Assembly (NCBI RefSeq): GCF_014646215.1
Contig: NZ_BMNA01000001.1
Span: 761,260-825,259 of the forward strand
Direction of reading: 5' to 3'
Origin: Nakamurella endophytica
Lineage (GTDB): Bacteria > Actinomycetota > Actinomycetes > Mycobacteriales > Nakamurellaceae
DNA: 64,000 bases
Shown here: one piece after another, positions 1 through 64,000 of the stretch
Layout: the number at the start of each line of letters is the position of its first letter
Position numbering within the stretch: position 1 is the stretch's first letter
Notes under the pieces: generated by a model
Databases searched by the model: none
What the model saw: only the letters and a program-made list of their open reading frames with translations
What the model was told of the DNA's origin: nothing
Position numbers and translations under genes: made by a program

Positions 1-718
1 GCCGGAGCAGGCCGCGCACGGCGTCCCGCCGCAGGTCCTCGTACTGGGCGCCCTGCACGACGCCGAACAGCTGCTGCTCAGGGGCCTGCGGATCCGCCGC
101 GGCGAGCGCCCGGTGCTCGTCCAGGCACCGGCGGGCCCAGCGGCGGGTGCGCTCGACCGACCGTTCCTGGTACTCGCGGGTGTTCAGCAGGGTGGTGCAC
201 TCGTCGAAGGCGAAGATCACGTCGGCACCCAGCCGGTGCTGAATCTGCATCGACGACTCCGGGGTGAACCGGTGCACCGAGCCGTCCAGGTGCGAGCGGA
301 AGGTCACCCCGTCGTCGTCGACGTGCGCGAGCCGGGTCCTGCCGGCGGCGATGACCTCGTCCGACCGGCGGCCCTCGACGTCCATCGCCAGCACCTTCTT
401 GAAACCGGCACCGAGCGAGAGGACCTGGAACCCGCCGCTGTCGGTGAACGTCGGCCCCGACCAGTTCATGAACCGGCCGAGACCGCCCGCCTGCTGCACG
501 ATGTCGGGTCCGGGCTGCAGGTACAGGTGGTAGGCGTTGGCCAGCACGGCCTGCGCTCCGAGCGCCGAGACCGATTCCGGCAGGACCGCTTTCACCGTGG
601 CCTTGGTGCCGACGGCGACGAACGCGGGAGTGCGGACGTCGCCGTGGGGCGTGGTCAGGACGCCGGTGCGACCGTGCCGTCCGGGGAGCGGGGTGAGGAC
701 GCGGAACCGGGACGGCAC
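1..718 (-). CDS. tgt: Queuine/preQ1 tRNA-ribosyltransferase (Tgt), 3' end outside window
   Basis: Exchanges guanine-34 of GUN anticodons for a 7-deazaguanine in the cytoplasm. About 239 N-terminal codons are visible. The translation shows the family's early block GDVRTPAFVAVGTKATVK, the substrate-pocket motif DSGGFQVLSLG, and further on HRLGADVIFAFDECT and QLFGVVQGAQ, all characteristic of TGT proteins. The catalytic C-terminal Asp and the zinc site lie beyond the window's left edge. I use the GTG at 718 (VPSRFRVL...); an in-frame TTG at 730 is the alternative, and neither has a convincing ribosome site. Family assignment is secure; only the start is uncertain. Confidence 0.9.
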   Translation of the reverse strand, partial: MPSRFRVLTPLPGRHGRTGVLTTPHGDVRTPAFVAVGTKATVKAVLPESVSALGAQAVLANAYHLYLQPGPDIVQQAGGLGRFMNWSGPTFTDSGGFQVLSLGAGFKKVLAMDVEGRRSDEVIAAGRTRLAHVDDDGVTFRSHLDGSVHRFTPESSMQIQHRLGADVIFAFDECTTLLNTREYQERSVERTRRWARRCLDEHRALAAADPQAPEQQLFGVVQGAQYEDLRRDAVRGLLR

Positions 719-1026
719 CCGGTCATCCAAACATCCGCCGGCGCCGCGGAGTGCCGCCTGTCCCAGGCCGGACCCAGTGGTTGCTGGGCGTCCGCACAGC
801 CGCCGACCGCAGAGTCGTCCTCACGGCGCGGCGCCGGCGGGTCCCCCATCCCCGCCGGACCGCGACCGTCCACAGGGGAAGCCGGGTGCAGGGTCCAGGG
901 GGCAGGGTTCAGGCGTGCGCCTGCCGGACCGGGCGGCGGCCGGTGCCCCCGGTCACGCCCGGACGGCCGGCGCCGAGGGGTCGGGCCGAGACGGCCGGGC
1001 CGACGGAGCCGAGGGGTCCCGACCGG
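719..1026. other. Intergenic stretch, no gene seen
   Basis: These 308 bases separate the start of tgt from the end of the next minus-strand gene. They are very GC-rich and contain imperfect direct repeats around 962-1015 (two runs of GACGGCCGG followed by GCCGAGGGGTC). I see no convincing reading frame, terminator or operator. Confidence 0.4.
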
Positions 1027-1386
1027 TCAGGCCGGGACGGAAGCGGGCTCCGACCAGCTGCGCCGCTGGCTCTGCGGCGGCACCATCGGCAGCGCCGGGA
1101 CCACCCGGGCCACCGGCTCCAACGCCGCCACCAGGCGGCCGAACACGTCCGCCCGCCACTCGCCGCTGCGGCGCCAGCCCATGGTCTGCAGGGTCAGGTC
1201 CGCGCCGAGCGTGCCGGGCGAGATCAACGGCCGGTACCCCAGCTGGACGCCCGTCGCGTCCAGGACGAACACCGCGCCGTCGTCCCTGGTGTTCAGGCCG
1301 TCGGCACCGGAGAACTCCGGCCAGTCCATCTGCGCGGAGTCCGTCCACTGGATGACCGCGCGTACCGATGCGTCGAGAATGCTCAT
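1027..1386 (-). CDS. Hypothetical protein, 119 aa
   Basis: I do not recognise this family. The ATG at 1386 gives MSILDASVRAVIQ and has a GGGACGGGG sequence upstream; open frame continues further 5' but loses protein-like composition. The product is a small soluble alpha/beta-looking protein with no signal peptide or membrane segment. It has two recognisable halves: a region around WTDSAQMDWPEFSGADG and one around GVQLGYRPLISPG, with a proline-rich C-terminus. Start and strand are supported by amino-acid composition and codon bias, not by a known domain. Confidence 0.6.
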   Translation of the reverse strand: MSILDASVRAVIQWTDSAQMDWPEFSGADGLNTRDDGAVFVLDATGVQLGYRPLISPGTLGADLTLQTMGWRRSGEWRADVFGRLVAALEPVARVVPALPMVPPQSQRRSWSEPASVPA

Positions 1387-1633
1387 GGGCCCCGTCCCGT
1401 GATGAGCGGATCGGGCGGCGAGACGGCCGGCGGCGGGGCACACGGGCGGTCCGGCCGCGATCCCGGCCGGATTCGTTCGGACCCCGATGAACGGCGACTG
1501 CGCTGCGCGCCACCCGCGACATGTTTTGTCCCAGGATACCGGCGCGAACACACAGTGACAACGGTGAGATGTACCTCACTCCGCTGCGCGGGCGGCGGTG
1601 CGGGTCGCGACGGCGCGGGGACACCCGGAAAAG

Positions 1634-1671
1634 CCGGATGCCCGGCGACCGTGGGGTCGCCGGGCATCCGG
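1634..1671 (-). terminator. Hairpin terminator downstream of rpf
   Basis: A perfect 17-bp inverted repeat (arms 1634-1650 and 1655-1671, 4-base loop GTGG) lies 34 bases after the rpf stop. There is no long U-tract, as is usual for high-GC actinobacterial terminators. Confidence 0.75.
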
Positions 1672-1704
1672 TGGTGTGGCAGGGGCCGCGCTGCGGCCCG
1701 ACGA

Positions 1705-3121
<1,417 letters not shown>

Positions 3122-3130
3122 ATGGCAGGC

Positions 3131-3898
3131 ATGAACGGACCGCTCCGACTCAAACCCAACCTCCGGCGGGCGCTACCCGCGGCAGTGGTGGCCGTCGCGG
3201 CCTTCGTGGTGGGCGAGCAACTCGGCGGCCTGGCCGGGACCACCGCCGAGGTCGGCATGAGCCTGTTCGGCTGGCGGTTCACCGTCGCGACCGGGTGGGC
3301 CATCCTGATCGTCGTCGGGATCACCGCGGTCTTCCTGGTGTCGGCGGTGCTGGCCGTGCGGCTGCTGGCCCGGGAGCTCGACGAGGCCAGCCGGGACCGG
3401 GCCGGGATCGCGGCCGGCTCGGCGATCCGGCTCGTCTGCCTGATCGTCGGGTACCTCACCGTGGCCTTCGGCGTGCTCGCCCTGCTGCGGGTCGACGTCG
3501 GCAACCTCTTGGTCGGCGGGGCGGTGACCGGTGTGGTCATCGGCATCGCCGCGCAGCAGACCCTGGGCAACTTCTTCGCCGGGCTGGTGCTGCTCTTCTC
3601 CCGGCCGTACGTCCCCGGCCAGCGGATCACCGTGCACACCGGCGCGATGGGTGGCCCGTTCGAAGGCGTGGTGACCGTGTCCGGGTTGATGTACACGACG
3701 ATCACCACGGATCGCGGCGAGGTGCGGATGCCGAACGCCGGGCTGCTCGCCGCCGCGATCGGCCCGCCCGGGGGCGCCACCGCGGACGAGGACCCTGCGC
3801 CCGCCGACGTCGCGGCGACAGTCGCTGCTGCGCAGCCGTTCTCGCCCTCGACAGGCGCCGACGCGAATCCCGGCGGGGTCCGCCCGACCGGGCGGTGA
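3131..3898 (+). CDS. MscS-family small-conductance mechanosensitive channel
   Basis: Membrane channel expected to release solutes on hypo-osmotic shock. The 255-aa protein has a basic N-terminus, three or four hydrophobic segments, and then the MscS pore/beta signature: LLVGGAVTGVVIGIAAQQTLGN (TM3-like Gly/Ala helix, shortened here), FFAGLVLLFSRPYVPGQRI and the beta domain ending with VRMPNA. It is shorter than E. coli MscS: the C-terminal cage domain is replaced by about 50 Ala/Pro-rich residues. Start: ATG at 3131 preceded 7 bases upstream by CAGCAT, a -10-like hexamer suggesting a leaderless message; ATG at 3122 is in frame and possible. Confidence 0.88.
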   Translation: MNGPLRLKPNLRRALPAAVVAVAAFVVGEQLGGLAGTTAEVGMSLFGWRFTVATGWAILIVVGITAVFLVSAVLAVRLLARELDEASRDRAGIAAGSAIRLVCLIVGYLTVAFGVLALLRVDVGNLLVGGAVTGVVIGIAAQQTLGNFFAGLVLLFSRPYVPGQRITVHTGAMGGPFEGVVTVSGLMYTTITTDRGEVRMPNAGLLAAAIGPPGGATADEDPAPADVAATVAAAQPFSPSTGADANPGGVRPTGR

Positions 3899-3937
3899 CC
3901 GGCGAGGTTCGACCTCTCGGCACGCTGGTCGTCGGCC

Positions 3938-4435
3938 GTGCACGACTGCGGGCGCGGTTGCGGCTCGACTGCATCGGCATCCGCGGCCGGAGATAGTGCG
4001 GCCAGTACCCGCAGGGTCATCGAGCGGCCAGACGGCGGAGACCCGGTCCCGCGCCGGCCGCCGCCCGGTCGGTCTCCGGACCAGTTGGTAGCGCTGCTGC
4101 GACAGCACCGCGAGGCGCAGGACCGCGAGCGCCAGGTCGCCGCCCAGCTCTGGACGGACGGGGACTGGCTGTTCGCCACGCCCATCGGCGCCCCGATCAA
4201 CCCGCGCACCGACTACACCGAGTGGAAGCGCCTCCTGAACGCCGCCGGCGTTCGCGACGCTCGCCTCCACGACGCCGGCCACACCGCCGCGACGGTGCTG
4301 CTGGTCCTGGGCGTGCCTGAGCGGGCGGTCATGGGGATCATGGGGTGGTCGCACAGCGCGATGGCGGCGAGGTACCAGCATGTGACGGTGCACATCCGCT
4401 CCAACAGGACATTGATGGACGGGGCGGCCGCCTGA
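3938..4435 (+). pseudogene. Remnant of a tyrosine recombinase (phage-type integrase), C-terminal part
   Basis: Only the C-terminal catalytic region survives: LVALLRQHREAQDRERQVA, WLFATPIGAPINPRTDYTEWKRLL, LHDAGHTAATVLLVLG, MGIMGWSHSAMAARYQHV. These match the end of integrases of actinobacterial mobile elements. The box II signature H-x-x-R-H reads H-D-A-G-H, so the catalytic Arg is replaced by Gly; the nucleophile Tyr (in ARYQHV) is kept. The N-terminal half and the first catalytic Arg region are absent and the sequence before about 4020 is not protein-like. I therefore call it a decayed gene. It precedes two unknown genes and a tRNA-Ser, the typical setting of an old integrated element. Confidence 0.8.
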
Positions 4436-4575
4436 TCTGGGCTAACAACTCATGAGCAGTGCTCGACAGCGCGGCTGAGCGTGTGTCGTCGACGACCCGA
4501 TCCCGTCGGAAACGCCGGCGAGGCAGACTGTCGGTGGTCTCTGCTCTGCTGGAAACCCGACGGAAGGGAAGTTCA

Positions 4576-4767
4576 GTGGGCACTCCAGTCAGGACGGTCA
4601 CGCGGGAGGAGCTGTTGCAACGTCGCAAGCAGGTCCTCGCCGAGCTTGGCATCGAGAACGACGACGTCAGCAGGCTGAACGATCTCCGTCCCATCTCGAG
4701 TGACGAGTGGGATGCTCGGGAGGAGCTGGAGCAGATCTCGTTTCTCCTCGGCGAGGAGTTGGTCTGA
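4576..4767 (+). CDS. Small acidic hypothetical protein (first gene of an unknown pair)
   Basis: 63-aa protein, VGTPVRTVTREELLQRRKQV..., largely helical and acidic with the C-terminal block SSDEWDAREELEQISFLLG. Start is the GTG at 4576 with a good ribosome site (GGAAGGGAAG, 4562-4571). Proteins of this size and pattern (helical, REELLxRR then a DEWDAxEELxxISFLLG-like end) recur in actinobacterial genomes beside a larger unknown partner, as here, which recalls antitoxin-type gene order; I cannot name a family. Its stop overlaps the next reading frame by 4 bases, so the two are translationally coupled. Confidence 0.7.
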   Translation: MGTPVRTVTREELLQRRKQVLAELGIENDDVSRLNDLRPISSDEWDAREELEQISFLLGEELV

Positions 4768-5357
4768 CCACTCCTGAAGATCGTGCCGTTGCCTTTGCAG
4801 CTGAACTTCAAGGGCTCCTGAACGACACGCTGCCTGATCGATGCACTGTCGAGTCGACCCGGTCGGATCCCGACCACCGGTACATCGTGGCGCCTCGTGG
4901 TGGCCGAGTGGCTCTGCACGTCCGAGGGGATCACCTGGCTGATCTCGGCGTGACCATGTTCTTGGACCATGACCGGACTCGGCGACACCTCAAGACGGTG
5001 AGAAGCGACGTCATCGTCCACTCGGTGCTCGATAGACGGCCGCTCTTCCGGTACGAGTACCGAGCGGACATGAGGGTCACTCCGATCGCGCACTGGCAGG
5101 TTCACGCCGAGCGCGGCGCCCCCTCGCACCTGCTCGCGCGAGCTCACGAACATGATCCTCAAAAAGTTCCCCGGCCGCACGACATCTCGAGTCTCCATCT
5201 TCCCGTCGGCGGCGAGCGCTTCCGACCGTGCCTCGAGGATGTCCTCCAGTTCTTGATCACGAACTGCGGCGTCGACAGCAACCCCGGCTGGGAGGCCGCG
5301 CTGCAACGAGGTCGCGAACAGTGGCGTCGACGTCAGCTCGGATCGGCCCGTCCGTGA
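4764..5357 (+). CDS. Hypothetical protein, second gene of the unknown pair, apparent CTG start
   Basis: About 197 aa, starting LTTPEDRAVAFAAELQGLL. I do not recognise it. Visible features are an N-terminal helical segment, a beta-rich middle (YIVAPRGGRVALHVRG, VTMFLDHDRTRRHLK), FRYEYRADMRVTPIAHWQVHAE, and a His/Asp-bearing C-terminal part (HDISSLHLPVGGERFRPCLEDVL is the best conserved-looking region). No signal or membrane segment. The only sensibly placed start is a CTG at 4764 in CTGA overlap with the preceding stop, 5 bases after GAGGAG; the first ATG in frame (4707) would lie deep inside the upstream gene. It may act with the 63-aa protein. Confidence 0.65.
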   Translation: MTTPEDRAVAFAAELQGLLNDTLPDRCTVESTRSDPDHRYIVAPRGGRVALHVRGDHLADLGVTMFLDHDRTRRHLKTVRSDVIVHSVLDRRPLFRYEYRADMRVTPIAHWQVHAERGAPSHLLARAHEHDPQKVPRPHDISSLHLPVGGERFRPCLEDVLQFLITNCGVDSNPGWEAALQRGREQWRRRQLGSARP

Positions 5358-5529
5358 CCTGCCGTCCGAGGCCGCGAGAAGCCTCCAAGAGCTGGGTTGG
5401 ACCGTAGCGCCGCCACCGCTCGGTCATCCGTCGCTTCTCGAGCGACTGGACGTGCTGCGGCACTGGTGAAGCCTGCATCCGGTTGCTCGCAGAGCTTGAA
5501 CCGAGACTGCAACTAAGCCTGGGATGACG

Positions 5530-5564
5530 AACGCCGGGGCCCCCTCGCGAGGGCTCCCGGCGTT
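5530..5564 (-). terminator. Strong hairpin downstream of tRNA-Ser
   Basis: Inverted repeat with outer arms AACGCCGGG and CCCGGCGTT and an inner CCCTCGCGAGGG stem. It lies 16 bases beyond the 3' end of tRNA-Ser in its direction of transcription and probably ends both this tRNA transcript and the convergent plus-strand pair. Confidence 0.75.
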
Positions 5565-5579
5565 TGCGCAGCTGCACGG

Positions 5580-5666
5580 CGGTAGCGGTGGGATTTGAAC
5601 CCACGGAACGCTTTCACGCTCACACGCTTTCGAGGCGTGCTCCTTAGGCCGCTCGGACACGCTACC
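5580..5666 (-). tRNA. tRNA-Ser(CGA)
   Basis: Minus-strand cloverleaf with acceptor stem GGTAGCG/CGCTACC, discriminator G, anticodon stem CACGC/GCGTG around loop CTCGAAA (anticodon CGA), a long variable arm (GAGCGTGAAAGCGTTC) typical of serine tRNAs, and T-arm GTGGGTTCAAATCCCAC. The 3' CCA is not encoded. It reads UCG codons. The 3' end faces the integrase remnant, a common attachment position for integrative elements. Confidence 0.95.
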
Positions 5667-5734
5667 GGCGAGGACTCTACCCGAACCGGTGCCCTGCCCC
5701 GACCGGCCGACGGGCATCCCGGGTGCCGCCGGCG

Positions 5735-6823
5735 TCAGCCGCCGGACACCTCGGCGGGCGTGTCGAGGGCCGGCGCCGCGTCCGTCCCGAGTTCCCGGCG
5801 GACCAGCGGGGCGACCTCGGTGCCCAGCAGCTCGATGGTCCGCAGCGACTCCCGCTGCGGGACGCTGGACAGGTCGGTCTGGAAGATCTGCCGCTGGTGC
5901 CCGAGAACCCGGTGCAGGGCGACGATCCGCTCGGCCACCTGCTCCGGGTTGCCGACGAAGTAGGCCCCGCCCGGAGCCGCCTGGGCGTCGAACGACCGGC
6001 GGTCCGGCGGCGTGAAGCCGCGCTCGCGGGCGATGGTCCGCAGCGACTCCAGCCAGTACGGAAACCAGAAGTCGGCCGCCCCGCGGTCCGCGACGAAGCC
6101 CATGGTGGAGACCGCGACGCCGGTCCTGGGCCGCGGCCGGTTGCTCTGCTCGGCCGCCCGCCGGTACAGGTCCACCAGCGGCGCGAACCGGGCCGGCTGG
6201 CCGCCGATGATCGCGTAGTTGACCGGCAGGCCCAGCAGGCCGGCACGGATCGAGGACTCGGGGTTGCCGCCGGTCGCCACCCAGATGTCCAGGTGTTCGC
6301 CCAGCCCCGGCTTGTCGTAGGGACGGGGCAGGATCTCCGCGTCCTGCAGCGGCGGCCGGAAGCGGCCGGACCAGGTGACCGGGTTGCCGTCGTCGATCTG
6401 CAGCAGCAGCTGCACCTTCTCGTCGTACAGGTCGTCGTAGTCCGACAGCTCCGCGCCGAACAACGGGTAGGACTCGATGAACGAGCCCCGACCGGCCATC
6501 AGCTCGACCCGGCCGCGGGAGAGCAGGTCGATGGTGGCGAACTGCTGGTACACCCGCACCGGGTCCTCGGTGGACAGCACGGTGACCGCGCTGCCCAGGC
6601 GGATCCGCTCGGTCTGGGCGGCGGCCGCCGCCAGCACTGTGGCCGGCGCGGAGATCGAGTAGTCGCGCCGGTGGTGCTCGCCGATGCCGAAGTGGTCCAG
6701 ACCCACGGCCTCGGCCAGCCGGATCCGTTCCAGCACGTCGGCGAGCCGCTGCGCCGGGGACACCCGGGCGCCGGTCACCGGGTCGGGATGGATGTCGCCA
6801 AAGGTGTAGATGCCGAGTTCCAT
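5735..6823 (-). CDS. LLM-class (luciferase-like) flavin-dependent oxidoreductase
   Basis: 362-aa cytoplasmic flavin enzyme of the bacterial luciferase-like superfamily. Typical blocks: MELGIYTFGDI at the N-terminus, AEAVGLDHFGIGEHHR, the SAPATVLAAAAAQTERIRLG strand-helix, TVLSTEDPVRVYQQFATIDLLSRGRVEL, GRGSFIESYPLFG, then the later WVATGGNPESSIRAG and a C-terminal YFVGNPEQVAERI. The substrate cannot be deduced; the HHR-containing pattern is common in FMN-dependent monooxygenases of unknown role. ATG at 6823 begins at the conserved first strand; an upstream in-frame start at 6883 would add 20 non-conserved residues. It stands alone between tRNA-Ser and tadA. Confidence 0.88.
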   Translation of the reverse strand: MELGIYTFGDIHPDPVTGARVSPAQRLADVLERIRLAEAVGLDHFGIGEHHRRDYSISAPATVLAAAAAQTERIRLGSAVTVLSTEDPVRVYQQFATIDLLSRGRVELMAGRGSFIESYPLFGAELSDYDDLYDEKVQLLLQIDDGNPVTWSGRFRPPLQDAEILPRPYDKPGLGEHLDIWVATGGNPESSIRAGLLGLPVNYAIIGGQPARFAPLVDLYRRAAEQSNRPRPRTGVAVSTMGFVADRGAADFWFPYWLESLRTIARERGFTPPDRRSFDAQAAPGGAYFVGNPEQVAERIVALHRVLGHQRQIFQTDLSSVPQRESLRTIELLGTEVAPLVRRELGTDAAPALDTPAEVSGG

Positions 6824-6920
6824 GTCCCGGCGAACGTCCGGCGCGAGCGGGCTGTTCCGGGCGACCCGGTCCCCGACCCGCACGGCGTGCGTCAGGCCTG
6901 TGCCAGGGTCAGCGACAGGG

Positions 6921-7352
6921 TCAGCGGCGGGCCGCGAAGAAGTCGACGAGCACGGCCGCGCACTCCTGGGCCAGCACCCCGCCGGTGACCTGGACCCGGT
7001 GGGTCAGCCGCCGGTCGCGCAGCACGTCCCACAGCGACCCGGCCGCGCCGGTCTTGGGCTCCCAGCAGCCGAAGACGACCCGCTCGATCCTGGCCAGCAC
7101 CAGGGCGCCGGCGCACATCGTGCACGGCTCCACCGTCACCGCCAGCACGCAGCCCGAGAGGTTTGGCGAGCCGGACCGGGCCGCCGCCTCGCGCAGCGCC
7201 AGGATCTCGGCGTGCGCGGTGGGGTCGCCCAGCCGCTCACGGGCGTTGGCCGCGGTGGCCAGCACCGAGCCGTCGGGACCGGCGACGACCGCACCGATCG
7301 GGACGTCGTCGCTCGCAGCGTCAGACCGGGCGGCCGCGAGCGCGGCGCGCAC
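6921..7352 (-). CDS. tadA: tRNA-specific adenosine deaminase TadA
   Basis: Deaminates A34 to inosine in tRNA-Arg(ACG). The 143-aa cytidine-deaminase fold carries the zinc/catalytic motifs HAE (in DPTAHAEILALREAA) and PCTMC (in TVEPCTMCAGAL), and VVFGCWEPKTGAAGS as in bacterial TadA. GTG at 7352 gives VRAALAAARSDAASDDVPIGAVV, matching the normal TadA N-terminus and preceded by GAGG. An alternative is a CTG at 7391 that overlaps the upstream stop as CTGA and would add 13 residues. The gene sits directly after its accessory gene, so the two are co-transcribed. Confidence 0.92.
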   Translation of the reverse strand: MRAALAAARSDAASDDVPIGAVVAGPDGSVLATAANARERLGDPTAHAEILALREAAARSGSPNLSGCVLAVTVEPCTMCAGALVLARIERVVFGCWEPKTGAAGSLWDVLRDRRLTHRVQVTGGVLAQECAAVLVDFFAARR

Positions 7353-7387
7353 CAGGGCCTCGTCGCGCGGCCGGGCCGGCCAGCCGG

Positions 7388-7888
7388 TCAGACCTTCTCC
7401 AGCAGGGCCGAGAACTGGTCGGCGAACCCGCAGCGCTGCGCGATCAGCGCCAGCTGCTCGTCCGGGTAGAGCTCGTCGTCGGCGACGATGAGCTGCATCT
7501 CCTGCTCCGGCACGCCGAGGTCGGCGAGCAGCGCCAGGTCGCCCTCCGGCCACGGCTCGTCGTCGATCTCGTCCTCCTCGGGGACGGCGACGTGCAGGGC
7601 GTCCAGCACGTCGGCCGCGAGGTCGTAGTCCAGCGCGGCGGTGGCGTCGGAGAGCAGCAGCGACGCGCCGCCGGGGACCGGCCGGACCAGGACGAAGAAC
7701 TCGTCGTCCACGACGAGCATGCCGAAGACCGCGCCGGTCGAGGCGACGCGGCGCAGCGCGGTCACGACGCCGTCCAGGTCGTCGAGCACCTCGTCGGCGA
7801 GCAACGAGCACCTCCAGGTGCCGTCCTCGCGCACGACAGCGGCGCCGAATCCCGTACCAGCAGCCGAGTCCTGCGCACCTGAGGTCAC
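7388..7888 (-). CDS. tRNA adenosine deaminase-associated protein
   Basis: 166-aa acidic protein found immediately upstream of tadA across actinobacteria; precise function unknown. It has a beta-rich N-terminal half (FGAAVVREDGTWRCSLL, AVFGMLVVDDEFFVLVRP) and a very acidic centre (VAVPEEDEIDDEPWPEGD). Start is the GTG at 7888; there is no Shine-Dalgarno, but TAACGT lies 7 bases upstream, so the mRNA is probably leaderless. The C-terminus touches tadA. Confidence 0.85.
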   Translation of the reverse strand: MTSGAQDSAAGTGFGAAVVREDGTWRCSLLADEVLDDLDGVVTALRRVASTGAVFGMLVVDDEFFVLVRPVPGGASLLLSDATAALDYDLAADVLDALHVAVPEEDEIDDEPWPEGDLALLADLGVPEQEMQLIVADDELYPDEQLALIAQRCGFADQFSALLEKV

Positions 7889-8041
7889 CGGGAAGACGTT
7901 ACGCAGGTTGGCCCGCGCGGGCTACGGGGCGGGTGGCCGGTGGACGCCGGCTCGGCCGCACGGTGGCGCTCCCGACGACTCGCCGAGCCGGACATTCCCC
8001 CCGCTGCTCCCCCGGCGCCCGTCTGGCCGCAGAATGACCCG

Positions 8042-9031
8042 GTGAGCGAAGCCACTCCGTTGTTCGTCGTCGGCCTCGGACTGATCGGCGGCTCGCTGGT
8101 GCGGGCCGCCACCGGCCACCGGGCGGTCACCGGCTGGTCCCCGAGCGAGGAGACCAGAGCCGCTGCGGCGCGCGACGGCGTCGCCGTGGCCGACTCGCTC
8201 GACGGCCTGCTGTCCACCGCGGCGGACCGGGACGGGCTGGTGGTGCTGGCCGCCCCGACGACCGCCTTCCCGCAGCTGCTGGCGCGGGTCAACGCCATGG
8301 CGCCGACGGTCCGGCTCACCGACGTCGGCAGCGTCAAGGCGCCGGTGCAGGAGCTGGCCGAGCGGCTGGCACCGCGCACCCGGTTCATCGGCGGCCACCC
8401 CATGGCCGGCACCGCGTCCTCGGGCTGGGAGGCCGGGTCGGCCGAGCTGTTCCGCGGCGCCGCCTGGGTGACCACGCTCACCGAGGACAGCGACCTGGAT
8501 GTGTGGGCCGAGGTCGCGACGCTGGCGATCGAGGCGGGCAGCCGCGTGGTGCCGGCCGAACCCGAGGCTCACGACCGTTCGGTGGCCCGGGTGTCGCACC
8601 TGCCGCACCTGCTGGCGCTGGCCCTGGCGCAGGTCGGCGCGGAGGGCGGGCCGCTGGACCTGGCCCTGGCCGCGTCGTCGTTCGCCGACGGGACCCGGGT
8701 CGCCGGCACCCGGCCGGACCTGATCCGCGCCATGTGCGAGGGCAACCGCGAGGCCCTCGTCTCGGCGATGGACGACGCCCTGGGCATCCTGGGCGTCGCC
8801 CGCGGGTCGCTGGCGTCCACCGGGTCGCTGCAGCGGATCACCGCCGCCGGGCACCAGGGCCGCGCCGACTTCGACTCGCGGGAGGCGGGCCTGGAACCGG
8901 CCGAGCTGTCCGGCGAGGACATGGTGGAGCAGCTGCTGGCCGTCGGCTCCTCCGGTGGTCACGTGGTCTCGGTGGACCGTGACGCCGACGGCGGCGTCGT
9001 CGCCCGGGCGTTCGTCGCGCTCGAGGACTGA
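8042..9031 (+). CDS. tyrA: Prephenate dehydrogenase
   Basis: Oxidative decarboxylation of prephenate to 4-hydroxyphenylpyruvate in tyrosine biosynthesis, NAD(P)-dependent. 329 aa. The Rossmann motif GLGLIGGS begins at residue 11; DVGSVKAPV and GGHPMAGT follow, with the catalytic His near residue 119; the all-helical dimerisation domain includes HDRSVARVSHLPHLLA and FADGTRVAG. GTG at 8042 has no ribosome site but is preceded by CAGAAT at a 6-base spacing, a leaderless-type promoter. It is divergent from the tadA pair. Confidence 0.93.
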   Translation: MSEATPLFVVGLGLIGGSLVRAATGHRAVTGWSPSEETRAAAARDGVAVADSLDGLLSTAADRDGLVVLAAPTTAFPQLLARVNAMAPTVRLTDVGSVKAPVQELAERLAPRTRFIGGHPMAGTASSGWEAGSAELFRGAAWVTTLTEDSDLDVWAEVATLAIEAGSRVVPAEPEAHDRSVARVSHLPHLLALALAQVGAEGGPLDLALAASSFADGTRVAGTRPDLIRAMCEGNREALVSAMDDALGILGVARGSLASTGSLQRITAAGHQGRADFDSREAGLEPAELSGEDMVEQLLAVGSSGGHVVSVDRDADGGVVARAFVALED

Positions 9032-9220
9032 CCCTCCGCCGCCCGCACCGGCCTGCGGACCTCGCGCACCTGCCCTCCGGCGGTCGACACCGGCGCGACG
9101 CCCCGGTGGACAACCCACCCGCCGGCACCCGGCACGCCCTACCCTGAGTCGTGCCGCCGCCGCTCCGCCAGGAGGGGCGGCGCCGTCACCGACCGGGTCA
9201 CGGGGCGGAGGAGAGGGCAC

Positions 9221-10600
9221 ATGCAGCGCATCGCCGGTTTCATGCGGACGTACTGGACGCGGGGCACACCGGGCCGCCCGACCCCGCGCAGCCTGGCCGT
9301 CTTCATGCAGCGGATGTGGCTGCTCGCGCTGACCTTCAAGCTGCTCGGCTCGTCCTGGGACGTGTCCTGGCACTTCAAGTGGCTGCGCGACGACTTCGCG
9401 CCGCCGCACCTGCTGAACACCGTGGGCACCGGCATCGCGATCGGCCTGGTGCTGGCGCACACCTTCACCGGGTACGGCGCCGAGCGGACGTCGCTGCGGA
9501 TCATGCAGTGGGGCACCGGCATCTTCGTCGTGGCCGGCCCGATCGACGTGATCAATCACCGGATCAACGGGCTGGACCTGACGGCGTGGTCGCCGTCGCA
9601 CCTGATGCTCTACCTCGGCACGATGATCATGGTCATCGGCGTGATCCGGAACTGGTACCGCAGCTATCCGCGGGACCTACGGTTCGGCCGGCTGAACCAG
9701 TGGACCGCGGGCCTGGTGCTGCTGTTCGCGTTCCTGTTCGAGGACTTCTTCTTCCCGACCGGCCAGCAGGAGTACGGCATCCTCGAGGTCGGCTCGTGGC
9801 TCCGCGGCGCGCCCTACGCCGAGCCGTCACTGCTGTCCTTCGCCGCCACGCAGCTGGGCCGGCCCGTGGACGACGTCGCCATCCAGCACTTCGCCATGCC
9901 GATCGCATCCTGGGTCTACCCGGTGTGGGTGCTGGTGGTCTGCGTCGCGGTCCTGGTCGCCGCGCGGCTGCTGGTCGGCGTCCGCTGGACCGCCACGCTG
10001 GTCGTCGCGCTCTACGTCGCCTACCGCTGCATCATCTGGCCGCTGCTGGTGGTGAGCACGTTCCCGCCCAGCTCGCTGCCGCTGTGGGTGCTGCCGGTCG
10101 GTGTCGCCGTCGACCTGGTGTTCCTGGTGCCGCGCCTGCCCGCCGTCGCCCGCGCCGTCGTCGGCGCCGTCGTGGTCGGTGCGGTGGGCTACGGGGCGCT
10201 GCTGCTGTCGGCCGTGGTCACCGGCACCCCGACCGACCTGGGCCACCAGGACATCGCCGGCTGGCGGGCCGACTGGGCGGCGGGCGCCTACCTGTGGACC
10301 CCGCCGGTGGCGTGGTGGTCCGCCTGGATCGCGGTGCCCGGCCTGGCCGTCAGCTGGGCGGTCGTGGAGATCGTGGTGGCCCGCCGCGCCGGCCGCGACA
10401 CCGCACGGCCGCCGGCGCTCGCCGTGACCTACGGGTCCGAGCCGCTGCGCGGGTCGGACAAGGTCCTGCGCGGCTGGCCGGACGGCACCGTCGCTCCCTC
10501 GGGCGGCCGGGCACGGCCGGCGCCGACGGGGCGCCCGGCCGGGCGGCCCGGTCCCACGCCGGCGCGCCGGCGGGAGCGGGTCAAGGCCGGCCGCCGCTGA
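9221..10600 (+). CDS. Polytopic membrane protein of unknown function
   Basis: 459 aa with about nine hydrophobic segments and a basic Pro/Arg-rich cytoplasmic tail from about residue 400. Start ATG 9221 has a good ribosome site (GGAGGAGAGG). The N-terminal part is notable for WHFKWLRDDFAPPHLLN and for conserved-looking His/Asp residues (HTFTGYG, IDVINHRING, SHLMLYLG, IQHFAMPIASW) at membrane edges, suggesting metal or haem ligands, but I do not recognise a family. It is convergent with a CopD-type gene, which hints at, but does not prove, a copper-related role. Confidence 0.75.
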   Translation: MQRIAGFMRTYWTRGTPGRPTPRSLAVFMQRMWLLALTFKLLGSSWDVSWHFKWLRDDFAPPHLLNTVGTGIAIGLVLAHTFTGYGAERTSLRIMQWGTGIFVVAGPIDVINHRINGLDLTAWSPSHLMLYLGTMIMVIGVIRNWYRSYPRDLRFGRLNQWTAGLVLLFAFLFEDFFFPTGQQEYGILEVGSWLRGAPYAEPSLLSFAATQLGRPVDDVAIQHFAMPIASWVYPVWVLVVCVAVLVAARLLVGVRWTATLVVALYVAYRCIIWPLLVVSTFPPSSLPLWVLPVGVAVDLVFLVPRLPAVARAVVGAVVVGAVGYGALLLSAVVTGTPTDLGHQDIAGWRADWAAGAYLWTPPVAWWSAWIAVPGLAVSWAVVEIVVARRAGRDTARPPALAVTYGSEPLRGSDKVLRGWPDGTVAPSGGRARPAPTGRPAGRPGPTPARRRERVKAGRR

Positions 10601-10697
10601 CCGGACCGGGCGTCGCCGCTGCCGGCGCTGCCGCCGCTGCCGGTGCGGTCCGCATCAGCTCCGGCTCCAGCTGCGGCTGGACGTGGGGGCCGCGCCC

Positions 10698-11804
10698 TCA
10701 GAAGGGCGTCACGGCGGTCCGGGTGAGCACCACCGCCACGCCGAAGGCGACGGTCAGCACGACGAGTTCCCAGCCGCACCACACGGCGATGGCGGTCGGC
10801 CGGCCCTCGGCGATGCGCGGCATCAAGCGGGTCCGCACCACCAGGGCGATGCCCGCGACGGCCGCCATGCAGACCGCCTTGGCGACGACCAGCACCCCGT
10901 ACCGGGTGTCCACCAGCGACCATGGCAGGTGCGTCACCGGGGACAGCGCCAGCTCCAGCAGGCCGTTGAACACCCCGGTGACGCCGACGACGAACACGCA
11001 CCAGGTCGCCAGGCGTGAGAACTTCGGCAGCGCCAGCGACAGCAGCTCCGGCCGGCGGGTCAGGAAGACGATGACCCCGAGCAGGCCACCGGCCCACACG
11101 CTGGCGCCGGCGACGTGCAGCTCCATCGACATCATCGACAGGTCGTGGTACTTCCAGTTCGACGCGTGACCGGTCAACGGCAACGGCAGCAACCCGAACA
11201 CCGCGACACCGACCCGCAGCTCCGCGGGCACCCGCTCGCCATGCCGGATCGACACCCGGGCGAGCCACAGGGACAGCGCGGCGCAGCCCGCCGACAGCAG
11301 CAGACCCTTGCCGGCGGCGATCTGGCCGATGTACGTCCACACCGCGCCGGGGGTGGGCGCCTGGCCGAACTCGGCGGTCAGCAGCACGATGGCGGCCAGT
11401 GCGGACAGGCCCCACACGGCACTGGTCCACACGGCCAGCGGCCGCACCCGGCTCATCACCGGCTCCGACAACTCGGCCCGGTCGAACCCCAGGAAGAGGC
11501 TGAGCAGGGCGAGCCCGGCAGTGGCGACGGCGCCGACGTCCAGCAAGGTGCGGACCAGTGGGATGCCGTAGGTCACCCACGCCCCGGGCCCCGGGATGCC
11601 GGGCACGGCGGGCTCCTGCGTCAGTCCGGCCCCGACCAGCGCGGCGACCACGGCCGCCGCGACCAGCAGCGCGGCGAAGGCACCCGAGCCGCGGACCAGA
11701 CCGGCGAAGCGGCTGCCGTCCACCGGCCGCGGGATGCCGCGGGTCCGCGGCGCACGCGAGCCGGTCGGTGCGGGATCGGCCCGCCGGGCCGGCGTGGAGG
11801 TCAC
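10698..11804 (-). CDS. CopD-family copper resistance membrane protein
   Basis: 368-aa membrane protein with about nine predicted helices. The CopD domain (roughly residues 215-320) is recognised by HVAGASVWAGGLLGVIVFL, FSRLATWCVFVVGVTGVFNGLLEL and TRYGVLVVAKAVCM. CopD proteins are implicated in copper uptake to the cytoplasm. Unlike many actinobacterial versions it has no fused cytochrome-oxidase-assembly domain. GTG 11804 has CACCAT six bases before it and no ribosome site (leaderless pattern). A second CopD domain, fused to CopC, occurs at about 45 kb. Confidence 0.85.
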   Translation of the reverse strand: MTSTPARRADPAPTGSRAPRTRGIPRPVDGSRFAGLVRGSGAFAALLVAAAVVAALVGAGLTQEPAVPGIPGPGAWVTYGIPLVRTLLDVGAVATAGLALLSLFLGFDRAELSEPVMSRVRPLAVWTSAVWGLSALAAIVLLTAEFGQAPTPGAVWTYIGQIAAGKGLLLSAGCAALSLWLARVSIRHGERVPAELRVGVAVFGLLPLPLTGHASNWKYHDLSMMSMELHVAGASVWAGGLLGVIVFLTRRPELLSLALPKFSRLATWCVFVVGVTGVFNGLLELALSPVTHLPWSLVDTRYGVLVVAKAVCMAAVAGIALVVRTRLMPRIAEGRPTAIAVWCGWELVVLTVAFGVAVVLTRTAVTPF

Positions 11805-11871
11805 CGGTTCATGGTGACACGCAGCCCGCCCGGAGCCGCCGGACCGGTCCCCTCGGTCCGGTCCCGGCCGG

Positions 11872-13554
11872 TCAGCGGACCCGGTCGACCCGCCGCACGT
11901 CCCACACCGGCACGGCGGACTCGGCGACCGAGGCGTCCGCGTGGAAGACCAGGAACGAGTCGAAGGTGCGCGCGAAGGCGCGGTCGTGCGTCACCGCGAC
12001 CACGGTGCCCTCGAACGCGGCCAGGGCGTCCTCGAGCGACTCGGCGGACTCCAGGTCCAGATTGTCGGTCGGCTCGTCGAGCAGCAGCAGCGTGGCGCCG
12101 GACAGCTCGAGCAGCAGGATCTGCAGCCGGGCCTGCTGGCCGCCGGAGAGCGAGTCGAACGTCTGCTCCCCCGCCCGGGCCAGCCCGTACCGGTCCAGCG
12201 CGCGGGCAGCCTGCTCCCGTCCCATCCCGGCACGGTGCTCGTCGCCGCGGTGCAGGATGTCCAGCAGGGTCCGGCCGGCCAGCTCCGGGCGGCTGTGCGT
12301 CTGCCGGAACCAGCCGGGGCGCACCCGCGAGCCCAGCACCGCGCGGCCCCGGTGCCGCACCGGCTCGACGGGGGCGCCGGCGACCGGCCGGTGCTCGACG
12401 TCCGGGTCGCTGCCGCCCTGCGCCAGCAGCCGCAGGAAGTGGCTCTTGCCCGACCCGTTGGCGCCGAGCACGGCCAGCCGTTGCCCGTACCAGATCTCCA
12501 GGTCGAACGGTCGGACCAGCCCGGTGAGCTCCAGGCCCGTGCACACCACCGCCCGCTTGGCGGTGCGGCCGCCGGACAGCCGCATGAGCACCCGCTGGCG
12601 GATCGGCACCGCCTGGGGCGGTCCGGCCTCGACGAACTTGGCGAGCCGGGTCTGCGCGGCGTGGTACCGGGACGAGAGACCGTCGTTGTAGGCGGCCTTG
12701 ACCTTGTACATCTGCACCAGGGCCTTGAGCTTGGCGTGCTCCTCGTCCCAGCGCCGGCCCAGCTCCTCCAGCCGCGAGTTCCGGTCGTCCCTGGCCTGCC
12801 GGTACGAGTCGAGCCGGCCGCCGTGCACCCACGACACCGCGCCGGCCACCCCGGGCTCCAGCGTGACGATCCGGGTCGCCGCCCGGGCGAGCAGTTCCCG
12901 GTCGTGGGTGATGAGCAGCACCGCCTTGTCCGTGCCGGCCAGCCGGTTCTCCAGCCAGACCTTGCCGGGCACGTCCAGGTAGTTGTCCGGCTCGTCCAGC
13001 AGCAGGACCTCGGCGGGGCCGTCGAGCAGGAGCTCGAGCACGACCCGCTTCTGCTCGCCCCCGGACAGGGTGTCCACGCCGCGGAACTTGGCGCGGTCGT
13101 ACGGGATGCCCAGCGCCGCCACGCACGCCTTGTCGTAACGGTTCTCCCAGTCGTACCCGTCGGCGTCGGCCCACTCCGCCAGCGCGTGCGCGTAGGCCAT
13201 GGCGGTCGGCTCGTCGTCGGTCTCCATCATCGCCAGCTCCGCCGCGTCGACCGCGGCGGCGGCCCGCCGCACCGGCTCGGGGCTGACCGAGAGCAGCAGG
13301 TCGCGCACCGTGGACCCGTCGCGCACGCCGCCGATGAACTGCGGCATCCAGGCCCAGGTGCCCGAGCGGGTCACCGCTCCGTCCTCGGCGTCGACCTCGC
13401 CGGTGACGATGCGCAGCAGGGTGGTCTTGCCGGTGCCGTTCGGCCCGATCAAGGCGGTCACCGTGCCGGCCGACAACCGGAACCCGACGTCGGCCAGCAG
13501 CGGCCGGCCGTCCGGCAGCGAGTACGAGATGCCCGACAGCTCCAGGTGCGCCAC
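11872..13554 (-). CDS. ABC-F type ATP-binding protein (duplicated ATPase, no membrane domain)
   Basis: 560 aa with two nucleotide-binding domains and no transmembrane segment, as in ABC-F translation factors and antibiotic-resistance proteins. NBD1: Walker A GPNGTGKTT, signature LSGGEQKR, Walker B VLLLDEPDNYLD. A linker with helical arms (about residues 255-310) follows; NBD2 has a variant Walker A GANGSGKSH, signature LSGGQQAR and LLLLDEPTDNLD. The His in place of the final Thr/Ser of the second P-loop is unusual. The GTG at 13554 is just before the first conserved strand (HLELSGISYSL). It likely acts on ribosomes; resistance versus housekeeping role cannot be told. Confidence 0.9.
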   Translation of the reverse strand: MAHLELSGISYSLPDGRPLLADVGFRLSAGTVTALIGPNGTGKTTLLRIVTGEVDAEDGAVTRSGTWAWMPQFIGGVRDGSTVRDLLLSVSPEPVRRAAAAVDAAELAMMETDDEPTAMAYAHALAEWADADGYDWENRYDKACVAALGIPYDRAKFRGVDTLSGGEQKRVVLELLLDGPAEVLLLDEPDNYLDVPGKVWLENRLAGTDKAVLLITHDRELLARAATRIVTLEPGVAGAVSWVHGGRLDSYRQARDDRNSRLEELGRRWDEEHAKLKALVQMYKVKAAYNDGLSSRYHAAQTRLAKFVEAGPPQAVPIRQRVLMRLSGGRTAKRAVVCTGLELTGLVRPFDLEIWYGQRLAVLGANGSGKSHFLRLLAQGGSDPDVEHRPVAGAPVEPVRHRGRAVLGSRVRPGWFRQTHSRPELAGRTLLDILHRGDEHRAGMGREQAARALDRYGLARAGEQTFDSLSGGQQARLQILLLELSGATLLLLDEPTDNLDLESAESLEDALAAFEGTVVAVTHDRAFARTFDSFLVFHADASVAESAVPVWDVRRVDRVR

Positions 13555-13612
13555 GAGGGCAGGCTGCGCGAGCGGAGCGGGCCCGTCAAGCCGGTTGCCG
13601 GCCGCGGCCCGC

Positions 13613-15091
13613 TCAGGCCAGCGCCGAGCCCTTCCGCCACTCCGGCCACGGGATGTTCCAGTCGCCGAAGCCGTCGGTCGGTGCGAGCCGGGTGCTGGTG
13701 CCGGTGACGGTGACGATGTCGCCCCAGCTGAACGTGTCGTAGAACCAGCGGGCCGCGTCCGGAGCGATGTTGATGCAGCCGTGCGAGACGTTGCGGACGC
13801 CCTGATCGGCCACCGACCACGGCGCGGAGTGGACGAAGACACCCTCGTTCGAGATGCGGACGGCCAGCGGGATGTCCTTGTCGTAGCCCAGGTCGTAGCT
13901 GGTCGGCAGCCCGTACGAGGCCGAGTTCATCCGCTTGACCGGGTACTTCTCCTGCACCACGTAGGTGCCGGACGGGGTGACGAACGAGATGGCCCGGCCG
14001 CCCACGGTGATCTCCCGGTTCATGCCCATCGACACCGGGATGGTCCGGACCTTCCGCCCGTCGACGAACACCTCCATCCGCTTGGTGGCGTCGTCCACCT
14101 TGGCGATCTTGGCCGGGCCGACGGTGAGCCGCAGGGTGCGGTCGGTCTCGCCGTAGAGGCCGTCGCCGAGATCGACCCCGTACACCGCGGCGTCGACCTG
14201 GATCCGGGTACCCGGCTTCCAGTAGTCGCGCGGGCGGTAGTGCAGGGTCCGGTCGTCCCACCAGAACCACCGCCCCTCGACCGCCGGGGTGGTGGTCACC
14301 TTCAGGGCCTTCTCGGCGGCGACGCGGTCGGCCGGGGCCTTGTCGTAGATGACGACGAGAGGTTGGCCGACGCCGACCGTCCTGATGTCCGGGCTCGGCA
14401 TGAAGGACGGGTAGACGGTGTCGGCCGGGGTCAGCGTGGTGAAGGCCAGGTCGGTGGACGTGGTCCGGCCGGCCGGGTCCGTGGCGGTCGCCGCGACGGC
14501 GTACCGGCGCCCGTACCCGAGCGGTTCGGTGGTGGTCCAGGTCCGGCGGTCGCGCGAGAGCGACCCGTCGACGCGCCGGCCCTCCGGGTTGGTGACCCGG
14601 ACGTCCGTCAGGATCCCGCCGCTGCTGCGCACGACGACCGGCGCGATCGGCGACACGCCGTCGGCGTCGGCGGCCGGCACAGTGCTGATCCGGGCGGCCG
14701 GCCGCGCCGGCGACGGGGTGGTGGGAGTCACCGCGGGACCGGTGAACGACGGCAGCGGCGCGGCCACGGTGCCGCTCGGCGCCCCCGTCGTCGCGGTGGC
14801 CGAGCCATTGGATCCGGACGGCGCGTCGGCGGGAGCGGACCCGCCGGGCACGGTGGCCGGCGCTGCGGACGGGACGGTGACGGCCGGCGAAGCGGCGGAG
14901 CCCGTGGTGGTGGCAGAGCCGCTACTCGCGCTGCCGGCGCTGCTCGGCGCGGCGGCGGAGGTGGCCGGCGGGGCGGTCGCCGAGGGCGCGGCGGTGCAGG
15001 AGGCCGCGACGAGAGCGCCGGCCAGGACGGCGGCGGGCAGCAGGTACCGGGTACGGCGGTGACGCGGGGTCGGGGTGGCGAAGGGGGGCAT
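13613..15091 (-). CDS. ldt: L,D-transpeptidase with Ig-like domains (lipoprotein)
   Basis: Forms 3-3 cross-links in peptidoglycan. 492 aa: signal sequence with probable lipobox ALVAASC, a ~85-residue Ser/Ala/Thr/Pro-rich linker, two Ig-like domains (about 125-330), then the YkuD catalytic domain with HSAPWSVADQGVRNVSHGCIN, containing the catalytic HxxxxxxxxxxxxxSHGC arrangement. The Ig-Ig-YkuD layout is that of mycobacterial LdtMt2-type enzymes. ATG 15091 has AGAGGA at the right distance. It lies upstream of the ABC-F gene with a 58-base gap on the same strand. Confidence 0.92.
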   Translation of the reverse strand: MPPFATPTPRHRRTRYLLPAAVLAGALVAASCTAAPSATAPPATSAAAPSSAGSASSGSATTTGSAASPAVTVPSAAPATVPGGSAPADAPSGSNGSATATTGAPSGTVAAPLPSFTGPAVTPTTPSPARPAARISTVPAADADGVSPIAPVVVRSSGGILTDVRVTNPEGRRVDGSLSRDRRTWTTTEPLGYGRRYAVAATATDPAGRTTSTDLAFTTLTPADTVYPSFMPSPDIRTVGVGQPLVVIYDKAPADRVAAEKALKVTTTPAVEGRWFWWDDRTLHYRPRDYWKPGTRIQVDAAVYGVDLGDGLYGETDRTLRLTVGPAKIAKVDDATKRMEVFVDGRKVRTIPVSMGMNREITVGGRAISFVTPSGTYVVQEKYPVKRMNSASYGLPTSYDLGYDKDIPLAVRISNEGVFVHSAPWSVADQGVRNVSHGCINIAPDAARWFYDTFSWGDIVTVTGTSTRLAPTDGFGDWNIPWPEWRKGSALA

Positions 15092-15196
15092 GGCGATCCT
15101 CTGAGCGGAGCCCGCGGGGATGCGGGAGGGGGACCTGGACGGCAGGCCGGCACGGGCCGGCGGCGGTCGCCGACGAGGGGTCGGCGCCGGATGCGG

Positions 15197-15709
15197 TCAG
15201 GTCCGCAGTACGCAGAGGGTGACGGGGACGTCGCCGGGGCCGGGCCGGGCGCGGCCCTCCCGCGGGGCGACCGGCGCCGCGGGTGCGCGTTCGCTGCGTC
15301 GCACCAGCACGGCCGCCAGCGCCAGGCCAAGCACCAGCGCCAGCACGCAGTCGGCCAGGCCGCCGTCGTGCAGCGGGATGCCGGGTGACCGTTCGGCCGG
15401 CACGACCGCCGACGCGACAGGGACGCCCACCGGCTGCATCCACCCCGCCGACTGCACCGCCGGCGCCGGGTCCGTGCCGTGCTGCGCGAGCCCGGCCCGG
15501 CCGGTGGCGGCCGGGTGCGCGACGTCGTGGACGCCGCCGGCGACGGCTGCGGCGGGGACCGGCGAGGACAGCTCGGAGGCCCCGTGGTGGTCGGTGAGCA
15601 GGTGCAGCACCACGATGCCGGCCAGCACCGCGACGACCAGCACCCATCGCGCCGCGCGGGCGGCACGGGTGGCCGCCGCGGGGCGGCGGTCGGCGCGGGC
15701 GAGACTCAC
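15197..15709 (-). CDS. Small membrane protein, DUF6153-like
   Basis: 170-aa protein with a hydrophobic helix near the N-terminus (RWVLVVAVLAGIVVLHLLTDHH) and another near the C-terminus (DCVLALVLGLALAAVLVRRSE), between which lies an Ala/Val/Pro-rich loop with several His. This two-helix, His-containing layout resembles DUF6153 proteins, whose function is unknown. GTG 15709 follows GACACT by 6 bases and has no ribosome site, so it is probably leaderless. Longer starts would run into a repetitive DNA array and are unlikely. It precedes ldt on the same strand. Confidence 0.6.
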   Translation of the reverse strand: MSLARADRRPAAATRAARAARWVLVVAVLAGIVVLHLLTDHHGASELSSPVPAAAVAGGVHDVAHPAATGRAGLAQHGTDPAPAVQSAGWMQPVGVPVASAVVPAERSPGIPLHDGGLADCVLALVLGLALAAVLVRRSERAPAAPVAPREGRARPGPGDVPVTLCVLRT

Positions 15710-15800
15710 CGGTCCAGTGTCCGGGTTCGGCCGTGTTGCCGACGTGACCGCCCGGTACGGCGCGCCGCCGGGGCGGGTGACCGCCCGGGCCGGCCACCGA

Positions 15801-15872
15801 GTGGCGGACAGCGACCGGGTGGCGGGAAGCGACCGAGTGGCGGCAAGCAGCCGAGTGGCGGGCGGCGACGGG
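15801..15872. repeat. 18-bp tandem repeat, four copies
   Basis: Four adjacent 18-base units beginning GTGGCGG (15801, 15819, 15837, 15855) with 3-6 differences between copies; consensus GTGGCGGgAAGCGACCGA. A weaker fifth unit may precede. It lies between the Ni/Co transporter stop and the next gene, immediately adjacent to the stop. Confidence 0.8.
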
Positions 15873-15878
15873 GGTCCG

Positions 15879-16973
15879 TCAGGCGCCGTCGCTGCCGAGC
15901 CGGCCGGACACCCGCCGCTCGACACCGCCCCACCGCCAGTAGGCCGCCGAGGCGCCGAACACCACGGCGAACAGGCCGACGACGAGGTACCCGACCGCCC
16001 CGAGGTCCAGGCCGGCGATCCAGCCGGTGACCGGGTCGTGCCAGCCGAGCTGCTCGTGCAGCAGCGACACCAGCTCGATGCCGCCGACCAGCAGCGCCAC
16101 GGCCACCGACAGCCCGGTGGTCGTCAGGTTGTAGTAGATCTTGCGCACCGGGCGGTGCGCCGCCCACCCGTACGCCGCCTGCATGAACGCGCCGTCGAGG
16201 GTGTCCGCGAGGCTCATCCCTGCGGCGAAGACCACCGGCAGGGTGAGCACCGCGTACCAGGGCAGCCCCGTGGTGGCGCCGGTGCCGGCGAGGACCAGCA
16301 GGGCCACCTCGGTGGCCGTGTCGAACCCCAGCCCGAACAGCAGCCCGACGACGAACATCTGACCGGGTCGGCGGATGCGGGCCATCACCGGCCGCAGCAC
16401 CCGGGCCAGCAGTCCCCGGCTCTGCAGCGCCCGCTCGAGCGCCGGCTCGTCGAGTGCACCGCGCCGCAGCCGCCGCCACACGCGGGCCATGCCGAGCAGG
16501 GCGGCCAGGTTCACCGCGGCCAGGGTGAGCAGGAACAGGCCGGACACCGACGTCCCGACGACGCCCAGCGTCCGGTTCGCCGGCGTCCCGTCCGAGAGCA
16601 GCGTGGCCGCGGCCGTCGCGGCGACGGCCAGCACCACGGTCAGGGCGAACACCACCGCGGAGTGGCCGAGCGAGAAGAACAGCCCCACCCCGGCGGCCGG
16701 GCGGCGGTCGCCGACGAGCTTGCGGGTGGTGTTGTCGATGGCGGCGATGTGGTCGGCGTCGAAGGCGTGCCGCAGACCCAGCACGTAGGCGGTGAGCGCG
16801 AGCCCGACGCCGAAGACCTGGTCCCCCACCGCGAAGTGGCGCGGCACCACCACGGTGAACAGGACGCCGAAGCCGACCACGTGCAGGGCGAGCACGACGA
16901 GCAGCGGGCGGACGGCGCCGCGGAGGTCGACCCCCCGACCGGGCGGCCGCTCGACCGCCGGCTCTGCCTGCAC
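15879..16973 (-). CDS. Nickel/cobalt transporter, NiCoT (HoxN/NixA) family
   Basis: 364-aa inner-membrane permease for Ni2+ and/or Co2+ with about eight helices. Family signatures are present: HAFDADHIAAIDNTTR in helix II, LFFSLGHSAVVFAL, VGLLFGLGFDTATEVALL, and AGMSLADTLDGAFM. GTG 16973 is preceded by GGGAGGT at ideal spacing. Cannot tell Ni from Co preference. The promoter region upstream carries a 33-bp tandem repeat. Confidence 0.93.
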   Translation of the reverse strand: MQAEPAVERPPGRGVDLRGAVRPLLVVLALHVVGFGVLFTVVVPRHFAVGDQVFGVGLALTAYVLGLRHAFDADHIAAIDNTTRKLVGDRRPAAGVGLFFSLGHSAVVFALTVVLAVAATAAATLLSDGTPANRTLGVVGTSVSGLFLLTLAAVNLAALLGMARVWRRLRRGALDEPALERALQSRGLLARVLRPVMARIRRPGQMFVVGLLFGLGFDTATEVALLVLAGTGATTGLPWYAVLTLPVVFAAGMSLADTLDGAFMQAAYGWAAHRPVRKIYYNLTTTGLSVAVALLVGGIELVSLLHEQLGWHDPVTGWIAGLDLGAVGYLVVGLFAVVFGASAAYWRWGGVERRVSGRLGSDGA

Positions 16974-17076
16974 GCTGACCTCCCTGCGTCGCCGACCCGG
17001 ATCGCAGCGGCCCGCTCACCGTAGCCCCGCAGAAGCGCACGCCCGCCCCGTGAGCCGCCGGTCCTGCGTCGCCCGC

Positions 17077-17171
17077 GGCCGCTGCGTGCGGTGGCCGGCC
17101 CGGCGGCGCGGCCGCTGCGTGCGGTGGCCGGTCCGGCGGTGCGGCCGCTACGGTGGCCGGACGGACGGCGC
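17077..17171. repeat. 33-bp tandem repeat, nearly three copies
   Basis: Units start at 17077, 17110 and 17143. Copies 1 and 2 differ at two positions; copy 3 has a 4-base deletion and a few changes. Each contains GCGGTGGCCGG or its derivative. It sits in the divergent space between the Ni/Co transporter (minus) and the antitoxin-like gene (plus), within 60 bases of the latter's start. Confidence 0.85.
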
Positions 17172-17228
17172 CCCGCGGCACCTGCCGCGGCCCGGGCGCC
17201 GGTGGCGATCGATCGAGAAGAGGCGCAC

Positions 17229-17627
17229 GTGGTCGACTTCGGGGAACTGAAGAACAAGGCACAGGACCTGATCGCCGAGCACTCCGACCAGGTCAAGCAG
17301 GGCATCGAGAAGGTCGGCGGGCTGGTCGGGTCCCGGGTCGGTCACGACCGGGTCGACCCGGTCGAGCAGAAGCTGTCCGGGCTCGTCGACCGCATCGCCG
17401 ACGGCCGGACGCACGGCGCGCCGGCCGATCCCGCGGCGCCCGCCACACCCGCCACCCCGTCGACGCCCGGCGATCCGGCGGCGCCCAGCGTTCCGGTGTC
17501 CGCGGACGCTCCGGGCGTCCCGCCGGTTCCCCCGGTGCCGTCCACGCCCGCGCCGAGCACGACGCCGCTGGTGGAGGGCGAGGACCTGCCGCCGGTCACC
17601 CGTCCGTCCGGCCCGTCCGCCGGCTGA
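17229..17627 (+). CDS. MT0933-type antitoxin-like protein with Pro/Ala-rich tail
   Basis: 132 aa. Residues 1-55 (VDFGELKNKAQDLIAEHSDQ, then VKQGIEKVGGLV) resemble the Rv0909/MT0933 antitoxin family: a short amphipathic helical domain with D-K-A/K-D-L and D-Q-V-K motifs. The tail is low-complexity Pro/Ala/Thr/Ser. No toxin gene is adjacent on the same strand, so a true toxin-antitoxin pair is not shown here. GTG 17229 is 5 bases after AGAGG. Confidence 0.65.
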   Translation: MVDFGELKNKAQDLIAEHSDQVKQGIEKVGGLVGSRVGHDRVDPVEQKLSGLVDRIADGRTHGAPADPAAPATPATPSTPGDPAAPSVPVSADAPGVPPVPPVPSTPAPSTTPLVEGEDLPPVTRPSGPSAG

Positions 17628-17724
17628 GGCTGCCCACCCGGCGCAGCCCTCGACCGTCCGGCCGGCGGCGTTGACGCACCGGAGCGCACGGGACGGTCGA
17701 CCGGGTCGTGCCCGGTGACCCGGG

Positions 17725-20700
17725 TCAGTCCCGCGCGAGCTCGCGCAGCCGGCGCACCGCGGTCTCGATGCGGTCCGCCGAGACGGTGACCGCCGGCTTC
17801 ATCGGCTGCGCGAACAGCGCGATCCGGTACTCGTCGACGAGCCGCCGGGCCTCGTCGACCGCGCGGTCGGCGTCGCGGTCCGGGGGCAGCGCGCGGACGG
17901 CCTCGGCCAGGCTGCGCTGCAGCGCCTGCACCTCGTGGGTGCGCAGCAGGTCGCGCTGCGGGTTCTCGCGGAGGCGGCGGGTGCGGATGCCCAGCGCCTG
18001 CAGCCGCCGGGTGAGCTCCGGCAGCCGGCCGGCGGTGGTCCGGGTGATGAAGCCGGGCGCCATCAGGCCGGTCAGCTGGTCGCGCATGTCGGCCAGCGGG
18101 GTGCGCCAGGCGGCGGCCGCCGGGGCCCGGGACAGGTCGTCGAGGGCGGATCCGACCTCGTGCGCCGCCCGCAGCACCGGGTCGACCGCCAGCAGGATGT
18201 CCAGCACCGCCCGGGGCAGCTGCGGCTCGATGCGGGCGGCCAGCGCCCGGTACCCGTCCGCGGTCCACTGCGGCCCGCCGGCCCAGTCCAGCAGCGCGTC
18301 GACGGCGGCCTCCGTGGCGTCGGCCACCAGGTCGGTGAGGCTGCCGTACGGGCTGACACTGATCGTCAGCAGCTGGGCGCGGTCCAAGCCGTTGCGGACG
18401 TGCGACACCGGCGGCCGGGCGCCCAGCACCAGCAGCCGCCGGGTGCCGGCCCGCATCGCCCGCCGCTGCTCGACCGCCGTCGGGAAGACCCGGACGCCGA
18501 CCGTGCTGCCCTCGTCGACCAGGGCCGGGTAGACGCTGACCGTCTGGCCCGCGGCCCGCTCGGTCACCTGCCGGGGCAGCCCGTCGGCGGGAAACGCGGT
18601 CAACCCGGTGCGCTCCAGCTCGGCGCCCAGCTCGGCGACGGCGCCGCGGGTCTGCTGCTGCAGCGTCCGCCGCAGCGCCGCCAGGTCCTTGCCGGTCGCC
18701 ACCTGGCGCCCGTCGTCGTCGACGATGCGGTAGGTCATCCGCAGGTGGTCGGGCACCTTGTCGGCCTCGAAGTCCTCCGGGCGCACGACGACCCCGGTCA
18801 GCCGGCGCAGCGCGTCGGCCAGCGCCGGCGCCACCGGCCCGGACGGCGGCATCAGCCGCAGCGCCTGCGCCGCGACGTCCGGCGCCGGCACGAAGTTGCG
18901 CCGCAGGTGCTTGGGCAGCGACCGGATCAGCGCCACCGCCAGGTCCTGCCGGGCTCCCGGGACGACGGTGTCCACCTGCTGCGGGTCGACCTGGGCCAGG
19001 GCGGCCAGCGGCACCGTGGTGGCGACGCCGTCGTCGGCCCGGCCGGGATCGAACACGTAGTCCAGGTCCAGCTCCAGGCCACCGGAGGTCATCCGGTCCG
19101 GGAAGGCGGCCAGGTCGACGTCGTCGGCGCCCGCGGCGAGCAGCATCTCGGGCGTGAAGGTGAGCAGATCGGGCTGGCGACGGGACTCCCGGCGCCACCA
19201 GGCGTCGAAGTGCCGGCCCGACGTGACCTCGGCGGGGATCCGCTCGTCGTAGAGCTGGTACAACGCCTCGTCGTCGAGCAGGAGGTTCCGGCGGCGGATG
19301 CGGTCCTCGCGCTCGCTGACCTCCCGCATCGCCCGCTCGTTCGCCGAGAAGAAGGCGTGCCGCGTCTCCCAGTCCCGCTCGACCAGGGCGTGCCGCAGGA
19401 ACAGCTCGCGCGAGAGCACCGGGTCGATGCGGTCGAACTGCACCGTGCGGGCCGGTACCACCGTCACGCCGAACAGCGTCACCCGCTCGGTCGCCACCAC
19501 CGACGCCCGCCGGGCGTCCCACCGCGGCTCCGAATGGCTGCGCTTGACCAGCGCCGCACCCGCGTCCTCCACCCACCGCGGGTCGACCGCGGCCACCGTC
19601 CGGCCCCAGAGCCGGGCCGTCTCCACCAGCTCCGCCGCGACCACCAGGTCGGGCGGCGACTTGGCGACGGCGGACCCCGGCCACAGCACGAACGAGGCGC
19701 CGCGGGCGCCGTCGTAGTCGCGGCCCTGGGCGGTGCGCCGGCCACCCGGCGGCGTGGGCCGGTCGCGGGTCACCTTGCGGCCGAGGTGCGACAGCAGCCC
19801 GGAGAGGACGGCGGTGTGCACCGCCACCGTGTCGAACGGTTCGGTGGCCAGCGACCCGCGGCCCTGCTGGGTGGCGTGGGCGGCGGCGTCTCCGTCGGCG
19901 CGTGCCCGCCGGCGGTCCCGGCCACCGGACGGCGACCGGCCCTGCGCCCGCTGGGCGTCCGGCGTCCCGGGAGGCGCACCGTCCCCGTCCGATGTCGCGT
20001 CTCCCTCGCCGGCCGTCGTCGCGGCCCGCCCGTCGCCGGCCGTCCGGTCCCGCCCGTCGCCGCGACCGGGCCGGCGCCCACCGCGACGCCGCCCGTCACC
20101 GGTGTCGACCAGCTGGCGCAGCTGCGCGTGCAGGTCCTGCCACTCACGGATGCGCAGGTAGTGCAGGTACTCGGCGCGGCACATCCGGCGGAACGAGTTG
20201 CCCGACCGCTGCGCCGCCTGCGCCCGCAGGTAGTGCCACAGGTGCAGGTGCGCGAGGAAGTCCGAGGACGGGTCGACGAACCGGGCGTGCGCCGCGACGG
20301 CCCTGTCCCGGTCCTCCAGCGGGTACTCCCGCACGTCCTGGATGCCCAGCGCCGACGCGATCACCAACAGCTCGTCCAGGACGCCCCGCCGCTCCCCCTC
20401 GACGATCATGCGGGCCAGGCGCGGGTCGACCGGCAACGACGCCAGCCGGCGCCCGACGTCGGTCAGCCGCACCCCGCCGTGGTCGCCGGCCGGTTGCAGG
20501 GCGCCGAGCTCGTTCAGCACGGCGACGCCGTCGGTGATCTGCCGCGTCTCCGGCGGGTCGAGGAACGGGAAGCTCGCGACGTCGCCCAGCTCCAGCGACG
20601 CCATCTGCAGGATGACCGACGCCAGCGACGTCCGAAGGATCTCCGGGTCGGTGTACCGGGGCCGCGCCGCGAAGTCCTCCGCCGAGTACAGCCGGATGCA

Positions 20701-22440
20701 GACGCCCTCGGCGACCCGGCCGCAACGGCCGGCGCGCTGCCCGGCGGAGGCCTGGGAGATCTTCTCGATCGGCAGCCGCTGCACCTTGGTGCGCGACGAG
20801 TAGCGGGAGATCCGGGCGGTGCCGGGGTCGACGACGTAGCGGATCCCGGGAACGGTCAGCGACGTCTCCGCCACGTTGGTGGACAGCACGATCCGCCGCC
20901 CGGTGTGCTCGCTGAACACCCGGTGCTGGTCCGCGGCCGACAACCGGCCGTACAGCGGAAGGATCTCGGTCCCGGCCTCGCGGCCGGACAGGTGCCCGCG
21001 CAAGGCGTCGGCGGTGTCGGTGATCTCCCGCTCGCCGGACAGGAACACCAGGATGTCTCCGGGACCGACCCGGCAGAGCTCGTCCACGGCGGCGAGGATC
21101 GCCCCGGTCTGGTCGAGGTCGACCCCGTCGCCGGCCCGGCCGCCGCGCGGCTCCGTGTCCCGGCCACCTCGCCGACCTGCGTCCCGGGCGCCCTCGGGCC
21201 CGCCGCGGGCACCACCGGTCGCGTCGCGCCGGCCGCCGGTCGGCCGGTGGTCCCGCCCGCCGGGCGCCGCGCCGCCGGCGTTGGTCGGGGTGTCGTCCTC
21301 GGTGTCGAGGTCGTCCCCGGTTCCGTCCGCGTCCTCGTCGCCGTCGACGTCGGCGCCCCACGGCCGGTAGCGGATCTCCACCGGATAGGTCCGTCCGGAG
21401 ACCTCGACCACCGGGGCGTCCGCGAAGAAGCGGCTGAACCGCTGCGGGTCGATCGTCGCCGAGGTGATGAGCACCTTCAGGTCCGGCCGGCGCGGCAGCA
21501 GCTCGGTGAGGTAGCCGAGCAGGAAGTCGATCGTCAGGCTCCGCTCGTGGGCCTCGTCGACGATGATCGTGTCGTAGGCCAGCAGGTCCCGGTCCCGGTG
21601 GATCTCGGCCAGCAGGATGCCGTCCGTCATCAGCTTGACCAGCGTGTCCGGCCCGGTGTGGTCGCCGAACCGCACCGTGTAGCCGATCGGGCCACCGAGC
21701 GAGGTCCCGGTCTCCTCGGCGATCCGCTCGGCCAGCGCCCGGGCGGCGATGCGCCGGGGCTGGGTGTGCCCGATCATCCCGCCGACACCGCGGCCCAGCG
21801 CCAGGCAGATCTTGGGCAGCTGTGTCGACTTGCCCGAGCCGGTCTCGCCCGCCACCACCACGACCTGGTGGTCCCGGATGGCGGCCGCGAGGTCGTCGAC
21901 GCGCTCGGCGACCGGCAGCCCGGCGGGGTAGGTGATCCTCGGGACGGAGTCCCGGCGGCGCCGCAGCCGAGCCTCGGCCCGGTCCACCGCCGCGGCCACC
22001 TCGGCCAGCGCCGCACGGCGGCGGTCGGCGGGTCCGCGCCGTCCGATCCTGGCGAGCCGGCCGTCCAGCCGGCGGCGGTCGGCCGGACCGAGCAGCGCGA
22101 TGCGGTCCGCGAGGGCGGCGGGATCCGGGCGGGAGGACGGCGGTGTGCGGTGCGTGGCGTCCGCTGTCCGGGTGGCGTGGGCGGACGCCGCCGCGGTGTC
22201 GGCCGGTTGCGCCGGCGCTGCCGGCTCGAGCGGCGCTGCCGGCACGGTCTCCCGGCCCGACACGGTCAGCTCGGTCGGTCCCGTCGGCACCGTCGGCACG
22301 GTCTGCCGGTCCGACGGAGCCGAGGTGTCCGGCGGAGCCGTGGCGTCCGACGGAGCCGTGACGTCCGACGGAGCCGAGGCGTCCGGCGGAGCCGTGACGT
22401 CCGGCGGCGACGGTGGCGCTGTCGCCGCGTGCTCGGTCAT
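17725..22440 (-). CDS. hrpA: ATP-dependent RNA helicase HrpA
   Basis: 1571-aa DEAH-box helicase, longer than E. coli HrpA (1300 aa). Walker A GETGSGKST near residue 200 and DEAH in IIVDEAHERSLTIDF near 293; later STNVAETSLTVPGIRYVVD and QRAGRCGRVAEGVCIRLY. The large C-terminal HrpA-specific region follows. Two additions stand out: a 35-residue hexapeptide repeat near the N-terminus, and two long Gly/Arg/Asp-rich insertions (about residues 360-440 and 778-863). HrpA acts on mRNA/ribosome complexes and collided ribosomes in other bacteria. ATG 22440 has GGAG six bases upstream. Confidence 0.93.
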   Translation of the reverse strand: MTEHAATAPPSPPDVTAPPDASAPSDVTAPSDATAPPDTSAPSDRQTVPTVPTGPTELTVSGRETVPAAPLEPAAPAQPADTAAASAHATRTADATHRTPPSSRPDPAALADRIALLGPADRRRLDGRLARIGRRGPADRRRAALAEVAAAVDRAEARLRRRRDSVPRITYPAGLPVAERVDDLAAAIRDHQVVVVAGETGSGKSTQLPKICLALGRGVGGMIGHTQPRRIAARALAERIAEETGTSLGGPIGYTVRFGDHTGPDTLVKLMTDGILLAEIHRDRDLLAYDTIIVDEAHERSLTIDFLLGYLTELLPRRPDLKVLITSATIDPQRFSRFFADAPVVEVSGRTYPVEIRYRPWGADVDGDEDADGTGDDLDTEDDTPTNAGGAAPGGRDHRPTGGRRDATGGARGGPEGARDAGRRGGRDTEPRGGRAGDGVDLDQTGAILAAVDELCRVGPGDILVFLSGEREITDTADALRGHLSGREAGTEILPLYGRLSAADQHRVFSEHTGRRIVLSTNVAETSLTVPGIRYVVDPGTARISRYSSRTKVQRLPIEKISQASAGQRAGRCGRVAEGVCIRLYSAEDFAARPRYTDPEILRTSLASVILQMASLELGDVASFPFLDPPETRQITDGVAVLNELGALQPAGDHGGVRLTDVGRRLASLPVDPRLARMIVEGERRGVLDELLVIASALGIQDVREYPLEDRDRAVAAHARFVDPSSDFLAHLHLWHYLRAQAAQRSGNSFRRMCRAEYLHYLRIREWQDLHAQLRQLVDTGDGRRRGGRRPGRGDGRDRTAGDGRAATTAGEGDATSDGDGAPPGTPDAQRAQGRSPSGGRDRRRARADGDAAAHATQQGRGSLATEPFDTVAVHTAVLSGLLSHLGRKVTRDRPTPPGGRRTAQGRDYDGARGASFVLWPGSAVAKSPPDLVVAAELVETARLWGRTVAAVDPRWVEDAGAALVKRSHSEPRWDARRASVVATERVTLFGVTVVPARTVQFDRIDPVLSRELFLRHALVERDWETRHAFFSANERAMREVSEREDRIRRRNLLLDDEALYQLYDERIPAEVTSGRHFDAWWRRESRRQPDLLTFTPEMLLAAGADDVDLAAFPDRMTSGGLELDLDYVFDPGRADDGVATTVPLAALAQVDPQQVDTVVPGARQDLAVALIRSLPKHLRRNFVPAPDVAAQALRLMPPSGPVAPALADALRRLTGVVVRPEDFEADKVPDHLRMTYRIVDDDGRQVATGKDLAALRRTLQQQTRGAVAELGAELERTGLTAFPADGLPRQVTERAAGQTVSVYPALVDEGSTVGVRVFPTAVEQRRAMRAGTRRLLVLGARPPVSHVRNGLDRAQLLTISVSPYGSLTDLVADATEAAVDALLDWAGGPQWTADGYRALAARIEPQLPRAVLDILLAVDPVLRAAHEVGSALDDLSRAPAAAAWRTPLADMRDQLTGLMAPGFITRTTAGRLPELTRRLQALGIRTRRLRENPQRDLLRTHEVQALQRSLAEAVRALPPDRDADRAVDEARRLVDEYRIALFAQPMKPAVTVSADRIETAVRRLRELARD
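22309..22416. repeat. 18-bp tandem repeat inside hrpA coding a hexapeptide array
   Basis: Six head-to-tail 18-base units beginning GTCC(G/A)(A/G)CGGAGCCG, read on the minus strand as six-residue units of the form (A/S)P(P/S)D(V/A/T)(T/S). It is in frame and encodes residues about 9-44 of HrpA, so copy number changes would preserve the reading frame. Confidence 0.85.
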
Positions 22441-22656
22441 GACGTCTCCAGGATAGGCGGGCTCCGGCCGGGTCCCGTGGGAGCACGGTTCTCGCGGACG
22501 CCGCGGATCGATGAACCCCGGACCGTGAGCGGCGGCGCGGCGGCGACCGGGCACCCTGACGGCGCGCCGCGCACCGGACCCTCGCGTCACCCTGTCCCGG
22601 AGCCGCGGGACCGGACCAGCCGGCCGCGGCGCGTCACCCTGCGGCCGGCCGGCGGG

Positions 22657-23373
22657 TCAGCGTGCCGCCGCGCCTCCCGGGTGCAGCTGGGCGGCGAAGA
22701 AGGCCAGGATCCGCGACCGGGCGTCCGCCGTCGCCTCCGGGTCGTAGGACACCCCGAACACCTTGAGCAGCGGGGTCAGCGGCGACGCCGCGGTCAGCCG
22801 GTTCATGAAGCCGTGCCCGGCCTGCGGGTACTCCTTGACGTCGAACTCGCCGTCCCGGTGCTCGAGCACCCGACCCAGCCGGCCGGCGGCGCCGGGCAGG
22901 CTGCGGTCGCGGCCGCCGTAGCTCGCCACGATCGGGCACGGGTCGGAGAGCACCTCCTCGAGGTTCTTGGGCAGCTGGCCGTAGTTCACCGAAGCCACCG
23001 CCCACCCCGGGCGGCCCGCCATGAGCAGCGCGAAGCCGCCACCCATGCAGAAGCCGATGATGCCCACCGCGCCGGTGCAGTCGTCCCGGTCGGCGACCCA
23101 GCGCCGCGCCGCGTCGATCTCCTCGAACATGGGCCCGCGCTGCGCGGCGAGCTGCCGGAAGGCGCCCTGCATGCAGCGGATCGGCGCCCGCCCCCCGAAC
23201 AGGTCGGGCACCACCGCGAGGTAGCCGGCACCGGCCAGCCAGTCGGCCTGCGACCGCATGTCGTCGCCGAGCCCGAACAGGTCGTGCACCACCACGACGG
23301 CCGGCCACGGTGCGGCGGTGGCCGGCGGCGTCGCCAGGTACGCGGAGTGCCCCGCGCCGGGCAGTGTGATCAT
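22657..23373 (-). CDS. Dienelactone hydrolase family protein
   Basis: 238-aa alpha/beta hydrolase. The N-terminal VVVVHDLFGLGDDMRSQADWLA, the nucleophile elbow GFCMGGGFAL (Cys in place of Ser, as in dienelactone hydrolases), an Asp in ASYGGRDRSLPG, and the catalytic His in EYPQAGHGFMNR form the Cys-Asp-His triad. Substrate unknown; these enzymes hydrolyse dienelactones or related esters. ATG 23373 gives MITLPGAGHSAYLATPP. Confidence 0.88.
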   Translation of the reverse strand: MITLPGAGHSAYLATPPATAAPWPAVVVVHDLFGLGDDMRSQADWLAGAGYLAVVPDLFGGRAPIRCMQGAFRQLAAQRGPMFEEIDAARRWVADRDDCTGAVGIIGFCMGGGFALLMAGRPGWAVASVNYGQLPKNLEEVLSDPCPIVASYGGRDRSLPGAAGRLGRVLEHRDGEFDVKEYPQAGHGFMNRLTAASPLTPLLKVFGVSYDPEATADARSRILAFFAAQLHPGGAAAR

Positions 23374-23478
23374 CGGCACCCGCCGAGGGTACGTCCGGGC
23401 CCGGCCGGCCCGCGGTCGGGCGCCGCCCGTCCACGGCGGTTCCGGCGGCGCGGTCCGGTGGGATGAAACACTGGTCCG

Positions 23479-24348
23479 GTGATCCTGGGCTACCTGCTCG
23501 CCGTGTGCGGCGCGCTGGGCTCCGGGATCGGCTCGGTGCTCGAGTCCATCGGGGTCCGCCGGTCCGGCGCGTTCGGCGGCGGTACCGACGAGCTGGGCAG
23601 GGTGGCCCGGCAGCCGCTGTACTGGTGCGGGATCCTCGTGGACATCGCGGGGTTCGTCTGCGCGGCCGCGGCTCTGCACCACCTGCCGCTGTTCCTCGTG
23701 CAGTCGGTGATGGCCTTCTCGGTCGGGGTCACCGCGACGATCTCCGTCCTGCTGGGCAGTCACCTGCACCGGTGGGGCTGGACGTCGCTGGGCGTCGCCG
23801 CCGCCGGCCTGGTGCTGGTCGGTATCTCCGCCGAGCCGGGCGCGGCCCGGCCACTGCCGCCCGGCTGGCACTGGTTCCTGTTGGGCCTGGTGGCACCCGG
23901 GCTGGTGATCGCCTACGGCGCGAGCCGGACGGACCGCTGGTGGACGGCCCCGACGCTGGCCTTCGGCGCCGGCATGGGGTTCGCCGCCGTCGCCGTCTCG
24001 GCCCGCACGCTGCACGTCCACTCCCTCGGGGGGCTGATCGGCAGCCCGGCCGCCTGGGCGATCGCGGTCAACGGGGTGGCCGCCACGGTGGTCTTCGCCA
24101 TGGCGTTGCAGAAGGGCAGCCCGACGACCGTGTCGGCGGTGATGTTCACGACCAACACGGTGGCACCGTCGCTGGTCGGCCTGCTGGTGCTGGGCGACCG
24201 CATCCGGCCCGGCTTCGCCGTGGCCGGCGGCATCGGCTTCGTGATGGCGGTGGTCGGCGCGATCGCGCTGGCGCACTATGCGTCGATGTCGCCGCCGCCC
24301 GGCCCGACAGAGCGGCGCGCCAACCGCCCGCTGACCGCGCGGGCCTGA
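23479..24348 (+). CDS. DMT-superfamily-like integral membrane protein
   Basis: 289-aa protein with nine to ten hydrophobic segments and internal two-fold pattern typical of drug/metabolite-type transporters (LGYLLAVCGALGSGIGSVLE ... SAVMFTTNTVAPSLVGLLVLGD, the latter resembling the second EamA repeat's end). Substrate unknown. GTG 23479 has AACACT six bases before it and no ribosome site (leaderless pattern). It is divergent from the hydrolase. Confidence 0.78.
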   Translation: MILGYLLAVCGALGSGIGSVLESIGVRRSGAFGGGTDELGRVARQPLYWCGILVDIAGFVCAAAALHHLPLFLVQSVMAFSVGVTATISVLLGSHLHRWGWTSLGVAAAGLVLVGISAEPGAARPLPPGWHWFLLGLVAPGLVIAYGASRTDRWWTAPTLAFGAGMGFAAVAVSARTLHVHSLGGLIGSPAAWAIAVNGVAATVVFAMALQKGSPTTVSAVMFTTNTVAPSLVGLLVLGDRIRPGFAVAGGIGFVMAVVGAIALAHYASMSPPPGPTERRANRPLTARA

Positions 24349-24403
24349 GCGTTCCATCCATCCACGGCGTCGGCGGACGCCCCACCCTCGAGGACGGCAC
24401 GGC

Positions 24404-24970
24404 ATGGCCTGGTTCGATCTGGGACGCCTCTTCAAGGGGCAGAGCCCGCAGGAGCGGCTGCTGCGTGCAGGGATTCGGGCGGACATCGCGATGGCGGCCG
24501 GCCGGATGGCCGGCGACCCGCGGTCCGATCCGACGGTGCGCGAGGTGGCCACCCAGCTGCCGGACGACGAGACGGCCCTGCGGCTCATGGAGGGCCGGTA
24601 CGGCAAGGTCATGGGCCTGCTCGTGCTGACCGACCGGCGGGTGCTGTTCTTCGGGCACGAGTACGTCGGCGGCCCGTTGGCCGAGGTCGAGCTGACCTCG
24701 ATCGACCGGATCTCCAGCGGCGGTTCGGTGCGGACCGGCACCTCGGTGACGGTCACCGGCCCGGACGTCGCGCTCACCGTGGACCGGGGGCTGGCCCTGT
24801 CCGGGGAGCAGTTCGCCGAGGCCGTCCGGGAGGTGCGGTTCGGGTCGGCGCCGGTCGAGCGGCGGGACCCGTTGGAGGTGCTGGCCGAGCTCCGGGTGAT
24901 GCGGGATTCCGGCCGGCTGTCCGAGGAGGAGTTCCAGAAGCAGAAGCGCCGGCTGGTCGACGAGCTCTGA
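24404..24970 (+). CDS. PH-like domain plus C-terminal SHOCT domain protein
   Basis: 188 aa. The middle (about residues 62-130; GLLVLTDRRVLFFGHEY, ISSGGSVRTGTSVTV) matches the bacterial PH-like fold seen in short cytoplasmic proteins. The last 33 residues (DPLEVLAELRVMRDSGRLSEEEF...) are a SHOCT domain, a short helical module for oligomerisation, often ending actinobacterial proteins of unknown role. ATG 24404 follows the upstream gene closely on the same strand. Confidence 0.85.
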   Translation: MAWFDLGRLFKGQSPQERLLRAGIRADIAMAAGRMAGDPRSDPTVREVATQLPDDETALRLMEGRYGKVMGLLVLTDRRVLFFGHEYVGGPLAEVELTSIDRISSGGSVRTGTSVTVTGPDVALTVDRGLALSGEQFAEAVREVRFGSAPVERRDPLEVLAELRVMRDSGRLSEEEFQKQKRRLVDEL

Positions 24971-25028
24971 CGCCTTACCGCCCTCGCTGCGGCCGGGGCG
25001 CCGTCACCGATCGAAGGGCCGGAAACGG

Positions 25029-25066
25029 CCGTCGGGCCGGCACCCTTGCGGATGCCGGCCCGACGG
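25029..25066. terminator. Bidirectional hairpin between converging genes
   Basis: Perfect 14-bp inverted repeat (CCGTCGGGCCGGCA / TGCCGGCCCGACGG) with a 10-base loop, placed between the SHOCT gene (plus, ends 24970) and the subtilase (minus, ends 25083). Confidence 0.85.
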
Positions 25067-25082
25067 TGTGCGAGCGGAGGGG

Positions 25083-28000
25083 TCACTCCCCGCTGGCGTT
25101 GACCTTGACGATGGTGCCGCTGCCGTCCAGGTACTGCACCCAGCCCAGCGCCGGCGTCGAGGTGCTGGCCCCGCTGAAGGACGCGGTGACCGGCACGCTC
25201 TGCTGCACCCGGACCGTGGAGTTGGCCGGGCTCACCGTGAACGTCCCGGTGTTCCCGGTCGTGCCCACGGCGTAGCTGCGGAACTGGTACGCGGTGCTGG
25301 TGGTGCCGGGGGCGTTGGCGAACCCGTCGACCGCCGCGATGTAGTCACCGGCCGCCGGGGCGACCAGGGTGACCGCTTCGCGGGCGGAGCTGGTGCCCGA
25401 GACCCCGACCAGCGTGGCCGCACCGTTGACGATCCGGTACACGTACAGGTCGATGTCGGCGCCCGAGCTGTCGTCCGGACCCACGGCGGCGAACCGGACC
25501 ACCTTGGTGCCGGCGGCGACCGTCAGCGGGTAGGTGTTCTCACCGTCGGCGGCGACGCTGCCCGCGGTGACCTTGGCCCTGGCCAGGCCGAAGGCCTGGA
25601 TCGGGAAGGCACCGGAGACACCCGACTGCACGGTCCAGGAGGCCGAGCCGGCGGTGCCGGTGACGGAGACCTCCGGGGTGGTGTTGCGGACCGCGACCGG
25701 CTGGATCGCGATGGGCGACCGGACGGTGTTGTTGTTGCCGGTCCACGTCAGGAACCCGGTGGCGTACTTGCCGACCTTGGCCGTCGTGCGGGTCAGGGTG
25801 ACCGTGAAGGGACGGGTCTGCCCGGCCTTGCTGAAGGTCAGGATCGACGGCGTCACCTTGGCGGTGAAGCCCGGGACCGAGATCTGGGCGCGGTACAGGC
25901 CCGGCGTCACGGCGGTCACCCGGCGGGTGATCTTCTGGCTGCCCAGCAGGGCACCGATCGCGATCGACGGGGTGTTGTAGTCGCTCGGGTCGATCGCCGG
26001 AGCCCCGGTGCCGGTGTCGTAGCCCAGGCCTTCGAGGTAGCCCAGCCAGTCGTCGTCACCGGAGTTGTAGATCAGGCCCGGGTTGAACATCCGGGTCGGG
26101 ACCGCCTCGCCGGCGCCCTGGGCGAACGGGTCGGTGACGCCCGAACCGTCGGCCGCGCGCGTGTTGCGTGCGGTCGTCATCAGCGCCGACTTGATGGCCA
26201 TCGGACCCCAGGTCGGGTTCTTGGCCTTGTACAGCGCGGCCAGGCCCGCGATGTGCGGGGTGGCCATCGAGGTGCCGGACAGGAAGTTGAAGCTCCGGCC
26301 CTGCTGCTCCTCGACCGGAGCGGTGGCGGCGAGGACGCCGACGCCGGGGGCGGAGACGTCCGGCTTGAGCAGGTTGCCCGCGGAGGCGAGCGACGGGCCG
26401 CGCGAGGAGAACGCGGCGATCTGCGGGTACGCCGTCTTGATGCCGGTGGTGTTGCCCGGGACCAGCGACGCGGTGGCGCCCGCGGTCAGGGCGTACGCCT
26501 TGACCTCCGGACCACCCGGGACGTCGATGTGCACGGTCGGCACCGAGTGCAGGTCGGCGTCCGTGGAGTTGGACGCCAGGTTGGCGAGGATCATGCCGGC
26601 ACCGCCGGCACGCTTGACCTCGGCCGACTTGGCGACCCGGTCGTACACGCCGCGGTCGCACTCGACGATCTTGCCGGCGACCTTGGCCGGGTCGAGCGAG
26701 TTGGGGCCGCAGAGCGCCGCGACGGCCGTGGTCTGCCCGGCCGCCGCCGCGGACTGCCCGGCGATCAGCGGCTTGGGGCCGACGGTCGCCGTGACGGTGG
26801 TGCTGGCGCCGACGTACTTCTTGCCGTTGCCGAGCACCACGGTGCCCTCGTACGGCTTCATGGTGCTGGCCGCGACCGTGGTGATCCACGGGCTGGTGTT
26901 GTCCAGCGTGGAGGCACCCGGGCCGGAGTTGCCCCCTGCGGCCGAGACGAAGATCCCGGCGGACGCCGCAGTCAAAAAGGCCAGCTGCACGGGGTCACCC
27001 GGGCCGGACTCCGAGGTCCCGCCGACGGAGTAGTTGATGACGTCGACGCCGTCGGTCACGGCCTGGTCGACGGCCGAGACGATGTCGGAGTCCAGACCAC
27101 CCGAGGTGCAGGGCGAGACGCAGTCCCAGAGGACCTTGTAGGCGGCGATCGACGCGCCCGGGGCGACGCCCGAGATCTTGCCGAAGTTCCGGCCCTCGAC
27201 GGTGGCCGTCACGCCGTAGTTGCCGCCGGCGGTCGACGCGGTGTGCGTGCCGTGCCCGTCACCGTCCCGCGGCGAGACGCTCTCGTCCGGGACCAAGAGG
27301 TTGACCGGGTTGGCGGCCAGGAACGAGTCGCCGAAGTAGCGGGCGCTGATGAGCTTGGTGTTGCACAGGTTCGCGGTCCAGTTCTCGCCGACCTCGCAGG
27401 CACCGGTGAAGGTGTCCCCGTTGGCCTTCTTCTGGACGATCTGGTCGCCGACCCGGTACGCGCGGTACGGGTCCGACGCGGAGGGCTGGGTCCCCAGCTT
27501 GGCGCCGGCGAACGAGGCCGCCTCGGGCCAGATGCCGGTGTCGATGACGCCGATGACGACGCCCTTGCCGGCCTTGGCGATGCCGCCGAGGCTGTCCCAG
27601 ACGCCGGTGCTGCCGGCGAGCTTCCAGTAGTCGTAGTCGACCCGGTCGTCCTGGATGGTCTGCAGGGCGTCCTTGGTGACCGCGACCACGCCCGGGGTGG
27701 CGGCCAGCTTCTGCGCCTGCTTGGCGGTCAGCTCCGCGGCGAAGCCGTTGAGGGCCACCGAGTAGTGGCTGGTCGGCTTCGCGCCGACCGACGCCGCGAC
27801 GGACGCCTGGTCGTGCGAGAGGACCTGCTGGTACCGGCGGGCGGCGGCGCTCTGCACCTGCACCTTGCGACCGGCGGTCGGCTTGGTGGCCGGGATCTTC
27901 GCGACACCGCCCTCGTAGGCGGCGATCGGCGCCTTCTGCAGGGTGACGATGTACCGGCCGGCCGTGAACTGGCTCGGACCGGCAGTGCTGCCTTCGCCGG

Positions 28001-28133
28001 CAGCGGCCGGCGCGGCGACAGGTTGCGCCGACGCGGCCGGAGCCACGGAGACCACGAGGCCCGCGGCGGCGAGGACGGCCACCGCGATCCGCGGCACCCC
28101 CCGCTTCCGCACGCCCACCAGCGAACGCGACAT
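25083..28133 (-). CDS. Secreted subtilisin-like serine protease (S8)
   Basis: 1016-aa extracellular protease: signal peptide (ending ASAQP), I9 inhibitor prodomain (GRYIVTLQKAPIAAYEG ... ALNGFAAELT), S8 catalytic domain with Asp198 (GVIDTGIWP), His294 (GDGHGTHTAS) and Ser622 (SGTSMATPHIAG), a PA-type insertion in between (about residues 440-560), and a C-terminal fibronectin-like/beta-sandwich region. This order matches the cucumisin-type subtilases. Two Cys pairs in the catalytic domain support export. ATG 28133 has GGAGG four bases upstream. Substrate unknown. Confidence 0.93.
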   Translation of the reverse strand: MSRSLVGVRKRGVPRIAVAVLAAAGLVVSVAPAASAQPVAAPAAAGEGSTAGPSQFTAGRYIVTLQKAPIAAYEGGVAKIPATKPTAGRKVQVQSAAARRYQQVLSHDQASVAASVGAKPTSHYSVALNGFAAELTAKQAQKLAATPGVVAVTKDALQTIQDDRVDYDYWKLAGSTGVWDSLGGIAKAGKGVVIGVIDTGIWPEAASFAGAKLGTQPSASDPYRAYRVGDQIVQKKANGDTFTGACEVGENWTANLCNTKLISARYFGDSFLAANPVNLLVPDESVSPRDGDGHGTHTASTAGGNYGVTATVEGRNFGKISGVAPGASIAAYKVLWDCVSPCTSGGLDSDIVSAVDQAVTDGVDVINYSVGGTSESGPGDPVQLAFLTAASAGIFVSAAGGNSGPGASTLDNTSPWITTVAASTMKPYEGTVVLGNGKKYVGASTTVTATVGPKPLIAGQSAAAAGQTTAVAALCGPNSLDPAKVAGKIVECDRGVYDRVAKSAEVKRAGGAGMILANLASNSTDADLHSVPTVHIDVPGGPEVKAYALTAGATASLVPGNTTGIKTAYPQIAAFSSRGPSLASAGNLLKPDVSAPGVGVLAATAPVEEQQGRSFNFLSGTSMATPHIAGLAALYKAKNPTWGPMAIKSALMTTARNTRAADGSGVTDPFAQGAGEAVPTRMFNPGLIYNSGDDDWLGYLEGLGYDTGTGAPAIDPSDYNTPSIAIGALLGSQKITRRVTAVTPGLYRAQISVPGFTAKVTPSILTFSKAGQTRPFTVTLTRTTAKVGKYATGFLTWTGNNNTVRSPIAIQPVAVRNTTPEVSVTGTAGSASWTVQSGVSGAFPIQAFGLARAKVTAGSVAADGENTYPLTVAAGTKVVRFAAVGPDDSSGADIDLYVYRIVNGAATLVGVSGTSSAREAVTLVAPAAGDYIAAVDGFANAPGTTSTAYQFRSYAVGTTGNTGTFTVSPANSTVRVQQSVPVTASFSGASTSTPALGWVQYLDGSGTIVKVNASGE

Positions 28134-28510
28134 GCATCCTCCATCTCTTGGACTGCACCGAGGCCTGGCCCGGCCGGCGCCGACGGCGGCCGGTGGCACC
28201 GGCCTGTATGGCGGCCGGTGCGTGGGCACGGGCGGGTGCCCTGGGCGGGACATGTGAATCCCGTGGGACGACCCTGTAGGCATCCTCACCATCGCCCCGT
28301 GCCGGAGCAACCCCGGGGTGGGTCGGCAGCCGTCCCGTTTGCCGTCGCGGCGGCGCGACGGCACATCGCGGAGGCGTCGGCAAGACGCCAATACGGGGGA
28401 ACCCGACGGGTCCGCAGCGGCGTGCGACGACCGGCCGGGCGGGACGGCATGCTGGTCCGGGATCCGGTCGACGGCCGGTGTTCCGGACGAAGTGGACGGG
28501 AGCGACGGTC
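28134..28510. other. Divergent intergenic region
   Basis: 377 bases between the subtilase start and the next plus-strand gene. It should contain the promoter for each. I see no gene and no clear operator. Confidence 0.4.
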
Positions 28511-28879
28511 ATGGCGGACACCTCCGCGGCAGGATCACCCTCGGAGAGCCCCTCCGACCGAGCCGACGGCGGTTCCGGAGCGCGACCGGGCGACGCGGTG
28601 AGCCGGGCCCGCCGCGCGCTCCGGACCGAGCCCGCCGCGCCGCCACCACCTCGATCGGTGCAGGTCAGCGGCATCGCCGAGGCGGCCGTGGAGGGCCGCG
28701 GGCTGGTGCTGCGCGAAACCGGCACCGGGCGCCTGCTGTCGCTCGTGGTGACCGGCGGCCTCACCGTGCCGGTCGGTGTTCCACTCCGGGTCCGCGGCGA
28801 GCTGCAGGCCGGCATCCGTTCCTACCGCCAGCAGGGCACGCCACTCGTCGTGCAGGCCGTCGACCCGATCGAGCGGTAA
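28511..28879 (+). CDS. Hypothetical protein, 122 aa
   Basis: ATG 28511 with GGGAGCGAC upstream. Ser/Asp/Ala-rich first half, then a beta-rich half (SVQVSGIAEAAVEGRGLVLR, RLLSLVVTGGLTVPVGVPLR, GTPLVVQAVDP) that could be a small OB-like or beta-barrel domain. No signal, membrane segment or recognised family. It converges on the GGDEF gene. Confidence 0.6.
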   Translation: MADTSAAGSPSESPSDRADGGSGARPGDAVSRARRALRTEPAAPPPPRSVQVSGIAEAAVEGRGLVLRETGTGRLLSLVVTGGLTVPVGVPLRVRGELQAGIRSYRQQGTPLVVQAVDPIER

Positions 28880-28955
28880 CCGCACCGCCGAGAATCACCC
28901 GTTCGGCGAGACCCTGTCGCTGCGTCACGACGGGCACCCGGCGGGCCGCTCGTCG

Positions 28956-30470
28956 TCAGCCGGCTGCCGCACCCTTGTCCCGGTACATGGCCTCGTCGGC
29001 CGTCCGCATCAGCACGCCGGGATCCGCACCCACCGCCGGGATGACGGCGCTGCCCACGCTGGCGGTGACCATCACCGTGGCGTCCCCGACCGTGACCGGC
29101 ACGGCGACGGCGGCACGCACCCGGTCGGCCAGCTGCCGGGCGTCCTCGCCGTCAATGCCGTCCGCGATGACCACGAACTCGTCACCACCCAGCCGGCCCA
29201 CCATGTCGGCCGCCCGCAGGGCGCCCTGCAACCGCTGCGCCACCGCGGTCAGCACCCGGTCCCCCGCCAGGTGGCCGTGACGGTCGTTGATCGTCTTGAA
29301 CTGGTCGAGGTCGACCAGCAGCATCAGCCCGTCCCGCTCGGTCGCCTCAGCCACCTCGACCGCACGCACCAGCCGGTCCCACAGCGACGAGCGGTTGGGC
29401 AGGTCGGTCAGCGCGTCGTGGTGGGCCCGGTGGTGCAGGTCCTCCTGCTGGGCCCGCCGGCGGCTGATGTCGTCGATCTGGTGCACCAGGTAGCGCAGCG
29501 CACCGTCGTCGGACCGGACCACCGTCTGGGTCACCGACACCCACACCGGCGTGCCGTCGGCCCGCAGGTACCGGCGCTCGGACTCGACCACCTCCCGGTC
29601 CCCCGGACCGGGAGGCGCGAGCGCGATGGCGTCCCCGTCGCCGGCGGCAGCGCCGTCCCGTCCGTCCGCGGTGACGGGGCCGACCCCGCGCACGGGCCGG
29701 TCCTGGTCGGGCTCGGGCTCCTCGCGGTCCTCCGGGTGCGTCAGGTCGTCCGGCCGGCGACCGAGCACGTGCTCCGCCGGGCGGCCGACGATGTCCAGGA
29801 AGGCGCGGTTGACCCGCTGGTACCGGCCGGCGCCGTCGCCCGTCGCGCCGAGGATGGCGATGCCGGTGCCGGCGCCGTCGAAGGCCAACCGGAACAGTTC
29901 TTCGCGCAGCCGCAGCCGCTCGGTGAGGCGGGCGTTGTCGATGGCGATGCCGGCCTGCACGGCCAGCACCTCGAGCAGCTCCCGCTGCTCGCGCCCGGGC
30001 CGCCGCCCGTCGACCGGCAGGTCGACCGACAGCACGCCGACCAGCTCGCCGGACGGCGACCGCAGCGGCGCGAAGAGGGCGTCCATCGGGTGCCAGGCCG
30101 CGGCGTCGTCGGACACCGGGATGTCCGGGACCCAGCCCGGCTCCAGCGAGGTGGCCCGGTCGTGCGGGACGAACAGCAGCCGACCCCACGGTTCGGCCGC
30201 CGCGAACTCCTCCTCGTAGTGCGCGCGGGTGCGCCGGACCCCGAGCAGCTCGGCGCGGGCCGACTCGCTGCCGGCGACGGCGACGGTCTCCAGCTCGTCG
30301 TCGCTGCGCAGCACGCTGATGACCGCGACCCCAAACCCGGTGTCGGTGACGACCCCGTCCGCCACCGCTTGGACGGTGTCCAGCACGCTGGGCTGGCCGT
30401 GGATGGTCGTGATCAGCCGGTGCAGGACCGTCCAGGACGGGGTGCCGACAGGCCGGTCGGGCAGCGACAC
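28956..30470 (-). CDS. GAF-PAS-GGDEF diguanylate cyclase
   Basis: Makes c-di-GMP. About 504 aa from the GTG at 30470, which has AGAGGGG at a 5-8 base distance. GAF-like domain (about 10-175: TVLHRLITTIHGQPSVLDTVQ ... VLAVQAGIAIDNARL), PAS domain (about 180-330: LFRLAFDGAGTGIAIL, YLRADGTPVWVSVTQT), then GGDEF (about 340-500: HDALTDLPNRSSLWD ... RLGGDEFVVIADG). An RAAD motif exactly five residues before GGDEF is an intact inhibitory I-site, so product feedback is expected. The PAS domain contains a ~45-residue Pro/Asp-rich insertion. In-frame starts upstream (GTG 30476, ATG 30620) exist; the N-terminal extension is poorly conserved-looking. Confidence 0.9.
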   Translation of the reverse strand: MSLPDRPVGTPSWTVLHRLITTIHGQPSVLDTVQAVADGVVTDTGFGVAVISVLRSDDELETVAVAGSESARAELLGVRRTRAHYEEEFAAAEPWGRLLFVPHDRATSLEPGWVPDIPVSDDAAAWHPMDALFAPLRSPSGELVGVLSVDLPVDGRRPGREQRELLEVLAVQAGIAIDNARLTERLRLREELFRLAFDGAGTGIAILGATGDGAGRYQRVNRAFLDIVGRPAEHVLGRRPDDLTHPEDREEPEPDQDRPVRGVGPVTADGRDGAAAGDGDAIALAPPGPGDREVVESERRYLRADGTPVWVSVTQTVVRSDDGALRYLVHQIDDISRRRAQQEDLHHRAHHDALTDLPNRSSLWDRLVRAVEVAEATERDGLMLLVDLDQFKTINDRHGHLAGDRVLTAVAQRLQGALRAADMVGRLGGDEFVVIADGIDGEDARQLADRVRAAVAVPVTVGDATVMVTASVGSAVIPAVGADPGVLMRTADEAMYRDKGAAAG

Positions 30471-30841
30471 CGTCACTCCCCTCTCGTCCTCGGTCGGTCC
30501 GGTCCGGTCCGCGTCGCGCGTCCGTGGCAGCACGCCGCGCCCGACCGGACGGACGCGCACCGTCCCGATCCGGGCGCCGTGCCGGTCCGTGCCAATATCC
30601 CATGTCCCGGCGTCGGCCATCGCGGCGTCGTAGCCCGACCGGGGATAGCCGGCAGGGCCGAACGGCGGAACCCCGGACCCATGGCCCACCGGCTACGGGC
30701 TCTCGGTCGACGTGGCGCGAACAACGTCGCGCGTGGCGGTCACCGCCGGGTGATCTCCGACGACAGAGTCGGATCTAGTGTCTGATCCGTGAGTTCGGCC
30801 GGCGTCGGCAGCGCGGCGCACCGGGGCTAGCGTGCCGCCGC
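30471..30841. other. Divergent intergenic region
   Basis: 371 bases between the GGDEF gene and the GH13 gene. The minus frame stays open to about 30689, so an N-terminal extension of the cyclase is possible. Near the plus-strand gene TAGCGT (30828-30833) sits eight bases before the GH13 ATG and may be the -10 of a leaderless promoter. Confidence 0.4.
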
Positions 30842-32563
30842 ATGGACGCCCCTGTGCAGGACCAGCCGGACGCCGCGTCGCCGTGGTGGCGCCGTGCCGT
30901 CGTCTACCAGGTCTACCCGGCCAGCTTCGCCGACGCGGACGGGGACGGCTTCGGCGATCTGCGCGGCGTCATCGACCACCTCGACCACCTGGTCGACCTG
31001 GGGATCGACGTGCTGTGGCTGTCGCCGATCTACCCCACGCCGTGGGACGACGGCGGCTACGACATCAGCGACTACCAGGACGTCGAACCCCGCTTCGGGA
31101 CCCTGGAGATCTTCGACGAGCTCCTGCGCGAGGCGCACCGGCGGGGGCTGAAGGTCGTGCTGGACCTGGTCGCCAACCACACCTCGGACGAGCACCCGTG
31201 GTTCGTCGACTCCGCGTCCGCCGTCGACGCACCCCGCCGGGACTGGTACCACTGGGCGCCGCCCCGCCCCGGACACGTCGGCGGCGAGCCGGGCGCCGAG
31301 CCCACGAACTGGCTGTCGGAGTTCCTGGAGCCGGCGTGGCAGTTCCACCCCGGGACGGGCGAGTACTACCTGCACCTCTACTCCCGCAAGCAGCCGGACC
31401 TGAACTGGGAGAACCCCGAGGTCCGGCAGGCGCTGTACGCGATGATGCGCTGGTGGCTCGACCGCGGAGTCGACGGTTTCCGGATGGACGTCATCAACAA
31501 GATCTCCAAGCGGATGCCGCTGCGGGACGTGCCGCCGGTCGCCGGTGAGCCGTACGTCCGGGCCCGCAGCGAGTACGTCAACGGGCCGCGGGTGCACGAG
31601 TTCGTCCAGGAGATGCACCGGGAGGCCCTCGCCCCCTACGGGGCGCGGCTGATCACCGTCGGGGAGACCAGCGGCGTCACCGTCGAAGAGGCGCAGCTGT
31701 TCACCGGGGCGGACCGCGGCGAGCTGGACATGGTCTTCACGTTCGAGCACATCCGGTTCGACAACGGCCGCAACGCCTTCGACAAGCTGCCGTTCGACCT
31801 GGTGCAGCTCAAGGCCGTCATGACCCGCTGGCAGGACGGCCTGGCCGACGTCGGCTGGAACAGCCTGTACTTCAACAACCACGACCAGCCCAGGGTGGTC
31901 TCCCGCTGGGGCGACGACGGCGAGTACCGGGTGCGGTCGGCCAAGGCGTTCGCCACGGCGCTGCACCTGCAGCGCGGCACGCCGTACGTGTACCAGGGCG
32001 AGGAGATCGGCATGACGAACTACCCGTTCGCCGTGCTGACCGACCTGCGGGACATCCAGTCGCTGAACTACTCCGTCTACGCCGCCGCGCTCGGCGAGAC
32101 GGAGGAGGCGACGATGGCCGCGATCCGGGAAATGGGCCGGGACAACGCCCGGACACCGATGCAGTGGGACGACGGTCCGTCCGCCGGATTCAGCACCGCG
32201 GTGCCGTGGCTGCCGGTCAATCCGAACGCCGCGCAGGTCAACGTCGCGGCGGCCCGGGTCGACCCGGACTCCGTCCTGGCCCACTACCGGGAGCTGATCC
32301 GGCTGCGGCACGAGTTGCCGGTGATCACCGACGGCCGGTACCGGTTGCAGCTGCCGGACCACCCACAGCTGTGGGTGTTCACCCGCACCTCGCCTGAGGA
32401 CGAGTTGCTCGTCGTCGTCAACCTCAGCGGGCAGGAGGTCGAGCTCCCGCCGGAGGCACGGTGGCCCGGCGCGTCGACGGTGCTCTCCACCGTCCCCGGC
32501 GAGCAGGGCAGCACCGCGCAGCCGTGGGAGGCACGGGTGCTGCGCCGGGTGCCGGTGGGCTGA
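30842..32563 (+). CDS. GH13 alpha-glucosidase / oligo-1,6-glucosidase type
   Basis: 573 aa cytoplasmic glycosidase hydrolysing alpha-linked glucosides. GH13 signatures: YQVYPASFADADGDGFGDLRG, DLVANHTSDEHPWF, nucleophile Asp216 in DGFRMDV, acid/base Glu275 in TVGETSG, transition-state Asp348 in FNNHDQPR. The QVYPxSFxDxxGDGxGDLxG pattern and the overall (beta/alpha)8 plus C-terminal beta domain point to the oligo-1,6-glucosidase-like subfamily (GH13_31 or close). No signal peptide. It converges on a GH2 gene with a 26-base gap, so both belong to carbohydrate use but are not one operon. Confidence 0.92.
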   Translation: MDAPVQDQPDAASPWWRRAVVYQVYPASFADADGDGFGDLRGVIDHLDHLVDLGIDVLWLSPIYPTPWDDGGYDISDYQDVEPRFGTLEIFDELLREAHRRGLKVVLDLVANHTSDEHPWFVDSASAVDAPRRDWYHWAPPRPGHVGGEPGAEPTNWLSEFLEPAWQFHPGTGEYYLHLYSRKQPDLNWENPEVRQALYAMMRWWLDRGVDGFRMDVINKISKRMPLRDVPPVAGEPYVRARSEYVNGPRVHEFVQEMHREALAPYGARLITVGETSGVTVEEAQLFTGADRGELDMVFTFEHIRFDNGRNAFDKLPFDLVQLKAVMTRWQDGLADVGWNSLYFNNHDQPRVVSRWGDDGEYRVRSAKAFATALHLQRGTPYVYQGEEIGMTNYPFAVLTDLRDIQSLNYSVYAAALGETEEATMAAIREMGRDNARTPMQWDDGPSAGFSTAVPWLPVNPNAAQVNVAAARVDPDSVLAHYRELIRLRHELPVITDGRYRLQLPDHPQLWVFTRTSPEDELLVVVNLSGQEVELPPEARWPGASTVLSTVPGEQGSTAQPWEARVLRRVPVG

Positions 32564-32589
32564 CGGCACCCGGGTCCGGGGCCGCCGGG

Positions 32590-35466
32590 TCAGGCGGCGT
32601 GCCGCAGCAGCGCCGCGAGCAGCCGCTGCTGCGCGGGCGCGCTGCCGACCCGGTCGAACCGGAAAGTGGTCGCCAGGACCGAACCCGCGCCGACCGCCCA
32701 GCCGGCGAGGATCTCGCCCGACCGGTAGCCGCCCGGCACCGGCATCCCGGCAGCCAGGTACACCGCGGCGCGCTCGTCCGGCGTGGCGGCCGCGCGCAGC
32801 AGCCCGCGGGGGGCCAGCTCCTCGTACCGGTTCCAGTCCAGGACGCCCAGCCGTTCCTCGCGGTCGAACACCGGGTGCGGCAGCGTGACGACCTCGCCGT
32901 GGTACAGCCAGTCGTGCACCGGCTCGTACGTCCAGGGAGTGCCGAGATCCGCCAGCAGCGCGGTCACGCCGGCCGACAGCGAGCCCTGCGCCAGGACCAC
33001 CACGCGGCTACCGGAGCGGACGGCATCGAGTAGCCGGGCGCGATCCGGCGCGGGGAGCGCGGCGTCGTGGCCGAGCAGCACCAGGCCCGGCCGCTGCCGC
33101 TCCACGAGTGCCCGGGGCAGGTCCGGGTGCGCCGAGGGCCGGACGTCCGGATCGCCGGCGTGCAGCCAGCTCTCGACGCCGGCGTCCAGGCCGGCGGTGA
33201 TCAGCCCGGGGATCCTCGGCGCCGGGCACGGGTTGCTGCGGTGGATCGTCACCGTGCGGCCGGCGGGGACCGGGAGTGTCGCGCAGTCGGCCACCACGGT
33301 GTAGCTGCCGGCCGGCAGGTCCACCGGGATGTCCACCCGGCCGAGCGGGACGGCGAACGCCTGCTCCGGCGGCACGGCGCACTCCAGCCACGTCCGGTGC
33401 ACCGGCCCGCGCGGTCCGGACAGGGTGAGGCCTACGCGGTGCTGTCCGGCCGGTTGCGGCCGTTCGGTGGCCAGCACCACGTCGATGTGCGCGGGAGCGC
33501 CGACGATCTGGTGCCACGCGGACGGGACGAGGCACCACCGCACCGGTGCCAGCGCGTCCCGCAGGGCGTCGACCATGCCGGGCTTGAGGTGTCGGCCGGC
33601 GAACGTCCACAGTCCCTCGCCGCTGACCGCGTGGTCCAGCATGCCGGTGACGTTGTGGCCGACGATCCGGGGGTTGGCCCGCAGCAGGCCGATGCTTTGG
33701 TTCCGCCAGCGCGCGGAGAGCCGCTGGCTCTCGTCGAACAGGTCCCGGGGCGACGCGAGAACCCTGTCCAGCTCCCAGCGCTCGAAGTCCTCGTGGTACC
33801 GGCGGCGCATGTCGGCGATCAGCGCGGGTTCCGCGAGCCGGGGGTCGATGCCGAGCTCGCGCAGTTCGGCGTCCTCGAGCTCCAGATGCAGCAGGCTGCC
33901 GACGCCGTACTCGGACAGGAACACCGGGCCCGGGCCGTCCTGGCCCATGGTGCGCAGCAGGTCGGCCTCGGACCGATCGTGGGGCACCCGCGGGTAGTAG
34001 TGCCGGTCGCCCACCCGGGGGACGTAGCCACCCCGGATCTCGGCCGACGGATCGGATGGCCGCTCGGCGGCGACGTCCTCGGCGCCCCAGCCGGTCTCCC
34101 AGTTGGTGCCGCCGGGGTTGCTGTACGACCCGACGGACAGGTCGCCGTCCCAGCGACCGCTGCCGAGCAGGACGAGCCGGGTCGGGTCGAGCCCGCGGAG
34201 TGCGGGCAGCGACCCGGCGGCGTGCCGGAAGACGGTGCCGTCCCGGGTCTCGTTCAGCAGCCCCCAGACCACGACGCACGGGTGGTTCCGATCCCGGCGC
34301 AGCACCGTGTCCCACTCCCGGTCGAACACCTCCCGCAGGACGGGGTCGGTGCCGTGCGGCCACGACGCGCGGCTCTCGGCGTAGACCAGCAGCCCGATCT
34401 CGTCGCACAGGTCGAGCTGCTCCGGGGTGGCCAGGGAGGCGATGAAGCGCACCATGTTCAGGCCGACGGCTTTGGCGTGCAGCAGGTCCTGACGCAACAG
34501 CGCGGCAGCGCGTTCCGGCGGGAGGCCCGGCGGCACGTGGTTGCCGGTGTGCGTGCTGCGGACGAACAGCGGCTGGCCGTTCAACTCGAACCGGCCGCGG
34601 TCGTCGATCCGGAACGAGCGGAAACCGGTGCGCAGCAGGCGCTCCGCGCCCGGATGCACGATCCTGGCGCCGTCGGCAGCCAGCCGCACGCGGACGTCGT
34701 ACAGCCGCGGCCGGTCCGGCGACCACGGCTCCGGGTCCGGCACCTGCAGGTCCAGTCCGACCGTCACAACGGCGCCCGGCCCGACGTCGACGAGGCCGGA
34801 CGACCGGTCGAGGACCCCGTCGCGCTCCCCGACGACCGCGGAACACCGTGCAGTGACGGGGCCGCCGGTGTCGTTGCGGACCTCGACCTGCACCCGGACG
34901 CTGCCGGAGGACGGATCCGGATCGACCAGTACGTCGGCAATGTCGACCAGCGGCCGGTGCACCAGGCGTACCGGTCCCAGCAGGCCGCCGTAGTTGTACA
35001 TGCGCCCGGGCTGGTAGGCGTCCTCGTCGGAGGCGTTGGACGACGCGGTGTCGGCGAGCACCACGCCGTCGATCCGCCGGCCGGTCGGGTTGAGCACCCG
35101 GATCGCGACGGGCACGGTCCGGCCGCCCGATTCACCGGCGAGGCGGAACTCGGTGCGCGGGCCGATCGCGACTCCGGGCAGCCGTTCCCCGTCCCACCAG
35201 ACGTGGGCCTGGTGGCCGACGGCGTCGAGGACGAGCACCGGGACGTACCCATCCGCGCGCGGCGGGACGGCGACGGTCGCCCAGTACCAGAACAGCCCGT
35301 GCTGGCCGGGGAACGCGGCCTGCAGCGGACCGGGCACGGCGATCGGCACCGCGGTCGCGGGCGGGGTCTCGAACCAGCGCTCGGCGACGCCGGTGTCGTC
35401 CGGGTCGGCGGCGATGGTCCAGCCACCCACCGCCGTCGTCCCGGTGCCTGCTCGGCCCACCGTCAC
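32590..35466 (-). CDS. GH2 family glycoside hydrolase (beta-galactosidase/glucuronidase-like)
   Basis: 958 aa, no signal peptide. N-terminal jelly-roll (FWYWATVAVPPRADGYVPVL, VGHQAHVWWDGERLPG), Ig-like domain, then the TIM barrel with acid/base Glu406 in LLNETRD and nucleophile Glu519 in FLSEYGVGS. FVRSTHTGNHVPPG and NMVRFIASLATPEQLDLCDEIGLLVY fit clan GH-A GH2 enzymes. A ~330-residue C-terminal extension is present. GTG 35466 is 5 bases after GGAGG. A TTG start at 35535 would fall inside a palindrome and is unlikely. Sugar specificity not deduced. Confidence 0.9.
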   Translation of the reverse strand: MTVGRAGTGTTAVGGWTIAADPDDTGVAERWFETPPATAVPIAVPGPLQAAFPGQHGLFWYWATVAVPPRADGYVPVLVLDAVGHQAHVWWDGERLPGVAIGPRTEFRLAGESGGRTVPVAIRVLNPTGRRIDGVVLADTASSNASDEDAYQPGRMYNYGGLLGPVRLVHRPLVDIADVLVDPDPSSGSVRVQVEVRNDTGGPVTARCSAVVGERDGVLDRSSGLVDVGPGAVVTVGLDLQVPDPEPWSPDRPRLYDVRVRLAADGARIVHPGAERLLRTGFRSFRIDDRGRFELNGQPLFVRSTHTGNHVPPGLPPERAAALLRQDLLHAKAVGLNMVRFIASLATPEQLDLCDEIGLLVYAESRASWPHGTDPVLREVFDREWDTVLRRDRNHPCVVVWGLLNETRDGTVFRHAAGSLPALRGLDPTRLVLLGSGRWDGDLSVGSYSNPGGTNWETGWGAEDVAAERPSDPSAEIRGGYVPRVGDRHYYPRVPHDRSEADLLRTMGQDGPGPVFLSEYGVGSLLHLELEDAELRELGIDPRLAEPALIADMRRRYHEDFERWELDRVLASPRDLFDESQRLSARWRNQSIGLLRANPRIVGHNVTGMLDHAVSGEGLWTFAGRHLKPGMVDALRDALAPVRWCLVPSAWHQIVGAPAHIDVVLATERPQPAGQHRVGLTLSGPRGPVHRTWLECAVPPEQAFAVPLGRVDIPVDLPAGSYTVVADCATLPVPAGRTVTIHRSNPCPAPRIPGLITAGLDAGVESWLHAGDPDVRPSAHPDLPRALVERQRPGLVLLGHDAALPAPDRARLLDAVRSGSRVVVLAQGSLSAGVTALLADLGTPWTYEPVHDWLYHGEVVTLPHPVFDREERLGVLDWNRYEELAPRGLLRAAATPDERAAVYLAAGMPVPGGYRSGEILAGWAVGAGSVLATTFRFDRVGSAPAQQRLLAALLRHAA

Positions 35467-35520
35467 CGTCGCCTCCGCTCGCGCCGGACGGACCGCAGCT
35501 TCGTGCCGAGTCCGAGCGTC

Positions 35521-35533
35521 GTCAATTGTTGAC
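35521..35533. promoter_or_regulatory. Palindromic operator candidate upstream of GH2 gene
   Basis: GTCAATTGTTGAC, a perfect inverted repeat (5-bp arms, 3-base spacer), embedded in TCGTCAATTGTTGACAAC, 55-67 bases upstream of the GH2 start, in an otherwise very GC-rich stretch. The shape suits a LacI, GntR or ROK repressor, but no regulator gene is adjacent. Confidence 0.5.
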
Positions 35534-35886
35534 AACGCGGGATGGTAGCCGTCGGTCCGGCATTCTCGCGCTCCCTGGCGCGTGGGCGACGCGTCCTGCG
35601 GTCGGCGGAGCGCCCGTCCCCCGTACGGCGGGCGGGCGTTCCGACGGTCGGCGGAGGTCCTGGTTCCCCCGGCGCATCCTCCGATCGACCGACCGGCCGG
35701 GCGGGCGGGCCCGGCGAGACTCGTTCCTGTCAGCCGGTCGAGCGGTAAAGGACCCCGACCCGGAGCCGCCGCCCGGCTGGCAGCCCGTCAGCCGGGCGGC
35801 GTGGGACCCCGACCCCGCGCCGTCCGGCGGACGACGCCCCTGAACACCGCGGGCGGCGGCCCCGACCCGCCGCCCGCGGTTCCGGT
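35534..35886. other. Intergenic stretch, no gene seen
   Basis: About 350 bases between two minus-strand genes. A plus-strand frame ending near 35843 reads PPPGWQPVSRAAWDPDP, slightly protein-like, but has no start signal and I do not call it. The end of the region holds a terminator hairpin. Confidence 0.4.
35847..35879 (-). terminator. Hairpin terminator after DUF1810 gene
   Basis: Perfect 13-bp inverted repeat CCGCGGGCGGCGG / CCGCCGCCCGCGG with a 7-base loop, 8 bases after the stop of the DUF1810 gene. Confidence 0.8.
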
Positions 35887-36324
35887 TCAGGCCCGGTCGA
35901 GCAGCCGGTCGGTGCCCTGGTCCGGACGCCCGCCGAAGTACCGGTCCAGGACCCGCTGCAGGTCCTCCTCGTCGGGCGCGGCCCGCAGGAACAAGGTGAC
36001 CGACGACTGCAGCTTCTGCGCGTCGATCGACCCGAAGACGTCCACCGCCGACCGCCCCTCCGTCCGGGCCAGGACGGCCAGGCACTCCCGCAGTCGCGCA
36101 CCGAGCACCGGGTGCGCCAGGTAGGCGCGGGCCTCGTCCAGCGACGCGATCGCGTAGCGCCGGGACATCGCACTCTGCCCCAGTCCGGCCAGCTGCGGGA
36201 AGACGAACCACATCCAGTGGCTGCTCTTGCGGCCCCGCTCAAGCTCCGCCAGCGCCTGCCGATACGTGCCGCCGGCGTCCTGGGCATCGACGAAGCGCGG
36301 CAGGTCGAACGGGTCCTCGGGCAT
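35887..36324 (-). CDS. DUF1810 family protein
   Basis: 145-aa cytoplasmic protein of the DUF1810 (calpastatin-like) family, function unknown. Characteristic blocks: LPRFVDAQDAGGTYRQALAE, KSSHWMWFVFPQLAGLGQS (the diagnostic HWMWFxFPQ), RYAIASLDEARAYL and DVFGSIDAQKLQSSVTLF. Length is normal for the family. ATG 36324 is four bases after GGAGG. Confidence 0.92.
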   Translation of the reverse strand: MPEDPFDLPRFVDAQDAGGTYRQALAELERGRKSSHWMWFVFPQLAGLGQSAMSRRYAIASLDEARAYLAHPVLGARLRECLAVLARTEGRSAVDVFGSIDAQKLQSSVTLFLRAAPDEEDLQRVLDRYFGGRPDQGTDRLLDRA

Positions 36325-36423
36325 GGCACCTCCACGGTCGGCAGGGCGGGACGTCCCCGGCCCTCCATCCTGGCCGCCTCCCGCGCCCGGCCGGGCCCGG
36401 GGGGCGTCGCATGCTCGTGCGGC

Positions 36424-36930
36424 TCAGCGCTGCCGGGTCGCCCGGTCGCCCCGTGCCGCCGACTCCGTGCGCCGCGCGGCCAGCTCGGCTGTCCGGCGGT
36501 GCACGGAGTCGGCGACCGTCCGCAGCGTCTGCTGCAGCGCGGCCGCCTCCGTGGCGGTGAGCCCCAGCGCGTGGCCCACCTCGCGGGCAACCCCGGCGGC
36601 GCGCGGCTCCAGCTCGCGGCCCGCCACGGTGAGCTCGACGAGGACCGACCGCTCGTCGTCGGTCCGCCGGGTGCGGGTCAGCAGACCCGCGTTTTCCAGC
36701 CGACGCAGCAGCGGCGTCATCGTCCCGTAGTCCAGGCGCAGCCGGTCCCGCAGCTCGCCGATCGTGCAGCGACCCTCCCGCCACAGCACGACGAGCACCA
36801 AGTACTGCGGGTAGGTCAGCCCCAGGTCGTCGAGCAGCTCGCGGTACAGCGCGGTCAACGTCCTGGAGGTCGCGGCGAGGTCGAAGCACACCATCTCGGG
36901 CAGCGCGAGCGGCCGTGCGGCGTCGAGCAT
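36424..36930 (-). CDS. ohrR: MarR-family organic hydroperoxide sensor-repressor (OhrR type)
   Basis: 168-aa winged-helix repressor. From the ATG at 36930 the redox Cys is residue 15 (PEMVCFDLAATSRTL), the same position as the sensing Cys of Bacillus OhrR; the DNA-binding part contains YPQYLVLVVLWREG and LRLDYGTMTPLLRRLENAGL with wing RTDDERSVLVEL. The start has AGGGGAG nine bases upstream. It is divergent from osmC, with a perfect palindrome between them, so organic peroxide oxidises Cys15 and releases the pair (inferred from the family). Confidence 0.88.
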   Translation of the reverse strand: MLDAARPLALPEMVCFDLAATSRTLTALYRELLDDLGLTYPQYLVLVVLWREGRCTIGELRDRLRLDYGTMTPLLRRLENAGLLTRTRRTDDERSVLVELTVAGRELEPRAAGVAREVGHALGLTATEAAALQQTLRTVADSVHRRTAELAARRTESAARGDRATRQR

Positions 36931-36978
36931 GTGATTTGTCTCCCCTCGGCTCGCGGAATCAACTCGCGTACAGGTCAC

Positions 36979-36988
36979 TTGTGCACAA
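36979..36988. promoter_or_regulatory. Probable OhrR operator
   Basis: TTGTGCACAA, a perfect 10-bp palindrome in the 104-base divergent space between ohrR and osmC; flanking bases (AC...TG, GT) extend weak dyad symmetry. A MarR-family dimer would bind such a site. Confidence 0.6.
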
Positions 36989-37034
36989 TGTAACTCACCG
37001 GCGCCGACGGCGCCCCGACGCAGAGGAGCACCTC

Positions 37035-37478
37035 ATGCCCACGCGTACTGCCCGCACCGCCTGGAACGGCACCCTGGAGCAGGGTTCGGGACAGGTCGAG
37101 TTGACCAGCTCGGGCGTCGGCACGTACTTCGTGTCCTTCCCGAAGCGGGCCGCCGATGACGCGGACGGGACCACCAGCCCCGAGGAGCTCATCGCGGCGG
37201 CGCACTCGTCCTGCTACGCCATGCAGCTGTCCGCGCTGATCGGCCAGGCCGGCGGCACCCCGCAGTCCATCGAGGTGCGCGCCGACGTCAGCCTCGGCCC
37301 GGACCGCGCCGATTCCGGCTTCAAGCTAACCGGGATCACGCTCACCGTGCGCGCCGAGGTCGACGGCCTCGACGCCGACGCCTTCCAGGCCGCTGCGCAG
37401 GCGGCCAAGGCCGGTTGCCCGGTGAGCAAGGCACTGGCCGGCGTGGAGATCACCCTGGACGCCCAGCTCGAATCCTGA
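37035..37478 (+). CDS. osmC: OsmC/Ohr-family peroxiredoxin
   Basis: 147-aa thiol peroxidase reducing organic hydroperoxides with dihydrolipoamide-type donors. Two catalytic Cys are present: TSPEELIAAAHSSCYAMQLS and AKAGCPVSKAL. The EELIAAAHSSCYAM pattern and the missing Ohr-specific N-terminus fit OsmC more than Ohr. ATG 37035 has GAGGAG seven bases upstream. Divergent from and probably controlled by ohrR. Confidence 0.92.
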   Translation: MPTRTARTAWNGTLEQGSGQVELTSSGVGTYFVSFPKRAADDADGTTSPEELIAAAHSSCYAMQLSALIGQAGGTPQSIEVRADVSLGPDRADSGFKLTGITLTVRAEVDGLDADAFQAAAQAAKAGCPVSKALAGVEITLDAQLES

Positions 37479-37486
37479 GCAGGCCC

Positions 37487-37555
37487 GCCCGGCTCCTCGC
37501 GAGCCGGGCCACAGACACGGCGGTCCGGATCGTCCCTCGCGGTCCGGGCCGCCGT
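37487..37555. terminator. Two hairpins between convergent osmC and MFS genes
   Basis: First stem GCCCGGCTC/GAGCCGGGC (37487-37509), second stem ACGGCGGTCCGGA/TCCGGGCCGCCGT (37517-37555, one G-U pair). They lie between the stops of osmC (plus) and the MFS gene (minus) and probably terminate both. Confidence 0.7.
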
Positions 37556-37596
37556 CCCGTCTGCGCCGCCGGCGTCTCCCGGCCGGCGGCGGCCCG

Positions 37597-38817
37597 TCAG
37601 CCCGCCGGCCGCCGGCGTAGCGCGATGACCGCAGCTCCTGCGGCCAGCACGGCGATGAAGACCGCCAGCGCCACTGCGGCGGTGAGCAGGGACGTCGTGG
37701 TGACGAGGACTCCGGCGGCCACCACCGGGATGGTCAGCCCGATGTAGGCGGCGATGAAGAAGGCGCTGATCACCTCGCCGCGGCGCTCGGGCGGGGCGAT
37801 CCCGGCCACGGTGGCCAGGCTGGCCCGGAAGGCGAACCCAACGCCGACGCCACCCACCAGCACCCCCACAATCAGCACGGGCAGCGACGACGCGGCGACC
37901 GCGACGACGATGACGACCGTCCCGACGGGCAGCGCCGACAGGCCGACGATCGTGCCGGTCCGCTCGGACAGCCGGCCGGCGGCCACCTGCGCCGCGGCGG
38001 CCGCGGCGAACAAGAGGAACGCGACCACGCCGGCCGTCTGGTGGCTCCGGTCGTGCAGGCCGACGGCGAGCACCTGACCGGCGAGCGCCGTGGTGAAGCC
38101 GAGCAGCGCGAACGACGCCAGCCCGGCGATCGCGGCGGCCAGGAACGGTGTGCGGATCTGTGCCGGCACGCCGACCCGCTGCAGGCTGATGCCGGCCCGG
38201 ACGCCGTCCCGCTCGCCGACCGTCTCGGGCGTGCGGAACAGCGGCAGCAGCACCACCGGCAGCAGGAGCGCCATCCCGGCCAGGTATGGGACGACCGTCG
38301 GGTCGGGCGCGTGGTCCGCCAGCACCCCGGCGATCAGCGGCCCCAAGCCGAGGCCGCCCATGTTGGCGACGGTGGCCAGGACCCCGGCGCGGCTGCGCTC
38401 GCCACGCGGTGCTTCCAGCTCCCCGATGTAGGCCGTCGCCGCCCCGGTGACCAGGCCGGCCGAGATGCCGGAGATGAACCGCCCCACGAAGAGCCAGACC
38501 AGGCTGTCGGTGGTGACGAAGACCAGCCCGGACAGCGCGGAGAAGGCGATCGCCGCGAGCACTACGGCCCGGCGGCCGACGTGGTCGGAGAGCCGGCCGA
38601 ACACCTGCAGAGTGCCCAGCACCCCGACCGCGTACACCGCGTAGATCACCGTGACGGTCAGCGGCGACAGCGACAGGCGGGCCGAGTAGATCGCGTACAG
38701 CGGGGTCGGCAGCGTCGTGGAGACCATGACCGCGGTGAACAGGTACGTCACCAGGAGGCTGTGCCGGCTTGCCGGACGCACTCCCGACAGATCCACGGTG
38801 CCGCTCTCCCTGCTCAC
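37597..38817 (-). CDS. MFS transporter (intact copy)
   Basis: 406-aa, 12-helix major facilitator, drug-efflux-like. Motif A-like VFGRLSDHVGRRAVVL after helix 2, GRFISGISAGLVTGAATAYIG in helix 5 region. Substrate unknown. GTG 38817 lies 6 bases after TAGCGT with no ribosome site (leaderless pattern). Its first ~142 codons and promoter are duplicated at 56763-57206, where the copy is broken; residues 19-120 are identical except Ile to Val at one position. Confidence 0.9.
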   Translation of the reverse strand: MSRESGTVDLSGVRPASRHSLLVTYLFTAVMVSTTLPTPLYAIYSARLSLSPLTVTVIYAVYAVGVLGTLQVFGRLSDHVGRRAVVLAAIAFSALSGLVFVTTDSLVWLFVGRFISGISAGLVTGAATAYIGELEAPRGERSRAGVLATVANMGGLGLGPLIAGVLADHAPDPTVVPYLAGMALLLPVVLLPLFRTPETVGERDGVRAGISLQRVGVPAQIRTPFLAAAIAGLASFALLGFTTALAGQVLAVGLHDRSHQTAGVVAFLLFAAAAAAQVAAGRLSERTGTIVGLSALPVGTVVIVVAVAASSLPVLIVGVLVGGVGVGFAFRASLATVAGIAPPERRGEVISAFFIAAYIGLTIPVVAAGVLVTTTSLLTAAVALAVFIAVLAAGAAVIALRRRPAG

Positions 38818-38832
38818 CCGGACACGCTAGCC
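38390..38832. repeat. Left copy of a ~443-bp direct repeat (5' end of MFS gene)
   Basis: Pairs with 56763-57206 in the same orientation. The central ~300 bp is almost identical (I count only a few substitutions); the outer ends are more diverged. Homology stops abruptly after CGCTAGCCC upstream of the gene start. Confidence 0.85.
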
Positions 38833-39245
38833 CCAGGCTTCCGGGGTCCCGCGCTGCGCCCGGCGGCCACGGATGTCGTCCGGCGGTGCGGGTCGGCAGC
38901 GTCCGGCGTCCGCTCACCCGCTCCCGGGTCGCGCGTCGTGGACGCCGACCGCGGCACGCCTCGAGTCGTGGCGATGCAAACCTCGACGTGGGAGTCACCG
39001 GTCGTCCGTCGCACCAGTGGTGGGTCGACGCCCTGCCGGCAGCGGTTCGGCGAGCGTGGACGTCGGTGGACGAAGACCGACCAGGATCGGCTCCAGGCGC
39101 GTGGTCGGTACGACGACCGCCGGTTCCGCTGGTATGCCACCGGAACCGGCGGCTCGGACCGCGAGTGCGTCCCGGTGATGCCCTCGATCACTGGTGTTGC
39201 ACAGCATTCGACCGCCGGTCGGACGTCATGGCCGGCGGTGTCCTG
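38833..39245. other. Intergenic stretch, no gene seen
   Basis: 413 bases downstream of the small secreted protein gene and upstream of the MFS gene. Six-frame translations are not protein-like and I see no terminator. It begins exactly where homology to the right-hand repeat ends. Confidence 0.4.
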
Positions 39246-39485
39246 CTACTGCAACGCGCCGCAGTTGGCCGCCAGCTTGGCCGGAACGGCGTACCCGGAC
39301 GCCGCAGCGTCCTTCACCGCCAGCAGCGCCGCCGGGTCGTTCAGCAGCGACGTGACGGTCTTCGCCGGGGCCGGAGCGGCTCCAGCGATCGGCGAGCCGG
39401 CGACGAGTGCGGAACCCGCGACCGCCGCAGCGGCCATCGAGAGGGACACCCTCCGGATCAGAGTGCTTCGGTGGGGGTTGGCCAT
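39246..39485 (-). CDS. Small secreted protein, 79 aa
   Basis: MANPHRSTLIRRVSLSMAAA... is a Sec signal peptide with predicted cleavage near AGAAPAPA, leaving about 40 residues: a helical segment LLNDPAALLAVKDAAASGYAVP and a C-terminal AANCGALQ with a single Cys. No family recognised. ATG 39485 has GGAAGGA eight bases upstream. A palindrome lies 36 bases before the start. Confidence 0.75.
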   Translation of the reverse strand: MANPHRSTLIRRVSLSMAAAAVAGSALVAGSPIAGAAPAPAKTVTSLLNDPAALLAVKDAAASGYAVPAKLAANCGALQ

Positions 39486-39520
39486 GGACAAATCCTTCCG
39501 TTCGGTACGGCCGACTGGGA

Positions 39521-39536
39521 TGACCCAGGTGGGTCA
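39521..39536. promoter_or_regulatory. Palindromic operator candidate
   Basis: TGACCCAGGTGGGTCA: 6-bp arms TGACCC/GGGTCA around AGGT, 36-51 bases upstream of the small secreted protein start. Possible regulator-binding site; the regulator is unknown. Confidence 0.45.
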
Positions 39537-39688
39537 CCGTGACCAGCGTCGGATGTGCGGGTTACCAGGGTGGTCGTCGACCGCGACAGTCAGGTAAAGA
39601 TCGACTCACCGGCGCTGCGGCCGGATCGTGAGGACGACAGGCTCCCGACCGGCCGATCACCACCGTGCTTCTGCGTCTGCCTGGCGCC

Positions 39689-40666
39689 TCAGGACGTCGC
39701 ACGACGCAGTTGCGCCCAGAGGTAGCCGGTCGCATCGTCTGCCACGCTGCGGGTCCCCGCGCCCGCGCCCGCGCCCGGCCAGGAGTGGCCGAGCCCGGTG
39801 ATCACCGTCTTCACGACCCGCCGCCCTTCGGCGCAGTCCCACTTCTGTATCCGGGCGTCGCCGGCGGCGCCCGCGTGTCCGACGCCGATGCAGCGATCCG
39901 CCGTCCGAAACGGTGCCAGCGACTGGTCCACCGACGGAAAGCGGACGCCGGTGTCCGTCGTGACCCCAGCCGCCGGGATGCTCGTGTCCGCCGTGCCGTG
40001 GATCGCCACCACCGTCACCGGCCCCGGGTCGGCGCAGTCGACCATCACCGCCGCGGCCACCACCCCGACCCCGCTCAGATCGCCGGGTCGCAGACAGGCC
40101 CAGGCGTACGCCAGGATCCCGCCGTTGGAGAACCCGACGGCGTACACCTGCGATCCGAGACCGTCTGTGCTCCGCAGGGCCTGGACCAACGCGTGCAGGA
40201 AACCGACGTCGTCGGTCCCCAGCTCGCTGGCCGGCGCGCAGCACCGCCCGCCGTTCCAGGTGTTCTGGTAGCTCGGAAGCGTTCCCTCCGGATACACGAC
40301 GACGAACCCCGCTCGGTCCGCGAGTGCGTCGAAGCCGAATGCCGCCTCCGCGTCGAGTGCGGTGGTGGCCGCCGGATGGAGCATGACGACGAGCGGGGCA
40401 CCCTTCCGCGCGGAGCGGGGATGGTGGACGATCGCCGAGCGGGTGCCGTCCGAGGTGCGGAGGGTCACGACGCGCGTCGGCGTGCTCGAGCCGACCGTGT
40501 TCGCAGCGGAGCTGGTCGACGGCCCGGACGGATGCGGCGTGACGTCCGCGGCCGTGACACCGAGAGCGCCGGACGGCGCGCGCGCACTGCCCTCGACGAC
40601 CGAGGTGCACGCGGCCGAGCAGGCCACCGCCAGGACGAGCACCCACAGGGACGACAGCCGGTTCAC
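39689..40666 (-). CDS. Lipoprotein esterase, PHB-depolymerase/feruloyl-esterase-like
   Basis: 325-aa alpha/beta hydrolase with a lipoprotein signal (VLVLAVACSAAC, two candidate lipobox Cys). Catalytic elements: GAPLVVMLHPAATTALD, nucleophile in VGFSNGGILAYAWAC, Asp in VAIHGTADTSIP, His in ITGLGHSWPG. Several Cys (GGRCCAP, WACLRPG, MVDCADPG, ADRCIG, WDCAEG) suggest disulfides in an exported enzyme. The LHPAATTALD block resembles extracellular PHB depolymerase/LpqC-type esterases; substrate unknown. GTG 40666 is the likely start. Confidence 0.85.
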   Translation of the reverse strand: MNRLSSLWVLVLAVACSAACTSVVEGSARAPSGALGVTAADVTPHPSGPSTSSAANTVGSSTPTRVVTLRTSDGTRSAIVHHPRSARKGAPLVVMLHPAATTALDAEAAFGFDALADRAGFVVVYPEGTLPSYQNTWNGGRCCAPASELGTDDVGFLHALVQALRSTDGLGSQVYAVGFSNGGILAYAWACLRPGDLSGVGVVAAAVMVDCADPGPVTVVAIHGTADTSIPAAGVTTDTGVRFPSVDQSLAPFRTADRCIGVGHAGAAGDARIQKWDCAEGRRVVKTVITGLGHSWPGAGAGAGTRSVADDATGYLWAQLRRATS

Positions 40667-41275
40667 CGTCGCATTGCCGCGGACAGGGCGGGCGCGCTCG
40701 CTGTCTGCCCGCCCGGCACGAGCGCGCTCGCGGCTGCAGTGTCGATGAGGGCCATGAACTTCGACGGTAGGTATCCCACATTTCCGCTCGGTGCCGCGAT
40801 CCGGCCGTGAGGTAACGAAAGGCTCACGCGTGCAGGCCGGACGCTGTGAACTCGGCCCGTCGGGCAATCCGTCCACGACAGCAACTCGGTCGCAGACGCC
40901 GCGACGACGTGTTCGGCCGCTCCTGTGCCCTCGAATGCCTTGGCGATATCGCGCCGCCTGCGTCGCTTCTCGCGTGCCGCCGGGATCGATCGTCGGCCTC
41001 CACCACCGACAGCCGTACCGGGACAGTGATCGTCATCGCACCGAGGACGCGGTGTGCGGCTCCACACCTCACCGAACGCGCGATTGTGAGGAAAAGTTGA
41101 CGCCGCGGCCACAGTCCTGGACCGGTGCCGCAATGTGCCGACCGCACCGTTGCGCCACCGGACCGAGCGAGCCGCCGCACCGGCCGCCGACCGGCCCACA
41201 CCGCAGACACCGGTTCCCGCCCAGGGGCCCGTCCAGTACCCGGCACGGACCGCCCGGGGAACCAGAGGGAGAAGC
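40667..41275. other. Divergent intergenic region upstream of the six-gene envelope operon
   Basis: 609 bases between the esterase (minus) and the beta-propeller gene (plus). Codon bias is absent in all frames. A relatively AT-rich TTGTGAGGAAAAGTTGACG at 41084-41102 may hold a -35-like TTGACG for the operon. No gene called. Confidence 0.4.
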
Positions 41276-42571
41276 ATGACCGAGAACCCGACTCGTCGCC
41301 CTGCGCGGGGTCCGAGCCGCCGCGGCTTCCTGGCCGGCTCCGCCGGCCTTGTGGCGGTCGCAGCCGCGGCCTGTTCCCCGTCCGGTAACAACTCGGCCGG
41401 TTCGTCGTCCGCCGCACCGGCGGCGTCGAACACCAACGCCGACTTCGAGTTGGCCAACGCCGGCGGCGTCCTGGGCTGGGCCGGCGTCGCCGTCATCGGT
41501 GCGGGTCAGAGCAACAAGCTGTTCATCATCGACGCCAAGTACCACAAGACCGTCACCACGATCTACAACCAGGTGCCCTACACCGAGCGGACCGATCCTG
41601 CGAAGTACCCGAACCTGCGCGACTCCCACGCGATCGTGTTCACCAAGGACTTCAAGCGGATGTTCACCGCCACCGCGTCGACCTACGCCCACTCCGTCGT
41701 CATCGAGTACGACCCGGTCACCTTGCTCGAGGTCGGCCGTGTCGACACGGGCACCGGGTCGCACCACCTCGCGCTGTCCCCGGACGACAAGTTCCTGTAC
41801 GCGGCCAACCAGTACGGCGCCAGCCTCACGGTGATCGACACCGCCACGATGAAGCACGTCACCGACATCAAGGTCGGTCAAGGGCCGGACTACATCTCGC
41901 CGAGCATGTACTGGGACGGCAAGGCGATCGACACGAAGTACCTGTGGGTGACCGTCGACGGCGGCAAGACGCTCGCGGTCATCGACTGGAAGACCAACAC
42001 CGTCGCGAAGCAGATCCCGATCCCGGCCACCGCCCACGGGATCAACCTGACGCCGGACGGAAAGTACGTCTGGATGGCCGGTCTCGCCTTCAAGGAGGTC
42101 TGGGTGATCGACAACAACACTCTCGAGGTGATCACCAAGCTGCCCATCCCCGGGTCGCCCATCCACATCAGCATCAGCCCGGACAGCAAGTACGCGTACG
42201 TCACCACGGCGGACAACCTGATTTACAAGGTCGACACGACCACGTATCAAACCCTTTGGCAGTCGAAGGGTACCGTCATCCCTGCCCACACCGGACTGAG
42301 CCCGGACGGCAAGGAGCTGTGGACCCTCAACCACGGCATGGACACCACCCGCTATCCCTACCTGCTCGGCGGCCAGCCGGTCGAAGGCGTGCAGATCTGG
42401 GAGACCGACGGCGGGAAGCTCATCGGTGAGATACCGATGGAGGCCATGCCGCACGAGATCCAGTTCGTGCCGTACTCGGCCTTCGGAACGCCCACGCCGC
42501 AGCAGGACATCAGCAACGGCGGTTCCACCGCCACAGCGTCGTCCGCGCCCTCGTCGCGGGCAGGGACGTGA
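41276..42571 (+). CDS. Tat-exported YVTN/YncE-like beta-propeller lipoprotein
   Basis: 431 aa. The signal has twin Arg (SRRGFLAGSAGL) and ends AAAACSPSG, a lipobox-like Cys. The mature part is a seven-blade-type propeller with repeated strands such as KLFIIDAKYHKTVTTI, HHLALSPDDKFLYAANQYG, SLTVIDTATMKHVTDIKVG and HGINLTPDGKYVWMAG. Tat export suggests folding or cofactor loading before secretion. The repeat type is related to YncE and cytochrome-d1 propellers, but no CxxCH is present. ATG 41276 follows AGAGGGAG. First gene of a six-gene run. Confidence 0.85.
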   Translation: MTENPTRRPARGPSRRGFLAGSAGLVAVAAAACSPSGNNSAGSSSAAPAASNTNADFELANAGGVLGWAGVAVIGAGQSNKLFIIDAKYHKTVTTIYNQVPYTERTDPAKYPNLRDSHAIVFTKDFKRMFTATASTYAHSVVIEYDPVTLLEVGRVDTGTGSHHLALSPDDKFLYAANQYGASLTVIDTATMKHVTDIKVGQGPDYISPSMYWDGKAIDTKYLWVTVDGGKTLAVIDWKTNTVAKQIPIPATAHGINLTPDGKYVWMAGLAFKEVWVIDNNTLEVITKLPIPGSPIHISISPDSKYAYVTTADNLIYKVDTTTYQTLWQSKGTVIPAHTGLSPDGKELWTLNHGMDTTRYPYLLGGQPVEGVQIWETDGGKLIGEIPMEAMPHEIQFVPYSAFGTPTPQQDISNGGSTATASSAPSSRAGT

Positions 42572-42620
42572 TCGACCCGCGCTGGTCACCGCCTCACCGA
42601 ACTCGCAGGAGAAGAACGAC

Positions 42621-43097
42621 ATGACCCGTAACACGCTCGATCGCAGAACCGCTCTCGTCGGAGCTGCCGCACTGGCCGCGAGCGGCGCGCTGGTGGCCTG
42701 CGGTGGCAACGACAGCGCGAGCGGCGCGACCGGCACGTCGGCGCAGACCACCTACGCCGGGATCGGCGGAGCAGTGCCGTCCTCAGCAGCGGCGCCGGCA
42801 GCGGCGTCCGGCGCACTGGGCAAGACCGCCGATGTTCCCGTCGGAAGCGGGAAGATCTTCGCTGACGCGAAGGTCGTGGTGACACAGCCTGCCTCGGGCA
42901 CGTTCAAGTGCTTCACCGCCGTGTGCACCCACCAGGGCTGCCTGGTCAGTCAGGTCACCGGTGACAACATCGTCTGCGGCTGTCACGGAAGCTCGTTCTC
43001 GATCAAGGACGGTTCGGTGACCAACGGTCCGGCGACCGAGCCGCTCAAGGAGGAGAAGGTCACCGTCTCCGGCGACGACCTGACTCTTGGCGCCTGA
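42621..43097 (+). CDS. Tat-exported Rieske 2Fe-2S lipoprotein
   Basis: 158 aa. Signal DRRTALVGAAALAASGALVAC gives twin Arg plus a lipobox Cys. Rieske ligands: CTHQGC and CGCHGSSFS; the extra Cys in each box (CTHxGC ... CxCHGS) is the bc1-type disulfide arrangement, implying a high redox potential. It is anchored outside the membrane and probably passes electrons to or from its neighbours. Follows the propeller gene by 49 bases. Confidence 0.92.
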   Translation: MTRNTLDRRTALVGAAALAASGALVACGGNDSASGATGTSAQTTYAGIGGAVPSSAAAPAAASGALGKTADVPVGSGKIFADAKVVVTQPASGTFKCFTAVCTHQGCLVSQVTGDNIVCGCHGSSFSIKDGSVTNGPATEPLKEEKVTVSGDDLTLGA

Positions 43098-43141
43098 TCC
43101 CGAGCGTCAACGTCCTGTCGGCTGGGAAGAAGGGCACGCTG

Positions 43142-43624
43142 GTGTTCGGAAGTGTCAACGGGCTGCCGGTGCATGCCCTGGTGCTGCATGCGGCCGTCGT
43201 GCTGGTCCCGGTGGCAGCCCTGGTGGCCATCGCCTTCGCGGTGCCCCGGTGGCGACGGGTGCTCCGCTGGCCGCTCGTCGCGCTGGCCGCGGTGTCGCTG
43301 GTCGTGGTGATCGTCGCGCGGCAGAGCGGTGAATCGCTGAGGGCATCCCTGGGGACCGGGCTTGCCAGCAGTGCGGCCGGCCCGCTGATCGCCGAGCACC
43401 AGACCGACAGCCTGCGACTGCTGATCGCGACGATCGTGCTGCTGGTGGTCGCCGTCGGGGCCTTCGTACTGCACTCGCGGCCCGCCCCACGATGGACGGG
43501 TGTCGGGACGTCGGTGCTGCTGGTGCTGGTGGCGGCAGCGGTCCTGTTCTTCACCTATCAGACCGGGGAGGCCGGCGCGAAGGCCGTCTGGAATCCCACG
43601 GGGACTCAGAAGTACTCCGGTTGA
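43142..43624 (+). CDS. DUF2231 membrane protein
   Basis: 160 aa with four hydrophobic helices. N-terminal GLPVHALVLHAAVVLVPV carries the conserved paired His of DUF2231, and AEHQTDSLRLL adds another His at a membrane edge, giving possible haem b ligands (inference). GTG 43142 follows the Rieske gene by 44 bases with GGGAAGAAGGG upstream. In this context it may be the membrane electron partner of the Rieske protein. Confidence 0.85.
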   Translation: MFGSVNGLPVHALVLHAAVVLVPVAALVAIAFAVPRWRRVLRWPLVALAAVSLVVVIVARQSGESLRASLGTGLASSAAGPLIAEHQTDSLRLLIATIVLLVVAVGAFVLHSRPAPRWTGVGTSVLLVLVAAAVLFFTYQTGEAGAKAVWNPTGTQKYSG

Positions 43625-43661
43625 TTCGGCCGCCAGCACCACAGCCCGAGCAGGAGCCTCC

Positions 43662-44327
43662 ATGTCCGTTGCAGACTGCCGTCCACGACGGGGTCGACGA
43701 GGTGGCCTGCTGCTGCTTATCGCCGTTGCCGTGGCGTCGGTGTCCTCCTGCGGCGGCCCGTCGGGCGGTGCGTCCCCCTCGACGACCGGGGTGATCGGTC
43801 AGGTGTGCTGCGTGGTGCCGGTCGACGGCGGCGCCGCGCAGGTGGGTGGGGTGTCGACCTCCTACAACGGCTGGGACACCGCCATGATCGTCTGGCTGGC
43901 CCCGCACGACGCGGTGGCCGGCCAGATGGCGGGTCTGGCTGCCACCCGGTCGCGGAACAGCACCGTTCGAGCGATCGCCGCTGCGACCGACACCGAGACC
44001 CAGGACCGGTATCTGACGCTGTCCCGGTTCGCGACCGCGTGGGGGCAGCCTGCGCCGTCGACCGACCCGGATGCGGCGTCCGGACACGATCACGGCGGCG
44101 GCACCAGCGAGTCGACCAACATCGACCAGTTGCAGAAGGCGCCGGCGGCCGGCTTCGACAAGCTCTTCCTCACCCTGATGATCGGCCACCACAAAGCTGC
44201 GCTGCCGATCGCCCGGGCGGCCATCGACAACGGGACGAATCCCCAGGACAAGGCCTTCGCCGCGCAGGTGCTCTCCTCCCAGCAGGCGGAGATCACGCAG
44301 ATGCAGAAGGCGTTGGCCGCCCTGTGA
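43662..44327 (+). CDS. DUF305 family lipoprotein
   Basis: 221 aa. Signal LLLLIAVAVASVSSC with lipobox Cys. DUF305 half-repeats: AMIVWLAPHDAVAGQMAGLA and LTLMIGHHKAALPIARAA, with His/Met pairs that are potential copper ligands, and a His-rich insertion (SGHDHGGG). Family function is uncertain, but members recur in copper clusters. ATG 43662 is six bases after CAGGAG. Overlaps the next gene by 4 bases (GTGA). Confidence 0.88.
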   Translation: MSVADCRPRRGRRGGLLLLIAVAVASVSSCGGPSGGASPSTTGVIGQVCCVVPVDGGAAQVGGVSTSYNGWDTAMIVWLAPHDAVAGQMAGLAATRSRNSTVRAIAAATDTETQDRYLTLSRFATAWGQPAPSTDPDAASGHDHGGGTSESTNIDQLQKAPAAGFDKLFLTLMIGHHKAALPIARAAIDNGTNPQDKAFAAQVLSSQQAEITQMQKALAAL

Positions 44328-46096
44328 CCCGAGCGGCCACTGGGGGACGACGGCTCCCGATCCGGGCAGTGCTCGTGCTGCTCGTCACGACAGTGGTGAC
44401 TGTGGTCGCCGCGGTGCCGGCGTCCGCCCACGCAACGCTGCTCGAGACCACTCCGGGCGACACCTCCGTCGTCCGGACCGCACCGCTGGAGGTCGACCTG
44501 CGCTACGACCAGCCGGTGAGCACCGCGCTGGGCGCGGTGCGAGTGCTGGACCCGGGCGGCAACCGGGTGGACAGCGGAACGGTCGCACAGCGGGACGACG
44601 GGCGCATCGTGGTTGCCGCGCTGAAGCCGGACCTGCCTCACGGCACCTACACGGTGCTGTGGCGGGTGCTGTCGGCGGATGCACACACCATCTTCGGCGC
44701 CTCGACCTTCAGCGTCGGAGCGCCCAGCAGCACGTCCGTCGCGGACCAGGAGCTCGAGCAGGACGACGGGGGCCGCGCGGCTGAGATCGGCCTGGAGGCA
44801 AGCCGGGTACTGTCGTACGGCGGGATAGTCCTGCTGTTCGGCGTTCTCGCCTTCGTCGCCCTGCTGTGGCCGGCCGGTCGACAGCGCCGCGCGGTCCGGC
44901 GGCTGGTCGACATCGGTTGGTGGGCCACCGTGGCCGGGACCGTGACCGGCGTACTGCTGCAGGGCCCGTACGCGTCCGGCCGTCCGCTGTCGGCGGCGGT
45001 CGACCCGGACGTGCTCGGTCAGGTACTGGCCACCCGCTTCGGCCTCGCCGCGGTCGCTCGGCTGGTGCTCCTGCTCGGCATCGGGTACGTGATGCGCCGG
45101 TCGCGGCACGGTCGGGGCGCTGGCGCTTCCAGCGTGCTCGCCGGACTGGGACTTGCCGTGCTCGTGAGCATCTCCGTCGTCGGCCACTCCGGCAGCTCGG
45201 ACCTCGCCGCGCTGGCCCTGCCGCTCGACGTGCTGCACATGGCCGCGGCGTCGGTCTGGCTGGGCGGCCTCACGGTCCTGGCGACGGTGCTGCTGCGCCG
45301 TCCTGACCCTGCCACGTCCGACGACCTCGCTCGGGTGCTACCTCGCTGGTCTGCGACCGCCGCCGGTTGTGTGCTCGTGCTCGTTGCCAGTGGCGCCTTC
45401 GCCGGCTGGCGGCAGATCCGCGAGTGGGGAGCGCTCACCGGTACCGGGTACGGGCGGTTGCTGATCGTCAAGTTCGGGCTGGTGGCCGGCATGGTGCTGT
45501 TCGGCGCACTGGGACGACAGCTCATCCAGCGGCGAATCCTGCACCCTGCACCGGGAGCCGTCGAGCCTGCCACCGAAGCCGAGCCGCTCCTTCTCGCCAC
45601 CGGGACGGACACGGCGACTCTCGTTACGACATCGGAGAAGCCGGCACAGCTCTCGGCGGCCGTCCGCATCCTGCGCCGCAGCGTACTGTTCGAGGCGGTG
45701 CTCGCGGCAGCGGTCCTGGTCGTGGCCGCCATCCTCGTCGGTACTGCACCGGCGCGCGACAGCTACGTCCCCACCTTCACCGCGTCCGCGCCCGCGACGT
45801 CCTCCCTGACCGTCGACGTGTCGGTCGCGCCGGCCAAGTCGGGGCTCAACGACTTGCAGCTCACCTACACCGGTCCCGGTGGACGCCCGACGGACGTGGT
45901 GGCGGCGACCGCCCGCTGGACCCAGCAGGGTGGCGGTGACGCTGTCGTGCCGGTCACCCTGACCCGGTCGGGGCCCGGGAGGTACACCATCACCCGCGTC
46001 GCCCTGCCGGCCGCCGGTCAGTGGCAGCTGGCGGTCACCACCCAGTCGAGCGACATCGATTCCAGCACCGTTCTGTTCGACGTCCGCGTGCGCTGA
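44324..46096 (+). CDS. CopC-CopD fusion copper protein
   Basis: 590 aa: signal peptide ending ASAHATLLETTPGD, so mature CopC begins with His as in copper-binding CopC; the CopC beta-sandwich (about 35-135) includes SADAHTIFGASTF. CopD membrane domain (about 160-450) with LDVLHMAAASVWLGGLTVL. A third, C-terminal exported domain (about 485-590) resembles YtkA/FixH-type beta domains. Start GTG overlaps the DUF305 stop. Predicted role: copper import or delivery. Confidence 0.92.
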   Translation: MTRAATGGRRLPIRAVLVLLVTTVVTVVAAVPASAHATLLETTPGDTSVVRTAPLEVDLRYDQPVSTALGAVRVLDPGGNRVDSGTVAQRDDGRIVVAALKPDLPHGTYTVLWRVLSADAHTIFGASTFSVGAPSSTSVADQELEQDDGGRAAEIGLEASRVLSYGGIVLLFGVLAFVALLWPAGRQRRAVRRLVDIGWWATVAGTVTGVLLQGPYASGRPLSAAVDPDVLGQVLATRFGLAAVARLVLLLGIGYVMRRSRHGRGAGASSVLAGLGLAVLVSISVVGHSGSSDLAALALPLDVLHMAAASVWLGGLTVLATVLLRRPDPATSDDLARVLPRWSATAAGCVLVLVASGAFAGWRQIREWGALTGTGYGRLLIVKFGLVAGMVLFGALGRQLIQRRILHPAPGAVEPATEAEPLLLATGTDTATLVTTSEKPAQLSAAVRILRRSVLFEAVLAAAVLVVAAILVGTAPARDSYVPTFTASAPATSSLTVDVSVAPAKSGLNDLQLTYTGPGGRPTDVVAATARWTQQGGGDAVVPVTLTRSGPGRYTITRVALPAAGQWQLAVTTQSSDIDSSTVLFDVRVR

Positions 46097-46132
46097 GCGA
46101 CATTCCGTCCGACCACCGACGAAAGGTCCGTC

Positions 46133-46915
46133 ATGCCCTCCTCCCTCCGCCGGGCGCTCACCGTCGCCGGCGCCTCCACCCTGTTGATCCTGGGCCCGCT
46201 GGCCGGCGCCGCCTGGGCGCATGTCGGCGTGACCGCCACCGACCCGACATCAGGGGTGGAGTCGACGATCACCTTCCGGGTGCCGACGGAGAAGGACATC
46301 CCCACCACCCAGGTCGAGGTGGCACTGCCGACCGACACCCCGCTGACGTCGGTGCAGGTCGAGGCCAAGGACGGCTGGAAGGTCTCGCTCACGAAGTCTG
46401 CACCTGCGCAACCGTTGAAGAACGAGGAAGGCGAAGCGGTCTCCGAGATCGTCACCCGGATCATCTGGACGGCGACCGGTGACGGGATCGCGCCCGACGA
46501 GTTCGCCGACTTCTCCGTCTTCGCCGATCCGCTGCCGGACGCCGACCAGCTGACCTTCAAGGTGCTGCAGACCTACAGCGACAGAACAGTCGTCTCGTGG
46601 ATCGAGGAGCAGGTCGCGGGCGGCCCGGAGCCGGACCATCCCGCTCCGGTGCTCAAGCTGGCCGCCGCGCCGGAGGTGGCAGCGGCCGGGACCGGGACGA
46701 GTGGAGCACCCGAGGAGAGCCCGCTGTCGACCGGGGCGGCGACGCCGACCGCTGCCACGGTGACGTCCACAGCGCCGGCCTCCGTCGCTGCAGAGTCGCC
46801 ATCCGGAGACGGTGGTGCGCTCACCCTCGGCTGGATCAGCCTGGTGGTCGCTGTGTCGGCGCTGGTCGTGGCACTGCTCGCCGCGTTGCGCAGGCGGCGC
46901 CTGCCGAGCGCCTGA
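46133..46915 (+). CDS. YcnI-family (DUF1775) copper-binding exported protein
   Basis: 260 aa: signal peptide ending GAAWA, mature N-terminal His (HVGVTATDPTSGVES) as in YcnI where it binds Cu(II); the DUF1775 fold continues with VPTEKDIPTTQVEVALPTD and FADFSVFADPLPD. A Pro/Ala/Ser-rich spacer and a C-terminal TM helix with RRRR anchor follow. Last gene of the run, 36 bases after copCD. Confidence 0.92.
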   Translation: MPSSLRRALTVAGASTLLILGPLAGAAWAHVGVTATDPTSGVESTITFRVPTEKDIPTTQVEVALPTDTPLTSVQVEAKDGWKVSLTKSAPAQPLKNEEGEAVSEIVTRIIWTATGDGIAPDEFADFSVFADPLPDADQLTFKVLQTYSDRTVVSWIEEQVAGGPEPDHPAPVLKLAAAPEVAAAGTGTSGAPEESPLSTGAATPTAATVTSTAPASVAAESPSGDGGALTLGWISLVVAVSALVVALLAALRRRRLPSA

Positions 46916-46950
46916 CGGCTCCGGCAACCGAAGCACGCTGGAAGCTCGCC

Positions 46951-46980
46951 GGCGGAACCGGTCGACGGCCCGGTTCCGCC
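46951..46980. terminator. Bidirectional hairpin after ycnI
   Basis: Perfect 11-bp stem GGCGGAACCGG/CCGGTTCCGCC with an 8-base loop, between ycnI (plus, ends 46915) and the HemD-like regulator (minus, ends 47003). Confidence 0.85.
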
Positions 46981-47002
46981 GGTGGACCCGACGCCGCCGG
47001 GG

Positions 47003-48136
47003 TCAGTAGCGCCCGGAGGTGTGTGGGTCGTACGCCAGCCGGTACCCGCGCTTGACCAGCGTCTGCACGATCTTCCCGTCACCGAGCGCGGACCGGAGCC
47101 GGCCGATCGCGGTCTCCAGCGCGTGCTCGTCCTCGACGGACAGGGCCTTGGCGAGACCGGCCCTGGACACCACGTGACCCGGGTGCTCGGCCAGCACCCG
47201 CATCACGGCCATCAACGTCGGCGGCAGCGGGCGGTACTGCCCGTCCACCACCACCCCCCGCCCGCGCACCGCGAGGTGATGGTGCGCGGCCACCATCCGC
47301 CGTTCCCGCCGCCGCGGCAGTTCCGTCTCGATCTCCCGGACCAGCGCTCCGAGCCGCGCCCTCTCCGGTTGCACGGTCGGAACTCCCGCGGTTGCCAGCG
47401 GTCCGGCAGTCACCGGGCCGACGGCCATCGCCGGCACCTCGCTGCGCATGGCCTCGAGCACCTCCGGATGGATGCCCAGAACGTCTGCCGTGCGCAGGAA
47501 ACTCACCACTGCGGGTGCACTGGTGAAGGTGATCGCATCCACTTCGCGCGCCGCGACCATCCCACACAACCGACGCAGCGGGGCGGGATCGTCCGGGGCG
47601 CTCCACGCGTACACGCCGACATCGATCACCTCGGCGCCGGCGCTGCGCAGTGCCTGTGCCATGTCCGGCAACGGCTCGCCGTGCAGCTGGAGCGCGACAC
47701 GCTTCCCGTGGAGGGGCATCTCCAGCATCTTCTCGAGCAGTTCACTCGAGGATTCGGAGGGCGGGGACCATTCGCCCGACAGGCCGGCAGCCCGCATGGC
47801 GCCCCTGGCCTTCGGTCCGCGCGCCAGCAGGGTGGCGCCGGACAGCCGGTCCAGCAGCGCATCGCCCAGTCCCCAACCATCCGCCGCCTCGATCCACCCG
47901 CGGAAACCGATACCGGTGGTCGCCACCACGTAGTCCGGCGGCTCGACCAGACACGTCCGGGTCGCCTGGTAGAGATCCTTGTCGTCGACCAACGGCCCGA
48001 TCTGGATGGCGGGACCGTGCACGACGGTGGCACCACGCCGGGACAACGCGGATGCGAATTCCTCCTTGCGGCGCGCGGCCGTGATCCCGATCACGAATCC
48101 GGCGAGCGGCGGCACGTCCGGGCTGGGAACGGTCAT
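47003..48136 (-). CDS. Uroporphyrinogen-III synthase-like / winged-helix regulator
   Basis: 377 aa: HemD-like domain (about 10-260: GFVIGITAARRKEEFASAL, TTGIGFRGWIEAADGWG, ITFTSAPAVVSFL) plus a C-terminal OmpR-type winged helix (about 275-370: PPTLMAVMRVLAEHPGHVVSR ... LVKRGYRLAYD). This architecture is the actinobacterial nitrite/nitrate-cluster regulator (Rv0260c-type), divergent from narK as here. Whether the HemD part is catalytic or senses tetrapyrrole is unknown. ATG 48136 has AACGCT six bases upstream (leaderless pattern); GTG 48163 is an alternative. Confidence 0.88.
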   Translation of the reverse strand: MTVPSPDVPPLAGFVIGITAARRKEEFASALSRRGATVVHGPAIQIGPLVDDKDLYQATRTCLVEPPDYVVATTGIGFRGWIEAADGWGLGDALLDRLSGATLLARGPKARGAMRAAGLSGEWSPPSESSSELLEKMLEMPLHGKRVALQLHGEPLPDMAQALRSAGAEVIDVGVYAWSAPDDPAPLRRLCGMVAAREVDAITFTSAPAVVSFLRTADVLGIHPEVLEAMRSEVPAMAVGPVTAGPLATAGVPTVQPERARLGALVREIETELPRRRERRMVAAHHHLAVRGRGVVVDGQYRPLPPTLMAVMRVLAEHPGHVVSRAGLAKALSVEDEHALETAIGRLRSALGDGKIVQTLVKRGYRLAYDPHTSGRY

Positions 48137-48443
48137 CCCGACAGCGTTCGCCTCGGCCGTCACTGGGGTGGGTCCGTGAGGTAAACGAGAGATGACGAGG
48201 CCGGGACTGCACTCTCCGAAACAGGCTGTCCACCCAGCTGGTCCAGCGGCTCACACCTGCGAGGCCCCGGGTGTGCGGACAACACAACCGAACGGTTACG
48301 CCGCGGATACGCCGTCACACCGTCCGGCCGGAACGCTGTTCTTCGAAAGCCCGCGCGGTCCGGTCGGCTCCCGCCGCGGCAGGCGCTCCGTGCGTATCCA
48401 CCGTGCCGTCCGCCGGCCCGAACCAGTCCAGGAGGACATCGAG
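48137..48443. other. Divergent regulatory region upstream of narK
   Basis: About 300 bases with no gene. Contains a GlnR-like box (see 48295) and should hold promoters for narK and the HemD-like regulator. Confidence 0.45.
48295..48310. promoter_or_regulatory. Candidate GlnR box
   Basis: GTTAC-GCCGCG-GATAC matches the actinobacterial GlnR half-site pattern GTnAC-n6-GnAAC with one mismatch, 134 bases before the narK start. Nitrogen control of such clusters by GlnR is established in other actinomycetes. Confidence 0.4.
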
Positions 48444-49844
48444 ATGAGTTCTACCACACAGGAACTGCCGCACTCCGGGGCGGCACCGGGAGCAGGGGTC
48501 CGCGGTCGCTCGAAGCTGGGTGGCCGCTGGATCGACGACTGGCGCCCCGAGGATCCCGCCTTCTGGTCGTCCATCGGCCGCCGGGTCGCCAACCGCAACC
48601 TCTGGTTCTCGGTCGCGACCGAGCACATCGGTTTTTCGGTGTGGAGCCTGTGGTCGGTGATGGTTCTGTTCATGGGCCCGACGTACCACGTGGACGCGGC
48701 CGGCAAGTTCCTGTTGACCGCCCTGCCGACCCTGGTCGGCTCGGTGTTGCGGATCCCCTACACCTTCGCCGTGGCACGGTTCGGCGGCCGCAACTTCACG
48801 ATCGCCAGTGCCCTGCTGCTGCTGATCCCCTGCATCTTCATCGCCGTCGTGATGTCGCCGGGGGTCTCGTACTCCACGCTGTTGATCGCCGCAGCGACAG
48901 CAGGTGTCGGCGGCGGCAACTTCGCCTCGTCGATGACGAACATCAACTCCTTCTACCCGGCCAAGGAGAAGGGATGGGCCCTCGGCCTGAACGCCGGCGG
49001 CGGCAACCTGGGTGTCGCGGTGGTGCAGCTCGTTGCGCTGCTGGTGCTGGCCACCGCCGGTGCGTCCCACCCGAGGGTGATGGTGGCGATCTACATCCCG
49101 CTGATCGTCCTCGGCGCGCTCGGCGCGGCGCTGACCATGGACAACCTGACCGTCGCCAGCAACGCGAAGGGCGCCATGCGCCGGGTGTCGAAGGACGCGC
49201 ACACCTGGATCATCGCGCTCCTCTACATCGGGACCTTCGGTTCGTTCATCGGCTTCGGCTTCGCCTTCGGCCAAGTGCTGCAGGTGCAGTTCACCGGCAC
49301 GTTCTCCACCCCGGTCAAGGCCGCGTACCTGACCTTCCTCGGACCGCTGATCGGTTCGCTGATCCGTCCGGTGGGCGGCAGGCTCGCCGACCGCTTCGGC
49401 GGCGCCAGCGTCAGCTTCTTCAATTTCGTGCTGATGGCAGTCTCGACTGCGGTCGTCCTGGGCGGGTCGCTGTCCAAGTCGCTACCGGTGTACCTGATCG
49501 GCTTCGTCCTGCTGTTCGCCTTCTCCGGCGTGGGCAACGGTTCCGTGTACAAGATGATCCCGGCCATCTTCCGGTCGAAGGCATCCCGCAAGGTCGCCGC
49601 CGGTGCGGAGCCGGGACAGACCCACGCCGAGGCCCACCGACTCTCCGGTGCGCTGATCGGTATCGCCGGTGCCATCGGCGCCTTCGGCGGCGTGCTGGTG
49701 AACCTGGCCTTCCGGTCCTCGTTCCTTGCCTACAAGAACGCGAACGCCGCGTTCGTCGCCTTCATCGCCTTCTACGTGCTCTGCCTGGTGGTGACCTGGG
49801 CGGTGTACCTGCGCCGGTCCCCTGCCCGGCTCGAGGGTGTCTGA
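48444..49844 (+). CDS. narK: Nitrate/nitrite transporter NarK (MFS)
   Basis: 466 aa, 12 helices. NarK/NasA signatures: GGGNFASSMTNINSFYP in helix 5 and GAGNGSVYKMIP-type motif (here GVGNGSVYKMIP) in helix 11, the Gly/Asn-rich nitrate-binding helices. Imports nitrate or exports nitrite for the downstream reductases. ATG 48444 has AGGAGG at the right spacing. The stop overlaps cysG by 8 bases. Confidence 0.93.
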   Translation: MSSTTQELPHSGAAPGAGVRGRSKLGGRWIDDWRPEDPAFWSSIGRRVANRNLWFSVATEHIGFSVWSLWSVMVLFMGPTYHVDAAGKFLLTALPTLVGSVLRIPYTFAVARFGGRNFTIASALLLLIPCIFIAVVMSPGVSYSTLLIAAATAGVGGGNFASSMTNINSFYPAKEKGWALGLNAGGGNLGVAVVQLVALLVLATAGASHPRVMVAIYIPLIVLGALGAALTMDNLTVASNAKGAMRRVSKDAHTWIIALLYIGTFGSFIGFGFAFGQVLQVQFTGTFSTPVKAAYLTFLGPLIGSLIRPVGGRLADRFGGASVSFFNFVLMAVSTAVVLGGSLSKSLPVYLIGFVLLFAFSGVGNGSVYKMIPAIFRSKASRKVAAGAEPGQTHAEAHRLSGALIGIAGAIGAFGGVLVNLAFRSSFLAYKNANAAFVAFIAFYVLCLVVTWAVYLRRSPARLEGV

Positions 49845-51144
49845 GTCCGACCGGACGGACGCTGTGCGCGACGACACCAGGGGCAGCGGGTCCGGCCATC
49901 CGGACCTGCTGCCCCTGCACCTACTGCTGGTCGGTCGTCCGGTCACGGCGGTCGGCGGCGGCCCGGCGGCGGCCCGCAAGGTGACCGCCTTGCTCGACGC
50001 GGGCGCCGAGGTACTGGTCGTGGCACCGGAGCTGTGCGAGGACCTGACCGATCTGCACGACACCGGCGAGATCCGCTGGATCGCCGCTGAGTTCACGGCG
50101 GACCTGCTCGACGGCGCCTGGCTGGCCGTGACCGCCACCGGATCCCCCGACGTCGACGCTGCGGTGTCGGTCGCGGCCGAGGAGCGGCGGATCTTCTGCA
50201 TCCGGGCCGACTCGGGGACGGCCGGCAGCGCCCGGATGCCGGCCGTGCTGCGCCGGGACGACCTGCTGATCGGAGTGTCCTCCCGGGGAGCGCCCGACCC
50301 TCGGCGGGTCGCGGTCGCCCGCAGCGCCCTGGCCACCGCGCTGGACACCGGCCGGATCCCGATGCGGCGGCACCGTCCCGGCCCCGGTCGGGTGGTGCTG
50401 GTCGGCGGCGGTCCTGGGGAGCCCGGGCTGCTGACCGTCCGGGGCCGGCAGGAGCTCGCCGCCGCCGACGTGGTGGTGGTGGACCGGCTCGCCCCCCGCG
50501 AGGTGCTGGCGGACCTGGACCCCGCGGTCCGGGTCATCGAGGTCGGGAAGGCCCCGGGGATGCACCCCGTTCCGCAGCACCGGATCAACGAGATGCTCGT
50601 GCAGGAAGCGCGATCCGGTGCTCGCGTGGTGCGGTTGAAGGGAGGTGATCCGTTCGTCTTCGGACGTGGCGCGGAAGAGGTCGCCGCCTGCCGGGAGGCC
50701 GGAATCGACGTCACAGTGGTACCGGGGGTGAGCAGCGCCCTCGCGGTGCCCGCGTTGGCAGGGATCGCGGTCACCACCCGTGGGCTCTCCCGCGAGGTCA
50801 CCGTGGTGTCGGGCCACGAACTGCCGGTGGCCGGGGATCCGCGCTGGACGGCCTGGGCCGGCACCGCCACCCTGGTGGTGCTCATGGGCGTCGGCACGCT
50901 CGGCAATCTCGCGCGGGGCCTGAGAAGCGCCGGCGCCGCTCCGGACCGTCCGGTCGCCGTCATCGAGCGCGGTGGGTTGCCAGGACAGCGTGTCCTGCGG
51001 GGCACGCTCGCCGACATCGCCGAAGGCGTCGACACGGCGGCGATGCGAGCGCCGTCGGTGATCGTCGTCGGCGACGTCGCCGCGCTCACGGCCGGTGATC
51101 CCAGTCTGTGCGGACACCGCAACCCGCGGGAAACCGATCGGTGA
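49837..51144 (+). CDS. cysG: Sirohaem synthase CysG-type: precorrin-2 dehydrogenase plus uroporphyrinogen-III methyltransferase
   Basis: 435 aa. N-terminal NAD-binding precorrin-2 dehydrogenase/ferrochelatase (about 25-170: VTAVGGGPAAARKVTALLDAGA), then SUMT (about 185-420: GRVVLVGGGPGEPGLLTVRG, VRLKGGDPFVFGRGAEE, VTVVPGVSSAL). Makes sirohaem for NirB. GTG 49837 overlaps the narK stop, and its own stop overlaps the nitrate reductase start (GTGA), so translation is coupled. Confidence 0.93.
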   Translation: MSESDRTDAVRDDTRGSGSGHPDLLPLHLLLVGRPVTAVGGGPAAARKVTALLDAGAEVLVVAPELCEDLTDLHDTGEIRWIAAEFTADLLDGAWLAVTATGSPDVDAAVSVAAEERRIFCIRADSGTAGSARMPAVLRRDDLLIGVSSRGAPDPRRVAVARSALATALDTGRIPMRRHRPGPGRVVLVGGGPGEPGLLTVRGRQELAAADVVVVDRLAPREVLADLDPAVRVIEVGKAPGMHPVPQHRINEMLVQEARSGARVVRLKGGDPFVFGRGAEEVAACREAGIDVTVVPGVSSALAVPALAGIAVTTRGLSREVTVVSGHELPVAGDPRWTAWAGTATLVVLMGVGTLGNLARGLRSAGAAPDRPVAVIERGGLPGQRVLRGTLADIAEGVDTAAMRAPSVIVVGDVAALTAGDPSLCGHRNPRETDR

Positions 51145-53750
51145 CCGTGCCGTCGGCGGGACTGCAGAGCATGGGCGGCGTGCCGGTTGCCGTCCCCACC
51201 CACTGCCCGTACTGCTCGTTGCAGTGCGGCATCGAACTCTCGCCGGCCTCCGACCAGGATCGCGGACGCATCCCGCTCCGGCTCGCCTCGCAGACGGACT
51301 TCCCGACCAACCGGGGTGGGCTCTGCGCCAAGGGTTGGACCGCCGCAGAGCTGCTCGCCGATCCGGAACGGCTGCTCACACCGCTGGTGCGCAGCGAGGC
51401 GGGCAACCGTCGCAGCCCCCTGCGCCCCGCGACCTGGGAAGAGGCTCTCGGGTACGTGGCCGATCGGATCCTCACCCTGCAGGCGGAGTCCGGCCGGGAT
51501 TCCATCGGCTGCTTCGGCGGTGGTGGGTTGACCAACGAGAAGGCCTACGCCTTCGGAAAGTTCGCGCGGGTGGCGTTACGGACAAGCGCGATCGACTACA
51601 ACGGCCGGTTCTGCATGTCGTCGGCGGCGTCCGCGGGCAACAAGGCCTTCGGCATCGACCGCGGGCTGCCCTTTCCGCTCACCGATCTGGCCGGGGCAGA
51701 CCTGGTGGTGCTGGTCGGCAGCAACCCTGCCGACACCATGCCACCGGCCATGCAACACCTCGACCCCGCCAAGTTCGTGGTCATCGACCCGCGCCGCACC
51801 GCGACGGCGGCCAACGCCGCGCTCCACCTCGCTCCCCGGCCCGGCACGGATCTGGCACTGGCGAACGGGTTGCTGCATCTCGCGATCCGGGAGGACCTGG
51901 TCGACCTCGAGTACATCCGCACCCGCACCTCGGGTTTCGAAGCGGTCCGGGCGAGGGTCGCCTCGGCGTGGCCGGATCGGGTCGAGTCGATCACGGGTGT
52001 GGCCACCGCGGACCTCCGGTCGCTCATCCACCAGTTGGCGCGGGCGGGCTCCGCGATCGTCCTCACCGCGCGGGGCGCGGAACAGCACCGCAACGGCACC
52101 GACACGGCGCAGGCCTGGATCAATCTGGCACTGGCCCTCGGGCTGCCGGGGCGACCGTTCTCCGGGTACGGCACCATCACCGGGCAGGGCAACGGTCAGG
52201 GTGGTCGCGAGCACGGCCAGAAGGCGGATCAGCTCCCCGGGTACCGCCGGCTCGACGACCCCGCGGCCCGCGCGCACGTCGCCGGCGTTTGGGGGATCGA
52301 CCCCGACGAGCTGCCCCAGCCGGGTCTGTCGGCGTTCGAGATGCTGGACCGGATCGGTCGTCCCGGCGGCGTGCGGGCGCTGCTGGTGCTGGCCTCCAAC
52401 ATCGTCGTCTCCGCGCCGGACGCCAATCGCATCGCGGACCGGCTCGCCGCGCTCGACCTGCTGGTGGTGTCGGACATCTTCCTCTCCGAGACCGCGGCGC
52501 TGGCGGACGTGGTGCTGCCCACCACCCAATGGGCCGAGGAGGAGGGCACGATGACGAACCTCGAGGGTCGTGTCCTGCGCCGCCGACAGGCTATCGAGCC
52601 GCCCGGGCAGGCCCGCAGTGATCTGCGTATCCTCGCCGACCTGGCGACGGCACTCGGCCGGGGTCGGTACTTCTCAGCGGACCCGCGCACGATGTACGAC
52701 GAGCTGCGTCGGGCCAGCGCCGGAGGCATCGCCGACTACGCCGGGATCACCTGGGAGCGGATCGAAGCCGAGCAGGGCGTGTTCTGGCCCTGCCCGACCC
52801 TCGCACACCCCGGGACGCCTCGACTGTTCACGGACGGCTTTCCGACGCCGGATGGCCGGGCCCGCTTCATACCCGTCGACCACCGGCCGCCCGCGGAGAA
52901 TCCGGACCGGGACTTCCCCTACGTGCTGACCACAGGCCGGACCTCGACCCAGTACCAGAGTGGCAGCCAGACCAGACGGATCGGCGCACTGGACGGCGCC
53001 GGACCGGTCGCGCAGTTGCACCGAGATCTGGCTCGGAGCAACGGTATTGCGCAGGACGACATGGTGCGCCTCCGGACCCGTCGCGGCAGCGCCACGTTCC
53101 GCGCCGTCCTGGACGACAGCATCCGCCCCGACACGGTCTTCGTGCCGTTCCACTACGGTGGTGCCTCGACGGCCAATGCGCTCACCGACCCGGCGCTCGA
53201 TCCGTCGTCACGGATGCCCGCGTTCAAGGCGTGCGCAGTCGCGGTCGAACGAGCGGGCGGTCCGGACGACGTGCACCTGATGACCACCCGTCCGGCGGCG
53301 CTGCCACAGCGCCCGGTGGTGCTGCCGACGCCACCCGCTCCGACCGGCTCCGCCACCCGACGCACCACCGTCCGCCAGCCGTCCCATCGGAAGGACCGCG
53401 CCATGTCCAGCAAGAACCATTTCCTGCAGGGGGTCCGGGATTTCGTCGGACACGGTCTGGACAAACCGGAGCCGCTCGGCCCCGAGTTCCGGTTCGAGGT
53501 GCCCGACGGCTCGGTGGCCCAGGTGCTGTACTTCCGGGGCGGCAACTCCGGGGCCGAGCTGATCGCGGTCGTGCTCCTCCGCGACGGCGTCCCGATGCGG
53601 TACTTCCCGATCGGTGCCCGGTCGGACACGCACGTCCCGCTCCGGGTGCTGGAGGACATCGACGGCGGCGCGGCTCTGGAACTGCAGGTGGCCGCTCCCA
53701 TCGGCGCCACCGGCAGCGTGGTCGTCGATTTCGGTCTGGTGGAGGTCTGA
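51141..53750 (+). CDS. nasC: Assimilatory nitrate reductase (molybdopterin) fused in frame to a small C-terminal domain
   Basis: 869 aa. Reduces nitrate to nitrite. N-terminal 4Fe-4S site CPYCSLQCG...LCAKGW, bis-MGD domains with NGRFCMSSAASAGNKAFG (the Cys is the likely Mo ligand), GSNPADTMPPAMQHL, GQGNGQGGREHGQKADQLPG, and TTGRTSTQYQSGSQTRR. The reductase proper ends near residue 715; about 40 Pro/Arg-rich residues follow, then from residue 755 MSSKNHFLQGVRDFVGHGLD..., a 115-aa beta-rich domain of unknown function. That second segment has its own ATG (53403) and ribosome site (GGAAGGA), so it may also be made separately. GTG 51141 overlaps the cysG stop. Confidence 0.9.
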   Translation: MTVPSAGLQSMGGVPVAVPTHCPYCSLQCGIELSPASDQDRGRIPLRLASQTDFPTNRGGLCAKGWTAAELLADPERLLTPLVRSEAGNRRSPLRPATWEEALGYVADRILTLQAESGRDSIGCFGGGGLTNEKAYAFGKFARVALRTSAIDYNGRFCMSSAASAGNKAFGIDRGLPFPLTDLAGADLVVLVGSNPADTMPPAMQHLDPAKFVVIDPRRTATAANAALHLAPRPGTDLALANGLLHLAIREDLVDLEYIRTRTSGFEAVRARVASAWPDRVESITGVATADLRSLIHQLARAGSAIVLTARGAEQHRNGTDTAQAWINLALALGLPGRPFSGYGTITGQGNGQGGREHGQKADQLPGYRRLDDPAARAHVAGVWGIDPDELPQPGLSAFEMLDRIGRPGGVRALLVLASNIVVSAPDANRIADRLAALDLLVVSDIFLSETAALADVVLPTTQWAEEEGTMTNLEGRVLRRRQAIEPPGQARSDLRILADLATALGRGRYFSADPRTMYDELRRASAGGIADYAGITWERIEAEQGVFWPCPTLAHPGTPRLFTDGFPTPDGRARFIPVDHRPPAENPDRDFPYVLTTGRTSTQYQSGSQTRRIGALDGAGPVAQLHRDLARSNGIAQDDMVRLRTRRGSATFRAVLDDSIRPDTVFVPFHYGGASTANALTDPALDPSSRMPAFKACAVAVERAGGPDDVHLMTTRPAALPQRPVVLPTPPAPTGSATRRTTVRQPSHRKDRAMSSKNHFLQGVRDFVGHGLDKPEPLGPEFRFEVPDGSVAQVLYFRGGNSGAELIAVVLLRDGVPMRYFPIGARSDTHVPLRVLEDIDGGAALELQVAAPIGATGSVVVDFGLVEV
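53403..53750 (+). other. Internal start: 115-aa nitrate-reductase-linked protein
   Basis: ATG 53403, seven bases after GGAAGGA, in frame with nasC. Product MSSKNHFLQGVRDF... with beta-rich core (VAQVLYFRGGNSGAELIAVV, PMRYFPIGARSDTHVPLRVL, SGTGSVVVDFGLVEV-like end). I believe the usual arrangement in related clusters is a separate small gene here; in this genome no stop intervenes. Stop at 53748-53750, one base before nirB ATG. Confidence 0.55.
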
Positions 53751-53751
53751 G

Positions 53752-56247
53752 ATGTCCGAGATCTCGGCGACACGCCGCCGGCTGGTGGTCATCGGCAACG
53801 GCATGGCCGGTGCCCGGACCGTGGAGGAGGTCCTGGAGCGCAGCGGTCCGGAACGCTTCGAGGTGACGATGATCGGCAGCGAACCGTACGGCAACTACAA
53901 CCGCATCCTGCTGTCGCACCTGCTGGCCGGCGAGGAGGCCGACGGCGACATCTATCTCAACCCGACGGAATGGTACGAGTCCCACGGCGTCCGGTTGCTG
54001 TCCGGAGTCACCGCCACCCGGATCGATCGATACGCCAAGCTGGTGAACACCGACGACCCGACCACCCCGACGGTGCGCTACGACCAGCTCGTCATCGCCA
54101 CCGGCAGCACCTCCTTCCTACCGACGATGGAGGGGATGTACACCGACGACGGAGCTTTCGTCGCCGGTGTCTTCCCGTTCCGGACGCTGGACGACACCCG
54201 GGGGATGATCGCGTACGCCCGGCACGACCACTCCACGCGGGCCGTGGTGATCGGCGGCGGTCTGCTCGGACTGGAGGCAGCCCGCGGTCTCCAGTCCCAC
54301 GGCCTGTCCGTCGACGTGGTGCACGCCGGTACGCATCTGATGAGCGCCCAGATCGGTCCGGACGCCGGTGCCGTGCTGCAGCGCAGTGTCGATCGACTCG
54401 GCATTGGTGTCCACCTGCGAGCCCGCACCACCGCACTCCTGGGCAGCGAGCGGATCACCGGGATACGGCTGCAGGACGGGACCGAGCTGCCCTGCGACAT
54501 GGTGGTCATCGCGGCCGGCATCCGGCCCAACGTCGAGTTGGCCAGCAGGTCCGGGTTCACTGTCGAACGAGCGATCGTGGTGGACGATGCGATGCGCACC
54601 CTCGACGACGACGACGTGTACGCCGTCGGCGAGTGCGTCCAGCACCGTGGTGAGGTCTACGGTCTCGTGGCGCCGGTCTGGGAACAGGCAGTGGTGCTGG
54701 CCGACGTGTTGACCGGCGCGGATCCGACGGCGGCCTACCACGGGTCCCGGACGTCGACGAAGCTGAAGGTGGCCGGCGTCCCGGTGGCCGCGATGGGTCT
54801 GCAGGCCCCCGAGCGGGACACCGACGAACACCTCGTGTTCGCCGAACCGCGGCGCGGCATCTACAGGTCGCTGGTCATTCGTGACGACAAGTTGGTCGGC
54901 GCCACGGTCGTCGGGGACGAGTCGAAGGTCGCCTTTCTGACCCAGGCCTACGACCGGGGCATGCCGTTGCCGGAGGAGCGGCTGCGCATGATGTTCGACC
55001 TGGCCGACGGCGGTGGCGACGTCGCCGTCGAGGATCTGCCGGACGACTTGCAGGTCTGCAACTGCAACGGGGTGGACAAGGGCGCACTGGTGCATGCGGT
55101 GCAGGACGGTTGCACCACCGTCCAGTCGGTGATGGACCGGACGCGAGCGGGCAAAGGGTGCGGTTCGTGCAAGGTGCAGGTGTGCGCGATCGTCGAGTGG
55201 GCCGCCGGCGGCGCGTTGACCGTGGACCCGTCGGCGAACTGGTACGTCCCCGGCATTCCGCTGGACAAGCCCGCGCTGATGGCCGCGATCCGGGCGCAGC
55301 ACCTGACGAGCGTGTCGGCCGTGTTCGCCGCGCTGGCCCCGGCAGGTGCGGAGGACGCGAGGTCGAAAATGGCCTTGGCGTCCCTGCTGAAGATGATGTG
55401 GGACGACGAATACGTCGACGAGCGCGACGCGAGGTTCATCAACGACCGCGTGCACGCCAACATCCAGCGCGACGGCACCTTCTCGGTGGTGCCGCAGATG
55501 CGCGGCGGCGTCACCACACCGGATCAGCTGCGCAGGATCGCCGACGTCGCCGAGAAGTTCGACGCCAAGTTGGTGAAGCTCACCGGCGGTCAGCGCATCG
55601 ACCTGCTCGGCATCCGCAAGGAGGACCTGCCGCAGGTGTGGGCCGATCTTGGGATGCCGTCCGGATACGCGTACGGCAAGAGTTTCCGAACCGTGAAGAC
55701 CTGCGTCGGCCAGGACTTCTGCAGGTTCGGCGTCGGGGATTCGACCCAGCTCGGCATCGACATCGAGACCCGCTACCAAGGACTGGAGTCGCCGGCGAAG
55801 CTCAAACTGGCGGTGTCCGGCTGCCCCCGCAACTGTGCCGAATCCTACGTCAAGGACATCGGGGTCGTGGCGATCGAGGGTGGACGCTGGGAGGTCTACG
55901 TCGGTGGCGCCGCCGGCGCGCACATCCGCAAGGGCGACCTGCTCTGCACGGTCGACAACCCGGAGACCGCGGTGACCATAGTGGGCAGATTCATCCAGTA
56001 CTACCGGGAGAATGCCAACTGGCTCGAGCGGACGTACTCGTTCGTACCACGAGTCGGACTCGAACGACTGCAGGCGATTCTCGTGGACGACAGCGACGGC
56101 ATCGCTGCCGACCTCGACGAGGCGGTGGCGCGATCCGTCGCGGCCTACCAGGATCCGTGGCAGCAGGATGCCGCGGCCCCGGCGACAAGCGGCCAGTTCC
56201 GGACGTCGCTGCCGCTCGAGGTCCTGCCGAAGGTGCCGGTTCGATGA
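53752..56247 (+). CDS. nirB: Nitrite reductase large subunit NirB
   Basis: 831 aa. NADH-dependent reduction of nitrite to ammonium. FAD/NAD domains (VVIGNGMAGARTVEEVL, AVVIGGGLLGLEAARGL), BFD-like 2Fe-2S domain (VCNCNGVDKGALVHAV, GKGCGSCKVQVCA), and the sirohaem/4Fe-4S half with TCVGQDFCRFGVGDS and SGCPRNCAESYVKDIG supplying the four cluster Cys. ATG 53752 has GGAGGTCTGAG upstream. Overlaps nirD by 4 bases. Confidence 0.95.
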   Translation: MSEISATRRRLVVIGNGMAGARTVEEVLERSGPERFEVTMIGSEPYGNYNRILLSHLLAGEEADGDIYLNPTEWYESHGVRLLSGVTATRIDRYAKLVNTDDPTTPTVRYDQLVIATGSTSFLPTMEGMYTDDGAFVAGVFPFRTLDDTRGMIAYARHDHSTRAVVIGGGLLGLEAARGLQSHGLSVDVVHAGTHLMSAQIGPDAGAVLQRSVDRLGIGVHLRARTTALLGSERITGIRLQDGTELPCDMVVIAAGIRPNVELASRSGFTVERAIVVDDAMRTLDDDDVYAVGECVQHRGEVYGLVAPVWEQAVVLADVLTGADPTAAYHGSRTSTKLKVAGVPVAAMGLQAPERDTDEHLVFAEPRRGIYRSLVIRDDKLVGATVVGDESKVAFLTQAYDRGMPLPEERLRMMFDLADGGGDVAVEDLPDDLQVCNCNGVDKGALVHAVQDGCTTVQSVMDRTRAGKGCGSCKVQVCAIVEWAAGGALTVDPSANWYVPGIPLDKPALMAAIRAQHLTSVSAVFAALAPAGAEDARSKMALASLLKMMWDDEYVDERDARFINDRVHANIQRDGTFSVVPQMRGGVTTPDQLRRIADVAEKFDAKLVKLTGGQRIDLLGIRKEDLPQVWADLGMPSGYAYGKSFRTVKTCVGQDFCRFGVGDSTQLGIDIETRYQGLESPAKLKLAVSGCPRNCAESYVKDIGVVAIEGGRWEVYVGGAAGAHIRKGDLLCTVDNPETAVTIVGRFIQYYRENANWLERTYSFVPRVGLERLQAILVDDSDGIAADLDEAVARSVAAYQDPWQQDAAAPATSGQFRTSLPLEVLPKVPVR

Positions 56248-56561
56248 CCGCGGCGACCACCGTCAATCTCGGCCCGGTGGACCAGATCCCCCTGGCGGAA
56301 GGGCGTGCCTTCGCGGTCGACGGGCGCCAGATCGCAGTGTTCCGATTGCGCGACGGCACCGTCCGGGCGCTGGACGCGGTGTGTCCGCACCGCGGCGGGC
56401 CTCTCGCCGACGGCCAGCTCGACGCCGAGGTGGTGTTGTGCCCGCTGCACATGAACGCCTACCGGTTGGCCGACGGCTGCTCGACGACCGGTCAGCCGCC
56501 GGTGGCCGCGTACCAGGTCACCGTCGACGACCACGGGGATCTGCGGGTGCAGATCGGCTGA
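56244..56561 (+). CDS. nirD: Nitrite reductase small subunit NirD
   Basis: 105-aa Rieske-like partner of NirB. Ligand motifs CPHRGG and CPLHMNAY are retained (C-x-H ... C-x-x-H), so a 2Fe-2S cluster is possible. ATGA overlap with nirB. Last gene of the nitrate operon. Confidence 0.93.
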   Translation: MTAATTVNLGPVDQIPLAEGRAFAVDGRQIAVFRLRDGTVRALDAVCPHRGGPLADGQLDAEVVLCPLHMNAYRLADGCSTTGQPPVAAYQVTVDDHGDLRVQIG

Positions 56562-56762
56562 TCAACCGGACGGTCGGGCGTTCATCCGGCGCCGCAGGAG
56601 GCGGCGTCCCCGCCGTCGGTGTGGCCCGTCCCGATCGCCTGCCCGCCCCGCAGGGGTGACGCGGGACGCCGGAGCTCGACAGCTCGCAGGCCCGTTCGGC
56701 GTGACGCACTCGAGACCGTCAGGGCTCGACAGCGCCGACCGCCGTCATGCTCGACAGGGCAC
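56562..56762. other. Junction between nitrate operon and MFS remnant
   Basis: 201 bases. GCTCGACAG occurs three times (56675, 56725, 56750), the last one just before homology to the MFS gene begins. No gene. Confidence 0.45.
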
Positions 56763-57189
56763 CGGCTGCGCTCCCCGCGCGGGGCCTCCAGCTCCCCGAT
56801 GTAGGCGGTCGTCGCGCCGGTGACCTGCCGGCCGAGATGCCGGAGACGAAGCGCCCCACGAAGAGCCAGACCAGGCTGTCGGTGGTGACGAAGACCAGCC
56901 CGGACAGCGCGGAGAAGGCGATCGCCGCGAGCACTACGGCCCGGCGGCCGACGTGGTCGGAGAGCCGGCCGAACACCTGCAGGGTGCCGAGCACGCCGAC
57001 CGCGTACACCGCGTAGATCACCGTGACGGTCAGCGGCGACAGCGACAGGCGGGCCGAGTAGATCGCGTACAGCGGGGTCGGCAGCGTCGTGGAGACCATG
57101 ACCGCGGTGAACAGGTACGTCACCAGGAGGCTGTGCCGGCTGCCCGGTCGCGCCGCCGACGGATCCGCGGTGTCGCTCTCCCTGCTCAC
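56763..57189 (-). pseudogene. Truncated MFS transporter (partial duplicate of 37597-38817)
   Basis: Starts with the same GTG and TAGCGT promoter-like hexamer as the intact gene. Residues corresponding to 19-120 are identical save Ile to Val. Near 56825 the intact ACCAGGCC reads ACCTGCC, a net one-base deletion that shifts the frame; homology ends at the position of codon 142, leaving no helices 6-12. Not functional. Confidence 0.9.
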
Positions 57190-57206
57190 CCGGTCACGCT
57201 AGCCCG
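56763..57206. repeat. Right copy of the ~443-bp direct repeat
   Basis: Same orientation as 38390-38832. Includes the truncated gene and about 17 bases upstream of its start. Distance between copies is about 18.4 kb. Confidence 0.85.
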
Positions 57207-57240
57207 GAGCGGATCCCCGGTCCGGAGCCGGCGTCCCGAC

Positions 57241-57744
57241 TCACGGACCGGGCTGCCGGTCCCCTCGACCACCGCCCTCGACGATCCGCTTGATCGCGGC
57301 GAGGGTCTTCGGGATCCCGTCGAGCGCCTGCCGGGTCCGGTCCAGGATGTGCTCGTCCGCCCGGTCCCCGTGCCTCTCCCGGAACCGGGCGATCCCGGCC
57401 GGGAGGAACTCCCAGGACTCGGTCAGCGAGGTTCCCCGGTCCGCGGGGGCGAGCCGGAATCCCCACCGGACCAGGGTGCCGCCGACCACCCAGGCGAACT
57501 CGCGACCGCGGTCGGCGACCGCGACCTGGGAACGCGTCTCCCACACCCGGTCGGCCCACTCGTTGCGCCCGGTGAACCACGCACCGACCTGCCCTGCGGT
57601 GGCCTCGTCGTCCCACCGGCACGACCGGCACACCGGGCTCCACTCGCCGGTGCGGGGGACGTCCGAAACGACGTCGTACACCGCTTGCGCCGGTGCCAGG
57701 ACGACGATGGACTCCTCGTGACTGCGGACGCTGGTGTCGCTCAC
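57241..57744 (-). CDS. SRPBCC-family protein
   Basis: 167 aa with the START/SRPBCC ligand-binding pattern: ESIVVLAPAQAVYDVVSDVPRTGEWSP, WVVGGTLVRWGFRLAPAD, GTSLTESWEF. Likely a small-molecule binding or cyclase-like protein; ligand unknown. GTG 57744 has GACGCT six bases upstream and no ribosome site (leaderless pattern). Confidence 0.85.
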   Translation of the reverse strand: MSDTSVRSHEESIVVLAPAQAVYDVVSDVPRTGEWSPVCRSCRWDDEATAGQVGAWFTGRNEWADRVWETRSQVAVADRGREFAWVVGGTLVRWGFRLAPADRGTSLTESWEFLPAGIARFRERHGDRADEHILDRTRQALDGIPKTLAAIKRIVEGGGRGDRQPGP

Positions 57745-57824
57745 CGGCTCAGCGTCGCAGAGCCCGCCACCGCGCCCGCCGGGGGTCCTGCGTGAGCCGG
57801 CAGGGCACGGCCGTCCGGCGCGGG

Positions 57825-58319
57825 TCAGGTGGCGGGCGGTGGCCATTCGCCCTTCGCCGTGAGCACCCCGCGGATGACCGTCTGCACGGTGACCAGCCGG
57901 GGTGCCGCTGCCGGTCCGCCCGGTGCCGTGGCGGGCCGCACCACGGCCACCGAGGTGTGGTGGTTGAGCATCTCGGCGGCGACCTCGATCGCCGTCGCGT
58001 CGTCGTCGACGGCTGCGATCGCCCGGTGCCAGTCGTCGCCGTCCCCGAAGATCTCGGCGATGGTCCGGGCACCCAGTTCGCGCCAGGACTCCGCGGAGCC
58101 GACGGCGTCGTAGACCCGGGCCAAGGCCGGATCCTCGCGGACGAACTCCGGCACCAGCCGGCCCAGCAGGTCCAGGGCGGTGACGACGGCGACCGGACCA
58201 CCGTCCGCGTCCGTGACGACGACGCCGGGCAGCCCGTCCCGCACGAGCAGCAGCGCGACGTCGCGGAGCGGGGTCCGGGCCGTGACGACGGGCAGCTGGT
58301 CCGCAGGCTCACCAGGCAT
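57825..58319 (-). CDS. CBS-domain pair protein
   Basis: 164 aa with two CBS motifs: LPVVTARTPLRDVALLLVR...GVVVTDADGGPVAVVTALDLL and DDDATAIEVAAEMLNHHTSVAVVR. CBS pairs bind adenine nucleotides and regulate partners. ATG 58319 has GGAGGG. Lies 57 bases after the permease gene, same strand, so it probably regulates that permease. Confidence 0.88.
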   Translation of the reverse strand: MPGEPADQLPVVTARTPLRDVALLLVRDGLPGVVVTDADGGPVAVVTALDLLGRLVPEFVREDPALARVYDAVGSAESWRELGARTIAEIFGDGDDWHRAIAAVDDDATAIEVAAEMLNHHTSVAVVRPATAPGGPAAAPRLVTVQTVIRGVLTAKGEWPPPAT

Positions 58320-58376
58320 GCCGGCGCCCTCCGATCCGGCGGGGATCCGCGCGGTGCTCTCCGCACGGGCCGGGAC

Positions 58377-59663
58377 TCACGAGTAGTACCGCAACAGGAT
58401 ATAAGGGACGCTCAGGCCGACGGTGACAGCGGTCGTCACCAGCCCGTACTTGGTGAAGGTCCAGAACGAGATGTGCACGCCGTTCCGCATGGCGATGCCG
58501 ATCATCACCACGTTCGCGCTCGCACCGATCGCCGTCGCGTTCCCGCCGAGGTCGGCGCCGAGCGCGAGCGCCCACCACAGCGGCCGCGCCGCGGCGCCCC
58601 CGGCGGCGACGAGATCGCCGACCAGGGGACTCATCGTGGTCACGAACGGGATGTTGTCCACCACCGCGGACAGGGCACCGGACCCGACGGCGAGGCCGGC
58701 CGCCGCGGGCCCGTAGTCGTCGCCCACGAGATCGACCGCTGCGGTACCCAGTGCGTCGATGACCCCCAGGTTGACCAGCGCGCCGACCATGACGAAGAGC
58801 CCGGCGAAGAACACCAGCGTCTCCCACTCGACCTCGCGGAAGTACTCCCGCGGCTCCAGCCGGGACAGCAGCGCCAGCAGCCCGGCGCCCAGCAACGCCA
58901 CCACGGACGGCTCGACGTGCAGCAGCGACTGCACCAGGAAACCCGCGATCACCAGGCCCACGACGACGCCGCTCTTGACCAGCAACCGGCTGTCGGTGAT
59001 GGCCGCTCGCTCGTCCAGCGCCATCACCCGGGCGGCGCGCTCGGGGTGGAAGACGAACGCACTGCGGAACATCAGCCGGCACAACACGACGAACACGATC
59101 AGCAGGCCGACCGAGATCGGGGCCAGGTGGACGAGGAAGTCGTTGAACGACAGGCCTCCCCGGCTGGCAATGATGATGTTCGGCGGATCGCCGATGAGGG
59201 TGGCGGTGCCACCGATGTTGCTGGCCATCACCTCGGCGATGAGGAACGCCGTGGGCGGCGCGCCGAGGCGCTCGCAGACCAGGAGCGTGACGGGCGCGAT
59301 GAGCAGCACGGTGGTGACGTTGTCGAGGAAGGCCGACAGCACGGCCGTGATCACCACCAGCATGACCATCACCCGGAACGGCCGGCCGCGCATGAGCTTC
59401 GCCGCCCAGATGGCCAGGAACTCGAAGACGCCGGTGTGCCGCACGATCCCGACGATGATCATCATCCCGAGCAACAGGAAGACGACGTTCCAGTCGATGC
59501 CGGTCTCGCCGGAGTAGAACATCGTCTCGCCGCCGGTCGCCCCGATGAGGACCATCAGCGCCGCCGCGACCAGGACCACCGCGGCCCGCGGGAACCGGTC
59601 CACGACGATGCACACGTAGGCGCCGACGAAGACGGCGATCGCCAGGACCACCTGAAGTGTCAT
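58377..59663 (-). CDS. ArsB/NhaD (SLC13-like) ion permease
   Basis: 428 aa, about ten to twelve helices. Signature blocks: FLDNVTTVLLIAPVTLL and a second inverted DNIPFVTTMSPL repeat, SNIGGTATLIGDPPNIIIAS. These are typical of the ion-transporter superfamily that includes ArsB and NhaD; cation, arsenite or dicarboxylate cannot be told. ATG 59663. First gene of a permease-CBS operon. Confidence 0.9.
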   Translation of the reverse strand: MTLQVVLAIAVFVGAYVCIVVDRFPRAAVVLVAAALMVLIGATGGETMFYSGETGIDWNVVFLLLGMMIIVGIVRHTGVFEFLAIWAAKLMRGRPFRVMVMLVVITAVLSAFLDNVTTVLLIAPVTLLVCERLGAPPTAFLIAEVMASNIGGTATLIGDPPNIIIASRGGLSFNDFLVHLAPISVGLLIVFVVLCRLMFRSAFVFHPERAARVMALDERAAITDSRLLVKSGVVVGLVIAGFLVQSLLHVEPSVVALLGAGLLALLSRLEPREYFREVEWETLVFFAGLFVMVGALVNLGVIDALGTAAVDLVGDDYGPAAAGLAVGSGALSAVVDNIPFVTTMSPLVGDLVAAGGAAARPLWWALALGADLGGNATAIGASANVVMIGIAMRNGVHISFWTFTKYGLVTTAVTVGLSVPYILLRYYS

Positions 59664-60180
59664 GGATTGCCCGGGGTCCTCTCGATCGGCTCCGACTGCC
59701 AGGGATCCCCGGGCACGTACCGCCTGGTGTCTGTCGGTCGAAGTCGACCTCTGCTCAGCGAGCCGACCGGCCGGCGGCACGCGCCGCCTGAGCGGCGGCA
59801 CGATCCGGCCTCTCGTCACGCGGAGTCAGGGATCCGTCGCACCGCGACCCGGTAGCAACCTATGCCACCGACCCGGGGCCTCGTCCGAGTGGCAGCGGGC
59901 GAGTGCCGCCGCGCGTGACCCGTCACGACCCGTCGCGCCTTGGCGGTGTCCGCGCGCCCGGCGGTGGGAGAACGGGCGTCGAGGCGACGGATGCCGTCGG
60001 CCGAGGCCCGGAGGATCCGGGTGGCCACCGCGTCGCCGTGCAGCTGGTTTGACAGCTCCGAATCGGGGAACCCATCAACCGGCTACTCGGGTGTGGCTGG
60101 CCGCGCCGCCTTCCGGACCCGGTAGCAACGTTCGCGGCCGAACCCGTGTCCAGCGAGCGGTTGGGCATGGAGAGCACCCT
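59664..60180. other. Divergent intergenic region upstream of GH39 operon
   Basis: 517 bases without a convincing gene. A 14-mer GACCCGGTAGCAAC occurs twice, at 59846-59859 and 60116-60129, the second 52 bases before the GH39 start. Confidence 0.5.
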
Positions 60181-62043
60181 ATGGACGGCACGAGCATCGA
60201 TGCGGACCGCGAAGCCGCCGACGCCCGCAGCGATTGGGAACGCCGGATCTACCGGCGATTGACCGAGGCATCCGACGACCAGCCGGCGTCTCGACTGCCG
60301 GCGCCGACCCAGGTGACGGCCGAGTCCAGGGTCGGACACGTCCGGCTCGACTGGTCCCAGGTGGACGGCGCAGCCGGCTACGTGATCGAACGGACCGGAT
60401 CGGACGACGCACCCTCCGTTCTGCTGCACGGCGGGGCAGATGTGCCGGCAGTCCCTGGACTCCGCTTCGCAGACACCGGACTCGACCCGGCCACCACCTA
60501 CCGCTATCGTGTCGCGGCGACCCGCGGCAACGACTACCGGGTGGGAGACTGGTCGGCTCACGTCGAGGCCGGTGCTGCACAACGAGATCCTGGCGTCGTC
60601 ACGGTGACCGTCGCAGCCGACCGGGTCACCTCGCGGAAGCAGCCGCTCTGGCACATGATCGGTTCCGAACGACTCACCCAGATGCGGGTGACGGACGACG
60701 GTCACGGCCACGCGGTGGACGCAGAATTCCAGGAAGCGTTACGGATCGGCCACGACGAGCTCGGGATCACCCACGTCCGGGCGCACGGCATCCTGCACGA
60801 CGACAACGCTGTGGTGAGTCGGGCGCACGACGGCCGGCTGGTGTTCGACTTCTCGGTCGTCGACGACCTCTACGACCGAATCACAGCTCTCGGTCTGCGG
60901 CCGGTGGTGGAGCTGTCGTTCATGCCGGCCGCAATTGCACGCGACCCCGACGCGACGGTGTTCACCTACCGGGGCATCATCTCGCCACCGTCGGACTGGG
61001 CCGAGTGGCACGCCGTCGTTCGAGCGCTCACCGAGCACCTCGTCGAACGCTACGGCGTACAGGAGGTCCGGCAGTGGGGTTTCGAGGTGTGGAACGAGCC
61101 GAATCTCGAGGTCTTCTGGACCGGCGACCAGAGTGACTACTTCCGCCTCTACCAGGAGGCTGTCCGTGCGGTGAAGGACGTGGACGCCGACCTCCCCGTC
61201 GGCGGTCCGTCGACCGCCGCCGCGGAGTGGGTCCCCGCCCTTGCGGAATTCGCCCGGAGCAACGACCTGCCACTCGACTTCGTGTCGACCCACACCTACG
61301 GGAACCAGCCACTGTCCTTCCGATCGGCTCTTGCCCGTCAAGGGTTTGCCACTGCGGCCATCTACTGGACCGAGTGGGGAGTCGGCTCCACCCATTACGG
61401 CCCGATCCACGACAGCGTGGCCGGAGCGCCCTTTGTGCTGTCCGGCTTCAAACAATCGCAGGACGTGGTCGACCGGCTGTCGTACTGGGTGATCAGTGAT
61501 CACTTCGAGGAGCTGGGCCGGGGACCGCGACTCTTCCACAACGGATTCGGCCTGCTCACCGTGGGCAATCTCCGAAAGCCCCGATTCTGGGGACTGACAT
61601 TGGCCGAGGAGCTCGGCGACGACCTGCTGGCGAGCACCGTCGACGGCGACGGCGCCGACGTGCTGGTGGAGGCTTGGGCCGGGCGCACCACGGACGGAAT
61701 CGTGGACGTGTTGGTCTGGAACTCGACGATCAACGCAGCGCTGCTCGACGGCGATCCCTCACTGGACCGGCACGTGACGACGCAGCTGACCGGCTTGCCC
61801 GCCGCTCGGTACCGGGTCCACCTTGCGCGGGTGGACGCGACGCACTCCAACATCCAGGCCGACTACCCCGACGATCTCGCCTGGCCCGACGCCGAGAGGT
61901 TTGCCCGGATGAAGGCCCGGGACCAACTGGCCGTCGAAGACCTGCCAGACGTCCGTCCCGAGGACGGCAACGCCCGGTTCGACTTCGAGGTTCCGCTGCC
62001 TGGCGTCGTGCGGCTGCGCCTGACGCCGATCGAGAACTCGTGA
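60181..62043 (+). CDS. GH39-type glycoside hydrolase with N-terminal fibronectin III domain
   Basis: 620 aa. FnIII-like domain (about 40-133: PTQVTAESRVGHVRLDWSQ...), then a (beta/alpha)8 GH39 barrel: acid/base Glu306 in VWNEPNLEV, nucleophile Glu398 in IYWTEWGVGS. GH39 includes beta-xylosidases and alpha-iduronidases; xylan or plant-oligosaccharide breakdown is likeliest. No signal peptide, so intracellular. ATG 60181 is seven bases after GGAGAG. Its stop overlaps the binding-protein start (GTGA). Confidence 0.9.
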   Translation: MDGTSIDADREAADARSDWERRIYRRLTEASDDQPASRLPAPTQVTAESRVGHVRLDWSQVDGAAGYVIERTGSDDAPSVLLHGGADVPAVPGLRFADTGLDPATTYRYRVAATRGNDYRVGDWSAHVEAGAAQRDPGVVTVTVAADRVTSRKQPLWHMIGSERLTQMRVTDDGHGHAVDAEFQEALRIGHDELGITHVRAHGILHDDNAVVSRAHDGRLVFDFSVVDDLYDRITALGLRPVVELSFMPAAIARDPDATVFTYRGIISPPSDWAEWHAVVRALTEHLVERYGVQEVRQWGFEVWNEPNLEVFWTGDQSDYFRLYQEAVRAVKDVDADLPVGGPSTAAAEWVPALAEFARSNDLPLDFVSTHTYGNQPLSFRSALARQGFATAAIYWTEWGVGSTHYGPIHDSVAGAPFVLSGFKQSQDVVDRLSYWVISDHFEELGRGPRLFHNGFGLLTVGNLRKPRFWGLTLAEELGDDLLASTVDGDGADVLVEAWAGRTTDGIVDVLVWNSTINAALLDGDPSLDRHVTTQLTGLPAARYRVHLARVDATHSNIQADYPDDLAWPDAERFARMKARDQLAVEDLPDVRPEDGNARFDFEVPLPGVVRLRLTPIENS

Positions 62044-63683
62044 AGATCACCGGACGCCTGGCGGCCGGCTGCTGCGCCGCGCTACTCCTGGCCGTTCCCG
62101 CATGCGCTGGGCAGGCTTACTCGGGTGCTCGGAACGAGGACACCCTGGTCATGCAAGGCGACTCCGGCAATCCGACACTGGTCGAGAACTTCAATCCCTT
62201 TTCGGCCGCGAGCGAACTGGGTGGAACCAGGCTGATCTACGAACCCCTGGAGATCGCAAGTCCTATCGACGGCACCTTCACGCCGTTCCTGGCCACGGAT
62301 CACCGGTTCACGGACCCGAGGACCCTCGTCTTCACGATCCGCAAAGGCGTCACATGGAGCGACGGCGAACCGTTCACCGCCGCGGACGTGGTTTTCACCT
62401 TCCGCCTGCTGAAGCAGTACCCCGCCCTCGACATCACCGGCGTGTGGAGTGTCATCTCGTCGGTCGCGGAATCGGGGAACCTCTTCACCGCCACCTTCAA
62501 CACCGCCAACGTTCCCTTCGCGGCCACCGTTGCCGCGGTTCCCATCGTGCCGCAGCACCTGTGGGCCGACATCGCGGACCCGACGAGGTACGCCAACACG
62601 ACGCCGGTGGGAACCGGGCCCTTCACCCTGTCCTCTTTCGAGCCCACGCAGTACGCACTGGCCAAGAACCCTTCCTACTGGCAGGCGGACAACGTTGCCC
62701 CTGCCACGGTGCTCTTCCCCGCCCAATCGACGAACCAGGTCACCAACCAATTGAACGTCGTTGCCGGCACCTACGACTGGGCGTACAACTACCTGCCGAA
62801 CGTCAAGGACACCTACGTCTCACGCGACCCGGACAACATCTACTGGTTCCCGCCGGGCGGGACCATCGGCTTGTTCATGAACCTGACCCGAGCGCCCTAC
62901 ACAGACGCGAACTTCCGCAAGGGTGTGTCGCTGGCCATCGACCGCGACCTTGTCGCGCAGAAGGCGGTCAACGGGTATACCACCGGCGCGAGCATGTCCG
63001 GCCTGGTCCTGCCCAACCAACAGAAATGGCTCGATCCCTCTCTGTCTCGACGGGGCTACGTCGAACAGGACCTCACGGCCGCGAAGGCTTCCTTCGCGAA
63101 GGCCGGCTTCACCGAGTCGAACGGACGGCTGGTGGACGGCGGCGGCCGCCAGGTGAGCATGACCATCTCGATGCCTGCGAACTATTCCGACTGGGTGACC
63201 GCCGCCAAGGAGACGGCCAATCAGTTGGGCGCGGTCGGCATCTCGGTGCAACTGGACCTGCCGCAAGCCGCGCAGTTCCAGACGGAGATCCAGACGGGCA
63301 ACTTCGACGTCGCGATGAACAGCTTCGCCGGTACCGGTCTCCCCTACACCGATTTCCGCAACGGACTGGCGAGCAGCTTCGCCGCACCGATCAACACCCG
63401 GACCGTCAACAACTTCGAACGGTACAAGAATCGAACGCTCGACCAGGCGCTGGCGACGCTGGCCGCCGCCACGGACGAGCAGACCCAACGCGAGGCCACG
63501 TACCGGCTCGAGAGGATCATGTACGAGCAGGTCCCGATCGTGCTGTTGTACTACGGCGGCAGTTGGGGCCTGTTCTCGACACGTCATTTCACCGGGTGGC
63601 CGTCGGCCGAGAATCCGTACACCCTGCCGACCAGCTACAACAACTCGATCCTGGTCGTCCTCACGCGACTGAAGAAGGCATGA
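62040..63683 (+). CDS. ABC transporter substrate-binding lipoprotein (family 5, peptide/oligosaccharide type)
   Basis: 547 aa lipoprotein: signal GCCAALLLAVPAC with lipobox Cys. SBP_bac_5 features: NPFSAASELGGTRLIYEPL, RKGVTWSDGEPFTAADVVFTF, GTGPFTLSSFEPTQY, FRKGVSLAIDRD. Neighbouring GH39 suggests it captures oligosaccharides rather than peptides, as known for some actinobacterial cello-oligosaccharide systems. GTG 62040 overlaps the GH39 stop. Confidence 0.92.
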   Translation: MKITGRLAAGCCAALLLAVPACAGQAYSGARNEDTLVMQGDSGNPTLVENFNPFSAASELGGTRLIYEPLEIASPIDGTFTPFLATDHRFTDPRTLVFTIRKGVTWSDGEPFTAADVVFTFRLLKQYPALDITGVWSVISSVAESGNLFTATFNTANVPFAATVAAVPIVPQHLWADIADPTRYANTTPVGTGPFTLSSFEPTQYALAKNPSYWQADNVAPATVLFPAQSTNQVTNQLNVVAGTYDWAYNYLPNVKDTYVSRDPDNIYWFPPGGTIGLFMNLTRAPYTDANFRKGVSLAIDRDLVAQKAVNGYTTGASMSGLVLPNQQKWLDPSLSRRGYVEQDLTAAKASFAKAGFTESNGRLVDGGGRQVSMTISMPANYSDWVTAAKETANQLGAVGISVQLDLPQAAQFQTEIQTGNFDVAMNSFAGTGLPYTDFRNGLASSFAAPINTRTVNNFERYKNRTLDQALATLAAATDEQTQREATYRLERIMYEQVPIVLLYYGGSWGLFSTRHFTGWPSAENPYTLPTSYNNSILVVLTRLKKA

Positions 63684-63684
63684 C

Positions 63685-64000
63685 ATGCGCTACTTCACGA
63701 GAAGGGTCGTGCTCTTCCTGATCACGCTGTGGGCCGCGGTGACCCTCAACTTCATCCTGCCCCGACTGATGCCCGGGTCCCCCGCGGACGCGGCCCTGGC
63801 GCGGCTGGCCTCGACGGGCCAACCGATCACCAATGCCCAGCGCGACGCCATCCAGGCCCAGCTCGGCGGTGCCAACGGCAACATCGTCGGCCAGTACTTT
63901 GATTACCTCGGCAACATCTTCACCCTTCAGTGGGGTCGCTCGTACTCGTACGCAACCGAGACGGTCGCCCACTCGGTGGGCCGGGCGCTGCCGTGGACGC
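63685..64000 (+). CDS. ABC transporter permease (DppB-like), 3' end outside window
   Basis: 105 codons visible. MRYFTRRVVLFLITLWAAVTLNFILPRLMPGSPAD is the characteristic first TM helix and NFxLPRLxPGxP motif of dipeptide/oligosaccharide permeases. One base after the SBP stop, so same operon. Confidence 0.92.
   Translation, partial: MRYFTRRVVLFLITLWAAVTLNFILPRLMPGSPADAALARLASTGQPITNAQRDAIQAQLGGANGNIVGQYFDYLGNIFTLQWGRSYSYATETVAHSVGRALPWT

Follow-up and report, generated by a model that had tools for sequence, protein, structure and literature searches.

Six adjacent genes of Nakamurella endophytica, located at positions 41276-46915 of the 64,000-nucleotide stretch of DNA analyzed here (the window), join an exported beta-propeller to a Rieske protein, a DUF2231 membrane protein and three copper-associated families, which raises the question of what these proteins do together outside the membrane. 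The original prediction, made from the sequence alone, described a copper-linked envelope electron-transfer module, possibly serving nitrite or NO chemistry. Our analysis retains this module and refines it, since the copper site likely resides on the propeller itself, whereas the guess of nitrite or NO chemistry proved weak. With a probability slightly better than even, the operon encodes a copper-hub oxidoreductase that has a Rieske protein as its partner.

Organization of the six-gene operon

All six open reading frames are located on the + strand and are contiguous, with intergenic distances of 49, 44, 37, -4, and 36 bases, in agreement with the short gaps or overlap described before. The first gene (41276-42571) encodes the propeller, a seven-bladed Tat lipoprotein and candidate copper enzyme without a CuA domain. 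It is followed by the genes for a Rieske [2Fe-2S] protein of the bc1/b6f/AioB type (42621-43097), likewise a Tat lipoprotein and the proposed electron partner, and for a four-helix DUF2231 membrane protein, the proposed membrane redox anchor (43142-43624). The second half of the operon comprises the genes for a His-rich DUF305 (CopM-like) protein, probably a lipoprotein and proposed to act as extracytoplasmic copper carrier (43662-44327), for a CopC-CopD fusion, whose C-terminal domain is YtkA/FixH-like and which is proposed to bind and transport copper (44324-46096), and for YcnI (DUF1775), which has a C-terminal membrane helix and is proposed to be a Cu(II) chaperone (46133-46915). The Pfam gathering scores were exceeded for Rieske, DUF2231, DUF305, CopC, CopD, and DUF1775/YcnI, so that the family labels given earlier to these genes hold. 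The propeller and the Rieske protein carry twin-arginine signals ending in the lipobox-like sequences ...AAAC and ...LVAC, respectively, and the Rieske motif CTHQGC...CGCHGSS comprises both CxHxxC and CxCHxS including the two extra cysteines, in line with the predicted pair of Tat lipoproteins, one of them with a high-potential-type cluster. The original prediction had also placed a terminator only at the end of the operon. Because a scan of positions 40700-48300 revealed no terminator, neither between the six genes nor after the last one, this detail could not be confirmed. Moreover, a simple pattern search did not reveal GlnR- or CsoR-like boxes upstream of the operon.

Distribution and genomic context

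The six-gene set is found together in four genomes, namely those of the host, of Rhodococcoides kyotonense, and of two further members of the host genus, termed G407 and G398. The gene order is kept in R. kyotonense (L005), where narK and a frame that by eye is NirB-like follow, as well as in G407 (L010), which is devoid of narK, while in G398 (L009) the DUF2231 gene is shifted beyond narK and still resides inside the cluster. The neighborhood survey proposed with the original prediction thus shows that the Rieske, DUF2231 and propeller genes are kept together in four genomes and are not scattered. Across these genomes the orthologues are 71-75% identical for the propeller and 55-58% for the Rieske protein, and one pair compared for each of DUF305, CopCD, and YcnI yielded 45-51% identity.

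Of 17 genomes of the host genus, 3 contain the propeller. A sample of 399 genomes of the order likewise yielded 3 carriers, each of them a member of the host genus, and samples of 395 genomes of the class and 396 genomes of the phylum added no other genome. The next-best propellers in a sample of the class gave an E-value of 1e-17, compared with 1e-258 or better for the orthologues. Because of this gap and the sparse occurrence, the propeller is, judged by sequence, a discrete and rare family. Likewise, the six-gene unit is real but rare, and its genes travel together in the four genomes beyond chance. In G407, two genes that resemble each other closely and by eye are transposase-like (L010, 2586-3830 and 6309-7553) lie a few kb downstream of the operon, which suggests mobility.

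In the host, the operon is located between two copies of a 444-bp direct repeat, which mark the left (38390-38833) and right (56763-57205) edges of an island of about 18 kb. The two copies are 94.6% identical to each other and contain the 5′ part of an MFS gene, which is complete at one copy and truncated at the other; a tRNA was not found at the island edges. The third-position G+C content of the block is 0.871 versus 0.941 in the remaining window (one-sided Mann-Whitney test on hand-picked genes, p 3e-6). Because of the flanking repeats and the lower third-position G+C, the sequence suggests that the operon was acquired together with the neighboring assimilatory nitrate genes, which code for NarK, CysG, a NasC-like protein and NirB. 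The gene for the NarK-family nitrate/nitrite transporter (48285-49844, + strand) lies 3′ of the six genes in three of the four genomes; in the host it is found beyond hemD, which is encoded on the opposite strand, and narK stands beside the operon in G398 and R. kyotonense as well.

A conserved histidine set at the hub of the propeller

The propeller scores above the cut-offs of the YncE, Lactonase and cytochrome-D1 models and far under that of L-NosZ. Alignment of the four orthologues revealed invariant histidines at positions 90, 118, 163, 164, 254, 297, 338, 353, and 393. When the blades are numbered by counting together with the predicted model (overall pLDDT 67.6, with higher values across the greater part of the core and disordered termini), the hub residues are H393 (blade I), H118 (II), H163 and H164 (III), D205 (IV), H254 (V), H297 (VI), and H338 (VII). 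In the model, H118, H163, H254, H297, H338, and H393 are predicted to be placed where the innermost strand of their blade begins or immediately ahead of it. Thus, one equivalent position per blade (H118, H163, D205, H254, H297, H338, H393) is occupied by histidine in six of seven cases and by aspartate in the remaining one, and these residues are invariant in the four orthologues. Given 11 histidines in 345 residues, the chance of six in seven is about 1e-9, or 7e-8 if 50 registers are allowed. None of 29 background propellers of the class has the histidine set. Relatives of the propeller encoded on plasmids were considered as kin and rejected, as they are of the general YVTN/YncE type and both that were checked are devoid of the set. 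A structure prediction for copper sites in the propeller had been proposed, and on a model of the above quality the six-blade pattern would be compatible with such a site. Taken together, sequence and model indicate that the propeller likely holds a candidate hub copper site. The preferred mechanism would then start from an exported, lipid-anchored oxidoreductase, whose hub copper is bound by six or seven histidines and possibly an aspartate.

The Rieske protein and DUF2231 as putative electron path

The Rieske ligands C102, H104, C119, and H122 and the disulfide pair C107/C121 belong to a motif whose cysteines and histidines are invariant in the four orthologues. The relatives of the protein in the PDB include chains of b6f, bc1, and AioB, with b6f and bc1 among the best. 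Like AioB, the small subunit of arsenite oxidase, and other Tat-exported Rieske proteins, it would represent a bc1-type partner of an extracytoplasmic oxidoreductase; unlike AioB, it resembles a lipoprotein and its proposed partner is a copper propeller. We propose a scheme in which the Rieske lipoprotein would exchange electrons with the propeller and stand in for the CuA domain of NosZ.

Related Rieske genes on Rhodococcus plasmids are found near genes for a multicopper oxidase, metal transporters, CopD or cytochrome-oxidase assembly. Because these relatives adjoin copper and metal genes, they may recurrently serve as partners of secreted copper proteins. On two of the plasmids (L096, L099) a multicopper oxidase, a metal transporter and a Rieske protein form a recurrent cassette, in the vicinity of which a gene for CopD or cytochrome-oxidase assembly is located, and it is possible that this cassette represents another Rieske-cuproenzyme pairing.

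The DUF2231 protein exceeds the threshold of PF09990 (42.4 vs. 26.4 bits), as do all its orthologues, and its predicted model consists of four helices (pLDDT 91.5). H11, H16, and H86, invariant in 14 sequences, are located where helices 1 and 3 begin, and for this reason they probably lie on one face of the membrane in the modeled structure. The original prediction had also proposed to look for a haem site in DUF2231; because the fold search yielded no significant match in the PDB, such a site finds no support from structure. Among 30 other DUF2231 loci, we observed three fusions to a Rieske domain (L073, L080, L085) and one to a cytochrome b5 haem domain (L084, 1483-2274). None of these 30 loci contains a separate bc1-type Rieske gene beside DUF2231, and the Rieske domains of the three fusions are of other kinds. 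The fusions provide good evidence, at the level of sequence, that DUF2231 works with redox domains, and the protein may bind haem or quinone. Its general role would seem to be that of a membrane redox anchor, which in the present case would tie the propeller-Rieske pair to the membrane quinone/bc1 chain. DUF2231 is present in 82 of 118 genomes of Actinobacteria, and in the literature searched it is mentioned only in a database article. If the proposed electron path holds true, this widespread domain would gain a testable role.

Relation to nitrous oxide reductases and direction of the reaction

To our knowledge, the copper cluster of NosZ is one of the few multi-copper hub sites known. In NosZ every blade except IV provides a CuZ histidine, blade II provides two, and the innermost strand of blade I derives from the C-terminus (PMC11573801). 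As in NosZ of clades I and II, the hub histidines of the propeller, with the blades numbered as above, would lie on blades I, II, III, V, VI, and VII but not on IV, and the histidine of blade I on the C-terminal strand. In contrast to NosZ, the propeller has its HH doublet on blade III and a single histidine on blade II, blade IV offers an aspartate, and H353 sits at the position of a conserved lysine. When the propeller profile was aligned by hhalign to that of eight NosZ proteins from actinobacteria, H254, H297, and H393 fell on the CuZ motifs NPHG, GPLH, and EPHY, although the match is weak (probability 13%, E 0.002, with a query profile of four close sequences), and in pairwise alignments the N-terminal blades can slip by one blade, which renders the register there uncertain. 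Among about 2000 hits of the fold search, NosZ chains took ranks 3, 5, 7, and 12, with a YVTN surface protein of archaeal origin ahead of them, and the scores for the NosZ families TIGR04244 (25.3 of 625 bits) and TIGR04246 (15.2 of 625 bits) are far below the cut-offs.

Among the NCBIfam families, the lowest E-value for all four orthologues was obtained with the clade III enzyme L-NosZ (NF052460; 8e-39 at best). The match is long and collinear without large insertions, residues 152-402 aligning with profile positions 79-325; unlike L-NosZ, the propeller has no counterpart of the remainder of the 480-position profile, presumably CuA, and its 108.6 bits do not reach the cut-off of 700. Members of L-NosZ above this cut-off were found neither in the sampled phylum nor in one class. 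Other lineages of the phylum (L013-L021) have complete NosZ genes, which carry the CuZ as well as the CuA motif and match the L-NosZ model below its cut-off.

The propeller also differs from NosZ in that a CuA cupredoxin domain and NosL are missing and a separate Rieske protein is present. The protein stops after the propeller, the CuA motif CxxxCxxxHxxM is absent from the window and from L005 and L009-L011, and a search for NosL (PF05573) in 17 genomes of the host genus gave no match, with positive controls in 2. A CuA-less N2O (or NO) reductase, an offshoot of clade III working in the reverse direction with quinol electrons delivered via DUF2231 and the Rieske protein, would account for the L-NosZ match, the CuZ-like blade occupancy, the high ranks of NosZ in the fold search and the nitrate genes adjoining the operon. 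We consider it unlikely, given the distance to the L-NosZ cut-off, the displaced HH doublet, H353 in place of the lysine, and the missing CuA and NosL. In addition, the three carriers of the host genus contain neither NarG nor a NirK above the cut-off, which together with the absence of NosL argues against an ordinary denitrification context. The suggested nitrite or NO chemistry is weakened by the same absences; moreover, the nitrate genes are assimilatory and one of the four genomes does not have them.

From the nitrogen-assimilation neighbors and the lack of NarG, NirK, and NosL in the carriers, we therefore lean toward oxidation. The propeller might oxidize a small nitrogen-containing anion, e.g., thiocyanate or cyanide, for nitrogen supply, and the electrons would pass to the Rieske protein, as they do in arsenite oxidase; this part of the mechanism is less certain, and the oxidative direction, taken alone, is doubtful. 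In R. kyotonense a CynX/NimT-family transporter, whose score is under the cut-off of that family, is encoded upstream of the operon. In G398 the MSMEG_0565-0572 nitrogen-starvation cluster (L009, 1178-8108) is divergent from the propeller operon and comprises genes for a radical SAM protein, a GNAT/AIR-synthase-like protein, a glycosyltransferase, the MSMEG_0572 protein and two nitrilase-like proteins; we take it to be the Nit1C cluster, tied to cyanide assimilation. The neighboring genes behind the substrate argument thus differ among the four genomes. N2O or NO reduction is the main rival to oxidation.

Thiocyanate dehydrogenase (TcDH) is likewise a seven-bladed propeller, with a three-copper hub, and in Thioalkalivibrio its gene is flanked by copC and copD. 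The operon similarly pairs its propeller with CopC-CopD, a likeness that concerns the fold and the gene neighbors. The partner of TcDH is a cytochrome c, in contrast to the Rieske protein found here. TcDH presumably has an aspartate ligand on one blade, which D205 would fit.

More specifically, and only tentatively, the operon may encode a NosZ-superfamily copper-cluster propeller enzyme without CuA, with the Rieske lipoprotein and DUF2231 as electron port and CopCD, YcnI, and DUF305 instead of Nos proteins for assembly. Such an enzyme might serve non-denitrifying actinobacteria as an unrecognized N2O sink or in the oxidation of thiocyanate or cyanide. There is a modest chance that the operon represents a new enzyme class. 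NosZ is described as the sole known N2O-reducing enzyme (PMC13122619). If real, a relative devoid of CuA and connected to a Rieske protein would show how such hub sites can be coupled to different electron carriers and can receive their copper in the absence of NosL.

Proposed copper supply by the downstream genes

CopC, CopD, DUF305, and YcnI are copper-handling families. CopC (82.8 vs. 23.3 bits) and CopD (51.1 vs. 32.1 bits) passed Pfam gathering and missed the NCBIfam equivalog cut-offs; DUF305 passed in Pfam (98.3 vs. 27 bits) and missed CopM NF049983 (47.6 bits vs. a cut-off of 90). YcnI scored 138 vs. 25 bits with PF07987 and has a histidine directly after the signal peptide (...AAWAHVGV). 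In Bacillus, YcnI is described as a copper-binding protein between which and YcnJ Cu(II) is exchanged (PMC8424229, PMC12362106). Because the linkage to copper genes is shared with a known case, the analogy suggests that DUF305, CopC-CopD, and YcnI load copper into the propeller, and under the oxidoreductase reading they would hand it to the apo-propeller outside the membrane.

The same genes, which fill the second half of the operon, could instead serve copper homeostasis, the propeller being a copper store or chaperone without turnover and the Rieske protein setting the redox state of copper. AztD provides a precedent, as this extracytoplasmic propeller uses hub histidines for a metal site and acts as a zinc metallochaperone (PMC6689063), and the Rhodococcus plasmid relatives of the Rieske protein reside among metal-transport genes. 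Unlike the propeller studied here, AztD binds zinc, employs three hub histidines (site 1) and is partnered with a zinc ABC transporter. Seven or eight invariant histidines in the NosZ blade pattern exceed what one chaperone site needs, the unit comprises neither a copper regulator nor a P-type ATPase, and nitrogen-assimilation genes are nearby in three of the four genomes, all of which renders pure homeostasis improbable. It is very improbable that the protein is an ordinary metal-free YVTN/YncE-type surface propeller with structural histidines that came by chance into a redox operon: although its top match in structure and sequence is an archaeal surface-layer YVTN protein and general YVTN propellers match its sequence at least as well as NosZ does, the hub set is missing from the background propellers and improbable by chance, and in each of the four genomes the gene is linked to those for the Rieske and copper proteins.

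Elsewhere in the window, a second CopD-family gene is located on the minus strand at approximately 10725-11033, and four CopD matches were found in the genome.
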